64,000 nucleotides of DNA from Fontisphaera persica (GTDB taxonomy: Bacteria > Verrucomicrobiota > Verrucomicrobiia > Limisphaerales > Fontisphaeraceae), in contig NZ_CP116615.1 of assembly GCF_024832785.1 (NCBI RefSeq), positions 4,030,001-4,094,000 on the forward strand, in the 5' to 3' direction. Made by a program: the position numbers and the translations under genes. Under the pieces are notes generated by a model. It worked only from the letters and a program-made list of their open reading frames with translations, made no database searches and was not told where the DNA came from. Position 1 is the stretch's first letter; each line of letters starts with the position of its first letter. Of the stretch, positions 1-64,000 are shown piece after piece.

Positions 1-1758
1 TTGCGGCGCCAGGGCCGCTCCAGCCATTATGAATGCTGGGTGCGCCACGCCAACGGCGAGTGGCGCTGGATGGATGTCTCCGCCAGCCCCATCTTTGACG
101 GCCAGGGCCGCTTCGCCGGCGCGCTGGCCATGATGCAGGACGCCACCGAGCGGCGCCAGGCCAATGAACGCCTGCGGGAATCCGAATCCTTCTTCCGCGC
201 CGTGTGGGAAAGCGCCCGCGAAGGCCTCCGCCTCACGGATGCCCAGGGGCGCATCCTGCTGGTCAACGAGGCCTTCTGCCAGATGTTTGGCAAATCCCGC
301 GCCGAATGGATCAACCACTCGCTGGCCGAAATGTATGCTTCGGACGAGGGCCAACGCATCCTGGAAAAGTACCAGCAACGCTACCAGGAGCGCACCCTCG
401 AAGGCATCAATGAAAAAGAGCTAACCCTCTGGGACGGCCGCAAGGTTTGGCTGGCCGTGGCCCATACCTGGCTGGACCTCGAAAGCACTTCCCCTCGGGT
501 CTTAAGCTCTTTCCGCGATGTCACCGCCAACAAACGCGCCGAGCAGGAGCGCCTGGAAATGGAGCGCAAGCTGTTGTTCAGTCAAAAACTTGAGAGCTTG
601 GGCGTGCTGGCTGGCGGCATCGCCCACGATTTCAACAACCTCCTCACCGCCATCCTCGGCAACCTCGGCATGGCCATGGAGGAAGTGCCCGCCGACTCGG
701 TGGCCCAGTCCTGTCTCAAGGCGGCCGAGGAGGCCGCCCTGCGCGCCGCCAACCTCTCCCGCCAGATGCTGGCCTACACCGGCCGCGCGCCGCTGGAAAT
801 GACAGAAGTGCACCTCAGCCATCTAATGCGGGAAATGGCCATGTTCCTGCGCTCCTCCATCAACCGCAACATTGAGCTGGACCTGCAATTGGAGGAAGAC
901 CTGCCGCTGGTCCGCGCCGATGCCGCCCAGGTGCAGCAAATCACCGTCAACCTGGTCACCAATGCCGCCGAGGCCATTGGGGAGCGCAACGGAAAAATTG
1001 TCGTGCGCACCGGCTTCGCCCATTGTGACGCGGCCCGGTTGTCACGCAGCCGTTTGCTGGAGCGCCCGCCGCCGGGACCTTACGTGTTCCTGGAAGTCCA
1101 GGATAACGGCTGCGGCATGACGCCCGAAGTGCTGGAGCGGCTTTTTGACCCTTTTTTCACCACCAAATTCCACGGCCGCGGCCTGGGCATGGCCTTCGTG
1201 CTGGGGGTGGTGCGCAGTCTCAAAGGCGCCATCCTGGTGGAAAGCCAGCCGGGTGCCGGCACCACCATTCAGGTTTATTTCCCCGTCAGCCGCGGCAGCC
1301 GGCCGTCTCCCGCTGAAGTGAAGACCGACACCCCGGCCACCCCGCCTCCGGCTTCGCCGCCTCCGCCCGAACGCCAGATTACCGTGTTGATTGTGGACGA
1401 CGAACCTGGCGTGCTTGCCACCGCTGCGCGTCTGGTTCAACGGGGCGGTTACAAAGTCATCATGGCGGCGGACGGTCCAACGGCCATCGCGCAAATGAGC
1501 CAGCATCGTCAGGACATTCAATGTGCGATTGTGGACCTTACCATGCCCCTGATGGACGGACTCACCACCAGCCAGGAGCTGCGCAAGCTCAACCCCCACC
1601 TCACCATTCTCCTCTCCAGCGGCTACGACGCCCAGGAAATCCGAAAAAAGGCGGCCGGCTTTCCCGTCCACGGTTTTCTCCACAAACCTTATCAGATGCG
1701 GGACATCATGCAGAAACTCGAGGAAGTCTGCCGCCCCGCCGCTTCGCCCCAGCCCTGA
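1..1758 (+). CDS. Hybrid sensor histidine kinase with PAS domains and C-terminal receiver (5' partial)
   Basis: The reading frame is open from the first base, so the N-terminus lies outside the window. The visible 585 residues hold the end of one PAS/PAC domain (to about residue 55), a second PAS domain (about 60-180), a HisKA domain with H209 in GGIAHDFNNLL, a HATPase_c domain (N321 in the N box, DNGCGM at 368, a G-rich GRGLGMAF segment) and a receiver domain with acceptor D512 in IVDLTMP and a lysine in LHKPY. The AHDFNN H-box is typical of PAS-type hybrid kinases. No transmembrane segment is visible, so sensing in this part is probably cytosolic. A proline-rich linker (about 440-455) separates kinase and receiver. 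The signal is unknown and no partner regulator gene lies next to it. Confidence 0.93.
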   Translation: MRRQGRSSHYECWVRHANGEWRWMDVSASPIFDGQGRFAGALAMMQDATERRQANERLRESESFFRAVWESAREGLRLTDAQGRILLVNEAFCQMFGKSRAEWINHSLAEMYASDEGQRILEKYQQRYQERTLEGINEKELTLWDGRKVWLAVAHTWLDLESTSPRVLSSFRDVTANKRAEQERLEMERKLLFSQKLESLGVLAGGIAHDFNNLLTAILGNLGMAMEEVPADSVAQSCLKAAEEAALRAANLSRQMLAYTGRAPLEMTEVHLSHLMREMAMFLRSSINRNIELDLQLEEDLPLVRADAAQVQQITVNLVTNAAEAIGERNGKIVVRTGFAHCDAARLSRSRLLERPPPGPYVFLEVQDNGCGMTPEVLERLFDPFFTTKFHGRGLGMAFVLGVVRSLKGAILVESQPGAGTTIQVYFPVSRGSRPSPAEVKTDTPATPPPASPPPPERQITVLIVDDEPGVLATAARLVQRGGYKVIMAADGPTAIAQMSQHRQDIQCAIVDLTMPLMDGLTTSQELRKLNPHLTILLSSGYDAQEIRKKAAGFPVHGFLHKPYQMRDIMQKLEEVCRPAASPQP

Positions 1759-1804
1759 GCTTGGTTCAGGCTCAGCTCCGGCTTGCGCTCGCGAGTTCGG
1801 GCGG

Positions 1805-2410
1805 TCAGCGGCTTAATTGGGTCAAGCGGCGCAACGACTGGATTTCCAATGAATTGAGCACCTCCACAAAGAAGGGATGTTTTTGCGTGAGGCTGGCCGT
1901 CGTGGTCATGGTCACTTCCAAATGACACTCCGGCAGGGTCACCCACAACACGCGCCCCTGATACCGGCGCGTGCCCTGCGCAAAATTGAAATCGCAGCTT
2001 TTTCCCGTTTTCCCCGCCGCCGGGTACTCGCCTTCGCCGATAATCTCAGCGCCGGGCGACAAACTCGCCACCAAGTCCTTCAAAGCGGGCGCGGGCGGCA
2101 ACACCGCCACCGCGTTGGTTTCTGCACGCTGGGGCAGAACCAGGCGCAAGCGTATTTGCGTATCTGCGGCCGGGCTTTCCAGGAGCAAAATCCGGCGCAC
2201 GGCATCCGCGGTGGCTTTCCACTCCGCTGGCGGTTGAAAAGCCATTCGCAGTCCATCACAGAGCAGTGCGCGCCGGTAGGATACCGTGCCGTATTCAGGG
2301 CACACCGTTTGTTCAGTAATCACTTGAAACGGCGGCCATGGCTCAACGGCGGCAGCCGTCAGGCAGATTGCCACCATTCCCGCCCACGCCAGCCCAGGCA
2401 AGTTTTTCAT
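1805..2410 (-). CDS. Hypothetical exported protein downstream of pseudopilin genes
   Basis: This 201-residue protein starts MKNLPGLAW and has a signal-peptide-like hydrophobic stretch (about residues 8-22) with a possible cleavage after an Ala-rich segment. The rest is soluble and has no catalytic motif I recognise. It lies about 40 bp downstream of the large pilus-like gene and on the same strand, so it is probably the last gene of that operon. It could be an accessory of the pilus-like system, but that is only positional inference. Confidence 0.6.
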   Translation of the reverse strand: MKNLPGLAWAGMVAICLTAAAVEPWPPFQVITEQTVCPEYGTVSYRRALLCDGLRMAFQPPAEWKATADAVRRILLLESPAADTQIRLRLVLPQRAETNAVAVLPPAPALKDLVASLSPGAEIIGEGEYPAAGKTGKSCDFNFAQGTRRYQGRVLWVTLPECHLEVTMTTTASLTQKHPFFVEVLNSLEIQSLRRLTQLSR

Positions 2411-2447
2411 GGTTGGTTATCGGATTTGTGGAGTCAGTTCTCGATGG

Positions 2448-4292
2448 TTATCCAGGTGAACCGGGCCGTCTGGGAGATGCCAGCTTCCAGGAGCCGCGGA
2501 TTAACGTACTAACTGATGGGGTCCCCGGTGGCAGTTTCTTGGCGTCCATAAAATTCAAGTCAAAGGCCCAGTTGCGGGCCGGCGGGTCATACACATTGGA
2601 AAGCCCCCACCGTGCTGTGGCATACTGGCTGGGGAACAACACCACCATCGAGCCGTTGTAGGTGAAAGTGCGCTTGCCGCCGCTGCTGGGATTCCAATCC
2701 TCCAAAAACCGCGGGAAATTTTCCACCCCGCCGCTGTAATTATTGTAAGTGAGCGTCTCCACAATGCCGGCCAGAAAGGCCGCGTTCACCGTGGTGTGCT
2801 CGGCGGGACGGTTGTTGAGACTTTCCGTGCTCCGGTTATCCCGCCAGGCGGTGGAGAGCACCGTGATGGCGTCGCCCATCAGGGCCGCGGGCGCCGTGCC
2901 CACGGTGTTGGTGCTGCCGACATTGGCGGCGTTGGGCGCATTGTAGTGACCCAGCACATACATCGGTTTGTCCGTCGCCACCGTCAGCCCGCGCGTGGGC
3001 AGTGTTTTGCCATTCACCATCCGCACCGCCCCCAGTTGGGTGGCGGGATTGACACTCCGCAGGCGCTTGTCTTCAACATAAATGATGGTCACATCCCGCC
3101 CCAGCGCCGTGGAGACCGCCGTGTTGGTGCGCAGCCGGCCCACGTCAATGTCAATGGGCAGCACCCGCTTGCCTTCGCGGGAGTCGTAAAACGAATTCGT
3201 GGCCGCCCCATGCGGCGCCACATTCACAAACGTCCGCAGTAGCGAATCGCCGATGGTCGCGGACCCGCCCGGGGAAAGCGCCCCCGTTTTGCCTGCCAGG
3301 ATGATGTTGGTGGTGTACGAGTAATTCGTGGTGAACTGCCATACCCCGCCCACGCGGTTGCTGGTGATGCCGGTGATGTTCGTAATCACCGTGTCGCTCA
3401 CCGTGAGAATGAGGTCCGCCTTGTTGTAAAACCGCTGTTTGCCCATCAATGAATTTGGGTCCTCTCCCAGCGGTGGTGCTTCCAAAATCGCGCGCACCGC
3501 CTCGGGCGAATTGTTGGTGCCAATGGGCAGATTCAAACTCGCCACCCCGGAATCATGCTGGCCCCGATAAGTCACGGAGCCGCTGGGCGCGCCGCGGCTG
3601 TCCCCCGGCGCCCGGCCCCAGCGGATGTTGCCCACCGCCGTGACATCACTCCAGAAGGTCAAGGTGTTGTCCGGGCATACATACAATTCCCGATTCGAGT
3701 GCACCCGCCCGGTCACATTGAACGGCTGGCCGCAGCTAATCTCCATATTGAGGCCGTAAAAAATGGCAAATTGAAACACTGGAATGGTGGCCACCTGCAC
3801 ATTTTGCTCCACCGCTACCGTGATGTCATTCAACGCGTTCGCCTTGCGGGCGTTGCTCACCACCCGATAACTGGCCGCCAGGCCGTACAAACCCTGATAT
3901 TGCGATTGCAACGGCGTAAACCCCCACGCCTGCGTGTTCTCCACCGTCAGCCGATTGGGTGTGCCATTCACATCGCCAAACACGTAGGATGCCCACGCGG
4001 TATTTTCCGCTGCATTGGGCACCATGCCCCGGTACAACTCCAGGTTGTTGTACACCCGCGCCTCGTCTCCGCGCTTGAAGTCAATAATCATCCGGCTCAG
4101 CACCTTTTCAGTGGCGGCCTCGGCAGCCAGGAGCGTTTCCTGGTATTGATTGTGCCGCGCCGTCAGCCGCGAATTGGTGCTGCTCCATTCCATGGCACCC
4201 GAAAGCGCCACCATGGCCAGCCCCCCAAACAACATGGTCATCACCAAGGCGTAGCCCCCCGGGCGGGGCGATGAGGGAATAATCAGTTTCAC
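2448..4292 (-). CDS. Large PilX-like/pilus-associated exported protein
   Basis: A 614-residue protein with one N-terminal membrane segment (about residues 13-33, after RPGGYALV) followed by a long Asn/Thr-rich extracellular-type region. This resembles the PilX-like minor pilus proteins that have a hydrophobic N-terminus and a long variable domain. The start is a GTG at 4292. It follows a strong AAGGAGGT ribosome-binding sequence only 3 nt away, and the nearby ATG two bases upstream runs straight into a stop, which supports GTG. Only 9 bp separate it from the upstream pseudopilin gene, suggesting coupled translation. The Glu+5 typical of major pilins is absent. The exact role (surface appendage, secretion or adhesion) is inferred. 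Confidence 0.72.
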   Translation of the reverse strand: MKLIIPSSPRPGGYALVMTMLFGGLAMVALSGAMEWSSTNSRLTARHNQYQETLLAAEAATEKVLSRMIIDFKRGDEARVYNNLELYRGMVPNAAENTAWASYVFGDVNGTPNRLTVENTQAWGFTPLQSQYQGLYGLAASYRVVSNARKANALNDITVAVEQNVQVATIPVFQFAIFYGLNMEISCGQPFNVTGRVHSNRELYVCPDNTLTFWSDVTAVGNIRWGRAPGDSRGAPSGSVTYRGQHDSGVASLNLPIGTNNSPEAVRAILEAPPLGEDPNSLMGKQRFYNKADLILTVSDTVITNITGITSNRVGGVWQFTTNYSYTTNIILAGKTGALSPGGSATIGDSLLRTFVNVAPHGAATNSFYDSREGKRVLPIDIDVGRLRTNTAVSTALGRDVTIIYVEDKRLRSVNPATQLGAVRMVNGKTLPTRGLTVATDKPMYVLGHYNAPNAANVGSTNTVGTAPAALMGDAITVLSTAWRDNRSTESLNNRPAEHTTVNAAFLAGIVETLTYNNYSGGVENFPRFLEDWNPSSGGKRTFTYNGSMVVLFPSQYATARWGLSNVYDPPARNWAFDLNFMDAKKLPPGTPSVSTLIRGSWKLASPRRPGSPG

Positions 4293-4301
4293 ATGACCTC
4301 C

Positions 4302-4916
4302 TTATTCCAGCGTGCGCCGCGTGGCGCGAGTGGTCAGCCGGTAATAATCAAAATATGCCCCCGGCGTGCCAATGGGCGTGATGGGGTACTGCACCTGATA
4401 AAATTCCAAGTCCACCGCAATCACCCGGTTGTTGAAATAATTGCTCAGCACATTCCCCTGGAAATCCTGGGCGGCAAACACCACCGTATTGGAGACATAC
4501 TCCGCAATCACCAGCGGCCGGCTGTCATCATGGTCAATCCGCAACAATTTCGAGGTGGCCGGGTCCAAATAATATCGCACCCACTGGTTGGTGCTCAGCG
4601 TGGGATGAATCATCAGCGCATTGCCCCGCTGCGGAAAACCCTCCTCAATCTGCGTGAACGAGCTGGCCGTCCCCGTGCCCACCTGCACCCGCCGCGCGGA
4701 GCGGATTTCCTCCAGCAACCGGCTCAACGCCGAACGTGCCGCGTCGCTGGCTCCCAGTTTGGCGCGCGTCAGCCCGTACAACTTCAGCCCGGCCACGTGG
4801 CCGTAAATCACCCCCGCCATCACAATCATCACCAGCGACATCGTCACCATCAGCTCGGTGAGCGTGAAGGCCCGCCGCCGTCGCCACGGCACAAGGAAAA
4901 GGGTCTGCAGTTTCAT
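4302..4916 (-). CDS. Prepilin-type cleavage protein (PilW-like minor pseudopilin)
   Basis: A 204-residue protein with a classic type IV prepilin signal. A basic leader ends in RRRAF, then TLTELMVTMSL begins the hydrophobic helix, giving a predicted PilD cleavage before Phe and a Glu at mature position 5. A long N-terminal helix (residues about 16-40) is followed by a soluble domain. Size and position, between a PilV-like protein and a PilX-like protein, match the usual PilV-PilW-PilX order of minor pilin clusters. It may prime assembly of a type IV pilus or a type II secretion pseudopilus. No major pilin or assembly ATPase is adjacent; PilT/PilU genes lie about 49 kb away in the window. Confidence 0.82.
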   Translation of the reverse strand: MKLQTLFLVPWRRRRAFTLTELMVTMSLVMIVMAGVIYGHVAGLKLYGLTRAKLGASDAARSALSRLLEEIRSARRVQVGTGTASSFTQIEEGFPQRGNALMIHPTLSTNQWVRYYLDPATSKLLRIDHDDSRPLVIAEYVSNTVVFAAQDFQGNVLSNYFNNRVIAVDLEFYQVQYPITPIGTPGAYFDYYRLTTRATRRTLE

Positions 4917-4929
4917 GGCGCCAAGTTGC

Positions 4930-5388
4930 TCAACTGTCCGGAGCGCGGTAGGTCACCACGGTGTTGGTGTAATTCCTCCGGCCCTTGAAATTCCATACGC
5001 ACTGCACCATCACACATTTGGTGGGCGGGTCAGCGCTGACCACCGTAATCGTCGTAAAATTGGTTGCGTACACAATGTTCGTGCCGGAAACTGGGATGTC
5101 CAAAATGTTCACCTCCGGCGGGAAATTCGAAGCCACTAATTGGTCAATGGGCGGGCTGGCCTCGGGGTCCCACTTGCACGAGCGCGCCTGCTCAATGCGC
5201 TGCAAGGCCAGACTTTGCGCCGCCAGCGAATACGCATTCCACTCCGCCCGCGTGGCCGTGCCCAGGTACCCATAGACAATGCTCCCCATGATCAGTACCG
5301 AGATGGACATCGCAATCAGCACCTCAGCGAGCGTAAATGCCCTCTTTCGGCGGGCGCATGAACTGCATATGGACCTGCTGGCAGTCAT
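4930..5388 (-). CDS. Prepilin-type cleavage protein (PilV-like minor pseudopilin)
   Basis: A 152-residue protein with a prepilin leader of about 16 residues rich in Arg/Lys (RRKRAF), followed by TLAEVLIAMSISVLIMGS. This gives the F-T-x-x-E pattern for PilD cleavage and N-methylation. It is the first gene of the three- or four-gene minus-strand cluster. The next gene starts 13 bp after its stop. A candidate sigma-54 promoter lies about 45-60 bp upstream of its ATG (see 5432-5448). The short soluble domain is consistent with minor pilins of the PilV/GspI type. A specific system cannot be assigned from this alone. Confidence 0.82.
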   Translation of the reverse strand: MTASRSICSSCARRKRAFTLAEVLIAMSISVLIMGSIVYGYLGTATRAEWNAYSLAAQSLALQRIEQARSCKWDPEASPPIDQLVASNFPPEVNILDIPVSGTNIVYATNFTTITVVSADPPTKCVMVQCVWNFKGRRNYTNTVVTYRAPDS

Positions 5389-5431
5389 AATGGATTCAAA
5401 ATCTAGGTCAATATGTACCTAATCTGCTTAG

Positions 5432-5448
5432 AGCAATGCGTATGCCAA
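5432..5448 (-). promoter_or_regulatory. Candidate sigma-54 (-24/-12) promoter of the pseudopilin operon
   Basis: Read on the minus strand this is TTGGCAT-ACGCA-TTGCT. The GG and GC doublets are 10 bp apart, as required for RpoN promoters, and both elements are near consensus (TTGGCAC..TTGCT). The ATG of the PilV-like gene is about 45 bp from the -12 element. Pilin genes in several Gram-negative groups are RpoN-dependent. The downstream function is inference. Confidence 0.5.
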
Positions 5449-5950
5449 GTCAAGTTTTCAATTCTTACTTCACACTCCTGGCTGTCATCGGGTGATTCGA
5501 GAATGATGTAAAACACTGTTCCTGAATTATTTATGAAAATAGCAGATGATCAACAAGGCATCGCAATTTTTTGAACCGCCTTGGCTTCTGGATTCCAATT
5601 ATTGCGAGAAACCAGTAATCCGCTGTGGATTGTCTTCTTCCGGCAGTGTCTTGTCTTATTTTAGTACATGGATTGCAGTATCTTGAAATCTACCTCCTCA
5701 CTATACCCTTTGATTCAAAGGGCAGACACCCCTCGCTGGAAGGAATATTCTAGGCCTTTCACCGCCAGTCCGGCGAGGCAATGCCCAAATTCCGTCCATA
5801 TTACCCCATGGAGTAGGGCTGAAATAGTTGCACAAAAGACTTGCTGGGACAGGGTCAAGAAATTAGCTTCCGGCTTGGGGATGTGGTATCCAGGCTGCTT
5901 CTATCATAAGTGAAACTTTTGATGAATCGTCAGCCTGCCAAAAAACGATA
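5449..5950. other. Intergenic stretch without a convincing gene, less GC-rich than its surroundings
   Basis: About 500 bp between the divergent pseudopilin operon and the coiled-coil protein gene. It is visibly richer in A+T than the flanking genes. An open frame of 81 codons at 5668-5913 has no ribosome-binding site and no recognisable motif. I see no tRNA, clear repeat or transposase remnant. It probably carries the upstream activator sites of the sigma-54-type promoter and the promoter of the rightward gene. Confidence 0.4.
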
Positions 5951-6427
5951 ATGAAACGCCAGCAGATTATGGTCTGGTGGGTGGGGCTGGCAGTCGCCCT
6001 ATGGGGTTTGAAGGCGAGTGCCGCCGCACCTGAGGTGCCCCCAGGCCAGGAGAAAAAGGCCATCCCGGAGCGCCCAGTGGTGATTCCGCGCAACACCCCG
6101 CAGAATCCGGCGGAAAAACCCGAGCGCAAGGGGCGCGTGGATAAAACCCAACCCACTGACATCAAAGAGCTGGTGGCGGCCTTTCAGGCGGCCCGTGAAC
6201 AATTTTTGCGAGAGCAGGAGGCGGTGCGGCAGGCCTACAAAACCGCCACTCCTGAACAGCGCGAAAAACTGCGGGAACAACTCCGCGAGAGTTTGGAGCG
6301 CTGGCGTGAGCTGCAACGTGAATTGCTGAAGGAACAACGGGACCGCGCCCAGGAAATGCAACGCGAACTGCAGGCCGACTTGGGGAAAATTGTGGATGAG
6401 GCCAAAGGTGAGGGGCGAGGCCGATAA
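5951..6427 (+). CDS. Small exported coiled-coil protein preceding a sensor kinase
   Basis: A 158-residue protein with a signal peptide (hydrophobic residues 6-25, ending near KASAAAP). A Pro/Lys-rich region follows to about residue 65. From about residue 70 to 150 there is a long, highly charged helix with heptad-like Leu, Glu, Arg and Gln spacing (EQREKLREQLRESLE). It is probably periplasmic. The following sensor kinase gene overlaps its 3' end by about 32 bp in another frame, so the two are co-translated. By analogy with CpxP/Spy-type proteins it could be a periplasmic partner of that kinase. No Spy LTxxQ motif is seen, so homology is not claimed. Confidence 0.66.
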   Translation: MKRQQIMVWWVGLAVALWGLKASAAAPEVPPGQEKKAIPERPVVIPRNTPQNPAEKPERKGRVDKTQPTDIKELVAAFQAAREQFLREQEAVRQAYKTATPEQREKLREQLRESLERWRELQRELLKEQRDRAQEMQRELQADLGKIVDEAKGEGRGR

Positions 6428-7898
6428 CCATATTGTTAAACATTCGTCAGGCATCACGAACCCCCCGCGCCCGGCCGGCGCGTGGTGGAGTTCGCGTTTT
6501 GCCTTTTTGTTGTGCGGAGGGGTCTTCCTGGTATTTGCCGCCGCCACCTTGGGGGTGACCTGGCAATTGCGCCAGGCCCTGCGCCATCAGCTTGTCGCCC
6601 GCGACGCCGAAATTCTTCAGGCGGTGATATGGATGGAGCACGTGGAAAACATGCCCGCCGGCCAGCCCTCCCTCATTCCCTTGACCGAACCCGCCGAACA
6701 AGCCTCCATCCTCCTGCGCGCTTCACGCCTCAAGGGTGTCCTGGCTGTGCGCCTGTTTGACACCAATGGCCACTTTGTAGTTTCGTTTCCCCCCTCAGTG
6801 CGCGAAACCCGGCTGACGGACAAGGAGCTTGGCCCGCTGCGCCGCCTGCAATTCCTGAGTCGTTATTATGAAGCGGCCCGCCTGGAAGCCCTCTTCATCC
6901 CCCAAACTGACCAGACCGCCCCCCGCGGACCGGCGCCCTTGCTCGAAATGTTCATTCCTATCAATGAGCCGGGCCGCCCCGACTTGTTGGGCGTGGCTCA
7001 ATTTTACGTGGACGGCCAGCCCCTCAAGGAAAAATACCGGGCCCAGGACCGGCACCTGGCCGGGCAGGCTGCCGTGGTTTTGGCGGTGGGCGCGCTGGTG
7101 ATTCTGGGTGGGCTGGGCGCGGCGCTGCGTCATTTGCAAAAGCAACATCAAACCTTGCTGGACCTGACTGAACGGCTGGCCCGCGCCAACCAGGAACTCA
7201 CCCTGGCCGCCAAAACCTCCGCCGTTGGCGCCGTGGCAGCCCATCTGATTCACGGCCTGAAAAGTCCCCTCTATGGCCTGCACAATCTCCTCCTTAGCGA
7301 GGCCCTGGGCAAGGGCGCGGCGCGGGAACCGGCCTGGCAGGCGGCCCTGGAGACCACCCAGAAATTGCAGCAAATGATTCAGGACACCGCCCGTCTGCTG
7401 CAACAGGATGCCGGTGTTTCCCCCGCCAGCGAGACCCGCCTGCAAGAGCTGTTGGAGCTGCTCCGCTGCCGCATGGAATCCCTGCTGGTTCAGGGACGCG
7501 TGAAATTGCACCTGCGCACCGAAGCCGATGCCCGCCTCTCCAGCCGGGAAGCGGCGCTGGTGGCGCTGATTTTGGAAAATCTCCTGCGCAATGCCATTCA
7601 GGCCAGCAGCCCCGGCCAAATCGTGGAGCTGCGCGTCCGCGGCAGCGAAACCGAAGTCATTTGTGAAGTCCGGGACCAGGGGCCGGGCCTTCCCGAGGCC
7701 ATGCGCTCGCAGGTTTTTGCGCCGTGTGTTTCCTCCAAGCCAGGCGGCATGGGCATCGGCCTGGCCATCAGCAAACAACTTGCCAATCATCTGGGAGCGC
7801 GGCTTGAACTCCGCTCCACTTCGGCCGCCGGCACCGTTTTTGAACTGGCCCTGCCCTCCGTCCCAGTCCCCCTCGACGAACACGCATCCTTGCGCTGA
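6396..7898 (+). CDS. Membrane sensor histidine kinase, orphan
   Basis: About 500 residues from the ATG at 6396; a TTG two codons earlier is also possible. A first membrane segment lies at about 35-56, a periplasmic sensor region of about 165 residues follows, and a second membrane segment lies at about 225-245. A coiled linker then leads to a degenerate DHp helix with H286 in AAHLIHGLKSPL. The HATPase_c domain has N399 in the N box, RDQGPGLPEAM (G1) and GGMGIGLAIS (G2). The H-box is shorter than standard HisKA. There is no response regulator next to it. Overlap with the upstream coiled-coil gene suggests that protein as an input partner. Confidence 0.88.
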   Translation: MRPKVRGEADNHIVKHSSGITNPPRPAGAWWSSRFAFLLCGGVFLVFAAATLGVTWQLRQALRHQLVARDAEILQAVIWMEHVENMPAGQPSLIPLTEPAEQASILLRASRLKGVLAVRLFDTNGHFVVSFPPSVRETRLTDKELGPLRRLQFLSRYYEAARLEALFIPQTDQTAPRGPAPLLEMFIPINEPGRPDLLGVAQFYVDGQPLKEKYRAQDRHLAGQAAVVLAVGALVILGGLGAALRHLQKQHQTLLDLTERLARANQELTLAAKTSAVGAVAAHLIHGLKSPLYGLHNLLLSEALGKGAAREPAWQAALETTQKLQQMIQDTARLLQQDAGVSPASETRLQELLELLRCRMESLLVQGRVKLHLRTEADARLSSREAALVALILENLLRNAIQASSPGQIVELRVRGSETEVICEVRDQGPGLPEAMRSQVFAPCVSSKPGGMGIGLAISKQLANHLGARLELRSTSAAGTVFELALPSVPVPLDEHASLR

Positions 7899-8225
7899 GG
7901 TTGGCCGGAGACCTCTCCTCGGCATCCAGACCTAAGGGGCCATGCCAGGGCCGGCCCGTGGCCGGCAAGACCCCATGAAACTTGTTGGATTACGCAATCA
8001 TCCACCTGTTTTGCGTGAATAAAAAAAGAGTCCCAGACGTCGAACCACTTTGCTGACGACCTTCAACCTGAACAAAGAACCGGGTCCGTTCATCGGCGCC
8101 TGCTCTTCGTGAGCAGAACGCACCCATAAAACGCGCCGTCGTGGCGATTGTCATTCGCCTTAACTGCGGAGACCGATTAAATTAGAAACCGTGGCGAGAC
8201 GGGGGCCCCGTTCCCCCCCTTTTTC
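7899..8225. other. Intergenic region with a weak hairpin
   Basis: About 327 bp between the kinase and the propeller protein. It contains a 7-bp GC-only inverted repeat, GCCGGCC-CGT-GGCCGGC, at 7950-7966. There is no T-run after it, so it is only a weak terminator candidate. Two A-rich tracts and a pyrimidine-rich tract just before the next start codon are visible. I see no coding potential or structured RNA gene. Confidence 0.35.
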
Positions 8226-10370
8226 ATGGTTTTGAATGCTGCCATACGCAGGCTGTTGGCTTGGAAGTACCAACGCTCCGGGATGGGCAGGCAGGCCAGT
8301 TTTCACTGGCAGGTCATGCCTTTCCTGTTGTGGGCGGGGCTGCTTCTGGCGGCGGACCCCTTTGCCCCGCGCTGGCGCTGGTCCAATCCCCTGCCGCACG
8401 GCGCCCATGTGTATGACATGGCTTATTCCCTGGGTTTAACCGTCCAGGTGGGCGAACGCGGCCAGCTCTATACCAGTGAGGACCTGGTTTATTGGGAACC
8501 CCAGTACACCCGCACTGATAAAGCCCTGCTGGCCGTCACTTTTTTCAACCAGCGCCTGATTGCTGCGGGGGAAAGTGGCACGGTGGTTTATGCAGATTCC
8601 CTGGCCGATTTTCGCGTGGTGGATTTGGGCACCCCTGACTGGTTCATGGGGGCGGCCACCTCCGGCAGTGTCATCGTGCTGGTGGGCGACAATGCCGCGA
8701 TTTACCTGAGCAGTGACGGCGCCACCTGGGCACGGCAATCACCCCCCACCGGTTTCACGGGCTGGCTCCGGCATGTCACCTTCGGCAAAAACCTCTTTGT
8801 GGCGGTGGGCGAAAACGGCGCCATCCTGACCAGCAACAATGGCCGCCTGTGGAAAAAGGAAGTCAGCGGGGTTACGCAGCACCTGAATCGGGTGGCCTAT
8901 TGGAATGAGCAATTTGTCGCCGTGGGCGAACAGGGCGTGGTGCTCACCAGCGCCAATGGCACGGCTTGGCAAATCGCCAGCCTGCCCGGCGTCACCAACA
9001 CCTGGTACGGCATCGCCGGCATCACCAATGAAATCTTGATGGCCGGGCAGGGGCAGTTGCGACACCGCCGCGGATTGGCCGCCTGGTCTGATGAAACCAG
9101 CCCCGGCAAACTGAATGGCGCACCCCCCTGGACGTACTACTCCGCCCTCCACGATGGCACGTTGTACCTGATTGCCGGCCGGTCGGGAATGATGGTTGAG
9201 GGCGTTGCCGAAGCCGGGCAGCCCCTGCGCTGGATTCATCGCTTCCCGGGGCCGCGCCACTGGTTGTGGGACTTGTGCCGGGCCGGCGAAATCTACGTGG
9301 CGGTGGGCGACCGCGCCACGCTCATGACCAGCAGCGACGGGGTGCTATGGAATCTTGAATGGCCACCGCCGGCGGCCACCAACGCCATTTTGCTGGGCGT
9401 GGCCGGTTCTTCCAACCGCCTGGTGGCCGTGGGCAACCAGGGCACGGTGCTATTAAGCGAGGGGTACCTGACCAATGTCCTGGCCACCAATGTGCAAGGT
9501 CAGGTGGTGACCAACCGCGCCACCACCTTGGGCATTTTTTGGCAGGTGCTGCCCCAGCGCCTCACCACCAATGACCTCCAGGCTGCGGCCCTGCGCGGCG
9601 AGGAAATCCTGGTGGCCGGCGGCAACGGTGTGATTTTTCACAGTCTGGACGGCGGCCAGAGCTGGCAGCCGCGTAGTGCGCCAGTCGCTCATTTTCTTTC
9701 CGGCGCGGCCGCGTTTCCCGGGGGCTGGGTGGTGGTGGGGGACCGTGGCACTCTGTTGACCAGCAGCGATGGCGTGGAATGGACGGCTCGTCCCACCGGC
9801 CGGACCAACTGGATTTTCCGGGTGCGCTGGGTGGAGGACACCCTGGCCGCGGTGGGCCAGGGCGGCCTGCTCATGTTCAGCACCAATGGCGTGGATTGGG
9901 TGACCCGCCCCACGGGCGTGAGCGCCTGGCTCAATGACATCACCCGCGTGGGCGGCGTGTGGTATGTGGTGGGCAATCAAGGCACCGTGCTGGCCAGCAC
10001 CAATGGCCTGCAATGGTCCAACATTGGCACGCTCACCACCAAATCTCTCTTTGGCGCCGCCACGCAGGGCGGACAACTGGTGGCCGCCGGCGTGGAAGGC
10101 GCCATCCTTCGCGCCCAAATCGTCCCCCGCACCAACCCCCCGGTTTTCGTCCGCTTCAGCGTCACCCCGCCCACCAATGCCACGATGCGCCGGCTCTTCC
10201 TGTTGGCGGGCGAGGCGGACCAGCGCATCCTGGTCGAGCGGTCCACAGACCTGCGGACCTGGACCAATGGCCCGGCTGTCGAAGTCCTTGACCCCTCCAA
10301 CACCGTCTTGCTGTTGGATGACGCCCCGCGCCAGGCCCGCGAATTTTTCCGCGCCCGCCTGCAGCCCTGA
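8226..10370 (+). CDS. Exported repeat protein, probable double beta-propeller (BNR/YCF48-like)
   Basis: A protein of about 700 residues. The ATG at 8283 is an alternative start that would place the signal peptide (MPFLLWAGLLLA) nearer the N-terminus. After the signal peptide the protein consists of about 14 repeats of roughly 45 residues, each carrying a variant of G(E/D/N)xGx(V/I)LTSxxGxxW, as in BNR/Asp-box and YCF48-like propellers. Fourteen blades would make two seven-bladed propellers. The C-terminal 70 residues (TNPPVFVRF..) form a separate beta-rich module common in verrucomicrobial exported proteins. It lacks glycosidase acid residues in recognisable positions, so a binding or scaffolding role is more likely. 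No operon partner is obvious. Confidence 0.8.
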   Translation: MVLNAAIRRLLAWKYQRSGMGRQASFHWQVMPFLLWAGLLLAADPFAPRWRWSNPLPHGAHVYDMAYSLGLTVQVGERGQLYTSEDLVYWEPQYTRTDKALLAVTFFNQRLIAAGESGTVVYADSLADFRVVDLGTPDWFMGAATSGSVIVLVGDNAAIYLSSDGATWARQSPPTGFTGWLRHVTFGKNLFVAVGENGAILTSNNGRLWKKEVSGVTQHLNRVAYWNEQFVAVGEQGVVLTSANGTAWQIASLPGVTNTWYGIAGITNEILMAGQGQLRHRRGLAAWSDETSPGKLNGAPPWTYYSALHDGTLYLIAGRSGMMVEGVAEAGQPLRWIHRFPGPRHWLWDLCRAGEIYVAVGDRATLMTSSDGVLWNLEWPPPAATNAILLGVAGSSNRLVAVGNQGTVLLSEGYLTNVLATNVQGQVVTNRATTLGIFWQVLPQRLTTNDLQAAALRGEEILVAGGNGVIFHSLDGGQSWQPRSAPVAHFLSGAAAFPGGWVVVGDRGTLLTSSDGVEWTARPTGRTNWIFRVRWVEDTLAAVGQGGLLMFSTNGVDWVTRPTGVSAWLNDITRVGGVWYVVGNQGTVLASTNGLQWSNIGTLTTKSLFGAATQGGQLVAAGVEGAILRAQIVPRTNPPVFVRFSVTPPTNATMRRLFLLAGEADQRILVERSTDLRTWTNGPAVEVLDPSNTVLLLDDAPRQAREFFRARLQP

Positions 10371-10393
10371 GGCCGCGGCTTGCAAAATATCCG

Positions 10394-10423
10394 TTGGCAG
10401 GACAGGTTGAAGTGTGCTACAAA
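10394..10423 (+). promoter_or_regulatory. Candidate sigma-70 promoter of the small basic protein gene
   Basis: TTGGCA (10394-10399) and TACAAA (10418-10423) are separated by 18 bp, giving 5/6 and 4/6 matches to the -35 and -10 consensus. Transcription would start near 10430, leaving a leader of about 70 nt before the ATG at 10499. That leader contains A- and T-rich runs directly before the start codon and no clear Shine-Dalgarno sequence. Confidence 0.45.
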
Positions 10424-10498
10424 CACCCCCCCGCTTGCCGGGAGCCGCGGAGGCTGGGCAGGGCAAGGCGGGACAAAAAAGATTTTTTATTTAGCTTT

Positions 10499-10654
10499 AT
10501 GTCGCAACATCGAAGTCTGCGCGCCGCCGCCACCACCGGCGCCAAGCGCAATGTGTTGAAACGCTACGAGCGGGTGGAATTGCTCAAGAAACGCGGTCAG
10601 TGGAAGGAAGGCGACCGCGTCACCGGTTTGCGCAAGACCAAGCCGCCGGTATAA
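10499..10654 (+). CDS. Small basic protein (TIGR04137-type, Verrucomicrobia/Chlamydiae/Planctomycetes)
   Basis: A 51-residue, Arg/Lys-rich protein starting MSQHRSLR, with the conserved core GAKRNVLKRYERVELL and a C-terminal RVTGLRKTKP. This matches the short lineage-restricted family of small basic proteins found across the PVC superphylum, suspected to be RNA- or ribosome-associated; its function is not established. The start is chosen because the conserved family N-terminus begins exactly here; the frame stays open further upstream. It sits directly before a 16S/23S-type pseudouridine synthase gene, which fits a ribosome-related role by context. It is the strongest taxonomic marker in the window. 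Confidence 0.9.
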   Translation: MSQHRSLRAAATTGAKRNVLKRYERVELLKKRGQWKEGDRVTGLRKTKPPV

Positions 10655-10739
10655 GCCGTTGTTGCTCCGGGCAAACGCGGGCGGGAATGGCCCGCGTGTC
10701 CTCTGCTGACCGGGGGGGACGGCGGCTTTTCCTTGGACC

Positions 10740-11459
10740 ATGCTGGTGCGTCTGCAAAAGTGGCTGGCCGATGCCGGCGTGGCCTCGCGGTGCGCCAGCG
10801 AGGCCATCATTCTGGCCGGCCGCGTCGAGGTCAACGGCGTGGTGGTGCGCGAGCTGGGCGCGCGGGTGGACCCCGCCGTGGCGCGCGTGACGGTGGACGG
10901 CCAGCCCATTCGCCCCCGCCGCAAGCAATATGTGGCCCTCCACAAACCGCCCGGCTATTTGTGCACCCGCCAGGACCCCGAAAACCGCCGCACTGTCTTT
11001 GCGCTGCTTCCCGCCGAATGGGGCCACTTGTATCCCGTGGGCCGGCTGGACCGGGACAGCGAAGGGTTGATGTTGCTCACCAATGACGGTGATTTTTGCC
11101 TGCGCCTGACCCATCCCCGCTACGGAGTGCTCAAGAAATACCACGTGCTGGTGGAAGGCCGGGTGCCCCCGGATTTGCCCGCGCAATTGACCCGCGGCGT
11201 GTGGGATGCCGGCCAGCATTTGCGGGCGCATCGGGCGCGCGTGCTGGAGGCGCATCAACGCCATAGTCTGCTGGAAATGGAACTTAACGAGGGCAGGAAC
11301 CGCGAAATCCGCCGGCTGCTGGGACGCCTGGGCTGGCACATCGAACGGCTGGCGCGGGTCCAGATTGGCCCCATCAAATTGGGAGAGCTGCCGCCGGGCA
11401 AATGGCGGATGTTGACACCCGCCGAGATTCGCTCTCTACTTGCCCAGGCAACGATATGA
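10740..11459 (+). CDS. RsuA/RluB-family rRNA pseudouridine synthase
   Basis: A 239-residue protein with an N-terminal S4 RNA-binding domain (about 1-60, starting MLVRLQKWLADAGVASRR-like) and a pseudouridine synthase core containing the family motif GRLDRDSEGLMLLTNDG, whose Asp is the catalytic nucleophile. The length and the S4 fusion fit RluB/RsuA enzymes, which isomerise a uridine in large- or small-subunit rRNA. Which position is modified cannot be told from sequence alone. The stop codon overlaps the start of the next gene (ATGA), so the two are translationally coupled. Confidence 0.92.
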   Translation: MLVRLQKWLADAGVASRCASEAIILAGRVEVNGVVVRELGARVDPAVARVTVDGQPIRPRRKQYVALHKPPGYLCTRQDPENRRTVFALLPAEWGHLYPVGRLDRDSEGLMLLTNDGDFCLRLTHPRYGVLKKYHVLVEGRVPPDLPAQLTRGVWDAGQHLRAHRARVLEAHQRHSLLEMELNEGRNREIRRLLGRLGWHIERLARVQIGPIKLGELPPGKWRMLTPAEIRSLLAQATI

Positions 11460-12487
11460 AACATTCATCGCGCTTTTTCCTGGGGGCCTGTCTGGCGCTG
11501 GCCTTGGGGTCACCCCTGTTGCGGGCCGACACCACCCGCGAGCCGGATGTCCGCACCGCCCGCACGGACCGCATCAACATTCGCGGCCAGCCCTCCACCG
11601 CCGGCGAAGTGCTCGGCCAGTTGAACACCGGCGACCGCGTCACCGTCCTGGAAGTGGTGCGCGTGGACAAACCCAAGGCCGGGGACGCCACCAACTGGCT
11701 CAAAATCGCCCTTCCCCCCACCGTGCCGGTGTGGGTCCACAGCCAGTTTGTGGACACCAACAAAATGACCGTCAGCGCCAACCGCCTCAACGTCCGTGGC
11801 GGCCCGGGTGAAAATTTCAGCGTGGTGGGCCGGGTGGAGCGCGGGGAAAAGCTCAAGTTGATTCGCCGCAAAGATGAGTGGCTGCAAATCGCGCCGCCGA
11901 TGGGCAGCTTTGGTTATGTGGTGGCAGAGTTTTTCACCGCCCCGGCGCCGCCGCCGGTCGCCGTGACTCCACCACCCCCGGTGGAAACGGCGCCGCCGCC
12001 GGTGGTCACGCCACCGGTCGCTCCGCCGGCCACTTCCCCGCCCCCGTCGGTGGTCGTCGTTGCGCCGCCGGTCATCACCAATCCGCCCACGGTGGTCACC
12101 CCGCCTGCGCCCCTGCCGGATATCATCAAGGAAGAAGCGGATGCGAAGGAGCGCAACCTGGCCAAGATTCGCGGCTATCGCACCCCGCCCACCGGCCCGG
12201 GGACCAATCTGGTGGTCGAGGTGGAGGCGGCGCCGCGGCGCATCGTCACCCGCGAAGGCATGGTGCGCTACACCGTGCACATCAACGCCCCCAGTTGGTA
12301 TGTGCTGGAGGCGCTGGACACGCGCAAGGTCATCAACTATTTGCACCCGGCCAGCACCAACATTGTCCTGGGCCAGTTCCGTGACAAACGCGTCATGGTC
12401 ACCGGCGAGGAAGGTTTGGACCGCCGCTGGCCCAACACCCCCGTGCTGCGCATCCAGAAACCGGAGGACATTCAGCCGGTCGAGTAA
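11456..12487 (+). CDS. Exported protein with two bacterial SH3 domains and a proline-rich linker
   Basis: About 343 residues from the ATG at 11456, which overlaps the upstream stop. A signal peptide (residues 5-22, ending LLRAD) is followed by two SH3b domains. The first contains RINIRGQPS..GEVLGQL; the second contains RLNVRGGPGENFSVVGRV and a WLQIAPP strand. A Pro/Val/Thr-rich linker (about residues 160-225) leads to a C-terminal domain of about 110 residues that I do not recognise. SH3b domains of this type usually bind peptidoglycan or other cell-wall components in the periplasm. Coupling to the pseudouridine synthase gene is probably positional rather than functional. Confidence 0.85.
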   Translation: MKHSSRFFLGACLALALGSPLLRADTTREPDVRTARTDRINIRGQPSTAGEVLGQLNTGDRVTVLEVVRVDKPKAGDATNWLKIALPPTVPVWVHSQFVDTNKMTVSANRLNVRGGPGENFSVVGRVERGEKLKLIRRKDEWLQIAPPMGSFGYVVAEFFTAPAPPPVAVTPPPPVETAPPPVVTPPVAPPATSPPPSVVVVAPPVITNPPTVVTPPAPLPDIIKEEADAKERNLAKIRGYRTPPTGPGTNLVVEVEAAPRRIVTREGMVRYTVHINAPSWYVLEALDTRKVINYLHPASTNIVLGQFRDKRVMVTGEEGLDRRWPNTPVLRIQKPEDIQPVE

Positions 12488-12510
12488 CCTCCGCGCTTGC
12501 TCACACCGCC

Positions 12511-13398
12511 ATGAACAATCTGATTGACGGCCGCGCCATTGCGGAGCAGTTGCACCAGGAAACCGCCGCCCGCGTCGCCGCCCTCAAGGCCCGGGGCGTG
12601 CAGCCCGGCCTGGTTTTTGTGCGGGTGGGCGAAGACCCCGCCTCGCGCGTCTATGTGGGCATGAAAGCCCGCATGAGTGAGCGGCTGGGCATTCGCTCCG
12701 TCACGCATGTCCTGCCCGAGTCCACCACGGAGGCCGAGCTGCTGGCGCTGCTGGAGCGACTGAACGGCGATGCCGAAGTCCACGGCATCCTCGTCCAGGC
12801 CCCGCTGCCCAAACACATCCGCCACCAGGTCATCTACGCCGCCGTGGCCCCCCACAAGGACGTGGATGGCTTTCATCCGGTGAATGTGGGCAAGTTGATG
12901 CTGGGCGACACCACCGGCTTTCGCCCCTGCACGCCGGCGGGCATTCAGGAATTGCTCATTCGCTCCCACATTCCCACCGACGGCGCCGAAGTGGTGATTC
13001 TCGGGCGCGGCGAAATCGTGGGCAAACCCATGGCAGCTATTCTTTGTCAGAAAGCCCCGCACGCCAACGGCACCGTGACCCTCTGCCATTCCCGCACGCG
13101 CGACATTGCCAGCCATTGCCGGCGGGCGGATATTCTGATTGCGGCCATGGGCGTGCCGCTCTTTGTCAAGGCGGACATGGTCAAGCCCGGCGCGGTGGTC
13201 ATTGATGTGGGCGTCAACCGCATCCCGGACCCCGCTGCCAAGGACGGCACGCGCCTGGTGGGCGATGTGGACTTTGCCGCCGTCCAACCTGTCGCCGGCC
13301 GCATCACGCCCAACCCCGGCGGGGTAGGGCCGATGACCATTGCCGTGCTGATGCAAAACACCGTGCGCGCGGCGGAAATGGCGGCCGGCCTCAAATAA
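12511..13398 (+). CDS. folD: Bifunctional methylenetetrahydrofolate dehydrogenase/cyclohydrolase
   Basis: A 295-residue protein of normal FolD length. The N-terminal catalytic domain has the signature SRVYVGMKARMSERLGI, in which the Lys and the Tyr take part in the cyclohydrolase reaction, and QAPLPKH. The NADP-binding domain has GRGEIVGKPMA and ends with the conserved PNPGGVGPMTIAVLMQNT. The enzyme interconverts 5,10-methylene-THF, methenyl-THF and 10-formyl-THF in the cytoplasm, feeding purine, thymidylate and formyl-Met synthesis. The gene begins 23 bp after the SH3 protein gene. Confidence 0.97.
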   Translation: MNNLIDGRAIAEQLHQETAARVAALKARGVQPGLVFVRVGEDPASRVYVGMKARMSERLGIRSVTHVLPESTTEAELLALLERLNGDAEVHGILVQAPLPKHIRHQVIYAAVAPHKDVDGFHPVNVGKLMLGDTTGFRPCTPAGIQELLIRSHIPTDGAEVVILGRGEIVGKPMAAILCQKAPHANGTVTLCHSRTRDIASHCRRADILIAAMGVPLFVKADMVKPGAVVIDVGVNRIPDPAAKDGTRLVGDVDFAAVQPVAGRITPNPGGVGPMTIAVLMQNTVRAAEMAAGLK

Positions 13399-13520
13399 CA
13401 TGAGCCAGGGACCCCTTGCATCCATCCTGCTGCCGTCCCAGGTCCGGTACCTGTCCCCAGGGGACGGGCTGGCAACGGCTGAATGCGTTGGCCCTCGTAA
13501 CTTCTGCGTTTAATTGAATC

Positions 13521-13961
13521 ATGGACCCCACCCGCATCCTCCCTGACCTGCAATGCTCCGTCCTGTGCGAAGACGTCCGCCAGGAAGCCAACGGCAACTT
13601 CATCCTTATTGGCGTCATCAACGCCATTGTGGTGCCCGGGCTGCCCGTGACGGCCGGGCGCGTCATCTTCTTCAATCGCTGGACGGCGGGCCTCGGGCGC
13701 TTTCGCGAAACGCTCCGTTTGGTGGCGCCGGACCAGGCCACGGTCCTGAGCAAACGCGAGGTCAACTTCGAGCTGCCGCATCCCAACGGCCATGCCATCA
13801 ACATTGCCGTGCTGCCCAACGTCACCTTCCACGTCCCGGGCACCTATTTTGTTGAGGTGCTGGTGGACGACGTCATGAAGATTCGCTACCCGGTGAATCT
13901 GGTGGTGCTGCCTCCCCAAGGCCAGCCCGCTCCCGGGACGCCTCCGCCGGCGGAGACTTGA
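13521..13961 (+). CDS. Conserved hypothetical protein (DUF6941-like)
   Basis: A 146-residue soluble protein starting MDPTRILPDLQCSVLCEDVRQE. The N-terminal LCEDVRQE..G.F.LIGV pattern, followed by beta-rich sequence, is typical of small uncharacterised proteins grouped as DUF6941 (family name recalled, not searched). There is no signal peptide, membrane segment or catalytic motif. The last 15 residues are Pro-rich. It ends just before a remnant of a glycoside hydrolase gene lying in the opposite direction. Function unknown. Confidence 0.75.
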   Translation: MDPTRILPDLQCSVLCEDVRQEANGNFILIGVINAIVVPGLPVTAGRVIFFNRWTAGLGRFRETLRLVAPDQATVLSKREVNFELPHPNGHAINIAVLPNVTFHVPGTYFVEVLVDDVMKIRYPVNLVVLPPQGQPAPGTPPPAET

Positions 13962-13979
13962 GCCGCGCGCCCGGCGCCG

Positions 13980-14225
13980 TCAAGTTTCCTGCACCCAACG
14001 GCTTTGCCACGGGGCCAGCGGAATGTCCGGCTTCCGCTTCCAGCTCTGCGCGGCGCAATTTCTGGCGGTTGATGCGGCGCGGGATGCCCGAAGCCGCCGC
14101 CCCGGCCGGGTCGCCGCGCGAGCCAAACAGCGAATGAAAATAAATCCCGGGCATGCCCCGCAAGGCCAGCAGCAGCGCATGCGCCGTCAGGAATTTCTGC
14201 AGGGCAGCCTCCTCCGGCTCGCCGG
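13980..14225 (-). pseudogene. C-terminal fragment of a GH13 sucrose-phosphorylase-like gene
   Basis: On the minus strand this encodes EPEEAALQKFLTAHALLLAL, then RGMPGIYFHSLFGSRGD and RRINRQKL, which match the conserved region near the end of the GH13_18 barrel (sucrose/glucosylglycerate phosphorylase type). After INRQKL only about 25 residues remain before a stop, and even these need a one-base shift near 14045. The normal C-terminal domain of about 80-100 residues is therefore missing. The 5' side is cut at 14225 by the insertion sequence, and the coding sequence continues in frame at 15653 if the element and one target-site copy are removed. Confidence 0.85.
14220..14225. repeat. Left target-site duplication of the insertion sequence
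   Basis: CGCCGG directly before the left end of the element. The same hexamer follows the right end at 15653-15658. Joining the flanks with one copy restores an uninterrupted GH13 reading frame (..LDALHWPG-EPEEAALQKF..), which is strong support for a true 6-bp duplication. Confidence 0.8.
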
Positions 14226-15652
14226 CGATTTGCGCCAAAAGATTGTTACCCAGGCGGGGCTGACCGGTTGGCGGAAACTGGTCGTTGTGCCAAAAGTCGG
14301 TGTTACCGAGCCATGAACACCGAAATGAGTCAAAACACTCGTCAAGAAGTCCTGGCCCAGCTGCGTCGGCGCTATGCCCGGGCCGGGCGACTCTACAAAG
14401 CCCAACTGCTCGACCAGGCCGTCGCCCTGTTGGGCTACCATCGCAAGGCGGCCATTCGGGCGCTGCGGGCCGGGCCGTCGGCGCGACGGGCGCCCGGCTT
14501 GGTTTTGGGGCGGCCGAAGACCTACCACCCGGAGACGCTGCTGCCGGTGATTCGGCCGATCTGGCAGGCGGCCTTCCAACCCTGCGGGGTGCGGCTGCGT
14601 GCCCTGCTTCCCGAGTGGCTGGCCGCCTATGAAACCGATCATCGCCGCCTGGACCCGGATTTGCGCCAGGCGCTCTTGAGTATCAGTGCGCGCACCTTGG
14701 ATCGTTTGCTGGCCCCGCTGCGGCGGGCGGGCGGCGACCGACCGGCACCCGGCCCGGCAGCCTCTTGCGTCAGAGCATCCCCCTGCGCGGCGAGTGGACC
14801 GAGACCGGCCCCGGCTGGCTGGGCTGGACACGGTGGCCCTATGCGGCGGCTGTCTGGATGACCGGCATCTGTGGATGCTGGATGGGGTGGATATTAGCAC
14901 CGACTGGGCCGGGCTGCGCGCCTTGGAAAACCGCAGCCAGCACGCCACTTTGACGCAGATTCGCGATCTGGAGGCCAGCCTGCCCTTTGCCCTGCGGGGG
15001 TGGACACCGACAACGGGGGCGAGTTCATCAACCATCACCTGGTGGCCTACCTGGGGCAGCGTCCCCGGCCGGTGCTCTTCACCCGCGCCCGGCCCTATCA
15101 GAAGAACGACAACGCCCATGTCGAGCAGCGCAACTGGACGCGGGTGCGCCAGCATTTCGGTTATGGGCGTTACGACAACCCGGCGGTCACGCCGCTCATC
15201 AACACCCTCTGCAAAGAGGCGTTGGAGCCGTTGCTCAATCATTTCCTGCCGACCCTCAAGCTGGAGGGTAAGTCTCGGAGCGGGGGCGGATGGTGCGGCA
15301 GTATGGCGTCCCCCAAACGCCCTACGCCCGGGTGCTGGCGGCGGCGGAAGTCAGTGCCGAAACCAAGGCGCGCTTGCGGGCGCTGCACGCCACGCTCAAT
15401 CCCTTCCAACTGGGGCGGGACATCGAACGCCAGAAGCAGGCGATTGAAGCCCGGCGGCGACTAACGGCTTGAATTCGGAGGCGTCTTGGAGTACGGGAAT
15501 TTCCCCAAGAAACGGGAACAAGGGAGGCCGGCGGGACTGCGTCCGGCGGCTTTCTTTGTTCTCAAATGAGGGGTCAACTTGGGTAACACCCTTTTGGCGC
15601 AACGGGCCCCCTGCCCACCCCGCGCCGGGTAACAGTTACTTTTGGCGCACAA
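14226..15652 (+). mobile_element. Insertion sequence, about 1427 bp, with doubled terminal repeats; decayed
   Basis: The ends are imperfect inverted repeats built around TGCGCCAAAAG..TGTTACCC (14226-14251 and 15627-15652, inverted). A second inner copy of the same motif occurs at each end (14283-14308 and 15581-15606), spaced about 55 and 48 bp from the outer one. The single gene is a DDE transposase that is broken by several frameshifts, so the element is no longer autonomous. It is flanked by the 6-bp direct repeat CGCCGG and splits a GH13_18 gene relic. The transposase resembles rve-type integrase-core enzymes (IS481/ISNCY-like groups); I cannot assign the family firmly. Confidence 0.85.
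14314..15472 (+). pseudogene. DDE (integrase-core) transposase, multiply frameshifted
   Basis: The protein starts MNTEMSQNTRQEVLAQL in one frame. Homologous coding then moves between frames at about 14755, 14820, 14998 and 15275, ending at the stop at 15470-15472. Pieces in order are an N-terminal helix-turn-helix-like region (..LLGYHRKAAIRALR), GEWTETGPGWL, DTVALCGGCLDDRHLWMLDG, DTDNGGEFINHHL, KNDNAHVEQRNWTRVRQHFGY and RQYGVPQTPYARV. The D..D..E catalytic triad is still visible (the DTV, DTDNG and HVEQ motifs), so the gene was once active. Four separate shifts rule out simple programmed frameshifting. Confidence 0.88.
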
Positions 15653-15658
15653 CGCCGG
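15653..15658. repeat. Right target-site duplication of the insertion sequence
   Basis: CGCCGG immediately after the right end of the element, identical to 14220-14225. Confidence 0.8.
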
Positions 15659-15836
15659 GCCAGTGCAGCGCGTCCAGATAATTGACATTCAGCTCATACG
15701 GGCTGCGGGAGCCGTCGGGATTGGCCTTGTACGAAATCAACCCCGGACCCTGCGCCACATGTTCCACCAAAAAATCCACCTCTGCCGGCGGCAGGATTCC
15801 ACGGGCGGGATTCAGGCCGATGCCATCGTGCGATGG
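15653..15836 (-). pseudogene. Internal fragment of the same GH13 sucrose-phosphorylase-like gene
   Basis: On the minus strand this encodes SHDGIGLNPARGILP, LISYKANPDGSRSPYELNVN and YLDALHWPG, matching the GH13_18 segment that holds the conserved HD of the active site. An in-frame stop lies a few codons upstream, with no match to the family before SHDGIG. The N-terminal two thirds of the enzyme, including the nucleophile and acid/base region, are therefore gone. The fragment joins exactly to 14219 and below across the insertion sequence. This enzyme class splits sucrose or a related glucoside with phosphate. Confidence 0.85.
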
Positions 15837-15842
15837 TAAAGG

Positions 15843-15881
15843 CTGGGTAGGTCATGCCCCCGGTGGTCAGTATCTACCCAG
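15843..15881. other. Inverted repeat (8-bp stem) between gene relic and tRNA
   Basis: CTGGGTAG (15843-15850) and CTACCCAG (15874-15881) can form a perfect 8-bp stem around a 23-nt loop. A pyrimidine-rich TCTTTCCC follows on the plus strand. It could be a weak terminator or a leftover end of another element. It lies where homology to the GH13 relic stops. Confidence 0.35.
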
Positions 15882-15977
15882 TCTTTCCCTGCGGGCCGTG
15901 AAAAGTTGCTTGCCAAGAACGCGGCGGGGGGCATAGTTAGGGGGTTGCGGCGCTGAAGCGCCCGCGGAACGGATGGT

Positions 15978-16053
15978 GGGGTCGTAGCTCAGTTGGTAGA
16001 GCGTCTCGTTCGCAATGAGAAGGTCAGGGGTTCGACTCCCCTCGGCTCCACCA
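15978..16053 (+). tRNA. tRNA-Ala (anticodon CGC)
   Basis: A full cloverleaf can be drawn: acceptor GGGGTCG/CGGCTCC (with two G-U type pairs), D arm GCTCAGTTGGTAGAGC, anticodon stem TCTCG/TGAGA with loop TTCGCAA (anticodon CGC, reading GCG), T arm AGGGGTTCGACTCCCCT, discriminator A and an encoded CCA at 16051-16053. It decodes alanine. It lies about 140 bp from the truncated end of the GH13 relic. tRNA genes are common integration sites, but no repeated tRNA end was seen nearby. Confidence 0.95.
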
Positions 16054-16109
16054 AATCCGTCCGCCGCCTGCCTCTCGCCCTGGGCTGGCGGCGTTGAGCC
16101 TGGTCCTGT

Positions 16110-16475
16110 ATGGAAGTGAAAAACCTCGACGAGCTGCCGGCCTTCATCACCAAAGACGGCTCGGAAATCCGCGAATTGCTGGCGCCGCGCAACTCCCGCC
16201 TTTTGAATCAAAGCCTGGCTGAGGCCCGCCTGCCCATCGGCGGGGCCACGACGGAGCATTACCATGCGCGGACGGAGGAGATTTATTTCATCCTGTCCGG
16301 CACGGGCCGGATGCGGGTGGAAGGCGAGGAGCGGCCCGTCAAGCCGGGGGACGCCATCGCCATACCGCCGGGACACTGGCATAAGTTGTGGAATACCGGC
16401 CCCGAGCCCCTGCGGCTGCTGTGCTGCTGCGCGCCGGCCTACGAGCACGACGATACTTATTTAGTGGAAGGTTGA
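16110..16475 (+). CDS. Cupin-domain protein
   Basis: A 121-residue single-domain protein. Cupin motif 1 is visible as EHYHARTEEIYFILSGTGRMRVEGEE, with two His and a Glu as metal ligands. Motif 2 is PGDAIAIPPGHWHKLWN, with the fourth ligand His. Metal binding in a beta-barrel is therefore likely. Small cupins of this type include sugar isomerases and regulatory or storage proteins; the substrate cannot be told. The glutaredoxin-like gene begins 6 bp after its stop, so the two are probably co-transcribed. Confidence 0.85.
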   Translation: MEVKNLDELPAFITKDGSEIRELLAPRNSRLLNQSLAEARLPIGGATTEHYHARTEEIYFILSGTGRMRVEGEERPVKPGDAIAIPPGHWHKLWNTGPEPLRLLCCCAPAYEHDDTYLVEG

Positions 16476-16480
16476 AGTTC

Positions 16481-16732
16481 ATGCCCCCGCGTAGCATTCG
16501 CCTGTTCATCAAACCGTATTGCCCCTGGTGTCATCAGGCTGAGGCCTGGCTCAAGGCCCGCGGCCTGCGCTATGAGGCGCTGGATGTCATTCACCACCCG
16601 GAGCATCGCGCCCAGATGTATGCCCTCAGCGGCCAGACGCTGGCGCCTGTCATTGAGGTGGATGGCCGGGTGCTGGCGGATTTCGACACCGCCCAACTGG
16701 AGCGCTGGTGGCGGCAACAAGGGTGGGATTAA
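16481..16732 (+). CDS. Glutaredoxin-like protein
   Basis: An 83-residue thioredoxin-fold protein starting MPPRSIRLFIKPYCPWCHQA. The active site is CPWC, a variant of the CPYC of classic glutaredoxins. The cis-proline is in TLAPVIEVDG, followed by the C-terminal helix. It probably reduces disulfides or glutathione/low-molecular-weight-thiol mixed disulfides in the cytosol. The start ATG at 16481 gives a normal glutaredoxin length. It is co-oriented with the cupin gene, 6 bp away. Confidence 0.88.
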   Translation: MPPRSIRLFIKPYCPWCHQAEAWLKARGLRYEALDVIHHPEHRAQMYALSGQTLAPVIEVDGRVLADFDTAQLERWWRQQGWD

Positions 16733-16750
16733 GAGGCGGGGCGCGCGGTT

Positions 16751-17023
16751 TTACTTGGCCTCGCCCTCCGCATCGCGGGTGATGCCGAAGACGCGCTCGA
16801 ATTCATCGCTGAACCGCCGAATTTCCTGGCTGATTTGCGCTGGCCGCTCCTGCAGATAACCTGCCACCCGGCTGGCCGACTCCGGTTTGATCTGCAGGAT
16901 TTCTCCCGCCGCGGCAAACAGCGCCAGATGATTGTTGACGCTGTGCCGCATGGCCGAGAGTTTTCGATTCAAATCCGCAATTTGCTCCGGGGTCAACGTC
17001 ACCGGATGTTGGGGCAAACCCAT
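16751..17023 (-). CDS. Small helical protein with a phosphoacceptor-like HSVNNHL motif
   Basis: A 90-residue, mostly helical, soluble protein. The segment LNRKLSAMRHSVNNHLALFAA resembles the H-box of dimerisation-phosphotransfer domains in some sensor kinases (the RHDxNNHL pattern), but there is no ATPase domain. A second charged helix follows (about 45-80). It could be a stand-alone phosphotransfer or kinase-interacting protein; this is inference from a short motif. It converges on the glutaredoxin gene, with 18 bp between stops. Confidence 0.62.
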   Translation of the reverse strand: MGLPQHPVTLTPEQIADLNRKLSAMRHSVNNHLALFAAAGEILQIKPESASRVAGYLQERPAQISQEIRRFSDEFERVFGITRDAEGEAK

Positions 17024-17206
17024 GAGTTAATCATGCGCCAGCCGGGCCATTCCCGCAAGCGAAGACATGCGGCGGCGGAAGCCGCGGCCACGGGCTGACG
17101 CCGCCAGCCCCCCCTGTGGCCATGCCGTGCGCCAGCAGTTCACCGTTCCCACTTGCCTTGACGCGGGGGATGCGTCAACGTCTTGGCGGACAGCAGGTGA
17201 GAGTCT

Positions 17207-17899
17207 ATGGCTAAAGCAAGAACCATTGTTTTAACTGGCGTCAGCCGGGGTTTGGGCCGGGCCATGGCGCTGGAGTTTGCGCGATTGGGACACAAGGTGG
17301 TGGGATGTGCGCGGTCGCAGGACGCCCTGGCGGGGTTGAAGGCGCAACTGGGGCCGCCGCATGAATTTGAGGCGGTGGATGTGGCGGACGACGAGGCCGT
17401 GGCGCGCTGGGCCCGGCACGTGCTCCACAAGTTCAAAGCGCCGGATTTGCTGGTGAACAACGCCGCCATCATCAACCAGCGCGCGCCCTTGTGGAAGGTG
17501 CCCAGCGAGGAGTTTGCCGCGGTCATGGAGGTCAATGTGAAAGGGGTGTACCACATGCTGCGGCATTTTGTGCCTGCCATGGTGGCCCGGGGCGAAGGCG
17601 TCATCATCAACATCAGCTCCGGGTGGGGCCGGACCACCGATGCCGAGGTGGCCCCCTATTGCGCCAGCAAATTTGCCATCGAAGGCCTCACCCAGGCGCT
17701 GGCCCAGGAGCTGCCTCCCGGCTTGGCCGCGGTGCCGCTGAATCCGGGCATCATTGACACCGACATGCTGCGCAGTTGCTTTGGGGACTCCGCGGCGTTG
17801 TATCCCTCGCCAGAGAAGTGGGCGCGGCGGGCGGTCCCTTTTATGCTGGAGCTGAACGGGCGCGACAACGGCAAGCCGCTCACGGTGCCCGGCAGTTGA
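17207..17899 (+). CDS. Short-chain dehydrogenase/reductase (SDR)
   Basis: A 230-residue classical SDR. The NAD(P)-binding motif is TGVSRGLG (TGxxxGxG), the NNAA motif is present, and the active-site set is Ser in NISSGWG and Tyr-Lys in YCASK. The adenine-binding loop contains CARSQ, which slightly favours NADPH. The substrate is unknown; SDRs of this length oxidise or reduce alcohols, ketones and sugars. The gene is followed by a GDSL hydrolase gene 43 bp downstream on the same strand. Confidence 0.9.
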   Translation: MAKARTIVLTGVSRGLGRAMALEFARLGHKVVGCARSQDALAGLKAQLGPPHEFEAVDVADDEAVARWARHVLHKFKAPDLLVNNAAIINQRAPLWKVPSEEFAAVMEVNVKGVYHMLRHFVPAMVARGEGVIINISSGWGRTTDAEVAPYCASKFAIEGLTQALAQELPPGLAAVPLNPGIIDTDMLRSCFGDSAALYPSPEKWARRAVPFMLELNGRDNGKPLTVPGS

Positions 17900-17914
17900 T
17901 TTGCCAGTGACAAA

Positions 17915-17941
17915 CCGGCCAGGCTGAATTACGCTGGCCGG
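17915..17941 (+). other. Inverted repeat abutting the start codon of the GDSL gene
   Basis: CCGGCCAG (17915-17922) and CTGGCCGG (17934-17941) form a perfect 8-bp stem with an 11-nt loop. The stem ends one base before the ATG at 17943. It has no T-run, so it is not an obvious terminator. In mRNA it would occupy the ribosome-binding region, so it could limit translation of the hydrolase. Confidence 0.4.
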
Positions 17942-17942
17942 C

Positions 17943-19226
17943 ATGAGAAAGCGTCTGCGACTGTTATTCCTTGGGGTTTGCGCGTCCTGCGTGGCGGCGG
18001 CCGCCGCCGCGGCCAGCCTTCTGCCCGAGGGGGCGCGGCTGGCCATTGTGGGCGACTCCATCACGGAGCAAAAACTTTACTCCAAATACATGGAGACCTA
18101 CCTCCTGGCCTGTGCCGGGCGGACGGATATCCATGTTTTCCAGTTTGGCTGGAGCGGGGAGCGGGCGGATGGTTTTGCCTCCCGAGCGGCCAATGACCTG
18201 GGGATGTTCAAGCCCACGGTGGTCACCACCTGCTACGGCATGAACGATGGGCAGTATCGCCCTTATACCGAGGACATTGGCCGCGCCTATGAAGCCAGCA
18301 CTCGGAAATACGTGGAAATCCTCAAAGGTATGGGGGTGAAGCATATTGTGCTCGGTTCCCCGGGCGCGGTGGATACCCGTTATTTCGTGCGGAACAATTT
18401 TGCGCCCCTGTCCGGCGCGGAGGGCTACAACCAAAATCTGGGCAAGTTGCGGGACATCAACCGCCGGCTGGCGGGCGAGCTGGGCGTGGCGTTTGCTGAC
18501 GTGCATCAGCCCATGCTGGACGCCATGGCCAAGGCCAAGGCCGCCCTGGGCGATGACTATGATGTGTGCGGGCGGGATGGTTTTCATCCCGGGCCGAATG
18601 GGCATCTCATCATGGCCTACGCCTTCTTGCGCGCCCTGGGTTGTGACGGGCGCGTGGCGGAGTTGACGCTGGACCTGCAAGGCGCCCCGCAGGTTTCTGC
18701 CGGCCACAAGGTGGCGGGCGGCGGGCGCAACCAGGTGGAGCTGGAGAGCACGCGCTACCCGTTCTGTTTTGACCCGGACCCCAAAGCCTCCTCCAGCACG
18801 CGGAGCATTGCGCCGTATTTTCCCTTCAATGAAGAGCTGAACCGCTTTGTGTTGAAGGTGCGCAATTTGAACGCCCCCAAGGCGCGGGTGACCTGGGGCG
18901 CCACCTCGCTGGAGTTTACCCGCGAGCAATTGGAAGCGGGGGTGAATCTGGCCGCGGCTTTTCCGGCCACGCCGTTTGATGAGGCGTTTCGCAAGGTGAT
19001 GGATGCGGTGGGGCAGAAGCAAAACTTTGAGACGCTCATGATTAAGGAAATGGTGACCAAGTTCCGCTTCTTCGGGCGCGAGACGGCGGCAGACCCGGCG
19101 CTGGCCGAGGCCTTCCGGCAGGTGGGGGCGCGCCTGGTGGCCCGGCAGGAGGCGCTGGATGCGGCAGTGCGCCAGGCGTTGACGCCGGTGCGGCACACGT
19201 TGAGCGTCACGCCGGTCACGCCCTGA
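17943..19226 (+). CDS. Exported SGNH/GDSL-family hydrolase
   Basis: A 427-residue protein with an N-terminal signal peptide (MRKRLRLLFLGVCASCVAAA..). SGNH block I is GDSITEQ (catalytic Ser), block III is GMND (Asn), and block V is DGFHPGPNGH (catalytic Asp and His). The hydrolase domain covers about 25-235. The C-terminal 190 residues are less conserved. Enzymes of this kind in Verrucomicrobia and Planctomycetes are often predicted carbohydrate esterases acting in the periplasm. The specific ester is unknown. Confidence 0.88.
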   Translation: MRKRLRLLFLGVCASCVAAAAAAASLLPEGARLAIVGDSITEQKLYSKYMETYLLACAGRTDIHVFQFGWSGERADGFASRAANDLGMFKPTVVTTCYGMNDGQYRPYTEDIGRAYEASTRKYVEILKGMGVKHIVLGSPGAVDTRYFVRNNFAPLSGAEGYNQNLGKLRDINRRLAGELGVAFADVHQPMLDAMAKAKAALGDDYDVCGRDGFHPGPNGHLIMAYAFLRALGCDGRVAELTLDLQGAPQVSAGHKVAGGGRNQVELESTRYPFCFDPDPKASSSTRSIAPYFPFNEELNRFVLKVRNLNAPKARVTWGATSLEFTREQLEAGVNLAAAFPATPFDEAFRKVMDAVGQKQNFETLMIKEMVTKFRFFGRETAADPALAEAFRQVGARLVARQEALDAAVRQALTPVRHTLSVTPVTP

Positions 19227-19262
19227 GCCGTCCACCGGCCAGGCGAATCGGACGCAGGACTT

Positions 19263-20915
19263 GTGGAACCCATTGCGCGCGTGAAAAAAAATCCAGTGCC
19301 GGTCGAACCCGCCGCCGATGCTCCGCCGCCGGCCGCCGCCGGCGGCGGGGCCACCCGGTTGCGGCGGTATTTGTACTTCACTGCCGCCTTCACCGGCGCG
19401 GCCATTCTAATTGTCGAGATTCTCGGCGCCAAAATGCTTTCGCCGTATTTTGGGACGTCGCATTTTGTGTGGACGGCGCAAATCACGGTGACGCTGATTT
19501 CGCTGGCGGCCGGCTACTACCTGGGCGGCTGGCTGGCGGACCGCTCGCCCGACCTGCGCCGCATGTACCTGGCCATTCTGGCGGCGGCCATTTACCTGGC
19601 GATTTCCGTGCCGCTGTGCGCGCCGGTCTCCTTTGCCTGCCTGAAACAAAAACTCGCCGTCGGCTCGCTGCTGGCCTCGCTGTTCCTGTTTTTCCCGCCG
19701 CTGACGCTGCTGGCGGTGGTGGGGCCGTTTCTGGTGCGCAACTTCACCCACAACCTGCAAACCGTGGGCGGCCAGGTGGGGCGGGTTTCGGCGCTGAGCA
19801 CGCTGGGCAGTGTGGCGGGCACGCTCCTCATCGGGTATGCGGTCATCCCGTATCTGCCCAACTCGCTGAGCATGTACCTGACGGCGGTGGGGTTGATGGT
19901 GGTGTCGCTCGTCTATTTCTTTCTGCTGAATCCCCGTCCCTTGCGGGCGTCCGCGCAGGTGAGCCTGGTGGCGGCCCTGCTGACGGGCCTGGGGGCGGGA
20001 TACAGCGGCATCCGGCAGGAGCTGGCCTTGAACATTCCCGGTTACGAAGAGCTGGAGCGGCGCAATTCCAATTTTGGGCAGATGCTGGTTATTCAGCACA
20101 CCAACCTGCCCCACCGGGTATATCTGAATGACTGGCTGACGCAAAACACCTATGACCCGCTGGAGAAGAAAAGCACTTCCATGTTCACCTGGATGCTGCA
20201 TGGCCTGGCGCGGGCTTACACACCAAAGATTGAGCGGGCGTTGTGCATCGGCCTCGGGGTGGGCATCGTGCCCATGCAACTGGCCCGGGACGGCGCGCAG
20301 GTGGACGTGGTGGAAATCAACCCCGAAATGCCGGGGCTGGCCCAGCGACATTTTGATTTCGACCCCACCCGGGCGCGGGTGTTTATTGATGATGGCCGGC
20401 ACTTTCTCAATGCCGCCGCCCGCCCGGATGGCCCACGCTACGACACCATCATTCTGGATGCTTTTCTGGGGGATTCCTCGCCGTCTCATCTGATGAGCCG
20501 CGAGGCATTTGTGGCGATGCAAAAAATCCTGCGGCCCGGCGGGACGGTAGTCATCAACAGTTTCGGCGAGCTGGACCCCGCCCGCAATTTCTTCACCGCG
20601 TCGCTGGAGTGCACCCTGCAGGCCGTGTTCAAATCCGTGCGCATCCACACGGCCTTCGGCGGCAATGTGTTGCTGGTGGCGTCGGATATTCCGGACCTGG
20701 CCTTTGTGCGCCAGCCGGATTTGTCCGAAGTCCACCCCCGCGCCCTCGGCGCCACGCGCTTGGCCATGGAAAATGTGGTGACCGCGCCTCCCAGCAAGCA
20801 TCGCATCCGCGTGTTGACGGATGATTTTAATCCGGTGGAATTCTACGATGCCGTGAACCGGGAAATGTTCCGGCGCAACATGGTGCAGGGCATGATGCAG
20901 GGTTACGGGTACTGA
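19263..20915 (+). CDS. Membrane-fused spermidine-synthase-like protein
   Basis: A 550-residue protein with a GTG start at 19263. The N-terminal half has several hydrophobic helices (about residues 35-240, including VGPFLVRNFTHN). The C-terminal half is a Rossmann methyltransferase-like fold related to spermidine synthase: CIGLGVGIVPMQLA, then VVEINPEM, DDGRHFL and LDAFLGDSSPSHL. The canonical GGGDG of real aminopropyltransferases is GLGVG here, so polyamine synthesis is uncertain. Such fused MFS/spermidine-synthase proteins are common and mostly uncharacterised. The protein is an inner-membrane one. Confidence 0.85.
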   Translation: MEPIARVKKNPVPVEPAADAPPPAAAGGGATRLRRYLYFTAAFTGAAILIVEILGAKMLSPYFGTSHFVWTAQITVTLISLAAGYYLGGWLADRSPDLRRMYLAILAAAIYLAISVPLCAPVSFACLKQKLAVGSLLASLFLFFPPLTLLAVVGPFLVRNFTHNLQTVGGQVGRVSALSTLGSVAGTLLIGYAVIPYLPNSLSMYLTAVGLMVVSLVYFFLLNPRPLRASAQVSLVAALLTGLGAGYSGIRQELALNIPGYEELERRNSNFGQMLVIQHTNLPHRVYLNDWLTQNTYDPLEKKSTSMFTWMLHGLARAYTPKIERALCIGLGVGIVPMQLARDGAQVDVVEINPEMPGLAQRHFDFDPTRARVFIDDGRHFLNAAARPDGPRYDTIILDAFLGDSSPSHLMSREAFVAMQKILRPGGTVVINSFGELDPARNFFTASLECTLQAVFKSVRIHTAFGGNVLLVASDIPDLAFVRQPDLSEVHPRALGATRLAMENVVTAPPSKHRIRVLTDDFNPVEFYDAVNREMFRRNMVQGMMQGYGY

Positions 20916-20976
20916 GGCGGCTCTGCCCGGCCCGGCCCGTTCTGCGCCGGGGAAAAGCGCGGGCCCTTGGCGGCCG

Positions 20977-21909
20977 TCAACCCAGCGGCGTGGCGCGCAA
21001 GGCGTTCAAGACCTCAAATAACTGGGGCAAATCCGCCAGCAACACCGCGCCCGCCCGGCGCAGGGCCACCTGATAAGCCGGAGCGCTCCGGCCGCCGGCC
21101 AGCAGGGTGACTTGCGGCGGCAGCGCTTTGCGCAATTGATCAATCTCCTCCGGCAGCGCGGGGTCGTCCGCCGGAAAAACAATGCTCAGACCCACCACCC
21201 GCGCCCGGCTGCGCACGGCGGCTCCGGCAATTTCCGCTGCGGGCAAACTGGCCCCCAGATAAACCGCATTCCATCCCTGGCTGCGGGCGGCAAAAGTGGC
21301 CAGCACCGCGCCCAGCTCATGAAGCTGCCCGGCGGGAGTCGCGGCCACCATGGAAGGGCCGCCTTGCGTGGGAAACTGCCGGGCGTGATGTAAAAGGTAT
21401 TCGCGGATGGTGGCCGTGGCAAAGTGCTCCTGGGCGGCGGTCATCTGGCCTTGGGCCCATTCCTCGCCGATGCGCTGGGCCAACGGGGCCACCAATTGCA
21501 CCAGCAGCCCCTGGCTGCCCAGCTCCACCTGCCACTGCTCCAAGTGGCGGATTAAACCCCGTTCGTCAAACTGGCGCACGCACGCCAGCAAATCCTCCAC
21601 GGACACCCTGGCCTGGTGATAACCATTGGGTGAGATTTCTCCCCGCCCGCCGCCGGGTGTGCCCCGTCCCACCAGCTCCCGCAGTTGCTCATCCTGCAGC
21701 CGGGCGATGGCGCCAATATTGTGGCCCTGCTCAGTGGCCTGGCGCAAAAGCGTCAGCCGCTCCAGGTCCCGGTCGCAATAGAGGCGGCGGTGACTATGGC
21801 TGCGCTGAGGTTGAACCGCGCCGTAGCGTTTTTCCCAGATGCGAATGACATGGGCGCTCAAGCCGGTCAACTTCGCCGCCATTTTAATGGTGTGACAAGG
21901 TTGATCCAT
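20977..21909 (-). CDS. CarH/LitR-type B12-binding MerR-family regulator
   Basis: 310 residues from the ATG at 21909. An N-terminal MerR winged helix (HTIKMAAKLTGLSAHVIRIWEKRYG..) is followed by a four-helix B12 cap (about 105-180) and a Rossmann B12-binding domain (185-305, with LHELG, GLSIVF and LLAGGRS). The cap has W151 and the pair E161-H162, the Wx9EH signature of adenosylcobalamin photoreceptors. H197 is the expected lower axial ligand. The residue after W151 is Ala, where Thermus CarH has His132. It probably represses in the dark and releases DNA in light. It is divergent from a sigma-factor gene. Confidence 0.88.
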   Translation of the reverse strand: MDQPCHTIKMAAKLTGLSAHVIRIWEKRYGAVQPQRSHSHRRLYCDRDLERLTLLRQATEQGHNIGAIARLQDEQLRELVGRGTPGGGRGEISPNGYHQARVSVEDLLACVRQFDERGLIRHLEQWQVELGSQGLLVQLVAPLAQRIGEEWAQGQMTAAQEHFATATIREYLLHHARQFPTQGGPSMVAATPAGQLHELGAVLATFAARSQGWNAVYLGASLPAAEIAGAAVRSRARVVGLSIVFPADDPALPEEIDQLRKALPPQVTLLAGGRSAPAYQVALRRAGAVLLADLPQLFEVLNALRATPLG

Positions 21910-21941
21910 GCAAACAATGGTCACAAGATAGCCAGTATCGC

Positions 21942-22036
21942 TTTTGTCGCAAATTAGAGTTTCTTTTGCACAACGAGAATAACATGAAATTTTTAAATAT
22001 CTTAGACAAAAGATTGACAAGCGCTCGTTTTTGTCG
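21942..22036. promoter_or_regulatory. Candidate operator: three TTTTGTCG-type motifs between MerR regulator and sigma gene
   Basis: TTTTGTCG occurs at 21942-21949 and 22029-22036, and its complement GACAAAA at 22005-22011. The first overlaps a possible -35 of the regulator's own promoter (TTGCGA-N16-TATCTT on the minus strand, -35 at 21952-21947). The last lies in the spacer of the sigma gene promoter, next to its -10. Such placement on both promoters is what an autoregulating repressor would use. The link to the MerR protein is inference. Confidence 0.5.
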
Positions 22037-22042
22037 TATCAA
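22014..22042 (+). promoter_or_regulatory. Probable promoter of the sigma factor gene
   Basis: TTGACA (22014-22019) is a perfect -35. TATCAA (22037-22042) is a 4/6 -10 at the ideal 17-bp spacing. The transcript would begin near 22049, about 43 nt before the ATG. The spacer contains the TTTTGTCG motif, so a bound repressor would directly block RNA polymerase. Confidence 0.6.
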
Positions 22043-22091
22043 GAGCAAGAAATGTTAAAACAATATTAACCACAGCAAAGACAAAGAAAGT

Positions 22092-23150
22092 ATGCGCCCG
22101 AATAAAAACGTCACCGTCAAGCCCGCCAAGGTCAACCGCAATCGCCGGCCCGCCAAGGCTAAAGCCCATGCGGCCCGTTTTTCGGTGGCCGAGGCCAAAC
22201 TTCCCCCGGTCAAGCCTGCCGCTGAGGTGGTCAAACTGACGCCAAAAGAGGTGGGTCAGGCTTCCCTGGCCGAGCCTGCCCCGGCTGTGGAAATCCCGCT
22301 GGTGGATTACCGGAATGAGTACGAGCCTACGGACAGCCTGAGCCTTTATATGCGCGAGGTGGGGGAAGTGCCCTTGCTGACGCCGGAGGAGGAAGTCAAG
22401 CTGGCGGCGCGCATCAAGCGCGGGGATGCCAAGGCGCGGGAGCGGATGATTCGGGCCAACCTGCGATTGGTGGTGAAGATTGCCCGGGAATATGAGGGCT
22501 ACGGCCTGCCGTTGCTGGACCTGATCAACGAAGGCAACATTGGCCTGATGCGGGCGGTGGAAAAATTTGACCCGGCCAAGGGGGGCAAGCTGTCCACTTA
22601 CAGCTCGTGGTGGATTAAACAGTCCATCCGCCGGGCCATTGCCAACCAGGCCAAGACCGTGCGGCTGCCCATTCACATGCTGGACAAGATTGCCAAGGTG
22701 CGCCGCACCGTGACCCGGCTGGCCGAGGAGCTGGGGCAGGAGCCGACGGATGAAGAGGTGGCGGAGGAACTGGGCATCAGCGTCAAGCGGGCCAACATGC
22801 TGCGCTCGGCGGGGGTGCGGACATCCTCGATTGACGCGCCCATTGGGGACGATGACAGCAGCCGGATGGGCGACATCATTGCCGATGAGCGGGCGGAAAA
22901 TCCGTACGACATGCTCGAACAGAAAACCATGCTGGATTTGCTGAGCGAGCTGGTGGAGCGCCTGCCGGAGCGGGAATACAACATTTTGCGGCTGCGCTTT
23001 GGGCTGGATGGCGGCCCGGAGCGGTCGCTGGAGGAGATTGGCAAGGAATTTGGCGTGACGCGCGAGCGCATTCGGCAGCTTCAGAATCTGGCGCTGAACA
23101 AACTGCGCAAGATGATTGAAAGCCGCGAAGCCGTGCGCATCGCCGCCTGA
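22092..23150 (+). CDS. RNA polymerase sigma-70 factor, group-2 type
   Basis: 352 residues, much shorter than a housekeeping RpoD. A basic N-terminus (about 1-70, Lys/Ala-rich) is followed by region 1.2 ([11 protein letters not shown]), region 2 ([46 protein letters not shown]), region 3 ([18 protein letters not shown]) and region 4 ([28 protein letters not shown]). All core- and promoter-binding regions are intact, and the lack of region 1.1 suits an alternative, stress- or light-type sigma factor. The divergent neighbour is a B12-type MerR regulator, which suggests that this sigma is its main target. A strong terminator follows. Confidence 0.92.
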
Positions 23151-23213
23151 TGCCGTACAAGCGCTTTGCCGGGCAGGGTTGGGCGCCATGCCCGGCAGGG
23201 AAGGGGTTGGTTG

Positions 23214-23253
23214 ACGGGCCGGAAAACGGGGGTTTTCCGGCCCGTTCTCTTTC
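23214..23253 (+). terminator. Rho-independent terminator after the sigma gene
   Basis: A long perfect stem with arms ACGGGCCGGAAAAC (23214-23227) and GTTTTCCGGCCCGT (23232-23245), a 4-nt G loop, and a T/C-rich tail TCTCTTTC. It lies 64 bp after the sigma gene stop and before the convergent tonB gene. Confidence 0.85.
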
Positions 23254-23344
23254 GGTCTTTCACGTTTCAAGCCAGGCCGTTGACCTTGTTGGGGGGGACG
23301 GCGAATCCTGTTTCACTGCGTTGGGGAGGGAGACCGCGCTGAGT

Positions 23345-24196
23345 TCACTTATCCAACTGCCAATGGATGGTGAGTTGGAAGTCGGCCGGCATGGGCTGGC
23401 CATTGCAACGGGCCGGTTCAAAGCGTAGCACACCGGCGGCCCGCACGGCGGCCTGGTCAAAAACTCCCGCCGGCTGGCTGGACGTCACCCGCGCCGATTG
23501 AACGCGGCCCCGGGCGTCCACCTGCAAGGTGAGGTGAGTAACCCCCGTCAGGGCCTGCCGGCGGGCAGCCTCAGGATAAAACCGCTGCAAATTGGGTGGC
23601 TGCCGAAGGCGCGCCCCGGCAAAGTTGCCGGCGCTGGCGGGGCTTTCGCTGCCGGACGCCCCGCCGCCCGCAGGGAGCAAGGATGGGGCCCAAGACCGGT
23701 TTTCTGCACCGCTCCCGGAGCCGATTTTTTCCTTTGCTTGAGCCAGGTCCGCTGGGCCGGCTGGGGCAGAGGCCGCAGGGGGGAGGTACGCTGGTTGAAT
23801 TAGAGGCTCTTGTGCCACGGGGGACTCAGGGATGGGCGGGGTGGGAGACGGCGGGGAAACTGCCTGGGGCGAAGTGACGACGGGAGATTCTCCCGTAGGC
23901 GGCAATGAAAGCCGATTCTCGGGCGCGGGCGGAGGTGCAGCAGCATCCCCGCTGGCCGGCGCAGTGGGGTTTGCTGGGGTGGGGTATGGCGCTGGCGGGG
24001 CAGGCGGCGCGGGTTTGGCGGCACCGTCACCGGCCACGATGATGAGCGAGAGGGTGAGTTGAGGCGGTTGCCGGGCTGCCGGTTGAAGCTCTTGCAGCCA
24101 GTCCGGCACGGGCGAGGGCCGTCCCGCCAGGAAACCAAAGTACACGCCTGCCACCACTCCATGAAACAGGAGAGACCAAAAGAGCGGCTTTAACAT
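23345..24196 (-). CDS. TonB-family energy transducer
   Basis: 283 residues from the ATG at 24196; an in-frame ATG at 24268 is possible and would add 24 residues. An N-terminal membrane anchor (LFWSLLFHGVVAGVYFGFLAG) starts within the first residues. A Pro/Ala-rich stretch (about 55-145) spans the periplasm. The C-terminal TonB domain has FYPEAARRQALTGV, the LQVDARGRV strand and FEPARCNGQPM. It passes proton-motive-force energy from an ExbB/ExbD complex to an outer-membrane receptor. The receptor gene lies just upstream on the same strand. Confidence 0.85.
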   Translation of the reverse strand: MLKPLFWSLLFHGVVAGVYFGFLAGRPSPVPDWLQELQPAARQPPQLTLSLIIVAGDGAAKPAPPAPPAPYPTPANPTAPASGDAAAPPPAPENRLSLPPTGESPVVTSPQAVSPPSPTPPIPESPVAQEPLIQPAYLPPAASAPAGPADLAQAKEKIGSGSGAENRSWAPSLLPAGGGASGSESPASAGNFAGARLRQPPNLQRFYPEAARRQALTGVTHLTLQVDARGRVQSARVTSSQPAGVFDQAAVRAAGVLRFEPARCNGQPMPADFQLTIHWQLDK

Positions 24197-24427
24197 GGGG
24201 CGCAGCCCCCCGCTTGGGGGCCATGCCTCAAGCGCGGCCGGATGCCTGTGGGATGGCGAGGTTGCCATGGCGGCAATGGCGTTGAGAGTGTGTATTACAA
24301 TGCGGCCAAAATCCGCCGCGGGCAAGCGGGCCGTGATGGTGGCGGTCTGTGCTGGTCTCTCCGTTCACTGTGGCGCGTCACACGTGAGGCAAGCAAGCGA
24401 TGGTGAGCCGCTTTTTCCACAACTTCG

Positions 24428-26482
24428 CTAAAACACCAGGGTCAACCCGCCTTTGAGCATCAAGCCATAATGGGGATACCCCACCACGGTGGAGAATTCT
24501 TCATCCGTCAGGTTTTCAACTGCCAGGTAGAGGCGGTGTTGTTGCTCGCGGCCCAGATAATAATTCAACGAGGCGGTCAATTCCACAAAGTCCCCCAAAT
24601 CCACCGGCCGCATGCCGGCGGGCAGAAACCGGTCGTTTTCATACAGGCCCACGTGCTTGGCCAGGAAAATGGCCTCCAGGCGCCGGTAGAGGTAGGAGGC
24701 GCCGCCGCCCAACACCACCTCCGGCAGCTCGGGGTCATGGCGCCAGCCTGCCGGGGTGCGGCGCTCGGTGGTCATGAGCGTGGCGTTGAAGAACAATTGC
24801 AACCCGAAGTCAAACCGCCGTGTGCGCGTCTCGAATTCCACCCCGTAGCTGCGGGCGTCGGTATTTTCAAACAAGGCAAAGGGCAGGCCATTGACGGTGA
24901 CGGCGGTGTTTTTAATCAGGGGCGCGTCGTACTGGTCCACCAGGAAGGCGGTCAGGGAAATCTCCCCATAGCTGGGCCACGCGGCGCGCACGCCCAAGTC
25001 ATATTTCCAGCGCGTTTCGGTGTCGGGCCGTTGCAGGGCGGAGTTGAGCATGCCGGGCTGGCTGGCAATCTGGCCCCAGGTGAAATTGGCATGCAAGGAC
25101 CACACAGGGCTGAGCGTGTACTTGGCGCCCAGGCTTAGCGTGTGGAGGGGGTCCTCCCATTCATTGCGCACCTGCACCGCCGTCAACCCCGCCGTGGAGC
25201 CTTCCACGTGAAAGCCGCCAAATTCCTTGATGTAGGTCTGGCTGAAGCGGTAGCCGGCGTTGAGCGTCAAGCGCTCCCATTGGTGCTCATCGGTGAGGGC
25301 CGCCGCGTACGTGCTCAAGTCTCCCGGCCGCCCCGCGTAGAAGCGTTTGCCCGTGGGGGTTTCCCAATGATTGAACAGGCCGGAAACGCGCAAATGATTG
25401 CGCTCGGAAAGCTGGAACGTCTGGAGCAGGCGCGCGCCGTATTCGAGGTCTTTTTCCAGCCAGTCCGGCGTGCCGGTTTGATGCGCCAGGTAACGGCGGT
25501 TGCCGAAGTTGAAGGTGGCCTCCGTCACGGCGGGCCGTTCCCATTCAAGCCGCGCCCTGGCCACGAGCATCTGATAATTCATGGGGTCCGCGCTCTCGCG
25601 GCGGTTTTGCAGGGAAGGCATGGCGGGGGGCCGGGCCAGTTGCAACTGCCGGTCGCCGTTCAGCGCGTAACCGAGCAGGCTGAGTTGCAGGCGCGGGGTG
25701 GCCTGCCATTGCAGGCGGCCGTACAGGTCGCCCACGTTTTCCCTGGCGTTCATGTTTTGCGGGCCGTCCGTGTGCCGATAGCTCAAGCCCAGGCCGTACA
25801 TGCCTTGCGAAAACGGCGCGCCGTGCGTCAACCGCGTGAGCACTGTGTTCAAGGTGCCGTACTCGGCCTGCACCTGAGTTTCCGAGCGCGGGTATTGGCG
25901 GGGCACCAGATGGAGGTGCCCTGCCATGCCGCCGGGTGAGAGCAGCAGGTCGGCACTGGAGCGGGTCAGCTCAATTTGCTCAAGAAAGGCAGCGTTCAGG
26001 AAAAACGCCGATTCGGTGAACTCGCGAAACCAGGCGCCATCCACGAGGTGGCCGGGGTAGGGATACCGCTGCCCGCGCACGCTGAAGAGCATCTTTTCCT
26101 TGCGCCCGCGCGTTTCCGTCCACGCGCCGGGAGTGTATCTCAAGGCGTCCAGCGCGGTGTAAGCGTTGAACCGCTCAATTTCCGGCCGACCCACCACCGT
26201 GGTGGCCGTTTCCAGCCCGGGCGATTCCACCAGTGGCCGCAGAAGCAAATCCCGGGGCGGGAGCGCGGTGAACAGGGATTTTTCCCCCTGCTCGACCGCC
26301 GGGCGTTCACCCACGATGGTGATGGTGCCAGAGCTGTTGGTGGGGGTGGAGGCAACCGCAGGCGAGGGGTCCGCCGCGCCCAGGGAAATCAGATTCAACC
26401 CCAGCGCCAGAATGACCATGGCCGGGCTTGCCGACGGCAAGAGACGGAGAAGCGACGAATTTCTGCCCAGTGTTGTTTGCAT
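24428..26482 (-). CDS. TonB-dependent outer-membrane receptor
   Basis: 684 residues from the ATG at 26482. A signal peptide (MVILALGLNLISLGA) precedes the plug domain (about 60-200; LDALRYTPGAWTETRGR, FSVRGQRYPYPG, LHLVPRQYP). A 22-strand type beta-barrel follows and ends with the aromatic LTLVF. The ligand is unknown. The promoter region has a metal-regulator-like repeat (26479-26505), which favours iron or another metal chelate. tonB lies about 230 bp downstream on the same strand, so the two form a private uptake pair. An apparent start at 26521 is TTG inside the probable -35 and is rejected. Confidence 0.9.
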   Translation of the reverse strand: MQTTLGRNSSLLRLLPSASPAMVILALGLNLISLGAADPSPAVASTPTNSSGTITIVGERPAVEQGEKSLFTALPPRDLLLRPLVESPGLETATTVVGRPEIERFNAYTALDALRYTPGAWTETRGRKEKMLFSVRGQRYPYPGHLVDGAWFREFTESAFFLNAAFLEQIELTRSSADLLLSPGGMAGHLHLVPRQYPRSETQVQAEYGTLNTVLTRLTHGAPFSQGMYGLGLSYRHTDGPQNMNARENVGDLYGRLQWQATPRLQLSLLGYALNGDRQLQLARPPAMPSLQNRRESADPMNYQMLVARARLEWERPAVTEATFNFGNRRYLAHQTGTPDWLEKDLEYGARLLQTFQLSERNHLRVSGLFNHWETPTGKRFYAGRPGDLSTYAAALTDEHQWERLTLNAGYRFSQTYIKEFGGFHVEGSTAGLTAVQVRNEWEDPLHTLSLGAKYTLSPVWSLHANFTWGQIASQPGMLNSALQRPDTETRWKYDLGVRAAWPSYGEISLTAFLVDQYDAPLIKNTAVTVNGLPFALFENTDARSYGVEFETRTRRFDFGLQLFFNATLMTTERRTPAGWRHDPELPEVVLGGGASYLYRRLEAIFLAKHVGLYENDRFLPAGMRPVDLGDFVELTASLNYYLGREQQHRLYLAVENLTDEEFSTVVGYPHYGLMLKGGLTLVF

Positions 26483-26505
26483 TAGGGCATTAGCATTAAT
26501 AATGC
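26479..26505. promoter_or_regulatory. Fur-type candidate operator over the receptor start
   Basis: GCATTA occurs at 26479-26484, 26487-26492 and 26493-26498, followed by A and its inverted copy TAATGC at 26500-26505. GCATTA-GCATTA-A-TAATGC has the same F-F-x-R layout of hexamers as classic Fur boxes, but not their exact sequence. It overlaps the -10 region and the ATG of the receptor gene, so binding would block expression. Confidence 0.5.
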
Positions 26506-26521
26506 GATGAGGATATGTCAA
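26493..26521 (-). promoter_or_regulatory. Candidate promoter of the receptor gene, nearly leaderless
   Basis: TTGACA at 26521-26516 (minus) is a perfect -35. A TAATGC at 26498-26493 is at 17 bp but matches the -10 consensus poorly; TATTAA is an alternative at 14 bp. Transcription would start near 26486, only about 4 nt before the ATG at 26482, so the mRNA may be leaderless. No Shine-Dalgarno sequence is visible. Confidence 0.4.
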
Positions 26522-26724
26522 TCACCTCCGCTTACCGCCATGCGCTCCGCCACGCTGGCCGCAAGGGGGGCAGCCAGTCCGCCGCTGGGCGGGGAATGGT
26601 GAAGTTTGTCCGTCACTGGCGCAGCCGGGCAAAAGCAGGGAAAATCAACCGGAGCTCTTTTGCGGAAAGGCCCGTGGCGGGACGAAATGCCTGCGTCTGG
26701 CGGCCGGTGGTTTTGGGCCGGGCT

Positions 26725-28107
26725 TCAGGCTGCGGTTTCCAGCGGTTGCAAGATGAGTTCCAGACCTTCCTGGGCGGCGTTGACCTCCACGTTTTCGCCC
26801 AGCAATTGCACGAAATTGCGGCCCCATTCCACCATGCGGTCCACGTGCTCATCCTGATGCCGGGGGTCGTGGTGGAAGAGAAACACGCGTTTGACTTTGG
26901 CGCTCACGGCCAGGGCCACCACATCGTCCACGCAACCGTGGCCCCAGCCGATGCGGCTCTGGTATTCGGTGGCGTCGTATTGCGAGTCAATGATGAGCAC
27001 GGCCGCCCCCTGCACAAAATCAATGATGCGCTGGTCCTGGCGGCGGGCGTACTCGATGGCCTCCTGGCTCACAGGCGGGCCGTTGTCATTGACGGTGGCA
27101 TGGTACTTGAAGCGTTGGTAAGGCTCGTTGTCGGGCAAATAGGCCACCACGCCCCCTGGGGTGTGGATGCGGTAGCCCATGCACAAGCCGGGATGATTCA
27201 AGTACGTGGCTTCCACGCGCACCCCGCCCACGTCAAAATTCAAATCGCGCATTTCCTCGATGCTGATGTTGCCCGGCAGCTCGGCCAGCGAGATGGGAAA
27301 GTACGGGCTTTCCATCTGGCTGCTGAGGGTGGATTCGAGGCCCTCCCGCGCGCCCTTGTAGCCGATGATGCGCACCTGGTTGCGAGGGTGGTACACCGGT
27401 TCAAAAAAGGGAAAGCCTTGAATATGGTCCCAATGGGTGTGGGAAATCAAAATGGTCACCGCAAAGGGTTTCTCGCCAAATTCCTGCATCAAACTGGCGC
27501 CCAGCGGCGCGATGCCTGTGCCGGCATCGAGGATGATAATCTGCCCGCCGGTGCGGACTTCCACGCAGGCGGTGTTGCCGCCATAGCGCAGCGTGGCCCG
27601 GCCGGGGGTGGGAATGGAGCCGCGCACGCCCCAGAAGCGGACGCGGGGTGGGGCATCCAGCGGCAGGGCGGGGGGCGGCGGCCGGGTGCTGGGCGGGCGC
27701 GGCCGGCGCGCGGCTTCCCGCCGGAGGAAGGTGGTGTCGGTTTCCCCCATCAACTCTTTGACCAGCTTGAGGAATTCGTGGCGCTGGAGGGGTTTGACCA
27801 GGCAGGCGTCAGCGCCGGCCTGGAGCGCGTTCAAACGGTCGGTGGGATAACCGCCGCCGGTGGTGAGCACCACGCGGGTGTAGCTGCGGAGGACAGCCTC
27901 CTGGCGCACCATGCGGCATAGTTGAAAACCATTGCAGCGGGGCATCAGCAAATCGCACACCACCAGCTCGGCACGGTTTTTTAGCGCCAGCTCCAACCCG
28001 GTTTCCCCGTCGTCGGCCACCAGGACGCGCCAACCGTTTTCGGACAGCCAGGCGGCCACAGCGGCACGCTGGCTTTGGTCTTCGTCCACTAGAACAACGG
28101 TTTTCAT
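26725..28107 (-). CDS. Receiver-metallo-beta-lactamase fusion protein (copy 2)
   Basis: 460 residues from the ATG at 28107. Residues 1-118 form a receiver domain with acidic D8, D10 and acceptor D52, T82 and K105. A Pro-rich hinge (about 125-150) leads to a metallo-beta-lactamase-fold hydrolase (150-430) with RFWGVRGSIPTPG, YGGNTACVEV, LDAGTGI, the metal motif SHTHWDHIQGFPFF, NHPG, DSQYDATEYQ, GWGHGCVDD and FHHDPRHQD. All metal-ligand positions look intact. Phosphorylation of the receiver probably controls the hydrolase. The substrate is unknown; related MBL folds act on phosphodiesters, including cyclic nucleotides. It lies 53 bp downstream of a close paralogue. Confidence 0.9.
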   Translation of the reverse strand: MKTVVLVDEDQSQRAAVAAWLSENGWRVLVADDGETGLELALKNRAELVVCDLLMPRCNGFQLCRMVRQEAVLRSYTRVVLTTGGGYPTDRLNALQAGADACLVKPLQRHEFLKLVKELMGETDTTFLRREAARRPRPPSTRPPPPALPLDAPPRVRFWGVRGSIPTPGRATLRYGGNTACVEVRTGGQIIILDAGTGIAPLGASLMQEFGEKPFAVTILISHTHWDHIQGFPFFEPVYHPRNQVRIIGYKGAREGLESTLSSQMESPYFPISLAELPGNISIEEMRDLNFDVGGVRVEATYLNHPGLCMGYRIHTPGGVVAYLPDNEPYQRFKYHATVNDNGPPVSQEAIEYARRQDQRIIDFVQGAAVLIIDSQYDATEYQSRIGWGHGCVDDVVALAVSAKVKRVFLFHHDPRHQDEHVDRMVEWGRNFVQLLGENVEVNAAQEGLELILQPLETAA

Positions 28108-28160
28108 GCCACGGGTTGCGCGTGGGGAAATATAGCTTCCCCGGGCTGTCTGCCAACCGC

Positions 28161-29510
28161 TCACCCGGCGCGCGCCAGGGCGCGGCGGCGCGCCGTGGGC
28201 CGCAACACCACTTCCAGCCGCTCCCGTGCTCCGGCCACCTCCAGGGCGCGCCCGGACGCTGCGGCCAGTTTGCGGGCATGCCGCACCATGGCGTCAATCT
28301 TGCGGTCGTCATGGCTGGGGTCGTGGTGGAAAAGAAAGAGCTTTTTCACCTCGGCCCGCACGGCGAGGTTCACCGAGTCGTCCACGCAGCTATGGCCCCA
28401 GCCCACGTGGCGCTCGTATTCTTCGGCGTCGTATTGGGAATCCACAATCAGGAGGTCGGAGCCGCGGATGAATTCCACCAGCTTTTGGTCCTGCTGCTCG
28501 GCGAAGGCCTGCGCCTCCGGGCTGACCGTTTGCGCGCCGGCCGAGTGAGATTTCAGGCGCACGTAATTTTCATTGTCCGGGATGAAGGTGATGGAGCCTT
28601 CCGGAGTGAACAACCGGTAGCCCACGCACACGCCGGGGTGATTGACATAGGTGGCGCGCACCTGGATGGAGCCGATGGAAAACTGCAAATCCCGCAGCTC
28701 GGTGAATTGCAGATTGCCGGGCATTTCTTTCAGGCCAATGGGAAAATAGGGGCTTTCCATCTGCCCGGAAAGGGTATCCTGCAGGCCGCGAGTGGCGCCT
28801 TCATAGCCGAGCACCCGCACGGTGTTGCGGGGGTTGTAGGCCGGCACGAAGAAGGGAAAACCCTGGATGTGGTCCCAGTGGGTGTGGGTAATCATCAGGG
28901 TCAGCTCCAGCGGGCGGCCCTTAAATTCGCGCGCCAGCGCCAGCCCCAGCGGGCGGATGCCCGAGCCGGCGTCCAGAATGATGATTTGGCCTGCGGCGCG
29001 GATTTCCACGCAGGAGGTGTTGCCGCCATAACGCACCGTTTCCGGCCCCGGCGACGGGATGCTGCCGCGCACTCCCCAGAAACGGAGACGGGTGGGGGCA
29101 TCTTCCGGAATCATATTGGTGCACGGTGGCATCTCCAACATAGTATCACTTTGGGCCACATTCTCCAAAAGCCGTTTGAGCGCCACCGGATCGTAAGGTT
29201 TGACCAAAAAATGCCGCGCCCCTGCCTCCCGCGCATTCTGGCGGTCGGCGGGAAAGTCCCGGGCGCTGACGGCCACCAGCACCGTGCCGTCAAACGCCGG
29301 CGTATCCCGAAACCGCCGGCAAAGGTGAATCGCCGCCCCTTCCGGCAGCAAAAAGTCCACCACCACCACCCGCGGCCGCTGCCGCTGCGCCAGGTCCCAG
29401 GCTTGTTCGGGAGTTTGCGCCTCCCAGACCGTCCAGCCTTCCGACGCCAGAAAACTTTTCAAGCCACGACGAGCGCCGGCGTCTTCATCAATGAGCAGGA
29501 CGGTCTTCAT
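28161..29510 (-). CDS. Receiver-metallo-beta-lactamase fusion protein (copy 1)
   Basis: 449 residues from the ATG at 29510. The receiver domain has D8, D10, acceptor D52 (VVVVDFLLPEG), S82 and K104, all functional-looking. The hydrolase domain repeats the neighbour's motifs: RFWGVRGSIPSPG, YGGNTSCVEI, LDAGSGI, THTHWDHIQGFPFF, NHPG, DSQYDAEEY, GWGHSCVDD and FHHDPSHDD. The hinge is shorter and less Pro-rich. The two copies are clearly related, from tandem duplication, but have diverged in the receiver more than in the enzyme domain. Two inputs may thus converge on one chemical output. No kinase gene is adjacent. Confidence 0.9.
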   Translation of the reverse strand: MKTVLLIDEDAGARRGLKSFLASEGWTVWEAQTPEQAWDLAQRQRPRVVVVDFLLPEGAAIHLCRRFRDTPAFDGTVLVAVSARDFPADRQNAREAGARHFLVKPYDPVALKRLLENVAQSDTMLEMPPCTNMIPEDAPTRLRFWGVRGSIPSPGPETVRYGGNTSCVEIRAAGQIIILDAGSGIRPLGLALAREFKGRPLELTLMITHTHWDHIQGFPFFVPAYNPRNTVRVLGYEGATRGLQDTLSGQMESPYFPIGLKEMPGNLQFTELRDLQFSIGSIQVRATYVNHPGVCVGYRLFTPEGSITFIPDNENYVRLKSHSAGAQTVSPEAQAFAEQQDQKLVEFIRGSDLLIVDSQYDAEEYERHVGWGHSCVDDSVNLAVRAEVKKLFLFHHDPSHDDRKIDAMVRHARKLAAASGRALEVAGARERLEVVLRPTARRRALARAG

Positions 29511-29732
29511 GAGGCTGGGCAAGGCTAAGCCAATTGGTGTTTTTTTTCAAGCCCCTGCGCGATAATCTTGGCCTCCAGCCGGGGGCAGGGGGGGCGAAGG
29601 GCCGTGACATGCCTTTTTTCATGGACGCCCCTGAGATTAACATCCCGCTTAAGATTTGTGTAGGATTTTTACTTACAAGTCTTTCAGGCACGGGTGGACT
29701 TGGCCACATTGCGCTGCATCCGATAGGGTTAC

Positions 29733-29750
29733 TGGGTGAAAGTTCACCCA
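29733..29750. promoter_or_regulatory. 8-2-8 inverted repeat upstream of an unknown gene
   Basis: TGGGTGAA-AG-TTCACCCA, perfect in both 8-bp arms, about 20 bp before the ATG at 29771. Its size and position fit a dimeric regulator's operator. It lies in the 260-bp gap between divergent genes. Confidence 0.5.
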
Positions 29751-29770
29751 AGTTTGGCATCAATTGTCGT

Positions 29771-30172
29771 ATGACGGGCACGGCTTTACAGAATAGCACA
29801 CCGCCGCTCAAGCGGGAGACAAGCGAACCGCAAACGTTGCGGGAATTGTTCACTGCGCAGCACCACGGCAATGCGCAGGAATATGAACGCGAGGTCTTGT
29901 TTCAATGTGCCTATTCTCCCGTGTTGGTGCGCCTGGCCTGGCGGCTGGACCCGGATTTTTTCTTGAGCGATTTGCAGTTAATCCGCGCGGTGGGATGCTG
30001 CCGGACCTTTGGTGATTGCCGCCATGAGGTGGAAGCCTTCCGGCGCGCCAATCCCCCGCGCGGTTTTTTCCGCAAAACCTTGCGGGTGCGCTTATCCGGC
30101 CAGAAATTGTTGAAAATGGCTTCCCGTCTATTCCTGAGCCAGAGTTTGCCGTCCCGCACGGCCGCCCGTTAA
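29771..30172 (+). CDS. Hypothetical protein, basic C-terminus
   Basis: 133 residues from the ATG at 29771, chosen because the codons further upstream in the same frame (from about 29534) show no conserved features. The core EYEREVLFQCAYSPVLVRLAWRLDPDFFLSDLQLIRAVG is helical and amphipathic, and the last 50 residues are Arg-rich. CC and FGDCRHEVEAF give several Cys and His that might bind metal, but no known motif fits. I do not recognise the family. An 18-bp inverted repeat lies just upstream. Confidence 0.6.
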   Translation: MTGTALQNSTPPLKRETSEPQTLRELFTAQHHGNAQEYEREVLFQCAYSPVLVRLAWRLDPDFFLSDLQLIRAVGCCRTFGDCRHEVEAFRRANPPRGFFRKTLRVRLSGQKLLKMASRLFLSQSLPSRTAAR

Positions 30173-30325
30173 TCCATAAATCCGCATGGGTTACCTTGGC
30201 TGCGCCGTCCCGGACGAAGCGTGTTCTTCCTCTCCTTTGGATGGGTAGCTGTCTTCAGAACTGACCCCCGGCCGGGCCTCGGGGCGCTCACCCGCTTGCC
30301 AAGGGGAGCGGAGGGCGGTAGGTTA

Positions 30326-31651
30326 ATGGGCTTATTGTCGTTTATGAAAAGACGCATTTACTTTGGGGTGCTGACCACGCTGGTGATTCTCAACCTGGTC
30401 ATTGGCGCCCGCATCTATTTTTATTCAGTGGCGGCGGCGCCGCAGGATGATGCCTATCCCAACCTCAAGCTTTTCACCACCGTGCTCGAGCGGGTGCGCA
30501 TGGATTATGTGGACGCCGACAAGGTGAGCTATCAATCGCTCATTCGTGGGGCGCTCAAGGGGATGTTGAACACGCTGGACCCGCACAGCGAATATCTGGA
30601 GCCGGTCCGGTATGAGGATTTGAAGAAAGATACCGAGGGCGCGTTTGGGGGGGTGGGGCTGGTGGTCACCACCAACCAGGGCGTGCTCATGGTGGTGGAG
30701 CCGATGGAGGACACGCCGGGGGCGCGAGCGGGCATTTTGCCGGGGGATGAGATTTTGAAGATTGACGGGCAAAGCACCGAGCGAATGGGGTTTCAGGATG
30801 CCGTGCAGCGGTTGCGGGGCAAGCCGGGCAGCGAGGTGGTGCTGACCATTCACCGCCCGAGCAGTGGACAGGTGAGCGACTTCAAATTGCAGCGGGCCGA
30901 AATTAAAATCCACACCGTCAAAGACCTGAACAACCGGCGGGAGTTTGCCCTGGGGCCGGACAAAATTGGTTATGTGCGTCTGTTGCAATTTGGCGAGCAA
31001 ACGGCCTCGGATTTGGAGCAGGCCTTGCGCAAGCTCGAGAGCCAGGGGATGCAGGGCCTGGTGCTGGATTTGCGGGACAATCCCGGCGGCCTGCTGGACC
31101 AGGCGGTCAAGGTGGCGGAGAAGTTTCTGCCGCCTCGCTCGCTGGTGGTCTCCACCGAGGGCCGCAACCCGGCCCATCGCAGTGAATACCGCGCTGGCAG
31201 CCGCAACACGCATCCGCGCCTGCCCATGGTGGTGCTGGTGAACGACGCCAGCGCCAGCGCCTCGGAGATTGTGGCTGGCTGCCTGCAGGATTACCAGCGG
31301 GCCATCATTGTGGGCGAGCAAACTTTCGGCAAAGGCTCCGTGCAAAGCATTGTGCAATTAAATGACGGCTCGGCGCTGCGGCTGACCACCGCCAAATATT
31401 ACACGCCCAGTCACAAGGTGATTCATGAGCGCGGCATCACGCCGGACATTGTGGTGCCCATGGGCGACCAAGCGCGGCGGGATTTGCAGCTCCTGCGCGC
31501 CCCGGGGGGGCTGGCCAATCTGACCGAGGAGGAGGCCCAGCGCGTGCGCCAGGCGCGTGATGTGCAGTTGGAGCGGGCCATGGACTTGTTGCGGGGCATC
31601 ACCTTGTTCACCCGCAAAGAGCCGCCCGCCGGCAAGACGGCCATGAAATAA
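30326..31651 (+). CDS. C-terminal processing protease (S41, CtpA-like)
   Basis: 441 residues from the ATG at 30326, preceded by a GGAGGG-like ribosome-binding sequence. An N-terminal membrane anchor (residues about 9-30) is followed by a short helical cap, a PDZ domain (VGLVVTTNQG..PGDEILKIDG) and the S41 catalytic core. The core holds the NDASASASEI serine segment and the EQTFGKGSVQ lysine of the Ser-Lys dyad. The family cleaves exported proteins from their C-termini in the periplasm. The following tsaD gene is 42 bp downstream on the same strand. Confidence 0.93.
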   Translation: MGLLSFMKRRIYFGVLTTLVILNLVIGARIYFYSVAAAPQDDAYPNLKLFTTVLERVRMDYVDADKVSYQSLIRGALKGMLNTLDPHSEYLEPVRYEDLKKDTEGAFGGVGLVVTTNQGVLMVVEPMEDTPGARAGILPGDEILKIDGQSTERMGFQDAVQRLRGKPGSEVVLTIHRPSSGQVSDFKLQRAEIKIHTVKDLNNRREFALGPDKIGYVRLLQFGEQTASDLEQALRKLESQGMQGLVLDLRDNPGGLLDQAVKVAEKFLPPRSLVVSTEGRNPAHRSEYRAGSRNTHPRLPMVVLVNDASASASEIVAGCLQDYQRAIIVGEQTFGKGSVQSIVQLNDGSALRLTTAKYYTPSHKVIHERGITPDIVVPMGDQARRDLQLLRAPGGLANLTEEEAQRVRQARDVQLERAMDLLRGITLFTRKEPPAGKTAMK

Positions 31652-31693
31652 GGAGTTGGGGCGCCTTTCCCGCCGCCGCCCGCCTGACCTTTG

Positions 31694-32740
31694 ATGCCCA
31701 CGGTTTTGGCCATTGAAACGTCCTGCGATGAAACCAGCGCCGCCGTGGTGTGCGCGGGCCGGGTGCTGGCCAACGTGGTTTCTTCCCAGATTCACATTCA
31801 CGCCGAGCATGGCGGCGTGGTGCCCGAGCTGGCCGTGCGCGAGCATTTGCGCAACCTGCCGGTGGTGGTGCGGGAGGCCCTGCAACGCGCCGGAATAACG
31901 CCCGCGGACATTGAGCTGCTGGCGGCTACGCGCGGACCCGGACTGCCCACGGCCTTGATGGCTGGCCTCAAAATGGCGCAGGGCATGGCGTATGCCCTGA
32001 ACCGGCCGCTGGTGGGGGTGCATCACCATGAGGCGCATTTGTACTCGCCCTGGATTGGCGGGCAACCGCCTCAAGCAGAATGGGAGCAGTTGCAACCCAA
32101 TGTTTCCCTCATCGTCAGCGGCGGGCATACCATGCTGGTTTGGGTCAAGGGTCCCTTGCAACACCAGCTCCTGGGGGCCACCGTGGATGATGCGGCCGGG
32201 GAGTGTTTCGACAAAACGGCCAAAATGCTCGGCCTGCCCTATCCCGGCGGCCCCATCATGGACCGCCTGGCCGCCCAGGGAGACCCGCGGGCGTTTGATT
32301 TTCCACGCCCGATGTTAAACGAAGACAGCGACGATTTTAGTTTCAGCGGGCTGAAGACTTCCGTCCGTTATTTTCTGGATAAGCAACCCGGGCTGGCCGA
32401 TGACCCGCAGCAATTGCGTAATCTCTGCGCCAGCGTGCAGGCCGCCATTGTGGAAACTTTGGTGGGCAAGACCCTCCGGGCGGCCCGGCGGTGCCGGGTT
32501 AAATGTGTAACAGCTTCTGGCGGAGTCACATGCAACAGCAGTCTGCGCCGGGAACTGGCCCGCGCCTGTGCTGCCGCTGGCCTCAGCCTGCGGCTGGCTT
32601 CCCCTGAATTTTGCTCGGATAACGCGGCGATGATTGGGGTGCTGGCGGAACAAAAATGGCGGCTGGGGCTGGAGCCCACCGATTTGGATGCGGATATTTG
32701 CCCACGGTGGGATTTGGCTGCAACCTGGGGGAGTGCATGA
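31694..32740 (+). CDS. tsaD: tRNA N6-adenosine threonylcarbamoyltransferase
   Basis: 348 residues with the ATG at 31694. The ASKHA-fold core shows IETSCDETSAAVV near the N-terminus, the metal-binding HAEHGGVVPELAVREH (histidines of the iron site), RGPGLPTALMAG and VGVHHHEAHLYS. ISGGH-type SGGHTMLVW and FSFSGLKTSV are also present. TsaD transfers the threonylcarbamoyl group from TC-AMP to A37 of ANN-decoding tRNAs, with TsaB/TsaE partners encoded elsewhere. It is universally conserved and usually essential. Confidence 0.97.
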   Translation: MPTVLAIETSCDETSAAVVCAGRVLANVVSSQIHIHAEHGGVVPELAVREHLRNLPVVVREALQRAGITPADIELLAATRGPGLPTALMAGLKMAQGMAYALNRPLVGVHHHEAHLYSPWIGGQPPQAEWEQLQPNVSLIVSGGHTMLVWVKGPLQHQLLGATVDDAAGECFDKTAKMLGLPYPGGPIMDRLAAQGDPRAFDFPRPMLNEDSDDFSFSGLKTSVRYFLDKQPGLADDPQQLRNLCASVQAAIVETLVGKTLRAARRCRVKCVTASGGVTCNSSLRRELARACAAAGLSLRLASPEFCSDNAAMIGVLAEQKWRLGLEPTDLDADICPRWDLAATWGSA

Positions 32741-32820
32741 CCGACCGCCGACTCATTTGGGGGATGAAGTTAGCCCCCCCCCGGTATGATAATGGCGCGA
32801 GATTTGCTTTTCTCAGCTTT

Positions 32821-32845
32821 GCAATTTGAATTGCCTGTGGCAATT
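32821..32845. other. GCAATT repeats upstream of the exopolysaccharide operon
   Basis: GCAATT-TG-AATTGC (32821-32834) is an inverted repeat, and a further GCAATT lies at 32840-32845. It sits about 110 bp before the first gene of the exopolysaccharide cluster, in an A+T-rich 215-bp gap. It is a possible operator, with no direct evidence for a protein. Confidence 0.35.
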
Positions 32846-32955
32846 TAGCAGCGGCAAAAGTAGAAAATCTGCCTTCTACTCGCCCAAAATGAGGATACAG
32901 GCAGGGCTGTGGATAAGGCCCTGTTTATAAATTATCGTGGCATAAAAATATTTTA

Positions 32956-34734
32956 ATGAATACTAAAGTGCGCCCGCAATGTAATCTTCCTTTCCGATGG
33001 CGAGTCTTGCGCCAGGGGGTGGGTTTCCTGTGCGTGAGCCTGCTGGTCTGCTCCTTGCAAGGCCAGCCCAACCCTCAAGCCGTTGTCCGCCTGATTCCGG
33101 ATGGTGATGGATGGCGGGTGAGCCTGGACGGCAAGGCTTCGCTGCCGCTCAAGGAGCTGGCTGCCGGGGTGAAGATAAGCGGCGTGCAGATTACTCCTCC
33201 CGGCGCTGATGGCATGGCCACGGTGATGGCGGCGGAGCGCGAGGTGGCGCTGGAGGTGGAGGGATTCAAGGGTTGGACGGCGCAATTGCCTCTGGGACAG
33301 GGGTTGCGGGTGCGCCCGGAGACTCAACTCCAATGGCTGGATACGCAAACTTTGGAAGGCAACACCGCCGAGGTGACGTTGAACCTGCCGGATGGCGCCA
33401 AGGCCACGCTGCGGGGGATGGCCAGCGCGCGGTTTGATTTATTCAAAGACGGCTCTTATTACCTGGCGGGACGGGGGCCTATCACGGCCACGGATGCCGA
33501 TGGATTGAGCCGGGAATTGTCGCCCTTTTTGCCGCCGATGCTGGGCGGCCCGTTGCAAAGGACAGCCGGCAACGGCAAACAACCCGGGCGTTTCCAACGA
33601 TTGACTCCGCTCTTGGAGGCGGCCATTGGCGGCAAAGCGGAAAGCCAGGCGGAGATTTATCTGGGCAAACAGCGGTACACGTTGAATCCCAACACCCCGC
33701 AGATGCTGGAGCTGCCCAACGGCACGCAAATCGAGGTGACGCAAAACAGCGGCACGCGCAAGGTGGAGTGGCGGGTGCGCAAGGGCATTTTGCGGGTGTG
33801 GGTGGCGGGTTTTGATTGTTGGAGCGCCTTTCTAATTTCGGAACAAAGCGCGGGAGGTCTGTGGAATCTGGACAAAGGAGCGGTGGACACCTCGAACACG
33901 ACTCCCACCAATGTGTTTTTGACGGCGCGGGAGGTGCTGGTGCGCATTGCCAACCGGTTTTCCGCCAGCGTGCCGGGGGGGGCCACCTTCCAATACATCA
34001 ATGTGCAAAACTGCTCGACGTTTGTGGCGTCGTCCGACAAGCCCGTGGATTTCTTCAATCCCATTTCCCGGCAGATTACGCGAATTGGCAGCGAGAGCAG
34101 CGCCACGTTCCGCAGCGGCGTGGTGGCGGCCAGTCCCAATGCGCCCTTCAATTCCATCCAGATGAACTGGGATGAAGGGGGCGATTTGCGTATCAGCGGG
34201 ACGGCGGGTGATTTCAAGGTGGCGCCCAAGACGCGCCAGGTGTTGCGCGGAGACAATGACAGCCAGTTGGCGGTGAATTACGCGGATACGGGCCTGATTG
34301 AAATCCAGTCCGTGAGCAGCGCCTATCAGATTGAACTGCGCCCGTTGAAGGACTGGCAGGTGCGGATGGGCGAAGGCGACGGGCTGGGCGTGATTTACGA
34401 CAGCCGCACCGGGGTGTTTTATGGCACGGCCAATCCGGCCAACAGCGGCCCGGTGGTGTTTCAGACGCCGGAAGGATTTTCACCACAGGTGAATCCGGGG
34501 GGGATGATCACGGTGATTACGACGCAGGGGGGAGCGCTGCCCTCGCGCTTGATGGGCAGTGCGGTGTTTTACGAGCAGGGTGGAGCAGGCGGCGGCACGT
34601 ATTTCGGCACCGCTTTGCAACCGAATTTGCTGCCCTTTGGGGCGGCCTCGTTAAACACCTTTGGCCATCCCAACAACATGATTGACCCGGCGCGCGTTCC
34701 CCAGCCGGGGGCATCCGTTGTTGGGGGCAAATAA
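32956..34734 (+). CDS. Large exported protein, first gene of exopolysaccharide cluster, unknown family
   Basis: 592 residues with a signal peptide (GVGFLCVSLLVCSLQG, about 22-38). The rest is rich in Gly, Thr, Asn and Val, looks beta-structured, and contains repeated short GxxxxxRxxA-type strands. There is no Cys lipobox, LPxTG, FecR or known glycan-enzyme motif. It is followed by an outer-membrane barrel, a Wza-like and a Wzc-like gene, all on the same strand with short gaps, so it is probably a structural or export component of polysaccharide secretion. I do not recognise the family. Confidence 0.72.
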   Translation: MNTKVRPQCNLPFRWRVLRQGVGFLCVSLLVCSLQGQPNPQAVVRLIPDGDGWRVSLDGKASLPLKELAAGVKISGVQITPPGADGMATVMAAEREVALEVEGFKGWTAQLPLGQGLRVRPETQLQWLDTQTLEGNTAEVTLNLPDGAKATLRGMASARFDLFKDGSYYLAGRGPITATDADGLSRELSPFLPPMLGGPLQRTAGNGKQPGRFQRLTPLLEAAIGGKAESQAEIYLGKQRYTLNPNTPQMLELPNGTQIEVTQNSGTRKVEWRVRKGILRVWVAGFDCWSAFLISEQSAGGLWNLDKGAVDTSNTTPTNVFLTAREVLVRIANRFSASVPGGATFQYINVQNCSTFVASSDKPVDFFNPISRQITRIGSESSATFRSGVVAASPNAPFNSIQMNWDEGGDLRISGTAGDFKVAPKTRQVLRGDNDSQLAVNYADTGLIEIQSVSSAYQIELRPLKDWQVRMGEGDGLGVIYDSRTGVFYGTANPANSGPVVFQTPEGFSPQVNPGGMITVITTQGGALPSRLMGSAVFYEQGGAGGGTYFGTALQPNLLPFGAASLNTFGHPNNMIDPARVPQPGASVVGGK

Positions 34735-34754
34735 CCCCAAGTGAAGCAAACCCC

Positions 34755-36035
34755 GTGGCCCCCGGCGTGCAAACTCACCGAGTCCAGCAAACTAGCCTGC
34801 CCAAACGCTGGCTGGGGGCGGCGGTGTTGGCGGCGGCCCTGAGCACGGGCATCGCCCAGACCAGCCGCGGTTACATCATGCAGACGCTGCCGTATCCGGC
34901 CTACAGCACGCCGGAAACCAGCGCCTACAATTTGAAGTGGGGCAAGATGATTGCCCGCGTGCATGCCAGCACGCAAATGGAGTACAATGACAACATCAAT
35001 CTTTCCGAGCTTAACCCGCGCAGTGATTTCAGCATCTCCCCCAATGTGGGCGTGGGGTTCATGTATCCGGTGAGCAAGAACAACCTGTTGCAACTGGATT
35101 TGGGCGTGGGCTACCGCTGGTATTTGAACAGTCCGGCGGTTAGCTCCATCATTTTGGCGCCCAATTCGCGGCTGGATTACCGGGTGTTCATCAATGATTT
35201 GAGCCTCAATTTCTACGACAACATCAGCGTCCAGGCGGACCCCGTTTCCCGCCCGGAAATCAGCGGGGCTGGGGCGGGCGACTTCATCAATTTCCGGCGG
35301 CTGCACAATCTGGCGGGGGTGATTGCCGAGTGGCGGCCGTTCCGGCAGTGGGGTTTTGTGGGGGGATATAGCCACACGCTGGACCGCAGCCTGACCAGTG
35401 AGTACCTGGAGCTGGATTATGACCAGCACACCTTCAGCCTGGGCGCCATGTACCAGGCCAGCTCGCGCTTGATGCTGGGGCTGAACAACGCCTACGCGAT
35501 GACGTTTTACCGGGACAGCTTCCAGAATGACGGCACGGCCTTCAATATCGGGCCGTTTGTGACGTGGGAGGCCACGCGCTTCATTCTTCTGGATGCCTCG
35601 GTGGCCTACAGCCTGGCCACCTATGACACCAATAACCGGATTGCCGATGCCTCGGATTTTCAGGGGTTGGTGTTTCAAGTGGGCGTGCGGCATCGAATCA
35701 ACCGGCGCATGAATCAAAACCTGCGCGTCGGCCGCACGGCGGGGCTGGGTTTCGGCAGCAATTACACCGAGATGTACAGCTTGCAGCATGGCTTCCAATG
35801 GCAGCTCAACCGGGCGATGAGCGTGAACACCCTCTTCTCGTATGAGAACTTCCAGGCGTCCAACGTGGGCGGGGACAGCGGCAACCGCTACATGGCCTAC
35901 GTGGGGTTTAACTACTCGCTGACCAGGACGTGGAATGCCACGCTGGCCTACAGTTATGCGTTGAAGGACTCGGCGATTGAGGGCCGGGACTACTCGCAAA
36001 ATCGGTTGACACTGGAATTGCAGAAGCGATTTTAA
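34755..36035 (+). CDS. Outer-membrane beta-barrel protein of exopolysaccharide locus
   Basis: 426 residues with a GTG start at 34755; no good ATG is available at the N-terminus. A signal peptide (LGAAVLAAALSTGIAQ) is followed by a long run of alternating beta strands rich in aromatic and polar residues (NLLQLDLGVGYRWYL, MSVNTLFSYENFQ), ending in LELQKRF. This resembles the surface-barrel proteins (often linked to PEP-CTERM/exosortase loci) that accompany Wza/Wzc genes. It may be the outer-membrane pore or a partner of the polysaccharide exporter. The next gene starts 3 bp after its stop. Confidence 0.8.
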   Translation: MAPGVQTHRVQQTSLPKRWLGAAVLAAALSTGIAQTSRGYIMQTLPYPAYSTPETSAYNLKWGKMIARVHASTQMEYNDNINLSELNPRSDFSISPNVGVGFMYPVSKNNLLQLDLGVGYRWYLNSPAVSSIILAPNSRLDYRVFINDLSLNFYDNISVQADPVSRPEISGAGAGDFINFRRLHNLAGVIAEWRPFRQWGFVGGYSHTLDRSLTSEYLELDYDQHTFSLGAMYQASSRLMLGLNNAYAMTFYRDSFQNDGTAFNIGPFVTWEATRFILLDASVAYSLATYDTNNRIADASDFQGLVFQVGVRHRINRRMNQNLRVGRTAGLGFGSNYTEMYSLQHGFQWQLNRAMSVNTLFSYENFQASNVGGDSGNRYMAYVGFNYSLTRTWNATLAYSYALKDSAIEGRDYSQNRLTLELQKRF

Positions 36036-36038
36036 TTT

Positions 36039-36719
36039 ATGCGCATGAGTGGACCAAAGGCCGTCTGGGTCTTGCTGCTGATGGGAGCGTGGGCTGGCGC
36101 CGCCCTCGCCCAGAGCGGGGCCACCAACCCTCCAGCGCCTGCGTCCACCAATGCGCCCGCGCGCCCCGGCGATGACTTCCGGCTGGGAGTGGGGGACAAG
36201 CTGCTGTACTGGATTGAAGATGACCCCGTCAAGGGCGCGGAGCCGGATACCGTCACCGTGAACGCCCTGGGCAACGCCACGTTCCGGGTCACGCGCGGTT
36301 CGGACTTGTCCATCACTTTGAATGTGGCCGGCCGCACGCTGGCGGAGACGGCGGCGGAAATCAAACGGCGGCTGGACGCTGATTATTATCACGATGCCCG
36401 GGTGAAGCTGGAGCTGAAGGAAACCACGCCGCGGTTTGGGCAGGTGTTGTTCATTGGCCGCGGCACGCGCGGCAACATGCTGCAACTGGTGCCGGGCGAG
36501 GAAAAACGCATCTTCGAGGCGGTGTTTCAAGTGGGGGTGAATGAGTGGGCCAACTTGCGCAAGGTCAAACTCATTCGCGTGGATCCGGCCACCCAGAAGA
36601 CCGAAACCAAGATCATTGACCTGGAAGAAATCCGGCGGGGCAACCGCGCCAACAACATCATTTTGCAGCCGGGGGACATCATTGACGTGCCGGAGCGCAC
36701 CTTTAACTTTGGCGGTTGA
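36039..36719 (+). CDS. Polysaccharide export protein (Wza/GumB-like, short form)
   Basis: 226 residues with a signal peptide (WVLLLMGAWAGAALAQ) and no lipobox Cys, unlike classic Wza. The Poly_export domain (about 45-110) has FRLGVGDKLLYWIEDDP and LAETAAEIKRRLD. A C-terminal SLBB-like segment ends in GDIIDVPERTFNFGG, as in GumB/Wza proteins. It likely forms the outer-membrane channel for exopolysaccharide together with the barrel protein. The following kinase gene starts just after its stop, consistent with an operon. Confidence 0.88.
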   Translation: MRMSGPKAVWVLLLMGAWAGAALAQSGATNPPAPASTNAPARPGDDFRLGVGDKLLYWIEDDPVKGAEPDTVTVNALGNATFRVTRGSDLSITLNVAGRTLAETAAEIKRRLDADYYHDARVKLELKETTPRFGQVLFIGRGTRGNMLQLVPGEEKRIFEAVFQVGVNEWANLRKVKLIRVDPATQKTETKIIDLEEIRRGNRANNIILQPGDIIDVPERTFNFGG

Positions 36720-36727
36720 GGGGCAGT

Positions 36728-38977
36728 ATGAGCGCAAACGCCACTCCCGAAGCCCGCGGCGTGGACAGCTTTGACACGCCGCTGATGGATCGCATCAACC
36801 TGTATTTCCGGTTGCGGCGGTACATCAAGATGCTGGCGCGGCGGTGGTTTATCTTATTGCTGACGGTGGCGGTGGGGGTGGGCATGGCGGCGCATCGCGC
36901 CTACAGCATGCCGAAAATCTACCGCGCCATTTCCAAGATTGGCATTGCCTCCCGCGTGGTCACGCCATTTGACAACAAGGCGGCGGTGCTGGTGGACATC
37001 AACAGCTTCTACGACACCCATCTGCAATACCTCCAAAGCACCAAGGTGCGCGAGCGCGTGCTGGCCAAAATCCGCGCCGATGAGCGCCTGGCCGGGATGA
37101 GCGGCCCGGCCAGCGCCAGCGCCACCAAGGGCCTGGGTTTTTTCCTGATTACGGTGGACGCCACCAATTTCCTCTTCGCCCAGCAATACGCCCTTCACTG
37201 GGCGCGCGAGTTCATGAGCTTCAAGGAGGAGCTGACCGCCAGCACGGTGGATTTGAGCCTGGCGGAGACCCAGCGCGAAATTGAACGCTACGAGCGCAAG
37301 CTCGAAAAAGCGCGGCAGGATTTGCTGGCCTTTCAGGTCAAACACAACATCGCCAGCGTCAAGGAAACCGCCGATGCCGCCCAGCAGCGCCTGGACAAGC
37401 TGCTGGATGAAATGACCGCCGTCCAGACCCTGCGCCAGCGCCTGGAGAACAAATCCAGCCGCGACCTGCTCAAAGGCGGCATGGTGGAAACGCGCCGCCT
37501 GCCGGAGCGCTCCAGCAGCGACACCTCCAACCCCGCCCCCCAGACGGGGGACACCCTGGAGCGGCTGCTGAGCGAGTCCAAGTATGCCGAGCTGGAATTC
37601 CGGCTGTTGAGCAAGGAGGACGAAGTGAAAAAATACTCGGCCACCCTCAAGCCGCGGCATCCGTTCATGCAAAATCTGCTGGCGGAAGTGGACAAGTTAA
37701 AACGGGAGATGCAGTACCAGTTGGATTTGATTGAAGACAAGCGTTTGGCACGCATCGAGTCGCTGAAGCGCGATGAGGAGAGCTACAAACCGCTGATTGA
37801 GGATTTACGCAAGCAGGTGTTTGAATCGCGCAACATTCAGAATCAATTTGACCGGCTCAAGAGCGACGAAACCGACATTAAAAACGAGCTGGAAAGCCTG
37901 CGGCGCAAGGCGCGGGCGCTGGAAGCCAGCAACACACGGGGCGACAAGGAGCTGGCCATTTTGGAAGAAGGCATCGGTTCGCCCGTGCCCATCAGTCCCA
38001 ACCGCCAAAAAATCATCCTGGTGGGCTTGTTGCTGGGACTGGCGGCGGGGTGCGGCATCATCTACCTGCTGGACAAACTCGATGACCGCCTCGAGCTGGC
38101 GGAAGACATTGAGGCGGAGCTGGGCCTGCCCATCCTGGGGCAGGTGCCGCTGCTGGGCAGCCGGCAGGCCAAACCGCGCATTCTCATCACCCAGATGGAG
38201 GAGCACAGCATGTTTGCGGAAAGCATCCGCGTGGTGCGCTCGGCCATCATGCTGGGGGTGGAAAGCCCGGAAAAGCAGGTGCAAATCATCACCAGCGCCG
38301 TGCCGGGCGACGGCAAAACGACCTTCTCGGTGAACTATGCCATCACCCTGGCGCTGGCCGGCAACCGGGTGTTGCTGGTGGATGCCGATTTGCGCCGCGG
38401 CAATGTGAATGGTTTTTTCAATCTGGAACGAGAGCAGGGTCTGGCGGAAATCCTGGGGGGGGAAGTCCACTGGCTGGACGTGGTGAAAGATACCTCCGTG
38501 GCCCAGCTCAAACTCATCACCACCGGCAAGCTGCCGGGGAACCCGGGGGAGTTGTTGATTGGCCCCATCACCGCCCAATTCATTCGGGAAGCCCGTCAAC
38601 AATACGATTTTGTCGTGTTCGACTGTCCGCCCCTCACGGCCATTGACGACGCCTTTGCCCTGGCGGGACACGCCGATGGTTTGTTGTTTGTGGTGCGGGC
38701 TGGCAAAACCTCCATGCGTTTTGCGCGCAACGCCCTCAATGCCGTCCAACAACGGGGCGGGCGCATTTTCGGGGTGGTGTTAAACGGCATCACGGCGGAC
38801 AACCCTTACTACTACTACAACTACTATTACCACGGCTATTATCGGAGCCGCGAGCGCAAGTCGTCCAAAGAAAGCCAGGCGGCGGACGTCAAGCCTGGCA
38901 AGGTCATGCCTCCACCGCGCAAGACTGCGGCCAAGCCGGGGACCGGCGTGCCGGTGGAGGAAACCAAGGAGAATTAA
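36728..38977 (+). CDS. Wzc/CpsD-type polysaccharide co-polymerase and tyrosine autokinase
   Basis: About 749 residues from the ATG at 36728. An N-terminal Wzz/GNVR chain-length domain (membrane segment about 40-60, long periplasmic coiled region with KLEKARQDLLAFQ) is followed by a second membrane segment (LVGLLLGLAAGCGIIYLL). The cytosolic BY-kinase has Walker A PGDGKTTFS, Walker A' LLVDADLRRG and Walker B VVFDCPPL. A C-terminal tyrosine cluster (NPYYYYNYYYHGYY) is the expected autophosphorylation tail. It controls polymerisation and export of exopolysaccharide. It is the last gene of the plus-strand block. Confidence 0.95.
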   Translation: MSANATPEARGVDSFDTPLMDRINLYFRLRRYIKMLARRWFILLLTVAVGVGMAAHRAYSMPKIYRAISKIGIASRVVTPFDNKAAVLVDINSFYDTHLQYLQSTKVRERVLAKIRADERLAGMSGPASASATKGLGFFLITVDATNFLFAQQYALHWAREFMSFKEELTASTVDLSLAETQREIERYERKLEKARQDLLAFQVKHNIASVKETADAAQQRLDKLLDEMTAVQTLRQRLENKSSRDLLKGGMVETRRLPERSSSDTSNPAPQTGDTLERLLSESKYAELEFRLLSKEDEVKKYSATLKPRHPFMQNLLAEVDKLKREMQYQLDLIEDKRLARIESLKRDEESYKPLIEDLRKQVFESRNIQNQFDRLKSDETDIKNELESLRRKARALEASNTRGDKELAILEEGIGSPVPISPNRQKIILVGLLLGLAAGCGIIYLLDKLDDRLELAEDIEAELGLPILGQVPLLGSRQAKPRILITQMEEHSMFAESIRVVRSAIMLGVESPEKQVQIITSAVPGDGKTTFSVNYAITLALAGNRVLLVDADLRRGNVNGFFNLEREQGLAEILGGEVHWLDVVKDTSVAQLKLITTGKLPGNPGELLIGPITAQFIREARQQYDFVVFDCPPLTAIDDAFALAGHADGLLFVVRAGKTSMRFARNALNAVQQRGGRIFGVVLNGITADNPYYYYNYYYHGYYRSRERKSSKESQAADVKPGKVMPPPRKTAAKPGTGVPVEETKEN

Positions 38978-39033
38978 GCAAGGGGAGCTGGCTGGAGGGA
39001 CTGCCCAGGGGAGGTCTGCTTTCGAGTGAATCG

Positions 39034-40416
39034 TTACCGCGCCCCGGTGCCCTGCAAGACTGCCGGGATGGTGCGGAGGAGGATTTTGAAATCCAGCCAC
39101 AAGGACCAATGGTCAATGTATTCCAGGTCCAGCCGCACCCATTCCCTGAAGTCGCTGACGTTATTGCGCCCGCTGATTTGCCAGAGGCAGGTGAGGCCGG
39201 GTTTGACGCTCAGGCGGCGGCGGTGGGAGACATCATCAAAGCGCGCCACTTCGTTGACCGGCAGGGGGCGCGGCCCCACCAGGCTCATTTCCCCGCGGAG
39301 CACATTGATGAGCTGGGGCAGCTCGTCCAGGCTGTACTTGCGCAAGATGCGGCCCACGGGGGTGACCCGCGGGTCGCGGGAGAGTTTGAACACCGGCCCT
39401 TGCATTTCGTTGAGCGATTCCAGTTCATGCCGGAGCTGCTCGGCATTGGTGACCATGGTGCGGAATTTGAGCATGACGAAAGGCTTGCCGTGCAGCCCGC
39501 AACGTTCCTGGCGGAAAAGCACCGGTCCGGGGCTGGTGAGGCGGATGAGCAGGGCGATGAAGAGCAGGAGCGGCGCCAGCAGCAGCAGGCCCACCAGCGC
39601 GCCGGTGTAATCCATGACCTGTTTGGCCAGCGCCTGCCAACTGGCCTCAGGCGCGCTGCGAAAAACCATGACCGGCAGGTCCAGGAATTCGTCCAGCGAG
39701 GTGCGATAGGTGTGCGTTTTGAAGAAGCTGGCCACGAGCCAGGCCTCCACGCCCTCCAGCTCGCAGGTGCGCAGGATGTGCTCGGCCTCGCGGAAATTGG
39801 AGTGGCCGCAATGCACCAGCACGGCGCCGGCGGAGTGTTGATGCAGGAGGCCAGCCAGTTCGCTCACCTGGTTGCGCTCCAGATTCAATTCCGCCACCAC
39901 GGTGGCGGAGCCGGAGCCCAGGGCTTTGAGCTTGTCGCGCAAAATTCGCAGGTCGCCCTCGTTGCCGCCCACCACAATGACGCGCTTTTCAAGCTGGTCG
40001 CGCCCATGGCCGGTGTGGTACAGGCCGCTCAGGAGCAGCTCCTTGGCCAGCAGCAGGGTGAAGCTGATGCCGCCGTAGAGCACCAGCACGCCGCGGGCCA
40101 GTTGCTCGCGGAACAGGAACATGGCCAGAATGGCGGCGAGGGTGGTGACGAAGCTGGCCTTGAACAACATGAGGGCGGTGCGGCGGCGGGAGAAAAAGAG
40201 CGGGCGCTGGTAAAAGCCCAGCCAGCTCAGGCTAATCCACGCGGCAGGGGCGATGACCAGCCACAGCCACATGAACTCGTCAAAGGGCGCAATGGGGTCG
40301 CGGCCCAGAAGGTTTTTGGCGCGAATCTCGTGGGCCAGCCACAACGCCAGCAAATGCAGGCCGGTGTCCATCACCTGATGGACCCGCGTGCGCAGGAGGC
40401 TGGAGCGTCGCAGCAT
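39034..40416 (-). CDS. Undecaprenyl-phosphate sugar phosphotransferase (WcaJ-like)
   Basis: 460 residues. Four to five N-terminal membrane helices (about 30-130) are followed by a central CoA-binding-like Rossmann segment (RVIVVGGNEGDLRIL), a further membrane hairpin (ALVGLLLLAPLLLFIALLIRLTS) and the C-terminal Bac_transf core. The core has PVLFRQERCGLHGKPFVMLKFRTM, DELPQLINVLRGEMSLVGPRP and PGLTCLWQISGRN. The family transfers a sugar phosphate to undecaprenyl phosphate, the first step of exopolysaccharide repeat-unit assembly at the inner membrane. It converges on the Wzc-like gene, 56 bp away. Confidence 0.95.
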   Translation of the reverse strand: MLRRSSLLRTRVHQVMDTGLHLLALWLAHEIRAKNLLGRDPIAPFDEFMWLWLVIAPAAWISLSWLGFYQRPLFFSRRRTALMLFKASFVTTLAAILAMFLFREQLARGVLVLYGGISFTLLLAKELLLSGLYHTGHGRDQLEKRVIVVGGNEGDLRILRDKLKALGSGSATVVAELNLERNQVSELAGLLHQHSAGAVLVHCGHSNFREAEHILRTCELEGVEAWLVASFFKTHTYRTSLDEFLDLPVMVFRSAPEASWQALAKQVMDYTGALVGLLLLAPLLLFIALLIRLTSPGPVLFRQERCGLHGKPFVMLKFRTMVTNAEQLRHELESLNEMQGPVFKLSRDPRVTPVGRILRKYSLDELPQLINVLRGEMSLVGPRPLPVNEVARFDDVSHRRRLSVKPGLTCLWQISGRNNVSDFREWVRLDLEYIDHWSLWLDFKILLRTIPAVLQGTGAR

Positions 40417-40494
40417 GATTTTACCCGGTTAACCGAATTTTCCGCCCATCATTAAAGCCCTGAAACCGGCGCCGGCGTCAAGTCCCCTCCCGGC

Positions 40495-41259
40495 CTACGG
40501 AGCGGCTTGGGTGCGCGGGAGTGCGGGCACGGCGGGCGGCACCTGGAATTGCGGCGCCGCCTCCTGAATCCAGCGCGTCATCCACTCCACCGTGGGCGCT
40601 TCCTGCCCCGGCAGGCAGGTGGTGAAGAGGGAGATGTAAGCCCAGCGCTGCAGCTCCCCCGTGCGCAGCATGTGCAGGGTTTGGGACCAGACCCGGCGGG
40701 TGTGCAAGGCGGAGATTTCCTGATTGGTGACAAACCAGTACAGGTACATCCCGCGCAGGGTGATTTCGCCGCGGGGCGTTTGCATGGTTTTGGTGGCTTG
40801 CACTTTCATCACGGGCAGGGAGTATTCCACCGGCCGGGTCATGGGCACGTGAATGACTTCCGTGTCGGTGGCCTTGTATTCCCACCCCTGGCCGTTGAGG
40901 CAGAATTCCGGCTTGTGAATGCTGGTCCGGTCGCTGCCCATCAGGACCACGCTGACCAGCAGTTTGCGGTCATCCGGCCACTCATACAACCGCCGGCCGT
41001 AGGTGGTGTCGGCGGGCAGCCAGATTAATTCCAGTTTGCTGATGGGCACGGAGGTGGAAGAGGCGCCCAGGACGGAGGGCGGCAGGTACACGCTTTGCGG
41101 CATCACCAGGCGGCCGTCCTCGCCGTAGGTGGGTTCATTCACCAGCTTCACGCCGGGCGCGCCCAGATGCTGGCGGGTGCCGGCGCGATGCAACACCATG
41201 CCCGTCCCCGCCATCAGGGCGAGGGCGGCCAGGAAGACCCACCATGCGCGTTGCTTCAT
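40495..41259 (-). CDS. EpsI-like exosortase-associated protein
   Basis: 254 residues from the ATG at 41259, which overlaps the exosortase stop (ATGA). One N-terminal membrane helix (WWVFLAALALMAGTGMV) is followed by a periplasmic domain with SDRTSIHKPEFCLNGQGW, the hallmark of the EpsI family. EpsI proteins are almost always encoded with or fused to an exosortase and take part in exopolysaccharide export or surface assembly. The role is known only from gene context in the family. The C-terminus is Pro/Ala-rich. Confidence 0.88.
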   Translation of the reverse strand: MKQRAWWVFLAALALMAGTGMVLHRAGTRQHLGAPGVKLVNEPTYGEDGRLVMPQSVYLPPSVLGASSTSVPISKLELIWLPADTTYGRRLYEWPDDRKLLVSVVLMGSDRTSIHKPEFCLNGQGWEYKATDTEVIHVPMTRPVEYSLPVMKVQATKTMQTPRGEITLRGMYLYWFVTNQEISALHTRRVWSQTLHMLRTGELQRWAYISLFTTCLPGQEAPTVEWMTRWIQEAAPQFQVPPAVPALPRTQAAP

Positions 41260-42248
41260 ACTGTTTCCGGCACCCCCGCCGGCGTCGCCGGGCGGCGCGG
41301 AGTGAAAAGTTTGCCCGTGAAATAGACCATGGCAAAGCCCACCACGTAGGGCAACAGGCTCAGCCACCAGCTATCGTGCACATAATTGCCGCCGGCCTGC
41401 CCGAACAACTGCCCGGCCATCACAATCATGACCAGCCGGAGCACATTGCTGACAATGGCCGCTGGCACAGCCACCAGCACGATGATGGCGCGCTGCCACA
41501 TGGGCTTGAAAAAAATAAACCCGTAAATCAGCGTCAGCACCGTCAGCGCCGTCAAGCTCTTGATGCCGCTGCAGGCGGCGGCGATTTCGTACTGAAACTT
41601 GCCGGAGGGATCAAAAATCTGGACGCCATTTTGAATCACGGGCACGCCCAGCACGTGATGCGAAATCCACACGGTGATATGGGTGGCCACCAGGCGCAGG
41701 GGGAAGGTCAGCGTTTCCGATTGGGTGGCCACCGGCACGCAAAAGATGAACAAACAAAAGGGAAAGGCGGTGGCCTTCAACCAGCGCCAGCCCCACAGCA
41801 GCCCGGTGATGGCATAAATGCCGCAGTAAAAACCGAGGATGGAAAACCGGGCCTGCTGGGCCAGATAACCCAGCACATGCAGGCCGGCGGCCAGGGCCAG
41901 CAAGCCCAGCGCGGGCCACCACGGCGCTTTGGGCAGGGGGAGCAGCTCTTCGCGTTTCCACCAGAGCAGCATCAGCACCAGCAACGGAATGAAGTAGCCA
42001 TGCTGGTCCTCCGGGCTCCACTCGTACACATGAATCATCCACCCCAGCAGGCTGCCGGTCTTGATGTAGCCCAGGGTGCTGTTGCCCCAGAGGTGGAACA
42101 ACAATATCCAGGCCGCCAGCAGGCCCCAGAACAATTCACGATGCGGAAATTGCGCCCACGCGGCCGCAATGTCCGCGCCCAACTGGCGGACTTCGGCCAG
42201 CAGGTCTTTGCGCACCGTCGCGGTGCTGGTTGCTGTGTCTGCGCTCAT
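41256..42248 (-). CDS. Exosortase/archaeosortase-family transpeptidase
   Basis: 330 residues from the ATG at 42248, with about eight membrane helices. The catalytic triad is visible: Cys in AAACSGIKSL, Arg in VSNVLRLVMIV, and His in VHDSWW. Exosortases cleave C-terminal sorting signals (PEP-CTERM or similar) and attach the protein to a lipid or polysaccharide. No PEP-CTERM-tailed protein is seen in the window, so the substrates are elsewhere. Tight coupling with the EpsI-like gene is typical. Confidence 0.92.
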   Translation of the reverse strand: MSADTATSTATVRKDLLAEVRQLGADIAAAWAQFPHRELFWGLLAAWILLFHLWGNSTLGYIKTGSLLGWMIHVYEWSPEDQHGYFIPLLVLMLLWWKREELLPLPKAPWWPALGLLALAAGLHVLGYLAQQARFSILGFYCGIYAITGLLWGWRWLKATAFPFCLFIFCVPVATQSETLTFPLRLVATHITVWISHHVLGVPVIQNGVQIFDPSGKFQYEIAAACSGIKSLTALTVLTLIYGFIFFKPMWQRAIIVLVAVPAAIVSNVLRLVMIVMAGQLFGQAGGNYVHDSWWLSLLPYVVGFAMVYFTGKLFTPRRPATPAGVPETV

Positions 42249-42347
42249 GCGCCGTTGTTTGAGTCCTGATTCTATGACACCTCGGCGGTGGAGTTCACTC
42301 AAAAATGCGCGAGGCAAACGGTTGAATGCCAGAACCAGGCCGCGCGC

Positions 42348-44189
42348 CTAGGGCGCGGTCGGCGTTTTCCACCGCTCGCGGTCGGTGAGGAAGAGCTGCT
42401 CCGGGAATAAATCCGCGTAGGCGTGCTTCAAGGGAAATCCGGAGGGCACCTCCTGGCGCAAGAGACATTGCGCGATGAACATGCCCCAGCCCTGATTTTC
42501 GCCCTGGACCCATTGCGTGAGGAAGCGGTTGTCGAGCGTCTGGGGCGTGAGGTAAAGCGCGTGAATGGGTTGTCGGCGGTGAATGGCCTGAAAATCCCCT
42601 TCCGAATTGAGCGGCAGCCAGATGCAGGTGCGCTGGCCGTACCAGGCCACCGCCCAGGGAATGTCGCTCATCATCAATTCATCGGGCTTCATCCAGGCGG
42701 AGACGGCTTGAATCACCCGCGGGGCGTAGGGTGGATAAGCCATCATGGGCGCGCGCGGCGGCAGCAGTTTGACCACCAAGGGGGCCACCGCCACGAGGAT
42801 GAAGGCCCCCACGAACAGCGGCCGCGCCTCCCAGACGGCGGCCCGCGCCTGGTCCAGCAGCGTAAAGAACAACGCCACGCCAAACATGATGACCAGTGGT
42901 GTCAGCCATACCAGCACGTTCTCGCTGGACACCTCCCGGCTGGTGGTACGCGGCGAGGTTATCAAGGCCTGCGCGGCCGCCAGCAACACTAGGGCCAGCA
43001 AGCTGAAGAGCCGCAGGCGCGACAATACCGGCCGCCGGAAGGGCACCAGCAGACCCACCAGGAAAAACGCGCTCACCCACGTGCCGCCCAGCCGCGGCAG
43101 GTCTTCCGGGATTACCTGTCGCAGGCCCTGCACCAGTTTGAGCGGCAGGTCCAGCGCCTCCACATGCGTAAAGTCCGGCTCCAGCGAGCGGGGCAGCGTG
43201 GAAGCGGGAAAACTGGGCGTGCCTTCATAGAGCACATAACTGGCTGTGCCGAAAAATGCGCCGGTCAACTGATAATTGCGCCACAACCACGGCGCCACCA
43301 CCGCGCCGGCCAGCAGCAGGGTGACGGCCAGCGCCAGCCAGCGGCGCACGCCCAGGTGCGCCACCACAAACACCGCCACCGGCACGGCCAGCCAGGCAAA
43401 GGCATAGCGTGTCAACACGCCGGCGCCGAGCACCAGGCCGGTCAGCGCTGCCAGCGCTGTCATGCGCCAGCCGCTGTAAAACTCCTCCGCTCCCCGCTCC
43501 AGCCAGACCAGGCACCAGACCAGCGCCAGCACCCACACCATCACCAAAACCGTGGAGCCGCCGCTCATCGTGAAACGCCACAGCAGCTCGGTGCCCATCA
43601 ACACCACGGCCGTCAGCCACGCCACGCCTTCATCAAACAACCGCCGCGCCAGGGTGTACGCCAGCCAGACCAGCACAAAAAACAACGCCTGATTCAGGAG
43701 CACAATGGCCAGCTCCGGCAGCGGCCGGGCGGGACGATTGTCGGGGGGCGCCACTTCGTCCAGGGGCCACAACTTCATCAGCCCGGCCAGCAGGAGCGGA
43801 TAGAGCGGGGGGTGATGGATTTCGGGCATGGGACCGCCAAGCTGTGCCGGCGCCAGCAGCCGGTCGAAAGCCTGCCGCTGCTCGGGCGTCCATTGGGATT
43901 CGTCGGCGGGCAGTTTGCGGCGGGCCTCCTCGGCCTGGCGCACGGCTTGTTTCTGCAGCAAATAAACCGCCAGCGGCTGAATGGAGCGGGTGACATAGCC
44001 TTCGCCGCGGGCCAGGTGGCGGCCCAACTGGGCCTGCTCCATGGCTGCCGGCTGCTCGAAATTGCGCCAGGCCCGCACATCATAAACAGCGGCCAGCGCC
44101 ACCACACTCATCAACAACAAGGCGAACTTCAGCCAGCGGTTGCCCGCGCCTTCCGTCCAATGATAAATCCATTCCTGGATGCCCGACAT
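42348..44189 (-). CDS. GT39-like membrane glycosyltransferase (PMT family)
   Basis: 613 residues from the ATG at 44189, with ten or more membrane helices. An N-terminal periplasmic loop after the first helix has QLGRHLARGEGYVTRSI and EIHHPPLYPLLLAGLMKLW, the arrangement seen in PMT/ArnT-like GT-C enzymes that use polyprenyl-phosphate sugars. The C-terminal region is soluble and carries the last 200 residues. The frame stays open upstream into the pal region, but that part is antisense to a real gene and is rejected. It is probably part of the exopolysaccharide/exosortase block, about 100 bp upstream of the exosortase gene. Confidence 0.82.
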   Translation of the reverse strand: MSGIQEWIYHWTEGAGNRWLKFALLLMSVVALAAVYDVRAWRNFEQPAAMEQAQLGRHLARGEGYVTRSIQPLAVYLLQKQAVRQAEEARRKLPADESQWTPEQRQAFDRLLAPAQLGGPMPEIHHPPLYPLLLAGLMKLWPLDEVAPPDNRPARPLPELAIVLLNQALFFVLVWLAYTLARRLFDEGVAWLTAVVLMGTELLWRFTMSGGSTVLVMVWVLALVWCLVWLERGAEEFYSGWRMTALAALTGLVLGAGVLTRYAFAWLAVPVAVFVVAHLGVRRWLALAVTLLLAGAVVAPWLWRNYQLTGAFFGTASYVLYEGTPSFPASTLPRSLEPDFTHVEALDLPLKLVQGLRQVIPEDLPRLGGTWVSAFFLVGLLVPFRRPVLSRLRLFSLLALVLLAAAQALITSPRTTSREVSSENVLVWLTPLVIMFGVALFFTLLDQARAAVWEARPLFVGAFILVAVAPLVVKLLPPRAPMMAYPPYAPRVIQAVSAWMKPDELMMSDIPWAVAWYGQRTCIWLPLNSEGDFQAIHRRQPIHALYLTPQTLDNRFLTQWVQGENQGWGMFIAQCLLRQEVPSGFPLKHAYADLFPEQLFLTDRERWKTPTAP

Positions 44190-44421
44190 AGTTACCCGTA
44201 TTCCCCGGCCTGCGTTTTTTCTGCCGCCGGCGATGTTGCCAACATGGGGTGTGAACCTGCCTGGCGCAAGCCAAATATGGGAGAAAGGGCGGAAACTCCA
44301 CGCGGAGTGAAAAGGATGGGAAACCATGATGAAAATGGCCGGCCGGCGGCGCCCTCCGAGCTGGCCCCAACCCCCTGTGCACCAGCCCCGCCGGCACGGT
44401 GGGGAGAACAGGAAGCTCAAG

Positions 44422-44449
44422 CAAAAAGGCCCTCCCCCAAGGGAGGGCC
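44422..44449 (-). terminator. Rho-independent terminator of the tol-pal operon
   Basis: A 9-bp perfect stem, GGCCCTCCC (44428-44436) and GGGAGGGCC (44441-44449), with a 4-nt loop. On the minus strand it is followed by TTTTTGC. It lies about 40 bp after the stop of pal at 44488 and closes the leftward operon. Confidence 0.88.
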
Positions 44450-44487
44450 CGCGCACTTGAAAGACCGGCGGTAGCGAGGTCGAAGCC

Positions 44488-45102
44488 TCAAGGCTTGCGG
44501 TAGAGAATGAACTCGCCGCGGCGGTTTTTGGACCAGGCTTCCTCGTTGTGGCCCTGGACGGCGGGTTTGTCCTCGCCAAAGCTGACGGTGTAGATGCGGT
44601 TGCCGTCAATGCCCAGGTTGATGAGGAACTCGCGCAGGGCCAGCGCGCGCCGCTCGCCCAGGGAGCGGTTGTATTCCTCGGTGCCGCGCTCATCGCAATG
44701 GCCTTCAATTTGCAGCTTGGTGTCGGGCTGCGCCTTGAGCACGCCGGCCACGGCCTGCACCTTGGGCTGCTCGCTCTGGCGCACAGCGGAGCGGTCAAAC
44801 TCGAAATAGACGGTGTAATTCTTGAGCGCCTCGCGGTCCGGCGTCATGCCTTCCAGGCCGGCGCGGGAAGGCTGTTCAAAAGGATTGCCGGACAGGGGCG
44901 TGCCGCTGGGTGACTGGTTGCTGCCGGGCAGGGCGGGAACCTGCTCCGCGCCGGTGCCCGTGCCGGTGGCGCCCGAGGCGCCGGTGCCGGTCTTGGCGGG
45001 CAGGCCGGTCACCGGTTTGTTGCTCTTTTTCGTGCAGCCGGAGGAGACCGCGAGCGTGGCCGCCAGACTCAGGGTGAGAAGCAGGGACAGATATTTTTTC
45101 AT
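44488..45102 (-). CDS. pal: Peptidoglycan-associated lipoprotein (Pal)
   Basis: 204 residues from the ATG at 45102. A lipoprotein signal (LAATLAVSSGC) has its lipidated Cys at about residue 23. A low-complexity Gly/Thr/Pro linker (about 30-85) leads to the OmpA-like domain: VYFEFDRSAV, IEGHCDERGTEEYNRSLGERRA and VSFGEDKP. The conserved Asp and Arg that bind meso-diaminopimelate are present. It anchors the outer membrane to peptidoglycan and works with TolB. It is the last gene of the operon. Confidence 0.95.
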   Translation of the reverse strand: MKKYLSLLLTLSLAATLAVSSGCTKKSNKPVTGLPAKTGTGASGATGTGTGAEQVPALPGSNQSPSGTPLSGNPFEQPSRAGLEGMTPDREALKNYTVYFEFDRSAVRQSEQPKVQAVAGVLKAQPDTKLQIEGHCDERGTEEYNRSLGERRALALREFLINLGIDGNRIYTVSFGEDKPAVQGHNEEAWSKNRRGEFILYRKP

Positions 45103-45146
45103 AATGGACAAGGGAGATTTGGTGCGTGGGGTGTGCGTTGCAAAGG

Positions 45147-45767
45147 TTACGGTTTGGGGGTTAACAAAATAAACTCGCCCCGCCGGTTTTTGGACCAGGC
45201 CGCTTCGTTGTGGCCCGGCACGGCAGGTTTGTCTTCGCCGAAACTGACGGTGAAGATGCGTTCGCTGGAGATGCCCAGCAAAATCAGGTACTCGCGGATG
45301 GACAGCGCGCGGCGCTCGCCCAGGGAGCGGTTGTATTCCTCGGTGCCGCGCTCATCGCAATGGCCTTCCACTTCCACGGAAGCCTCCGGCCGTTTTTTCA
45401 GGGCCTCGGCCACGGCCTGCACCTTGCCGCGCTCGCTGGCGCGGACGGCGGACTTGTCGAAGTCAAAATAAACGGTCTGGTTTTTGAAATACTCGCGGTC
45501 TTCGTTCATGTTTTCGCGGCGGGAGCGGTCCGGCAGCGGGATGGAGCCAACGTCCGTGGCGCCGGGTTTGAGGCCGGTGCCGGTGGAGCCGGGCGGTTGC
45601 GCGGCGCGTCCGGCATCGTCCATGAGGCCGGCCAGTTCGTTGGTGACACTGCGGCTGTGGCCCGGAATGTAGGTCAGGGCGGTGGGCCGTCGCCGGCAAC
45701 CCTCGCCCAGCAGCACAATCAAAGCCAGACCCAAACTCAACCAGATGGATGCGGTGAGGCGGTTCAT
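45147..45767 (-). CDS. Second Pal/OmpA-family lipoprotein
   Basis: 206 residues. A lipoprotein signal (LGLALIVLLGEGC) is followed by a linker and an OmpA domain nearly identical in key segments to Pal: VYFDFDKSAVRASERGKVQAVAE, VEGHCDERGTEEYNRSLGERRALS and VSFGEDKPAVPGHNEAAWSKNRRGEF. It lies 45 bp upstream of pal and is clearly a tandem duplicate. Both copies keep the peptidoglycan-binding residues, so both may be functional. Whether they bind TolB equally cannot be told. Confidence 0.92.
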   Translation of the reverse strand: MNRLTASIWLSLGLALIVLLGEGCRRRPTALTYIPGHSRSVTNELAGLMDDAGRAAQPPGSTGTGLKPGATDVGSIPLPDRSRRENMNEDREYFKNQTVYFDFDKSAVRASERGKVQAVAEALKKRPEASVEVEGHCDERGTEEYNRSLGERRALSIREYLILLGISSERIFTVSFGEDKPAVPGHNEAAWSKNRRGEFILLTPKP

Positions 45768-45791
45768 GATGTTCGCTTCATCGGTTCGGGG

Positions 45792-46994
45792 TTAACGCGC
45801 CCAACTGGGCTGGGACGCGCTGCCGCCGACCTGGTGCGCATCCTTGACCCGTTTGGTGGGGACGTCAAGCAAAGACAGCACCCGGTTGCCGTTGCCGGTG
45901 CGGCGCGCAATCACCAGCGTGCGCGAATTGGGCGCCCACGAAGGGTCTTCGCCCGGCGCCAGCCGGATGGCTTCGCCGCCCTCCGCGGGCACCACGCAGA
46001 CCTCGAAGCTGTTGGGGCCGGTCTGGGTGGTGAAGGCAATCCATTTGCCGTCCGGCGACCAGTCCGGCTCGGTGGCGTTGCTCACCAGCGCCGTGCGCAG
46101 ACGCCGGACTTCGCCGCTGGCCGCGTTCACCACATACAACCCGCGCCCGCCTTCCTGCCGCGAGGCGTAGCACAGATATTTCCCATCCGGCGACCAGCAC
46201 GGGGAGGACTCGCCCTCGCGGCTGTTGGTCAACTTCCGCAGGTTCTGGCCTTCGGCGTCGGCCACGTACAGGTTGGGGCTGCCGCCCTTGCTCAGGATGA
46301 GGGCCAGCTTGCCATCAGGGGATACAGCCGGGCTGATGTTGGAGCCGGCATGGCGCGCCACCGGCCGCCGCACGCCCGCGCTCAAGTCATGCAGGTAAAT
46401 GGCGGGGAAGCCTTCCTTGTAGGAGACGTAATACAACTGGCGCGCGCCCGGCCGCCAGCAGGGGGCGGCGGCAATGGTATTGTCGCGGGTGATGGCCACT
46501 ACGTTGTGGCCGTCAAAGTCGGAGACACAAATTTCCTTGGCGGGCCCGCGGTCCACCTTGAAGGCAATCTGGGTGTGGAAAATGGGCTTGGTGCCGCGGA
46601 GGGCAAGGATGACATCGTTGGCAAAGGCATGGGCCTGCGCCCGCAGCGTGCCCCCGGTGTAAGCCTTGGCGAGCAGCGAGCTTTTGGTGCGGGCGTCCAT
46701 CAGGGCGCCCTGCACGTTGCCACTGTTGGAGCCTTGCACCAGGTACACCGCCCGCTCCAGCGGCACGATTTCACAACCGAGCACTTCCAAATCAAAACGG
46801 ATGACCTGGTCCACCTCTCCCGCAAAACCCGCCACCGCCACCGGAATGACCGAGGCCGGGTTGGCCTCCTTGGGAATGACGAGTGTTTCCTCCCCGGTTT
46901 GGGCGCGCAAGCCCTCCGCCCACAGGCAGAGGCTCGCTGCGCCCCAGGCCAGGCGCTGACCAAAACTCCGGCGCGACACGTAAAGTTTGTTCAT
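45792..46994 (-). CDS. tolB: Tol-Pal system translocation protein TolB
   Basis: 400 residues. The N-terminus is RRSFGQRLAWGAASL, which may be read as a twin-arginine-like or ordinary signal peptide (residues 8-30). A TolB N-terminal domain (about 40-170) is followed by a six-bladed beta-propeller of repeats of the type (S/P)DGKxL..YxSxxxGxxxLY. Blades show PAVSPDGKLALILSKGG, PCWSPDGKYLCYAS and PDWSPDGKWIAFTT. It is periplasmic and links Pal to TolA. Its start overlaps the TolA stop by 4 bp (ATGA). Confidence 0.93.
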   Translation of the reverse strand: MNKLYVSRRSFGQRLAWGAASLCLWAEGLRAQTGEETLVIPKEANPASVIPVAVAGFAGEVDQVIRFDLEVLGCEIVPLERAVYLVQGSNSGNVQGALMDARTKSSLLAKAYTGGTLRAQAHAFANDVILALRGTKPIFHTQIAFKVDRGPAKEICVSDFDGHNVVAITRDNTIAAAPCWRPGARQLYYVSYKEGFPAIYLHDLSAGVRRPVARHAGSNISPAVSPDGKLALILSKGGSPNLYVADAEGQNLRKLTNSREGESSPCWSPDGKYLCYASRQEGGRGLYVVNAASGEVRRLRTALVSNATEPDWSPDGKWIAFTTQTGPNSFEVCVVPAEGGEAIRLAPGEDPSWAPNSRTLVIARRTGNGNRVLSLLDVPTKRVKDAHQVGGSASQPSWAR

Positions 46995-47881
46995 CCTAAT
47001 CCTCGTTTGACTTTGAGATTGAATTCGATTTTGAAGGTCCGCTCCAAATCCCGCGCCCCCTCGGGAAAGGGCGGCAGTTCTTTCACCGCCTCGAGCGCGT
47101 TTTGCACGGACAAATCCATCAGGTGGTTGCCCGAGCGTTTGAGGATGCGGGCATCCACAATCCGGCCGCTGCGGTGCACAATGATGCGCGCCACCGTCAC
47201 CGCCGTCTCCTCCTCCAGTTCCGGCGGCGGTCGCCAGGCATCGTCATACGCGCCCAGCACGGCCTGGCTGTAATTGATGGCCGCGGCCCCGCCACCCACC
47301 CCGGAACCGACCACATCGCTGAGGGTCAATCCGCCGGAGGTCAATCCCTGGTTAAGGGATTGCATGACCCGCTCCACGGCCTGGGCGCGCTGGTGGGACG
47401 CCGCCGCGCCACCTTTGGCGGTGGACGCTGGCGAGGTCTTCTCGCTGGCCGATTTCTCCGCGCTCTTGCGCGTGGTCAAGGTGGTGTTGATGCGCGGGTT
47501 TTTGGAAGGCGGCGCGGTGGTGGTGGCCTTGGCGGTGTTTTTGGGCGCCGGCTCCACCTTGGGCGCAACGGGCGTGGGATTGGCCTTGGGGGGCGTGGGC
47601 GTGGGAGGGGTGGGCGGCGTGGGCGTGGGAGTGGTCCGGGCGGGGGGCGCCGGCGGCGCGGGGGTGGGGGAGGGCGTGGGATTGGGCAGGCGCACCATTT
47701 GGGGCGCGCCGCCTCCGCCATTAAGCACACTGTCCACCAGCCGCCCGCTGAAATACTTGATGGGGATGATTTCGCGCGGGGGCGGCGGCTTGTGGAAGGC
47801 GGAGCCGACCAGCAAAACGCCCAGCAGCACCGCGTGAATGGCGGCGCTCACGAACAGGCATTTTTTTTGCAGTGGCTCCAT
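46991..47881 (-). CDS. tolA: TolA/TonB-like energy-transducing protein
   Basis: 296 residues. An N-terminal membrane anchor (CLFVSAAIHAVLLGVLLVGS) is followed by an extreme Pro/Thr/Ala-rich stretch (about 65-135), where TolA normally has a long helix. An Ala/Ser segment follows, then a C-terminal TonB-type domain with YDDAWRPPPELEEETAVTV, RIIVHRSGRIVDARIL and the AVKELPPFPEG strand. Position between tolR and tolB defines it as the TolA-equivalent. It spans the periplasm and transmits force from TolQ/TolR to Pal-TolB. Only 1 bp separates it from tolR. Confidence 0.85.
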   Translation of the reverse strand: MEPLQKKCLFVSAAIHAVLLGVLLVGSAFHKPPPPREIIPIKYFSGRLVDSVLNGGGGAPQMVRLPNPTPSPTPAPPAPPARTTPTPTPPTPPTPTPPKANPTPVAPKVEPAPKNTAKATTTAPPSKNPRINTTLTTRKSAEKSASEKTSPASTAKGGAAASHQRAQAVERVMQSLNQGLTSGGLTLSDVVGSGVGGGAAAINYSQAVLGAYDDAWRPPPELEEETAVTVARIIVHRSGRIVDARILKRSGNHLMDLSVQNALEAVKELPPFPEGARDLERTFKIEFNLKVKRGLG

Positions 47882-47882
47882 G

Positions 47883-48302
47883 TTACCGGGGTTCGCCCTG
47901 GGTGCGCAGGCTCAGGCGGGTCATGCCGCGGCGTTCGCACATGTCAATCAACGCCGCCACATACTTGTATGGCCCGTCCTGGTCCGCCCGCACATAAATG
48001 ATGGTGTTGGGATTGGCCCGAAACGCCCGGGCCAGCTCCTCCTCGATTTGCGCCAGCGTCATCGGCCGCCCCCGCAAACGGTACTGGCCGGTGGGCGAAA
48101 TCTCGACCGTCTGAATGTCATCCCGATTGGGGCGTTGCGGCTCGGTGCGCCCGCCCTCGGGGAGATTCAGGCGGATGCTCTTTTCCAGGAGTGGCGTGGT
48201 GATGACAAAAATGATGAGCAGCACAAAGGCAAGGTCCAGCAGCGGAGTGATGTTGATTTCACTCAGCGTGACCAGAGGGTTTCTTTGGCTGAACCGCCGC
48301 AT
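47883..48302 (-). CDS. tolR: TolR/ExbD-family biopolymer transport protein
   Basis: 139 residues, a single N-terminal membrane helix (PLLDLAFVLLIIFVITTPLL) with the conserved Asp in the membrane (NITPLLDLAFVLLI), and a periplasmic domain. TolR forms the proton-driven stator complex with TolQ. It stands between tolQ (11 bp upstream) and the TolA-like gene (1 bp downstream) in the leftward operon. Confidence 0.94.
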   Translation of the reverse strand: MRRFSQRNPLVTLSEINITPLLDLAFVLLIIFVITTPLLEKSIRLNLPEGGRTEPQRPNRDDIQTVEISPTGQYRLRGRPMTLAQIEEELARAFRANPNTIIYVRADQDGPYKYVAALIDMCERRGMTRLSLRTQGEPR

Positions 48303-48313
48303 GGCTGCCGCGT

Positions 48314-49006
48314 CTATTTTTCTTCCAGATACTCCGCCTCCATCCGCGAGGCGAGGTCCTGGGCAAAGTTGTCCAATTGCACCGTCATGGCGCGCAAATT
48401 GTGCACCAGATAATTATATCCAAACATGGAAGGGATGGCGACCAGCAGGCCGGCCACGGTGGTGATGAGGGCCGCCGCGACGCCGGGGGCCATGGTGGCC
48501 AGCGTGGCCTCGCCCTTCAAGGCCACATGGCTGAAGGTGCTCATCACGCCCCACACCGTGCCCAGCAGCCCCAGGAACGGCGCGCCGCTGACCGCCAGGG
48601 CCAGCGTGATTAACCCGCTCTCGAGTTGCAGGCTTTGCGAGGCCACCGCCCCCTCCAGCGCGCGTTTCACGTGCTCCATCGCCTTCAACGAAACAAAGGT
48701 TTTGCGTCCCTGGCCGTCCGGCTGGCGCAGTCGCGCCTCCAGCGCCGAGCAGCCTTCCAGATAGACGGAATACAGCGGGCAACCCTCCACCGGGAGGTTG
48801 CGGTCATAGACGGCCAGGACATTGGGCTGCCGGCGATACTCGGCGGAGAAAAAGGCGTTGAGCTTTTTCGCGCGCCGCATTTGCAAGGCTTTGGCGGCCA
48901 TCACCGACCACGCGGTGATGGACAGCACAATCAACAGAATGATGATGATTTTTGCTTCCGTGGTCGCCCACGTCCAAATGGAAATCAATTCCATTTGGGC
49001 TGCCAT
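48314..49006 (-). CDS. tolQ: TolQ/ExbB-family proton channel protein
   Basis: 230 residues from the ATG at 49006, chosen because the reading frame stays open far upstream with no family homology. Three membrane helices are seen: AKIIIILLIVLSITAWSVM, ALAVSGAPFLGLLGTVWGVM and LITTVAGLLVAIPSMFGYN. The ExbB/TolQ signature is LGLLGTVWGVMSTFSHVA and GVAAALITTVAGLLVAIP. First gene of the tol-pal operon. With TolR it uses proton flow to drive envelope constriction and outer-membrane stability. Confidence 0.94.
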   Translation of the reverse strand: MAAQMELISIWTWATTEAKIIIILLIVLSITAWSVMAAKALQMRRAKKLNAFFSAEYRRQPNVLAVYDRNLPVEGCPLYSVYLEGCSALEARLRQPDGQGRKTFVSLKAMEHVKRALEGAVASQSLQLESGLITLALAVSGAPFLGLLGTVWGVMSTFSHVALKGEATLATMAPGVAAALITTVAGLLVAIPSMFGYNYLVHNLRAMTVQLDNFAQDLASRMEAEYLEEK

Positions 49007-49360
49007 GAATGCCCAAGGCACAGTCTTACAATCCTTTCCACCGGCCTGCCGCCCGCCCGGCCCCTGCCCGGTGAGCGCAACGGCATGGCCCTGCTCTTGT
49101 GCGGCAACGTTAAAGTGATGCACCCGGTGCCGGACCCATCCCCTGCCGCGGCGGAATAGGTTCACCTCTGCTCGCACCTGCGCGCGGACCGCCTTTGCCC
49201 CTTCCCGCGCGCAGAACATGACGGTTTGATGCCCTATTTCCGCCGACTGTTCAATCCTTTTTGCGCAGTTCCGCGCGAACCGCCGGCGTTTGCGCCTTGC
49301 CTGCCGCGGCGGTCCGCCTTCCCGCTGGCCATTCCGGGCCGGACATGGCAAGCTGCCGCC
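49007..49360. other. Divergent intergenic region tolQ-deoC
   Basis: About 354 bp holding the presumed promoters of the tol-pal operon (leftward) and deoC (rightward). The frames of both neighbours stay open across it without homology. I see no clear promoter, operator or structured RNA. Confidence 0.3.
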
Positions 49361-50122
49361 ATGAAATATACCTATGAAGAACTGGCGGGGATGCTGGACC
49401 ATTCGCTGCTGCATCCCACGCTGACCGACCAGGAAATGGAGGAGGGCTGTCGGCTGGCCGCTCGTTATCGGGTGGCCTCGGTGTGTGTCAAGCCGTACTT
49501 CGTCAAGCGCGCCGCCGAGCTGCTGCGCGGCACGGGGGTCAAAGTGGGCGCGGTGGTGGCCTTCCCCCACGGCAACAGCGCCACGGAGGTCAAACGTTAT
49601 GAAACCCGTGTGGCCTGTCAGGACGGCGCGGTGGAGATTGACATGGTCATCAATGTGGGGAAGGCCCTCAGCGGCGATTGGGATTACGTGGAGGCCGACA
49701 TCCGGGCCGTCTGCGAAGAAGCCCACGCCCACGGCGCCAAGGTGAAGGTCATTTTTGAAAACGATTACCTGCCCAACGACGACATCAAAATCCGCCTCTG
49801 CCAGGTCAGCGAGCGCGCCGGCGCCGACTGGGTCAAGACCAGCACCGGCTACGGCTTTGTCAAAGGGCCGGACGGCAAATACAGCTACCGCGGCGCCACC
49901 GAGCATGATTTGCGCCTGATGCGCGCCCATGTCTCGCCCGCCGTGCAAGTGAAAGCGGCCGGCGGCGTGCGGGACCTGGACACGCTTATGTTGGTGCGCG
50001 ACTTGGGCTGCACCCGCTGCGGCGCCACCGCGTCGGCGGCCATGCTGGAGGAATACAAAAAGCGCGCGGCGGGCGAGGGGGCTGCCTCGGGCCAGGCCAG
50101 CCTGGGCAGCGGGGGTTATTGA
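49361..50122 (+). CDS. deoC: Deoxyribose-phosphate aldolase
   Basis: 253 residues from the ATG at 49361. TIM-barrel enzyme with ASVCVKPYFV, VGAVVAFPHG, EIDMVINVG, VKVIFENDYL and the Schiff-base Lys in WVKTSTGYG. It splits 2-deoxyribose-5-phosphate to acetaldehyde and glyceraldehyde-3-phosphate, in deoxynucleoside catabolism. The last 15 residues are Gly/Ala-rich and outside the usual domain. It converges on the isoaspartyl methyltransferase gene, 15 bp away. Confidence 0.95.
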   Translation: MKYTYEELAGMLDHSLLHPTLTDQEMEEGCRLAARYRVASVCVKPYFVKRAAELLRGTGVKVGAVVAFPHGNSATEVKRYETRVACQDGAVEIDMVINVGKALSGDWDYVEADIRAVCEEAHAHGAKVKVIFENDYLPNDDIKIRLCQVSERAGADWVKTSTGYGFVKGPDGKYSYRGATEHDLRLMRAHVSPAVQVKAAGGVRDLDTLMLVRDLGCTRCGATASAAMLEEYKKRAAGEGAASGQASLGSGGY

Positions 50123-50137
50123 GGCGGAGGCCCTGCC

Positions 50138-50890
50138 TTATTTGCGGGTCATCGGTACAAAGCGCACCGGCAGGACAGCCTGCTGGCGGACGCGGTCCTT
50201 CTCTTTGACCAGCAAGTACAGGTCCTGCGCGTGCAGCGGCCCCACCGGGATAATCATGCGGCCGCCCTCCTTGAGCTGGCGCACCAGCGGCTCCGGCACT
50301 TTTTCCGGCGCGCAGGTGACGATGATGGAGTCAAAGGGGGCGTGCTCCGGCCAGCCCAGGTAGCCATCGCCCGCCTTGACCATGACGTTGGTATAGCCCA
50401 GCCGTTTCAGGGTGGCCTCGGCCTGGCGGGCCAGCGGCTCAATGATTTCGATGGTGTACACCTCCTTGACCAGCGGCGAGAGTACGGCGGCCTGATAGCC
50501 GCTGCCGGTGCCGATTTCCAGGACCCGATGATGCGGCTGCGGCTCCAGGCATTGTGTCATGAAAGCCACGATGTAGGGCTGGGAAATGGTCTGGCCGTGC
50601 CCGATGGGCAGGGGGTAATCCTCGTAAGCCTCGCGCACGACGTTGGCCGGCACAAATTCATGGCGGGGCACCTGCCCCATGACTTCGAGCACGCGCCGGT
50701 TGGTGATGTCACGACCGAAGCCCGCCAATTGCTGCTCCACCATCCGGCGCCGGGCCTGGGCAAAGGCGTCCGCTGCGCCTCCCGGATTGGGCGGCTCTGG
50801 CGCGGAATCGCAACCCCAAAACGACCACCAGCTCATCATTGCCAGTAGCAAGATGCCATAGGGACGGCGGGCTGTTAATTGCATTTTCAT
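50138..50890 (-). CDS. pcm: Protein-L-isoaspartate O-methyltransferase with lipoprotein-type N-terminus
   Basis: 250 residues from the ATG at 50890 (a second ATG follows two codons later). The methyltransferase domain (about 50-250) has RVLEIGTGSGYQAAVL (SAM-binding motif I), PIGHGQTISQPYIVAFM and VYTIEIIEPLA. It methylates isoaspartyl residues of damaged proteins. Unusually, the first 27 residues look like a lipoprotein signal (GILLLAMMSWWSFWGC), followed by DSAPEPPNPGG. A cytosolic product could start at an internal Met (RRRMVEQQL, about residue 50). Confidence 0.85.
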   Translation of the reverse strand: MKMQLTARRPYGILLLAMMSWWSFWGCDSAPEPPNPGGAADAFAQARRRMVEQQLAGFGRDITNRRVLEVMGQVPRHEFVPANVVREAYEDYPLPIGHGQTISQPYIVAFMTQCLEPQPHHRVLEIGTGSGYQAAVLSPLVKEVYTIEIIEPLARQAEATLKRLGYTNVMVKAGDGYLGWPEHAPFDSIIVTCAPEKVPEPLVRQLKEGGRMIIPVGPLHAQDLYLLVKEKDRVRQQAVLPVRFVPMTRK

Positions 50891-51096
50891 GGCACAGCCA
50901 GGGTGAAGACCAGCAACAATATAAGCCAGCCATCCGCCTAAAGCCAGCCTGCCGGGAGCTTGAATTCCCCTGCCGCCGGGCCACTGCCCAACTGCCCGCC
51001 AGCGGCCCACCTTTACCGCCTCCGCCGCCACGGGCAGGGGGATTTTCCCGAAATTCCCCGTTGCGCGCGAGGCAGGGAGCCTCTTATTTTGGGGGC

Positions 51097-52137
51097 GTGT
51101 TGCGCGAATTGACCCAACAACTGCGTGCCGCCATTGCCCTGACACCGGAGCAGGTCAACCTTGCCGTTCAAGGATTGACCAGCGAAAGCGAGGCGGTGGA
51201 AGCCAAGGCCGATTTTCTCAGCGCGCTGGCCCAAAAAGGCGAGACCCTCGAGGAAATCACCGCCTTTGCCCGGGCCTTGCGCGCCCTGGCCGTGCCGGTG
51301 GAATTGCCGCCTGAGCTGCGGCAGCAGGAAATTCTGGACGTGGTGGGCACGGGCGGGGACCGTGCGCACACGCTCAATTTTTCCACCATGTCGGCCCTGA
51401 TTTGTGCCGCGGCCGGCCTGCGGGTGGCCAAGCATGGCAATCGCGCCGCCACGTCCCGCTGTGGCAGCGCTGATGTGCTCGAGGCGCTGGGGATTCCCGT
51501 GGATTTGCCGCCGGCGGAAGCCGTGGCGGCGTTGCAGGCGCATCATTTCGCGTTTTTCTTTGCGCCGCGCTACCATCCCGCCTTTCGTCACATGGCACCC
51601 GCCCGCAAGCTCTGCGCCGAGCGTGGCCAGCGCACCATCTTCAACTTTTTGGGGCCGCTGTTGAATCCAGCCCGGCCTTCGGCCCAGCTTATGGGCGTGC
51701 CGCGGCCGGAGCTTTGCGAGCCACTGGCGCGGGTGTTGCAGGGGCTGGGCGTGCGGCGCGGCATGGTGGTGTGCGGGCAGGCGGGAGCGTTGTGGCTGGA
51801 TGAAATGTCCACCGTGGGGGAAACCGTCGTGGCCGAGTTTTACCACGACCATGCCCACGCCGTGAGCCGGCTGGCGCCGTCCCAGTGGCCGCTGCAACCG
51901 GCCACCCTGGCGGATTTGCAGGGAGGCGACCCCGCCCAAAATGCGCAGGCCGCCCGTGATTTGTTAAGCGGGCGCGACCGCAGCCCCCGGCGCGACGCCG
52001 TGCTGCTTAACGCGGGCGCGGCGTTGTTCGTGGGGGGCGCCGCCCGCACCATCACCGACGGCATCGAGCTGGCGGCGCGGCTCGTGGATGAAGGGGTGGT
52101 GACCCGAAAAATGGCAGAACTGAGCCGGCAGGCTTGA
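51097..52137 (+). CDS. trpD: Anthranilate phosphoribosyltransferase
   Basis: 346 residues, normal for TrpD, from a GTG at 51097. A TTG at 51100 is an alternative; longer N-termini reading from further upstream are rejected because they lack homology. Motifs are DVVGTGGDRAHTLNFST (PRPP loop), KHGNRAATSRCGSADVLEALG, RYHPAFRHMAPARK and FNFLGPLLNPARP. It joins anthranilate and PRPP in the second step of tryptophan synthesis. The other trp genes are not in the window. Confidence 0.96.
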   Translation: MLRELTQQLRAAIALTPEQVNLAVQGLTSESEAVEAKADFLSALAQKGETLEEITAFARALRALAVPVELPPELRQQEILDVVGTGGDRAHTLNFSTMSALICAAAGLRVAKHGNRAATSRCGSADVLEALGIPVDLPPAEAVAALQAHHFAFFFAPRYHPAFRHMAPARKLCAERGQRTIFNFLGPLLNPARPSAQLMGVPRPELCEPLARVLQGLGVRRGMVVCGQAGALWLDEMSTVGETVVAEFYHDHAHAVSRLAPSQWPLQPATLADLQGGDPAQNAQAARDLLSGRDRSPRRDAVLLNAGAALFVGGAARTITDGIELAARLVDEGVVTRKMAELSRQA

Positions 52138-52190
52138 CCCCGCGGGGAAGCGGCAGGAAACGCCCGAATAGTCCAGGGAGAAGTTAAACC

Positions 52191-52673
52191 ATGGAAGAGC
52201 TTTACGAAATCCACGACTCGCCCATTCATGGGCGCGGTGGTTTTGCGCGGCGGGACATCCCCGCCGGCACGCGCGTGCTGGAATACCTGGGCGAACGCAT
52301 CACCAAGGCCGAGTCGCTGCGGCGTTGCGAAGCCCACAATGCCTACATTTTCCATTTGGACGAGGAATTTGACCTGGACGGCCTGGTGCCGTGGAATCCA
52401 GCCCGTTTTCTCAATCACAGTTGCGCGCCCAACTGCGAGGCCGTCATGGAGCACGGACGAATTTGGATTGTGGCTTTGCGGGATATTCGGGCGGGCGAAG
52501 AACTCACTTTTAATTACGGCTACGATTTGGTGGATTACCAGGACTACCCCTGCCACTGCGGCGCGCCCAATTGTGTGGGTTTCATGGTGGCCGAGGAGTT
52601 TCACCCGCGGTTGCGCGAACGCCAGGCCCGCGCGCCGGCCGACGCCCTGCCGTCGCCGGCCACCGGCCTTTAA
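52191..52673 (+). CDS. SET-domain protein methyltransferase with post-SET-like cysteines
   Basis: 160 residues, essentially a bare SET domain. Motifs are HGRGGFARRDIPAGTRVLEYLGERI, RFLNHSCAPNC (the NHSC-containing active-site knot), IRAGEELTFNYGYD, then CHCGAPNC, which fits the C-x-C-x4-C post-SET zinc site of lysine methyltransferases. It would use SAM to methylate lysine in a protein. Bacterial SET proteins are often thought to come from eukaryotes, although some act on bacterial proteins. The target is unknown. It overlaps the convergent MidA-like gene by 4 bp at the stops. Confidence 0.9.
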   Translation: MEELYEIHDSPIHGRGGFARRDIPAGTRVLEYLGERITKAESLRRCEAHNAYIFHLDEEFDLDGLVPWNPARFLNHSCAPNCEAVMEHGRIWIVALRDIRAGEELTFNYGYDLVDYQDYPCHCGAPNCVGFMVAEEFHPRLRERQARAPADALPSPATGL

Positions 52674-53746
52674 GGACGCCGCTGCACCAGCACGCAAAAT
52701 CTCTCGCCCATGTGCTGAGGATGGGTGAGCGTCATGAACTGCCGGCGGCGGGCGGCTGTCCATGCCAACTTTTCCCCCAGCTCCAGGGCCAGGCGGGTCA
52801 GGAAGGGGCCTTGTTTCTCCAGCGTTTCGGTCACCAATCCCGCCGCCCGGCCGGCTTCCTCCACCGCGGCAAAGTTCACATCCGCAGTCAGGTCCTGCTC
52901 GCCAGGGCGCGCCAGCAAATCATCCTGCAAGGTGTGGCGCCAGAAGGCCCGCAGGGTGCCCTGCGGGCGCCTGGGGTCCAGCGTCCCAGCCTGCGCGCTG
53001 CCATAATCCAAGGTCATCAGACGCCCGCCGGGGGCCAGCAGCAGGGCGGCGGTGCGCCACCATTCCAGGGCGGCAACCGGCGCCTCCACCGTGAAACCTT
53101 CCGGCAACACCTCCAGCAATACCTGGGGCAAGTCAGGCGCCAGCGCGGGTGAACTCAAGGCCAACCGCGTCCAAACCAGTCCGCCGCATCCCGGGCGGAC
53201 GCCCCATTCAAACCATTCCTGCCGCGCCGCATCCCACCCCAAACGGTGTACCGGCAAGGCGTCCAGCAGTTCATTGGAGTAAATGACCCCGCGCAGCGGC
53301 CGGGGCAGGTCCTCCCAGGAACGGGCGCGGCGCACCTGCGCGGCAAAAGAGGCCAGCGTTTCGGCCTGCCAGGCGGCGCGAGTGTCGGAGGGTTCCAATA
53401 CGTAATAGACCACGCGGCGGGCCAGCTCGGGATAATGCTGGTGCAGGGCGGTGAGGACGTCGGCCGCCAGCCGGCCGTCGTGCGCTCCGGCTTCCACCAG
53501 CGCCGGATGCTCCCCAAGGACCGGCTCGGCGAGCCAGCGGGCAAAGCGATGCGCCAGTAATTCACCAAAGAGCGGGCCGGTGCTGACGCTGGTGAAAAAG
53601 TCGCCCCGCCGGCCGGGAGTGTGCTCCCGCCGCTCGTAGTACCCCAGCTCCGGATGATAAAGCGCCAGCTCCATGAAGCGCGCAAAAGTCAGCGCGCCGC
53701 CGCTGGATTCCAGCGCCAGTTGGAGGGCGCGCGGCAGTTCATTCAT
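52670..53746 (-). CDS. MidA/NDUFAF7-like SAM-dependent methyltransferase
   Basis: 358 residues. N-terminal motifs are ALYHPELGYYERREHTPGRRGDFFTSVSTGPLFGELLA and LVEAGAHDGRLAADVL (SAM binding), followed by IYSNELLDALPVHRL. These match the DUF185 family, whose mitochondrial member NDUFAF7 dimethylates an arginine of complex I. The bacterial substrate is not established. It overlaps the convergent SET gene by 4 bp. Confidence 0.92.
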   Translation of the reverse strand: MNELPRALQLALESSGGALTFARFMELALYHPELGYYERREHTPGRRGDFFTSVSTGPLFGELLAHRFARWLAEPVLGEHPALVEAGAHDGRLAADVLTALHQHYPELARRVVYYVLEPSDTRAAWQAETLASFAAQVRRARSWEDLPRPLRGVIYSNELLDALPVHRLGWDAARQEWFEWGVRPGCGGLVWTRLALSSPALAPDLPQVLLEVLPEGFTVEAPVAALEWWRTAALLLAPGGRLMTLDYGSAQAGTLDPRRPQGTLRAFWRHTLQDDLLARPGEQDLTADVNFAAVEEAGRAAGLVTETLEKQGPFLTRLALELGEKLAWTAARRRQFMTLTHPQHMGERFCVLVQRRP

Positions 53747-53808
53747 AAGCTTGCAGTTTCCGCAAAATCATCTAATAGTAAAGGTCAGGACCGTTACATA
53801 TCCATTTT

Positions 53809-54921
<1,113 letters not shown>

Positions 54922-54969
54922 TCAATCCGGCCTGGCGGCCGCGCAGGCTGGCCGCCCGGCCCACGGCTT

Positions 54970-56169
54970 ATGCGACGCAACGAATTGGATTACATCCTGA
55001 ACCGGATGCTCGATTATCATCCGGATGTCTCCGACCTCAACATGACGGTGGACAAGCCGCTGCAGGTGGAGCACGACGGCGAGCTGCGGCCGGTTCAGAT
55101 TGACCCCCCCATAGAAAAGCTCACGCCGTTTCAGACCGAAACCATCGCGCTCAACCTCATTGGCGGCAACCGCCGCCTGATGGAGGATTTGCTCCGCAGC
55201 GGCTCGTGTGACGCCTCCTACGGCGTGGAGGGCCGGGCGCGCTTCCGCGTGAACATCTTCAGCCAGCGCGGCCATTACTCCTGCGTGCTGCGCAAACTGA
55301 ACACCAAAATCCCCACCCTCAAGGAGCTGGGCATGCCGGAGATTTTTTTCCAGGTGGCCAAGGAAAAAACCGGCCTGGTGCTGGTCACCGGCGCCACCGG
55401 CTCGGGCAAGAGCACCACGCTGGCGGCGCTGCTGAACGAAATCAACGAAACCCGCTCCATCCACATCATCACCCTGGAAGACCCGGTGGAGTTTGTGCAT
55501 CCGCAGAAAAAGGCCACCTTCAACCAGCGGGAAATGGGGAATGACTTTGACACCTTCTCCAGCGGCTTGCGCGCCGCCCTGCGCCAGGCTCCCAAGATTA
55601 TTCTGGTGGGTGAGATGCGCGACCGGGAGACGGTGGAAATTGGCCTCAGCGCCGCCGAAACCGGCCACTTGGTGCTCAGCACGCTCCACACCATTGACGC
55701 CGGCCAGACCATCAACCGCATCCTGGGCATGTTTGAGCCGGAGGAACAGGAGCAGGTGCGCGTGCGGCTGGCGGATACGCTGCGGTGGGTCATCAGCCAG
55801 CGCCTGGTGCCCAAGGTGGGCGGCGGCCGCTATGCACTGCTCGAAATCATGGGCAACAACATCCGCACCAAGGATTCCATCATCCACGGCGAGAGCGAGG
55901 GCAAGAGCTTCTACGAAATCATCGAGGCCGCCTATCCGTTCGGCTGGCGGCACTTTGACCACGCCTGCCTGGAGGCCTACGAAAACGGCATCATCACCGA
56001 GGAAGTCGCGCTGCTCTCGGCCAGCAAACGCGCCATTGTCAGCCGCGGCATTGACAACATCAAGAAGAAGCGCGGCGAGGTCACCAGCTCGTACACGGAT
56101 TTGCAGATGAAAAAGACGGAGGAGAAAAAGACGGACGTTCCCATCCCGCCGGTGCTCAAACTCAAATAA
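54970..56169 (+). CDS. pilU: PilT/PilU-type ATPase, second copy
   Basis: 399 residues, same fold as PilT but more diverged. Walker A is GATGSGKSTT, the Asp box is HIITLEDPVEFVH, Walker B is ILVGEMRDRETVE, and the His box is HLVLSTLHTIDAGQT. The C-terminus has an extra charged tail of about 30 residues (KKTEEKKTD). It starts 48 bp after pilT and is followed after 6 bp by a small pseudoreceiver-like gene. PilU-type ATPases act only together with PilT, so the pair is likely functional. Confidence 0.9.
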   Translation: MRRNELDYILNRMLDYHPDVSDLNMTVDKPLQVEHDGELRPVQIDPPIEKLTPFQTETIALNLIGGNRRLMEDLLRSGSCDASYGVEGRARFRVNIFSQRGHYSCVLRKLNTKIPTLKELGMPEIFFQVAKEKTGLVLVTGATGSGKSTTLAALLNEINETRSIHIITLEDPVEFVHPQKKATFNQREMGNDFDTFSSGLRAALRQAPKIILVGEMRDRETVEIGLSAAETGHLVLSTLHTIDAGQTINRILGMFEPEEQEQVRVRLADTLRWVISQRLVPKVGGGRYALLEIMGNNIRTKDSIIHGESEGKSFYEIIEAAYPFGWRHFDHACLEAYENGIITEEVALLSASKRAIVSRGIDNIKKKRGEVTSSYTDLQMKKTEEKKTDVPIPPVLKLK

Positions 56170-56175
56170 GCGCCT

Positions 56176-56640
56176 ATGCAACAATACGAAATTTTAACTC
56201 TGGCGGACAAACCCGCCCTGCTGGGCATCAGCACCCTGGAGTGGCAGGTGCAGGTCATGGGCGTGCTGGACCAGATGGGTTACAAAGTGCACGCCGCCCT
56301 CGACCATGAGGACTTCATGAACCGTTTCACCCAGTACCAGTATCAGGTGACCATCCTTGAGGAAACCTTTCACTGTGCCACTCTCGAGGAAAACCAGAGC
56401 CTGGCCTTTCTGCAAAAGCTGCCCATGCATCTCCGCCGGCATGCCACGGTGGTTTTGCTGAGTGAAACCCTCCAAACCCTCAACCCGTTGCAGGCCTTCG
56501 CTCTGAGTGTCCACGGCATCATCAACCGCGCGGATTTTTCCAACCTGGAGGGCATTCTCGCCAAGATCATCAGCGACAACGAACTCTTCCTGGTGCCCTA
56601 CCGCCAGACCCACGAGCGCATCATCCAGGGTAAAGTGTAA
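56176..56640 (+). CDS. Pseudoreceiver-like protein linked to PilT/PilU
   Basis: 154 residues. The alternating strand/helix pattern with WQVQVMGVLDQMGYKVHAAL, QVTILEETFHCATLEENQ and ATVVLLSET resembles a receiver domain. The acceptor Asp is replaced by Glu (LEE), and the Lys of the fifth strand is replaced (INRADF). Phosphorylation is therefore unlikely. The operon with pilT and pilU suggests a role in pilus retraction control. Alternatively it could be an unrelated alpha/beta fold; I am only moderately sure. Confidence 0.7.
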   Translation: MQQYEILTLADKPALLGISTLEWQVQVMGVLDQMGYKVHAALDHEDFMNRFTQYQYQVTILEETFHCATLEENQSLAFLQKLPMHLRRHATVVLLSETLQTLNPLQAFALSVHGIINRADFSNLEGILAKIISDNELFLVPYRQTHERIIQGKV

Positions 56641-56661
56641 GGCGCTTCTCCGGCGCAAAAA

Positions 56662-58128
56662 TCAGGGGCCAGGGGGTGGTCCCTTGCCCGCGTCCTCAAA
56701 GCGGCTCAGCCAGGAATAATAACTCCACAGCGGCCCCACCGCCCCGCGCCGGCGCAGCCGTTCCACCAAGGATAAAAACGCCGGGGGCGCCTCCCGGGTA
56801 ATCCACCGCCGCGAGCGCCGGGCAAATTCCGCCAGCCGCTCCCCGATGCGCTCGGGCGTCAGCGCCGGCGAGACATAATATGTGGGCTGGAGCAGGGACG
56901 CCCCCGCGGGCAGCAAGCCCTCCCGCAGCGCGCGGTCGTGCAGGGGCGTGCGCGGATAAATCCGCATGCCAATGACCGGCAACACCACGCATGCCGGCAG
57001 ATGCAATGAATTGCGGAAACCTTCCTCCAGGGTGGCCTCCGTCTCCCCCGGACCGCCGCAAATCAAAAAGTGGCAGGCGTCCATCCCCGCCTCTTGCACC
57101 AGGCGGCTGCAGCGCAACACCTCCGCGAAATCAAAATGCTTGCCATACTCGGCCAGCACCGTGTCGCTGAAACTGTCTGTGCCAAACTCCACGTGCCGCA
57201 GGCCCGCGCGCGCCATCAACTGCGCCAGCTCGGGCGTCAAACCGGCGGGACGCAAAAAACAGCCCCAGGTCAGGCGAAGCTGGCGGCGCACCATCGCCTC
57301 GCACACGGCCGCGGCGTGCGCTGGCGAGGCGTTGAACACACTGTCCACCACAAAAAAATAACGCGCCCCGGCCGCCTCCAGGGCCGCCAGCTCCTCCGCC
57401 ACTTCCTCGGCCGGACGATGCCGCGGCACGCGCCCTTCGATGAGGGGATACGTGCAATAACAACAGTGAAAGGCGCAGCCCCGCTGCGTCTGCACATTCA
57501 ACATCGAGCTGTGCTCGACGTACCAGCGCGCCGCCTCGGCGGGACGAATGGGCCGCGGCAATGTGGCCAGATTCGCCAGATGCGCCGGTGGATTGCAGAC
57601 CACTTGCCCGCCGCGCCGGTGGACCAAGCCCGGCAGATGGCTGAAATCCCTGCCGGTTTGCAGGGCGGTGAGCAATTGCGGCAAGGTCTCCTCCGCCTCT
57701 CCCTGCAACCCGAAATCCGCCCCGCTCAACGTCAACAGCTCCTCGGGAAAGATGGAAAAGCCGCTGCCGCCCAGAATCATCGGCGCCGCGCAGTGCGCCC
57801 GAATGGTCCGGCACACCTCGGCCAGTCCATCAAAAAACGTTTCCTGGCGCTGGATGAGCACATCGTCAATATTGCGCAGCGACAGGCCCACAAAATCCGG
57901 CGGCCACGCTTTCAGGCGCTCGGTCAGGGTGGTTCCCTCCATTTGCCAGTCGAGCCACTGCGTCTGAAAGCCTGCCTGCCGCAGGGCCGCATCCACATGG
58001 GCCAGCCCGAGGGGAAACACCACGTACGGGTCGCGGCAGGTGTTCAGGCTAATCAGCAGGCACCGCGCGCCTCTGCCCGTGCCGGGCGGCGGCAAGGAGC
58101 CGAAACATTTTGCCGTAGCGTCGCTCAT
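56662..58128 (-). CDS. B12-binding-domain radical SAM protein
   Basis: 488 residues. The N-terminal B12-binding-type Rossmann domain (about 20-170) has LISLNTCRDPYVVFPLGLAHV and ILGGSGFSIFPEE, but lacks the DxHxxG cobalt-ligand motif. The radical SAM core has CAFHCCYC (CxxxCxxC, the 4Fe-4S cluster), followed by FVVDSVFNAS and HVEFGTDSFSDTVL. The C-terminal 100 residues form a helical domain. The substrate is unknown. Its start is only 23 bp from that of a divergent exported protein gene. Confidence 0.9.
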   Translation of the reverse strand: MSDATAKCFGSLPPPGTGRGARCLLISLNTCRDPYVVFPLGLAHVDAALRQAGFQTQWLDWQMEGTTLTERLKAWPPDFVGLSLRNIDDVLIQRQETFFDGLAEVCRTIRAHCAAPMILGGSGFSIFPEELLTLSGADFGLQGEAEETLPQLLTALQTGRDFSHLPGLVHRRGGQVVCNPPAHLANLATLPRPIRPAEAARWYVEHSSMLNVQTQRGCAFHCCYCTYPLIEGRVPRHRPAEEVAEELAALEAAGARYFFVVDSVFNASPAHAAAVCEAMVRRQLRLTWGCFLRPAGLTPELAQLMARAGLRHVEFGTDSFSDTVLAEYGKHFDFAEVLRCSRLVQEAGMDACHFLICGGPGETEATLEEGFRNSLHLPACVVLPVIGMRIYPRTPLHDRALREGLLPAGASLLQPTYYVSPALTPERIGERLAEFARRSRRWITREAPPAFLSLVERLRRRGAVGPLWSYYSWLSRFEDAGKGPPPGP

Positions 58129-58151
58129 GCCTGCCGGATTATAGTGGCGCC

Positions 58152-58922
58152 ATGATTCATCACCTGCTCCGCCATGATACGCCGGCCCGTGGCGCTTGGC
58201 GATGCCTTTTGCTCAGCCTGGCCCTCCTGGGCTTCCCCCCAGTGGGCGCCTCGCAGGCGGCCCCTCCGCCGTGGACGCCGCTTTTCAATGGGCGCGACCT
58301 TGCCGGGTGGGTCATCAAAGCCAAACCCGCCGACCGCGAGCAAAACTTCTGGCGCGTGGAAAATGGCGAGTTGGTGGCCGATACCTTGACCAACAAACAA
58401 CACGATTATGTGTGGTTGATGACGGAAAAGGAGTACGGTGATTTTGACCTGCAATTGAAGTTTCAGGCCTTTACCAACAGTCCCGGCAACAGCGGCGTGC
58501 AACTTCGCAGCCGGTATGATGATGCTGCCTTCTGGCTCGACGGCCCGCAGATTGACATTAACCCTCCCGGCCCGTGGCGCACGGGCATGATGTGGGATGA
58601 GACCCGCGGCAACACCCGTTGGATTTACCCCAATTTGCCCGCCGGCCAGTGGGTTCAAACCAACATGGCGCCGGCCGGACTCCGGTTTTATTACAGCCAC
58701 GACACCCCCGCCTGGAACACCCTCGAAATATCCGCCCGCGGCACGCGCATCCGGGCTTTTTTGAATGGGGTCCAGATTACGGATTTGGACGGCGCCGGCC
58801 TGTTGGATGACGCGCTGCATCGCCAGCGGCGGGTGGGGCTGCGCGGCCATCTAGCCTTGCAAATTCACACCGGCGATTTGTTGTACATCCGCTTCAAGGA
58901 CCTCTTCATCCGCGAATGGTAA
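58152..58922 (+). CDS. Exported DUF1080-family protein (3-keto-disaccharide hydrolase-like)
   Basis: 256 residues with a signal peptide (CLLLSLALLGFPPVGASQA). The domain starts WTPLFNGRDLAGWVIKAKP and contains WRVENGELVAD, YGDFDLQLKFQ, NSGVQLRS and NTLEISARGTRIRAFLNGVQI. This is typical of DUF1080 proteins, several of which cleave 3-keto-glucosides. They are very common in Verrucomicrobia and Planctomycetes, and probably act on sugars in the periplasm. The partner oxidoreductase genes are not adjacent. Confidence 0.9.
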   Translation: MIHHLLRHDTPARGAWRCLLLSLALLGFPPVGASQAAPPPWTPLFNGRDLAGWVIKAKPADREQNFWRVENGELVADTLTNKQHDYVWLMTEKEYGDFDLQLKFQAFTNSPGNSGVQLRSRYDDAAFWLDGPQIDINPPGPWRTGMMWDETRGNTRWIYPNLPAGQWVQTNMAPAGLRFYYSHDTPAWNTLEISARGTRIRAFLNGVQITDLDGAGLLDDALHRQRRVGLRGHLALQIHTGDLLYIRFKDLFIREW

Positions 58923-59086
58923 GGATGCCGGGTGGGGGGGCCGCTGGCGAGGACAATCCGGCCGAGACGTCCGGGCGCAGCGCCGCTGGGGCGGCCAACC
59001 TCCCTCCTTTCCTGGAGCAGGCTGGCCCGGCAAGCCAGCATGGAAAAGGGCTTTCCCGCCGCTGCCAAATCCGCTATTAACCAGCC

Positions 59087-60097
59087 ATGACTCGGCCCCG
59101 CATGGAACGTTTCTCGCGTCCGCCCCTGGAGCGAATGATGGCGATTCATCAAATGCTGGTGGAAAAACAATATCCCAATGCGCACACCGTGGCCCGCCAG
59201 TTTGAGGTCAACCCGCGCACCATCAAGCGGGACATTGAGTTCATGCGGGACCGGCTCGAATTACCCATTGAGTATGACGCCACCCGGCGCGGCCACTATT
59301 ACAGCCGGCCCGTGAAACAATTTCCCGCGGTGCTGTTGAATGAGCGGGAGTTGTTTGCGCTGCTGGTGGCGCAAAAAGTGGTTTCCGCGTACCAGGGCAC
59401 GAAGTTTGCCGCCCCGCTGCAGACGGCGCTGCATCGCCTGGCCAGCCATTTGGATGATCGCAATCCGGTGAGTTTGGGCCATTTGAACGAGGCGCTTTCG
59501 ATTCGGCCCCTGGGTCCGGAGGACACCGATGTGGAGCTGTTCGGAGTATTGAGCGAGGCCCTGTTCCAGAAGCGGATGGTCAGTTTTCTTTATCGGCGGC
59601 TGGGCGAGCGCGCCTGGATGCGCCGGCAGGTGTGCCCTTATCACCTGGCCTACATTGACCATCATTGGTACCTGATTGGGCTGGATTTGCAACGCAAGGC
59701 CCTGCGCACTTTTGTTCTCTCGCGCATGAAAGAGGTCCACCTGCTCAAGCGCACCTTTTCCAGACCCGAAAATTTCAAGGCCGACGAATACCTCAAAGAC
59801 AGTTTTCTGGTGTTCAAAGGCGAGGATGACTACGAGGTGGTCATCGAATTTGATGCGTGGGCCACGGATTTGCTGCGCGGGCGCCGCTGGAATCCCCGTC
59901 ACGAATGGCTCGAGCTGCCCGGCGGCGGCTCGCGGCTGCGGCTCCGGTTGAACAACATCGAGGAAATCCTGGGATGGGTGTTGAGCTGGGGGGCGCATGC
60001 CATGGTGGTACGCCCCAAACGCCTGGCCAGCCGCGTGCGCGCCGCCGCCCAAGCCATGCTGAACCGCTACCCCAACACCGAAACCGAGGCGGATTAA
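59087..60097 (+). CDS. HTH and WYL-domain transcriptional regulator
   Basis: 336 residues. An N-terminal helix-turn-helix (MMAIHQMLVEKQYPNAHTVARQF, then NPRTIKRDIEFMRD) is followed by a central region, a WYL domain (YHLAYIDHHWYLIGLDLQRKALRTF, with the W-Y-L triplet) and a C-terminal WCX-like extension. WYL proteins bind nucleic acids or nucleotides and often control stress or defence genes. No defence gene is seen next to it. Confidence 0.9.
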   Translation: MTRPRMERFSRPPLERMMAIHQMLVEKQYPNAHTVARQFEVNPRTIKRDIEFMRDRLELPIEYDATRRGHYYSRPVKQFPAVLLNERELFALLVAQKVVSAYQGTKFAAPLQTALHRLASHLDDRNPVSLGHLNEALSIRPLGPEDTDVELFGVLSEALFQKRMVSFLYRRLGERAWMRRQVCPYHLAYIDHHWYLIGLDLQRKALRTFVLSRMKEVHLLKRTFSRPENFKADEYLKDSFLVFKGEDDYEVVIEFDAWATDLLRGRRWNPRHEWLELPGGGSRLRLRLNNIEEILGWVLSWGAHAMVVRPKRLASRVRAAAQAMLNRYPNTETEAD

Positions 60098-60258
60098 GGC
60101 CGGCAAGCGTGGCATTGGAGGCGTAGGGAGGGTGCGGAAGTAATCCGTGTCCGCGCAGGATGGGACAGCCTTTTATCCCGGCGATTGCCAGCAATATTCC
60201 GAGTTAATCTCCATTTTTGGGGCCTTGTGCGCAGTTCAAAAAAATCCATTTATGCTGC

Positions 60259-60287
60259 TTGACCAGAACATAAAAGTGTCTCATAGT
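60259..60287 (+). promoter_or_regulatory. Probable promoter of the HU-family gene
   Basis: TTGACC (60259-60264) and CATAGT (60282-60287) are 17 bp apart, with 5/6 and 4/6 matches. A start near 60294 leaves a leader of about 46 nt, with a GAAGGA ribosome-binding site (60329-60334) 6 nt before the ATG at 60341. Confidence 0.55.
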
Positions 60288-60340
60288 GAAGAAGTTAGGC
60301 TAGTTAGTGACCGTTCGCATCCAACCCTGAAGGACATGTT

Positions 60341-60673
60341 ATGACAAAGCGTGACCTGGTAATTCGGATTAGCGAGGACACCGGCCTGAAGCAGCAGGAC
60401 GTGATGCAAGCCGTCCAGCGCGCGTTGGACGTCATCACCGAGGCCTTAGGCAAGGGAGACAAGGTTGAGCTCCGCAACTTCGGGGTGTTCGAGGTGAAGA
60501 AACGCAAGGCGCGCGTGGGGCGCAATCCCAATACGCCCCACGTGAATGTGCCCATCCCGCCCCGTTTTGTCGTGCGCTTCAAGCCCGGCAAGGAGATGCG
60601 GGACCTGGTGTTGCAGTTGAAGGAGTTGCCCACCTCGCCCAGCCCGGAAACCGCCACCGACCAGCCTTCGTAA
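60341..60673 (+). CDS. HU/IHF-family DNA-binding protein
   Basis: 110 residues. The family signature is seen in TKRDLVIRISEDTGLKQQDV, GDKVELRNFGVFEVKKRKAR and the beta-arm RVGRNPNTPHVNVPIPPRFVVRFKPGKEM. It is a small nucleoid-associated protein that bends DNA as a dimer. The C-terminal 15 residues (PTSPSPETATDQPS) are a nonconserved tail. Strong promoter and terminator elements flank it, so it is a single-gene unit. I cannot choose between HU and IHF from the sequence. Confidence 0.94.
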   Translation: MTKRDLVIRISEDTGLKQQDVMQAVQRALDVITEALGKGDKVELRNFGVFEVKKRKARVGRNPNTPHVNVPIPPRFVVRFKPGKEMRDLVLQLKELPTSPSPETATDQPS

Positions 60674-60706
60674 TCTGATTTTGCCCAGCTTGAGAGCGGT
60701 GCGGCG

Positions 60707-60729
60707 CCCCGTGCTGCGGGGATTTTTTT
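60707..60729 (+). terminator. Rho-independent terminator after the HU-family gene
   Basis: Stem CCCCG (60707-60711)/CGGGG (60717-60721), 5-nt loop, and T7 run at 60723-60729. Confidence 0.7.
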
Positions 60730-60775
60730 GATTTGCTTCCCTGCGGGTTCTTTAGGTTTGATGCCGCTTTGCGCT

Positions 60776-62032
60776 ATGTCCAAAGCGTTTGAACGATTGC
60801 CAGGTTTTCGGGATTTTTATCCGGAACCGTTGCCGCATCCGGAGGTGGCCAGCGCCGACCTTCGGCGCCACATCTTTGACACGTGGCGCGAGGTGGCCCG
60901 CCGTTATGGTTTTCGCGAATATGACGGCCCGCCGCTGGAGCCGCTGGAATTGTACACCGCCAAAAGCGGCGCCGAAATTGTGGGGCAGTTGTATCATTTC
61001 GTGGACAAGGGCGGGCGCGAGGTGGCGTTGCGCCCCGAAATGACCCCCACTCTGGCCCGGCTGGTGGCCGCGCATCACCGCGCCTACAAAAAACCCATCA
61101 AGTGGTACACCATCCCCCAGCTCTTCCGCTACGAGCGCCAGCAAAAAGGCCGCCTGCGCGAGCATTTCCAGTTCAACGCGGACCTGATTGGCGAAGCGGA
61201 TCCCGCCGCGGACGCCGAGCTGATTGCGCTGCTCATTGACACGCTGCGGGCGTTGGGGCTGACGGCGCAGGATTTTGTCATCCGCCTCTCCAGCCGCAAT
61301 GCCTGGCGGGATTTCTACGCCCGCGGCGGCGGCGCGCCGGAGCGGGAGTATGATTTTTTTCAGACCATTGACAAACTCGAGCGCGAAACACCGGAGGTCA
61401 GCGCCGGCAAACTTCAAGCCCTCGGGTTTTCCCTGGAACAAGTGCGGGAATTCATCCAGCGCGGCGAACCCAGCCCCGAGCTGCAGGGGATTTTGGACAA
61501 TCTGCGCGCGCGGGACATGGGTGATTTTGTGAAGGTGGATTACGCGGTCATCCGCGGTCTGGCCTATTACACCGGCCCCGTCTTTGAAGCCTTTGACCGC
61601 CAGGGCGAGTTTCGCGCCATTGCCGGCGGCGGGCGGTATGACAATCTCATCCACCTCATTAGCGGGGGGAAGGTGGATTTGCCGGCGCTGGGTTTCGGCA
61701 TGGGCGATGTGGTGCTGGGCGAGCTGCTCAAGGCGCGCCAACTGGCCCCGGCCTTGCGCGCCCAGGTGGAGGTGCTGTGTGTGGTGGAGGACGAAACGCT
61801 CCGCCCGGCCACGCTGCGGCTGGTCCAGCAACTGCGCCAGGCCGGCAAGGCGGTGGAATACTCGCTCACCCCGGCCAAGGCCGACAAGCAGCTCAAACGC
61901 GCCCTGGAGCTGGGCGCGGCCCTGGTGGTGACGCTGCGCCGCGGAGAGGGTGGAGCCTTGCTGGCCCACTGGAAAAATCTGGCCACGCGCGCCGAGCAAG
62001 TCCTTCCCCCGGACCAGTGGCCGTGGCCGTGA
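60776..62032 (+). CDS. hisS: Histidine--tRNA ligase
   Basis: 418 residues from the ATG at 60776; an ATG at 60761 is an alternative. Class II synthetase motif 1 region (GFREYDGPPLEPLELY), motif 2 (FRYERQQKGRLREHFQFNADLIG), the histidine-specific LAYYTGPVFEAFDR and motif 3 (LPALGFGMGDVV) are all visible. A C-terminal anticodon-binding domain follows (about 325-418). It charges tRNA-His. A hisZ function is unlikely because motif 2 and the anticodon-binding domain are complete. Confidence 0.95.
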   Translation: MSKAFERLPGFRDFYPEPLPHPEVASADLRRHIFDTWREVARRYGFREYDGPPLEPLELYTAKSGAEIVGQLYHFVDKGGREVALRPEMTPTLARLVAAHHRAYKKPIKWYTIPQLFRYERQQKGRLREHFQFNADLIGEADPAADAELIALLIDTLRALGLTAQDFVIRLSSRNAWRDFYARGGGAPEREYDFFQTIDKLERETPEVSAGKLQALGFSLEQVREFIQRGEPSPELQGILDNLRARDMGDFVKVDYAVIRGLAYYTGPVFEAFDRQGEFRAIAGGGRYDNLIHLISGGKVDLPALGFGMGDVVLGELLKARQLAPALRAQVEVLCVVEDETLRPATLRLVQQLRQAGKAVEYSLTPAKADKQLKRALELGAALVVTLRRGEGGALLAHWKNLATRAEQVLPPDQWPWP

Positions 62033-62160
62033 GCGCCGGGCCGGCGCGACCGCCCGCTGGCCTGCCGCGGCCAGGACTCCCTGGCGAAGCGGTTTTTCGC
62101 GGTAACGGGCCGCCGCAAACCCATTCGACTTTTTCGCCTTCATGCCCTAGTTTGGGGGCC

Positions 62161-62958
62161 ATGAAGATTTTGTTTGTCGGCGATATTGTGGGGCAGCCCG
62201 GCCGCCGCGCCGTGCGGACGCTGGTACCCCGGCTGCGCCTGCGCCACGCCGTGGATTTTGTCATCGCCAACGGTGAAAACGCCGCCGGCGGCAGCGGCAT
62301 CACTCCCGCCGTGGCGGAGGAAATCTTTGAAAGCGGCGTGGACGTCATCACCTCCGGCGATCATTTGTGGGATCAAAAGGAAGTCCTGGCCCTGCTGGAC
62401 AAGGAGCCGCGTTTTTTGCGCCCCGCCAATTATCCGGCGGAGGTGCCGGGACGGGGCTGGGGGGTGTTTGAAAAAAGCGGATTGCCGCCCGTCGCCGTGC
62501 TGAATTTGCAGGGGCGCACCTTCATGCCCGCCCATGAAAATCCCTTCCGTCTGGCCCAGCAGGAAGCGCTGAATCTGCGCAGCCGGGCGCGGGTGGTCAT
62601 CGTGGATTTTCATGCCGAGGCCACCTCGGAAAAAATTGCGCTGGGCCGGATGCTGGATGGGATGGTGACGGCGGTGCTGGGGACGCACACCCATGTGCCC
62701 ACCGCCGATGAGCAAATATTCCCCGGCGGCACGGCCTTCATCAGCGACGTGGGGTTCACCGGCCCGCAGGACAGCGTGCTGGGACGCGAGATTGAACCCA
62801 TCATCCGCCGGTTTCTCACCGGCATGCCGCAACGCTTTGAGGTGGCCAAAGGCCGCACCGCGCTGCATGGCGCGCTGCTGGAAGTGGACGCGGCCACCGG
62901 CCGGGCCACGGCCATCAGCCGCGTGATGGAGCCGCTGCCGGTGGAGCCGAGCGCCTGA
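62161..62958 (+). CDS. YmdB-type metallophosphodiesterase
   Basis: 265 residues from the ATG at 62161, a typical length for the TIGR00282 family. Motifs are KILFVGDIVGQPGRRAV, FVIANGENAAGG, ITSGDHLWD, VVIVDFHAEATSEK and VLGTHTHVPTAD, which carry the two-metal ligands (Asp, Asn, His). Members such as Bacillus YmdB are phosphodiesterases that act on cyclic nucleotides or affect RNA decay; the substrate here is not determined. It lies between hisS and xseA on the same strand, 5 bp before xseA. Confidence 0.93.
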   Translation: MKILFVGDIVGQPGRRAVRTLVPRLRLRHAVDFVIANGENAAGGSGITPAVAEEIFESGVDVITSGDHLWDQKEVLALLDKEPRFLRPANYPAEVPGRGWGVFEKSGLPPVAVLNLQGRTFMPAHENPFRLAQQEALNLRSRARVVIVDFHAEATSEKIALGRMLDGMVTAVLGTHTHVPTADEQIFPGGTAFISDVGFTGPQDSVLGREIEPIIRRFLTGMPQRFEVAKGRTALHGALLEVDAATGRATAISRVMEPLPVEPSA

Positions 62959-62963
62959 AGGAT

Positions 62964-64000
62964 ATGCCGCGCAAAGCCCAAAGCCAGTGGGATTTTGGCG
63001 AGCTGTTCGGCCCGCAACAAACCCGCCAGGTATGGACGGTGACCGAAGTCACGCAGCGCGTCAAAAAACTGCTCGAGCAACAATTTCCCTCCCTCTGGGT
63101 CAAGGGCGAAGTCAGCAACCTGCGCAGCCAACCCTCCGGCCACATTTACTTCACCTTGAAAGACGCCGGCGCGCAACTGGCCTGCGTGCTCTTCCGCGGC
63201 GAGCCGGGCATCCGGCGGGAGCTGCTGGCGGATGGGCAGCAGGTCTTGCTGCGCGGGGAAATCACCGTCTATGAAGCTCGCGGCCAGTACCAACTGCTGG
63301 TGCGCGAAGTCGAGCCGCTGGGACTGGGGGCCTTGCAGGCCGCCTTCGAGCGGCTCAAACAAAAATTGCAGGCCGAAGGCTTGTTTGACCCGGCGCGCAA
63401 GCGGCCGCTGCCGCGCTTCATTTATCGTGTCGGGGTGGTGACCTCGCCCGCGGCGGCCGCCTGGAAGGATGTGTTGAGCGTCTGGCGGCGGCGGTTTGCC
63501 GGCATGGACCTTATCCTGGCGCCGTGCCGCGTGCAGGGTGACGGCGCCGCGGCGGAAATTGCCGCGGCCATTGCGCGGTTAAATCAATGGCATGTTGCGC
63601 AGCCCCCGGGCGGCGGCCTGCACGCCCTGCTGGTGACGCGCGGCGGCGGGAGCCTGGAAGATTTGTGGGCGTTCAATGAAGAGGTGGTGGCGCGCGCCAT
63701 TTTCCATTCCACTGTGCCGGTGGTTTCGGCGGTGGGCCATGAAATTGATTTCACCATCAGCGATTTTGTGGCCGATGTGCGCGCCCCCACCCCCAGCGCC
63801 GCCGCCGAGCTGCTCAGCGAGGGGATGTTTCAGGCGAAGCAATTGGCGCCCGCTTACGCCGACGTTTTGCGGCGGACGGTGGCCAAAAAATGGGAGCAGA
63901 AACAAGAGGCGCTGCAACAGCGCGAGCGGCGCCTGGCCCGGTGTCATCCGCGCCGCCGCCTCGAGCTGTGGAGCCAGCGGCTGGATGACTGGGTGGAGCG
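62964..64000 (+). CDS. xseA: Exodeoxyribonuclease VII large subunit (3' partial)
   Basis: The reading frame starts with the ATG at 62964, 5 bp after the YmdB-like stop, and runs past the end of the window. The visible 345 residues show the OB-fold domain (VTEVTQRVKKLLEQQFPSLWVKGEVSN, GHIYFTLKD) and the catalytic region with GVVTSPAAAAWKDVL, TRGGGSLEDLWAFN and VSAVGHEIDFTISDFVADVRAPTPSAAAE. With XseB it degrades single-stranded DNA in mismatch repair and related pathways. The C-terminal coiled-coil is only begun here. Confidence 0.95.
   Translation, partial: MPRKAQSQWDFGELFGPQQTRQVWTVTEVTQRVKKLLEQQFPSLWVKGEVSNLRSQPSGHIYFTLKDAGAQLACVLFRGEPGIRRELLADGQQVLLRGEITVYEARGQYQLLVREVEPLGLGALQAAFERLKQKLQAEGLFDPARKRPLPRFIYRVGVVTSPAAAAWKDVLSVWRRRFAGMDLILAPCRVQGDGAAAEIAAAIARLNQWHVAQPPGGGLHALLVTRGGGSLEDLWAFNEEVVARAIFHSTVPVVSAVGHEIDFTISDFVADVRAPTPSAAAELLSEGMFQAKQLAPAYADVLRRTVAKKWEQKQEALQQRERRLARCHPRRRLELWSQRLDDWVE

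Follow-up and report, generated by a model that had tools for sequence, protein, structure and literature searches.

In bacteria, the control of cAMP is mostly discussed at the level of the cyclase and the binding protein. In eukaryotes, the catalytic domain of RegA of Dictyostelium belongs to phosphodiesterase (PDE) class I, which is unrelated to the metallo-beta-lactamase (MBL) fold. RegA is a response regulator that is itself a cAMP phosphodiesterase and is activated by a phosphorelay (PMC3783435). Apyc1, YhfI and yeast PDE1 are named as class II phosphodiesterases of the MBL fold, and the cleavage of cyclic mononucleotides (cNMPs) has been demonstrated for Apyc1 (PMC9117128). A further point of reference is provided by the PleD-like c-di-GMP response regulators, in which a receiver is likewise joined to a second-messenger enzyme.

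Here we analyze two adjacent genes in a 64,000-nucleotide stretch of the genome of Fontisphaera persica (Verrucomicrobiota, order Limisphaerales; contig NZ_CP116615.1, positions 4,030,001 to 4,094,000), hereinafter the window. Their products, P0001 and P0002, each combine a receiver (REC) with an MBL-fold domain. They might work like RegA but are not members of its family: RegA is eukaryotic, whereas the catalytic domains of P0001 and P0002 adopt the MBL fold and their cAMP substrate is a prediction. The MBL fold and the HxHxDH motif are shared with Apyc1 (likened here by description only), YhfI and yeast PDE1, but these enzymes, as described, lack a receiver. The PleD-like regulators contain an enzyme of a different class, and the genome of F. 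persica is devoid of GGDEF domains. We recognized no paper describing the REC-MBL architecture in the open-licence PMC literature, where a mention inside some papers is possible; the term TaR3-like, presumably the conserved-domain label associated with this enzyme, did not occur in the papers retrieved for it.

Organization of the gene pair and conserved residues

Both genes are located on the minus strand, the one for P0002 (449 amino acids; 28161-29510) upstream of the one for P0001 (460 amino acids; 26725-28107), as delineated by open reading frames and Pfam matches; given the spacing of 53 bp and the shared orientation, they are probably co-transcribed. In P0002, the receiver encompasses residues 1-116 (29163-29510, converted from residue numbers; PF00072 at residues 4-114), with D52 and K104, and is followed by the MBL hydrolase domain at residues 141-445 (28176-29090; PF12706 and an alignment of MBL domains), in which the metal-binding HTHWDH motif was placed at 28869-28886 by its alignment position and its invariance in the family. 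In P0001, the receiver (residues 1-122, 27742-28107; PF00072 at residues 4-116 and the AF2 model), with D52 and K105, is separated by a linker (residues 123-154, 27646-27741; pLDDT <50 at residues 124-141 of the AF2 model) from the MBL hydrolase domain (residues 155-456, 26740-27645; PF12706 and the AF2 model, with pLDDT 85 and pTM 0.87 for this domain), and the family alignment places the HTHWDH motif at H223-H228 (27424-27441). The matches to Response_reg (PF00072; E 1.7e-20 and 73.7 bits for P0001, E 8.3e-17 and 61.8 bits for P0002) exceed the Pfam cut-off of 30.2 bits, and those to Lactamase_B_2 (PF12706; E 1.2e-14 and 1.6e-11, respectively) are all above the curated cut-offs. With 49% identity over the whole proteins, P0001 and P0002 are, judging by sequence, paralogues that each consist of a canonical receiver and an MBL-fold hydrolase in which no metal ligand is missing, as a preliminary description of the locus had proposed.

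The family alignment (58 rows after removal of five duplicates) bears out the further claim of that description that all MBL metal-ligand motifs are present: all 58 rows share, in the numbering of P0001, residues H223, H225, D227, H228, H305, D326, H412 and H413, along with H390 and E328, such that the HxHxDH motif and the further His and Asp ligands accompany the modelled MBL fold. The metal-ligand roles of the first eight of these residues are those that we assume from the superfamily assignment, under which the true ligand is either H412 or H413. In the receivers, with gaps counted, D occupies the phospho-acceptor position 52 in 50 of the 58 rows, K is found at position 105 in 52, and T or S at position 83 in 51; the odd receivers include one from which the residue set is lost (G041), one with E at position 52 (G031), and those of G017 and both G002 members, in which one acidic position is changed. 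In P0001 and P0002 themselves, the acidic pair, the phospho-Asp, the Thr/Ser and the Lys are all in place, and the reported intactness of these receivers thus holds.

Distribution of the family and divergence of the receivers

Of the 58 genomes of the order, 33, that of F. persica among them, encode REC-fused relatives, so the architecture is more than a chance arrangement. The tandem duplication itself is old, and the copies are ancient paralogues: related genomes contain separate orthologues of each, and these follow one another in the same order. Absence of the receiver is also seen and is a point against the interpretation favored below: five genes of the order that align with the family, and one more (L079), lack it, including the upstream member of the G013 pair; the MBL of G048 likewise has no receiver. 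The MBL tree of 164 rows was built with FastTree only, contains one G007 gene twice (L084), and includes several rows marked as unusual in composition or as long-branched.

The enzyme halves of P0001 and P0002 are indeed close (58.1% identity) and the receivers more diverged (34.7%), as noted previously, but this divergence seems to reflect mostly a family-wide trend. In 1276 of 1326 pairwise comparisons within the family, the receiver is less conserved than the MBL half; among the 898 pairs with 52-62% identity in the MBL domain, the mean receiver identity is 44.9% (sd 6.2), which puts the P0001/P0002 receivers about 1.6 sd below the mean. The stretch corresponding to receiver helix 1 (residues 11-24) shows 14% identity between P0001 and P0002 but also between P0002 and its G002 orthologue, and hence says little about separate kinases. 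The earlier suggestion of two phosphorelay inputs acting on one output accordingly gains little from receiver divergence or from the helix-1 stretch, yet is plausible on account of the ancient paralogy of the copies.

Genomic context of the REC-MBL genes

Among 53 REC-MBL loci, we found no widely conserved neighbor gene. The largest cluster of non-family neighbors, which by eye we take to resemble prepilin-type proteins, occurs at nine of the 53 loci; other clusters comprise 4 or 5 loci and in some cases consist of antisense ORFs. Genes for cNMP-binding proteins are located near REC-MBL genes in G009 (adjoining, convergent) and G013 (~2.2 kb away) and were judged by inspection to be too few for enrichment.

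A connection with histidine kinases is apparent in two relatives. In G314, a REC-MBL gene and a histidine kinase gene share an ATGA overlap, and in G004, a gene encoding a GAF-PAS-HisKA-REC-REC-Hpt protein is followed, after 39-93 bp depending on the start codon, by a REC-MBL gene whose product belongs to the wider clade of P0001 (11 rows). Nine kinase matches were detected near the REC-MBL genes of the order, one of them, that of G004, directly upstream on the same strand; a scan with a small profile detected no kinase gene within 18 kb of the P0001/P0002 pair.

Class III cyclases in the operons of relatives

A search with the enzyme-domain profile yielded 99 matches in 88 of 387 genomes of the phylum Verrucomicrobiota. 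After eight of these were left out (two from F. persica, one from G043 and five that were short or weak), we examined 107 MBL ORFs, 91 from the phylum, nine from plasmids (L089 and L094 being omitted as near-copies of L088) and seven from the order itself, a selected set of loci, with flanks of up to ~5 kb, and more at some loci. Cyclase, FHA, receiver and kinase genes were sought with small custom profiles, so some may have been missed. In 34 of the 107 cases (33 of the 91 Verrucomicrobiota loci and one plasmid), a class III cyclase gene lies directly upstream on the same strand with a gap of <350 bp; in 30 of these 34 the gap does not exceed 70 bp, overlaps included, negative values being approximate as the MBL starts are those of the longest ORF. 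Divergent cyclase genes were found at four more loci, and 10 cyclase genes elsewhere in the flanks. All six operon cyclases checked with Pfam contain CHASE2 and PF00211, and the K of the D-K-x-x-G-D motif, a mark of adenylate-type cyclases, is present in 34 of 34; the pattern for the second specificity residue (T or S) matched 21 of the 34.

The cyclase-linked MBL proteins are true relatives of the REC-fused ones, given that the profile of the latter scores them at a median of 150 bits but found only one of the seven other MBL proteins of the F. persica genome, at 28 bits. One of them, from a rhizobial plasmid of Ensifer sp. PDNC004, belongs to the REC-like type (38% identity, 273 bits). The other 33 of the 34 form a sister subfamily with 25-31% identity and different residues at positions 159, 178, 183 and 226, so that the substrate may differ in the REC-MBL proteins. 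No cyclase gene was detected in the scanned flanks of any of the 53 REC-MBL family loci, and none adjoins the P0001/P0002 pair.

At the level of whole genomes, a REC-fused MBL and a strong cyclase match (>=140 bits) co-occur in 18 of the 58 genomes of the order (Fisher p 0.03, uncorrected for kinship and genome size); without three divergent REC-MBL members, p is 0.07 over the same 58 genomes, uncorrected for kinship, genome size and completeness. The four genomes without a cyclase all lack a REC-MBL (p 0.03 to 0.05). In these counts, G032 was scored from the profile match alone. The genome of F. persica itself encodes six class III cyclase domains (PF00211 matches), two of them in receiver-bearing proteins and a 367-aa REC-cyclase being included in the six, as well as cNMP-binding domains and a DAC domain (c-di-AMP synthase). 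No GGDEF domain was detected in this genome at E 0.001, and at E 1e-10 the domain is present in 13 of the 58 genomes of the order. On the strength of this result, c-di-GMP was rejected as the substrate in F. persica.

Substrate of the hydrolase domain

The preliminary description had envisaged phosphorelay control of a hydrolase whose substrate might be a nucleotide second messenger or RNA. Cyclase-MBL operons in relatives, together with the lack of GGDEF, narrow the putative messenger to a cyclic mononucleotide, and the adjacency of kinase genes in two relatives agrees with the proposed input, even though no kinase gene stands beside the pair itself. On balance, we consider it probable, by a modest measure, that P0001 and P0002 are phosphorelay-controlled cyclic mononucleotide phosphodiesterases, with cAMP as the first candidate, that work like RegA. 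Curated profiles do not settle on this activity: for the cyclic nucleotide-degrading phosphodiesterase NF041851, P0002 scores 34.7 bits, far from the cut-off of 400, and P0001 does not have this family among its 25 best NCBIfam matches, nor does PDEase_II (presumably PF02112) appear among the Pfam families listed for either protein at E <=0.1. The structural neighbors of the MBL domain are RNase Z, YhfI (6kns, Z 25.1), the PhnP family, including PhnP and the diphosphatase 6b9v, and the yeast PDE1 group (4ojv, Z 21.2), with 14-20% identity to PDE1 and YhfI; PleD is also among the fold matches. Both proteins display the MBL fold and HxHxDH motif by which class II phosphodiesterases are characterized (PMC9117128). 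These features leave the substrate unfixed because RNase Z has both.

One alternative, which we regard as unlikely, is that the hydrolase is an RNase or an RNA 3'-end enzyme of the RNase Z type under receiver control, through which the pair would tie signaling to RNA processing. RNase Z (TIGR02651) is the best NCBIfam match of both proteins (E 1.8e-19 and 2.2e-20) and one of the closest solved folds (Z 25.2 in one comparison, 23.8 with the AF2 model of the MBL domain), and the region around H390 corresponds to the GHS stretch of RNase Z; the F. persica genome contains no RNase Z above the curated cut-off, with the REC-MBL proteins as its best matches (although the control reaches this cut-off in no more than 9 of 14 genomes), and a 3'-5' exonuclease gene follows each of two standalone relatives that were checked and that belong to other families of the same class. 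The scores of 69.9 and 73.0 bits are, however, far under the cut-off of 292.95, and both proteins carry an N-terminal receiver. In RNase Z, the tRNA-binding arm lies between the His of motif 3 and the bridging Asp; the presumably corresponding segment of P0001, from H305 to D326, comprises only ~20 residues by a count on the sequence. The sole tRNA gene in the window encodes CCA, no gene, and hence no RNA gene, is widely conserved beside the REC-MBL genes, and REC-fused MBLs are absent from 25 of the 58 genomes of the order, which argues against an essential role in tRNA maturation. RNA thus has less support as a substrate than a nucleotide messenger.

The PhnP-type fold matches and the DAC domain encoded in the same genome would fit a receiver-controlled enzyme acting on some other small phosphodiester or pyrophosphate, such as c-di-AMP, 2',3'-cyclic nucleotides or a PhnP-like cyclic phosphate. 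We saw no conserved neighbors from those pathways at the REC-MBL loci, whereas class III cyclase genes recur beside the relatives, and this possibility appears rather unlikely. The cyclase operons would themselves be uninformative on the substrate if the MBL domain were a signaling adaptor or a non-phosphodiester enzyme that can take cyclase, FHA, HDOD or REC as its regulatory partner. Indeed, one enzyme family is found fused to REC and paired with cyclases (34 of 107), with FHA genes in the place of the operon partner (13 of 107) and with HDOD genes in that place at two loci (L149 and Magnetococcus). The invariance of the metal-binding residues and of the additional His and Glu across all 58 rows nevertheless speaks for catalysis, and a cyclase beside an enzyme with a phosphodiesterase fold is most simply construed as a make-and-break pair, so we hold an adaptor or non-phosphodiester role to be quite improbable.

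A possible bacterial counterpart of RegA

Under the favored interpretation as cyclic mononucleotide phosphodiesterases, each protein would be a response regulator with a metal-dependent MBL-fold output. A histidine kinase, in some relatives via a kinase-REC-Hpt phosphorelay, would phosphorylate D52 of the receiver and thereby raise or lower the activity of the hydrolase at the C-terminus. This enzyme would open a 3',5'-cyclic mononucleotide to the 5'-nucleotide, most likely cAMP, with cGMP or other cNMPs as possible substrates. The signal would be made by the class III cyclases of the cell, and, one of these being a receiver-cyclase protein, both its synthesis and its breakdown might be under two-component control. 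The two ancient paralogues, with their different receivers, could then provide two separately addressable breakdown enzymes, presumably under kinases of their own.

More tentatively, and short of what we would call probable, the locus could be part of a bacterial counterpart of RegA in which tandem phosphorelay-gated MBL-fold cAMP phosphodiesterases are accompanied, in the same genome, by a receiver-gated adenylate cyclase, such that two-component kinases set both cAMP synthesis and cAMP breakdown, with the enzyme domain being a mobile output module that is also wired to cyclase operons and to FHA and HDOD proteins. If the favored interpretation is right, a kinase-switched phosphodiesterase would allow two-component systems to bring cAMP levels down rapidly with no transcriptional step, and a substrate and an input could be proposed for a large MBL family (the 99 matches in 88 of 387 Verrucomicrobiota genomes, and 245 plasmid records). 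All these plasmid records match the MBL part, and no plasmid record covered 80% of the whole REC-MBL protein; of 55 phage records with matches, the 10 listed involve the receiver part only. As a separate observation, in rhizobia, cyclase genes are located two to four genes away from the MBL gene in what is apparently a single shared synteny, which was left out of the operon count.

The tandem REC-MBL genes and their family

Two adjacent genes on the minus strand of the window, separated by 53 bp, encode P0002 (28161-29510, 449 aa) and, downstream, P0001 (26725-28107, 460 aa), each consisting of a receiver (REC) followed by a hydrolase of the metallo-beta-lactamase (MBL) fold. The preliminary description of both receivers as intact and phosphorylatable is borne out by the phospho-acceptor D52, present in each, and the conserved lysine (K105 in P0001, K104 in P0002). 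The metal-ligand motifs of the MBL halves are likewise complete: H223, H225, D227, H228, H305, D326, H412 and H413, along with H390 and E328 (P0001 numbering), are invariant in 58 of 58 aligned, non-identical REC-MBL relatives. The receiver residues vary slightly across the same rows; the set is lost in the G041 member, glutamate replaces the phospho-acceptor in one of the two members from G031, and one acidic position is altered in one G017 member and both G002 members. P0001 and P0002 are 49% identical over the whole length, with 34.7% identity in the receivers versus 58.1% in the hydrolases. The contrast between close enzymes and diverged receivers that had been noted for this pair is therefore genuine but for the most part typical of the family, because receivers have diverged more than hydrolases in 1276 of the 1326 family pairs; receiver divergence in the window pair lies about 1.6 standard deviations beyond the average at its enzyme identity.

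REC-fused MBLs are represented in 33 of the 58 genomes of the order Limisphaerales (one counted from a search match alone). In a careful phylogenetic tree of the 58 family rows, the gene pairs of genomes G001, G002 and G013 split between two well-supported branches of 4 rows each: their upstream genes join P0002 and their downstream genes join P0001. The second gene of the G051 pair falls within a wider, well-supported P0001 clade of 11 rows. This separate grouping with the respective orthologues shows that the duplication predates the family and that the gene order has been retained. The upstream copy in G013 is a 309-aa hydrolase lacking the receiver.

Predicted fold, mechanism and candidate substrates

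The structural model (pLDDT 83 for the full protein; 85, with pTM 0.87, for the hydrolase alone) is most similar to RNase Z, YhfI and the ELAC homologue 1zkp, followed by PhnP-family enzymes and yeast PDE1; Brucella proteins with bound AMP or GMP are slightly lower matches, and the Z scores range from 25 to about 20 with many ties. Sequence profiles recover the same group of relatives, with RNase Z on top. YhfI, PDE1, RNase Z and Apyc1 are all included among class II phosphodiesterases in PMC9117128, which shows that Apyc1 hydrolyses cNMPs. The predicted fold by itself does not discriminate between RNA and a cyclic nucleotide as the substrate.

Most likely, a phosphoryl group is transferred from a kinase or Hpt to D52, and the resulting change in the receiver would be relayed through a linker spanning residues 123-154, much of it modelled with low confidence, to a hydrolase that opens cAMP or a related cNMP. 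Phosphorylation may turn the enzyme on, as PMC3783435 describes for the RegA phosphodiesterase, or off. With two receivers, one signal could be lowered in answer to two possibly different kinases. Response regulators with second-messenger enzyme outputs are a known kind, and the REC-MBL architecture may well be listed in earlier domain censuses; we found no description, in the open-licence PMC literature searched, of an MBL hydrolase as a response-regulator output with evidence of a cNMP substrate.

In the Fontisphaera persica genome no GGDEF domain was found. There are 6 PF00211 matches, among them a 367-aa receiver-cyclase (L104:5019-6119, minus strand) with the motifs EKIKTIGDAY and YDLWGETVNIASR, which we take to mark an adenylate cyclase, and a 567-aa protein with HisKA-like stretches, REC and a cyclase domain (L103:7952-9652, plus strand), the last cyclase motif of which looks degenerate. 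Across the order, REC-fused MBLs and strong cyclases co-occur slightly above expectation (p 0.03; 0.07 without divergent members), which lends the cNMP scheme weak support. Seven cNMP-binding matches were detected, one within a short histidine kinase, and a kinase that reads cyclic nucleotides could, speculatively, close a loop with the REC-MBLs. This 369-aa protein combining the two domains is encoded at L096:10258-11367 (minus strand; about 4.658-4.659 Mb of the contig), and the top cNMP-binding match in many genomes of the order is an open frame of about 369 aa, the one read being that of the window's own genome. Hydrolysis of another phosphodiester such as c-di-AMP is a rival reading; a DAC domain is present in the genome. 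A role as an RNase Z-like RNA enzyme would agree with the top-ranking fold and profile matches, and no RNase Z above the curated cut-off was found in this genome, the best matches being the REC-MBLs themselves; against it, the sole tRNA gene of the window has its CCA end encoded. An adaptor role is a further rival, against which the invariant metal-ligand set speaks.

Genomic context

The flanks fetched around 53 REC-MBL loci revealed no cyclase and no widely conserved neighbour gene, and the REC-MBLs are mostly orphan regulators. Two exceptions stand out. In G314, from the same class but outside the order, the REC-MBL start codon overlaps the stop codon of the preceding histidine kinase gene (ATGA). 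In G004 the gene for a 1246-aa GAF-PAS-HisKA-HATPase-REC-REC-Hpt protein precedes a REC-MBL gene that belongs to the wider clade around P0001, with a gap of 39 to 93 bp according to which start codon is taken. The window's genome contains 40 HisKA matches, so kinase partners are available. At L154:1296-5919 (plus strand), a hybrid sensor kinase (dCache-HAMP-PAS-HisKA-REC) is located upstream of an MBL protein, with one small ORF between; the 140-residue N-terminal part of this MBL protein has no Pfam match.

Among 387 sampled genomes of the phylum Verrucomicrobiota, the enzyme-domain profile yields 99 matches in 88, mostly standalone judging by open frames; by receiver profile, 2 of 91 fetched MBLs (G314, G274) are REC-fused. 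We analyzed 107 MBL ORFs (91 from the phylum, 9 from plasmid loci and 7 from the order itself). A class III cyclase gene is immediately upstream on the same strand in 34 (33 from the phylum and one from Ensifer sp. PDNC004), with gaps of at most 70 bp or overlaps in 30 of these; 4 further cyclases are divergently oriented and 10 are elsewhere in the fetched flanks. All six cyclases checked against Pfam contain CHASE2 and PF00211. The specificity lysine, presumably a mark of adenylate-type enzymes, is found in all 34 and the second specificity residue is matched in 21. The REC-MBL profile scores the cyclase-linked MBLs at a median of 150 bits (worst, 49); of the 7 further MBL proteins that the window's genome encodes it matches one, at 28 bits. 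Profile-profile comparison gives E 1.8e-60. These scores show that the two sets form one group, beyond the shared fold. The cyclase-linked enzymes are 25-31% identical to P0001, except for Ensifer (38%), and mostly differ at several positions fixed in REC-MBLs (W159 to G, N178 to E/D, W226 to L, E183 to L); Ensifer apart, they constitute a sister subfamily. On the MBL tree, the cyclase label changes 7 times, at least 4 of these forced by well-supported branches, and the association was therefore gained or lost several times.

A small FHA protein is the partner in 13 of the 107 loci (FHA confirmed by Pfam in 9 of 10 ORFs scanned). These MBLs are closer to P0001 (35-44% identity), retaining W159, N178 and W226 and not E183. 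Gene runs of FHA, MBL and a protein with TerB and AI-2E transporter domains occur in two phylum genomes (L157:4541-7848, L151:4559-7755). An HDOD gene is directly upstream of the MBL in two unrelated lineages, Verrucomicrobiota (G292, L149:5109-6875, minus strand) and Magnetococcus (L085:7065-8876, plus strand). In f68, another family in the class to which the order belongs, the MBL precedes a gene for a 3'-5' exonuclease of the DNA_pol_A_exo1 type (L165:5817-6455, L168:5830-6462), a linkage that would be consistent with an RNA role for that subfamily. Elsewhere in the window, a minus-strand ORF (20977-22020) in which a cobalamin-binding region seems, by eye, to accompany an HTH of MerR type adjoins a plus-strand ORF (22092-23150) that reads as a sigma-70 factor.
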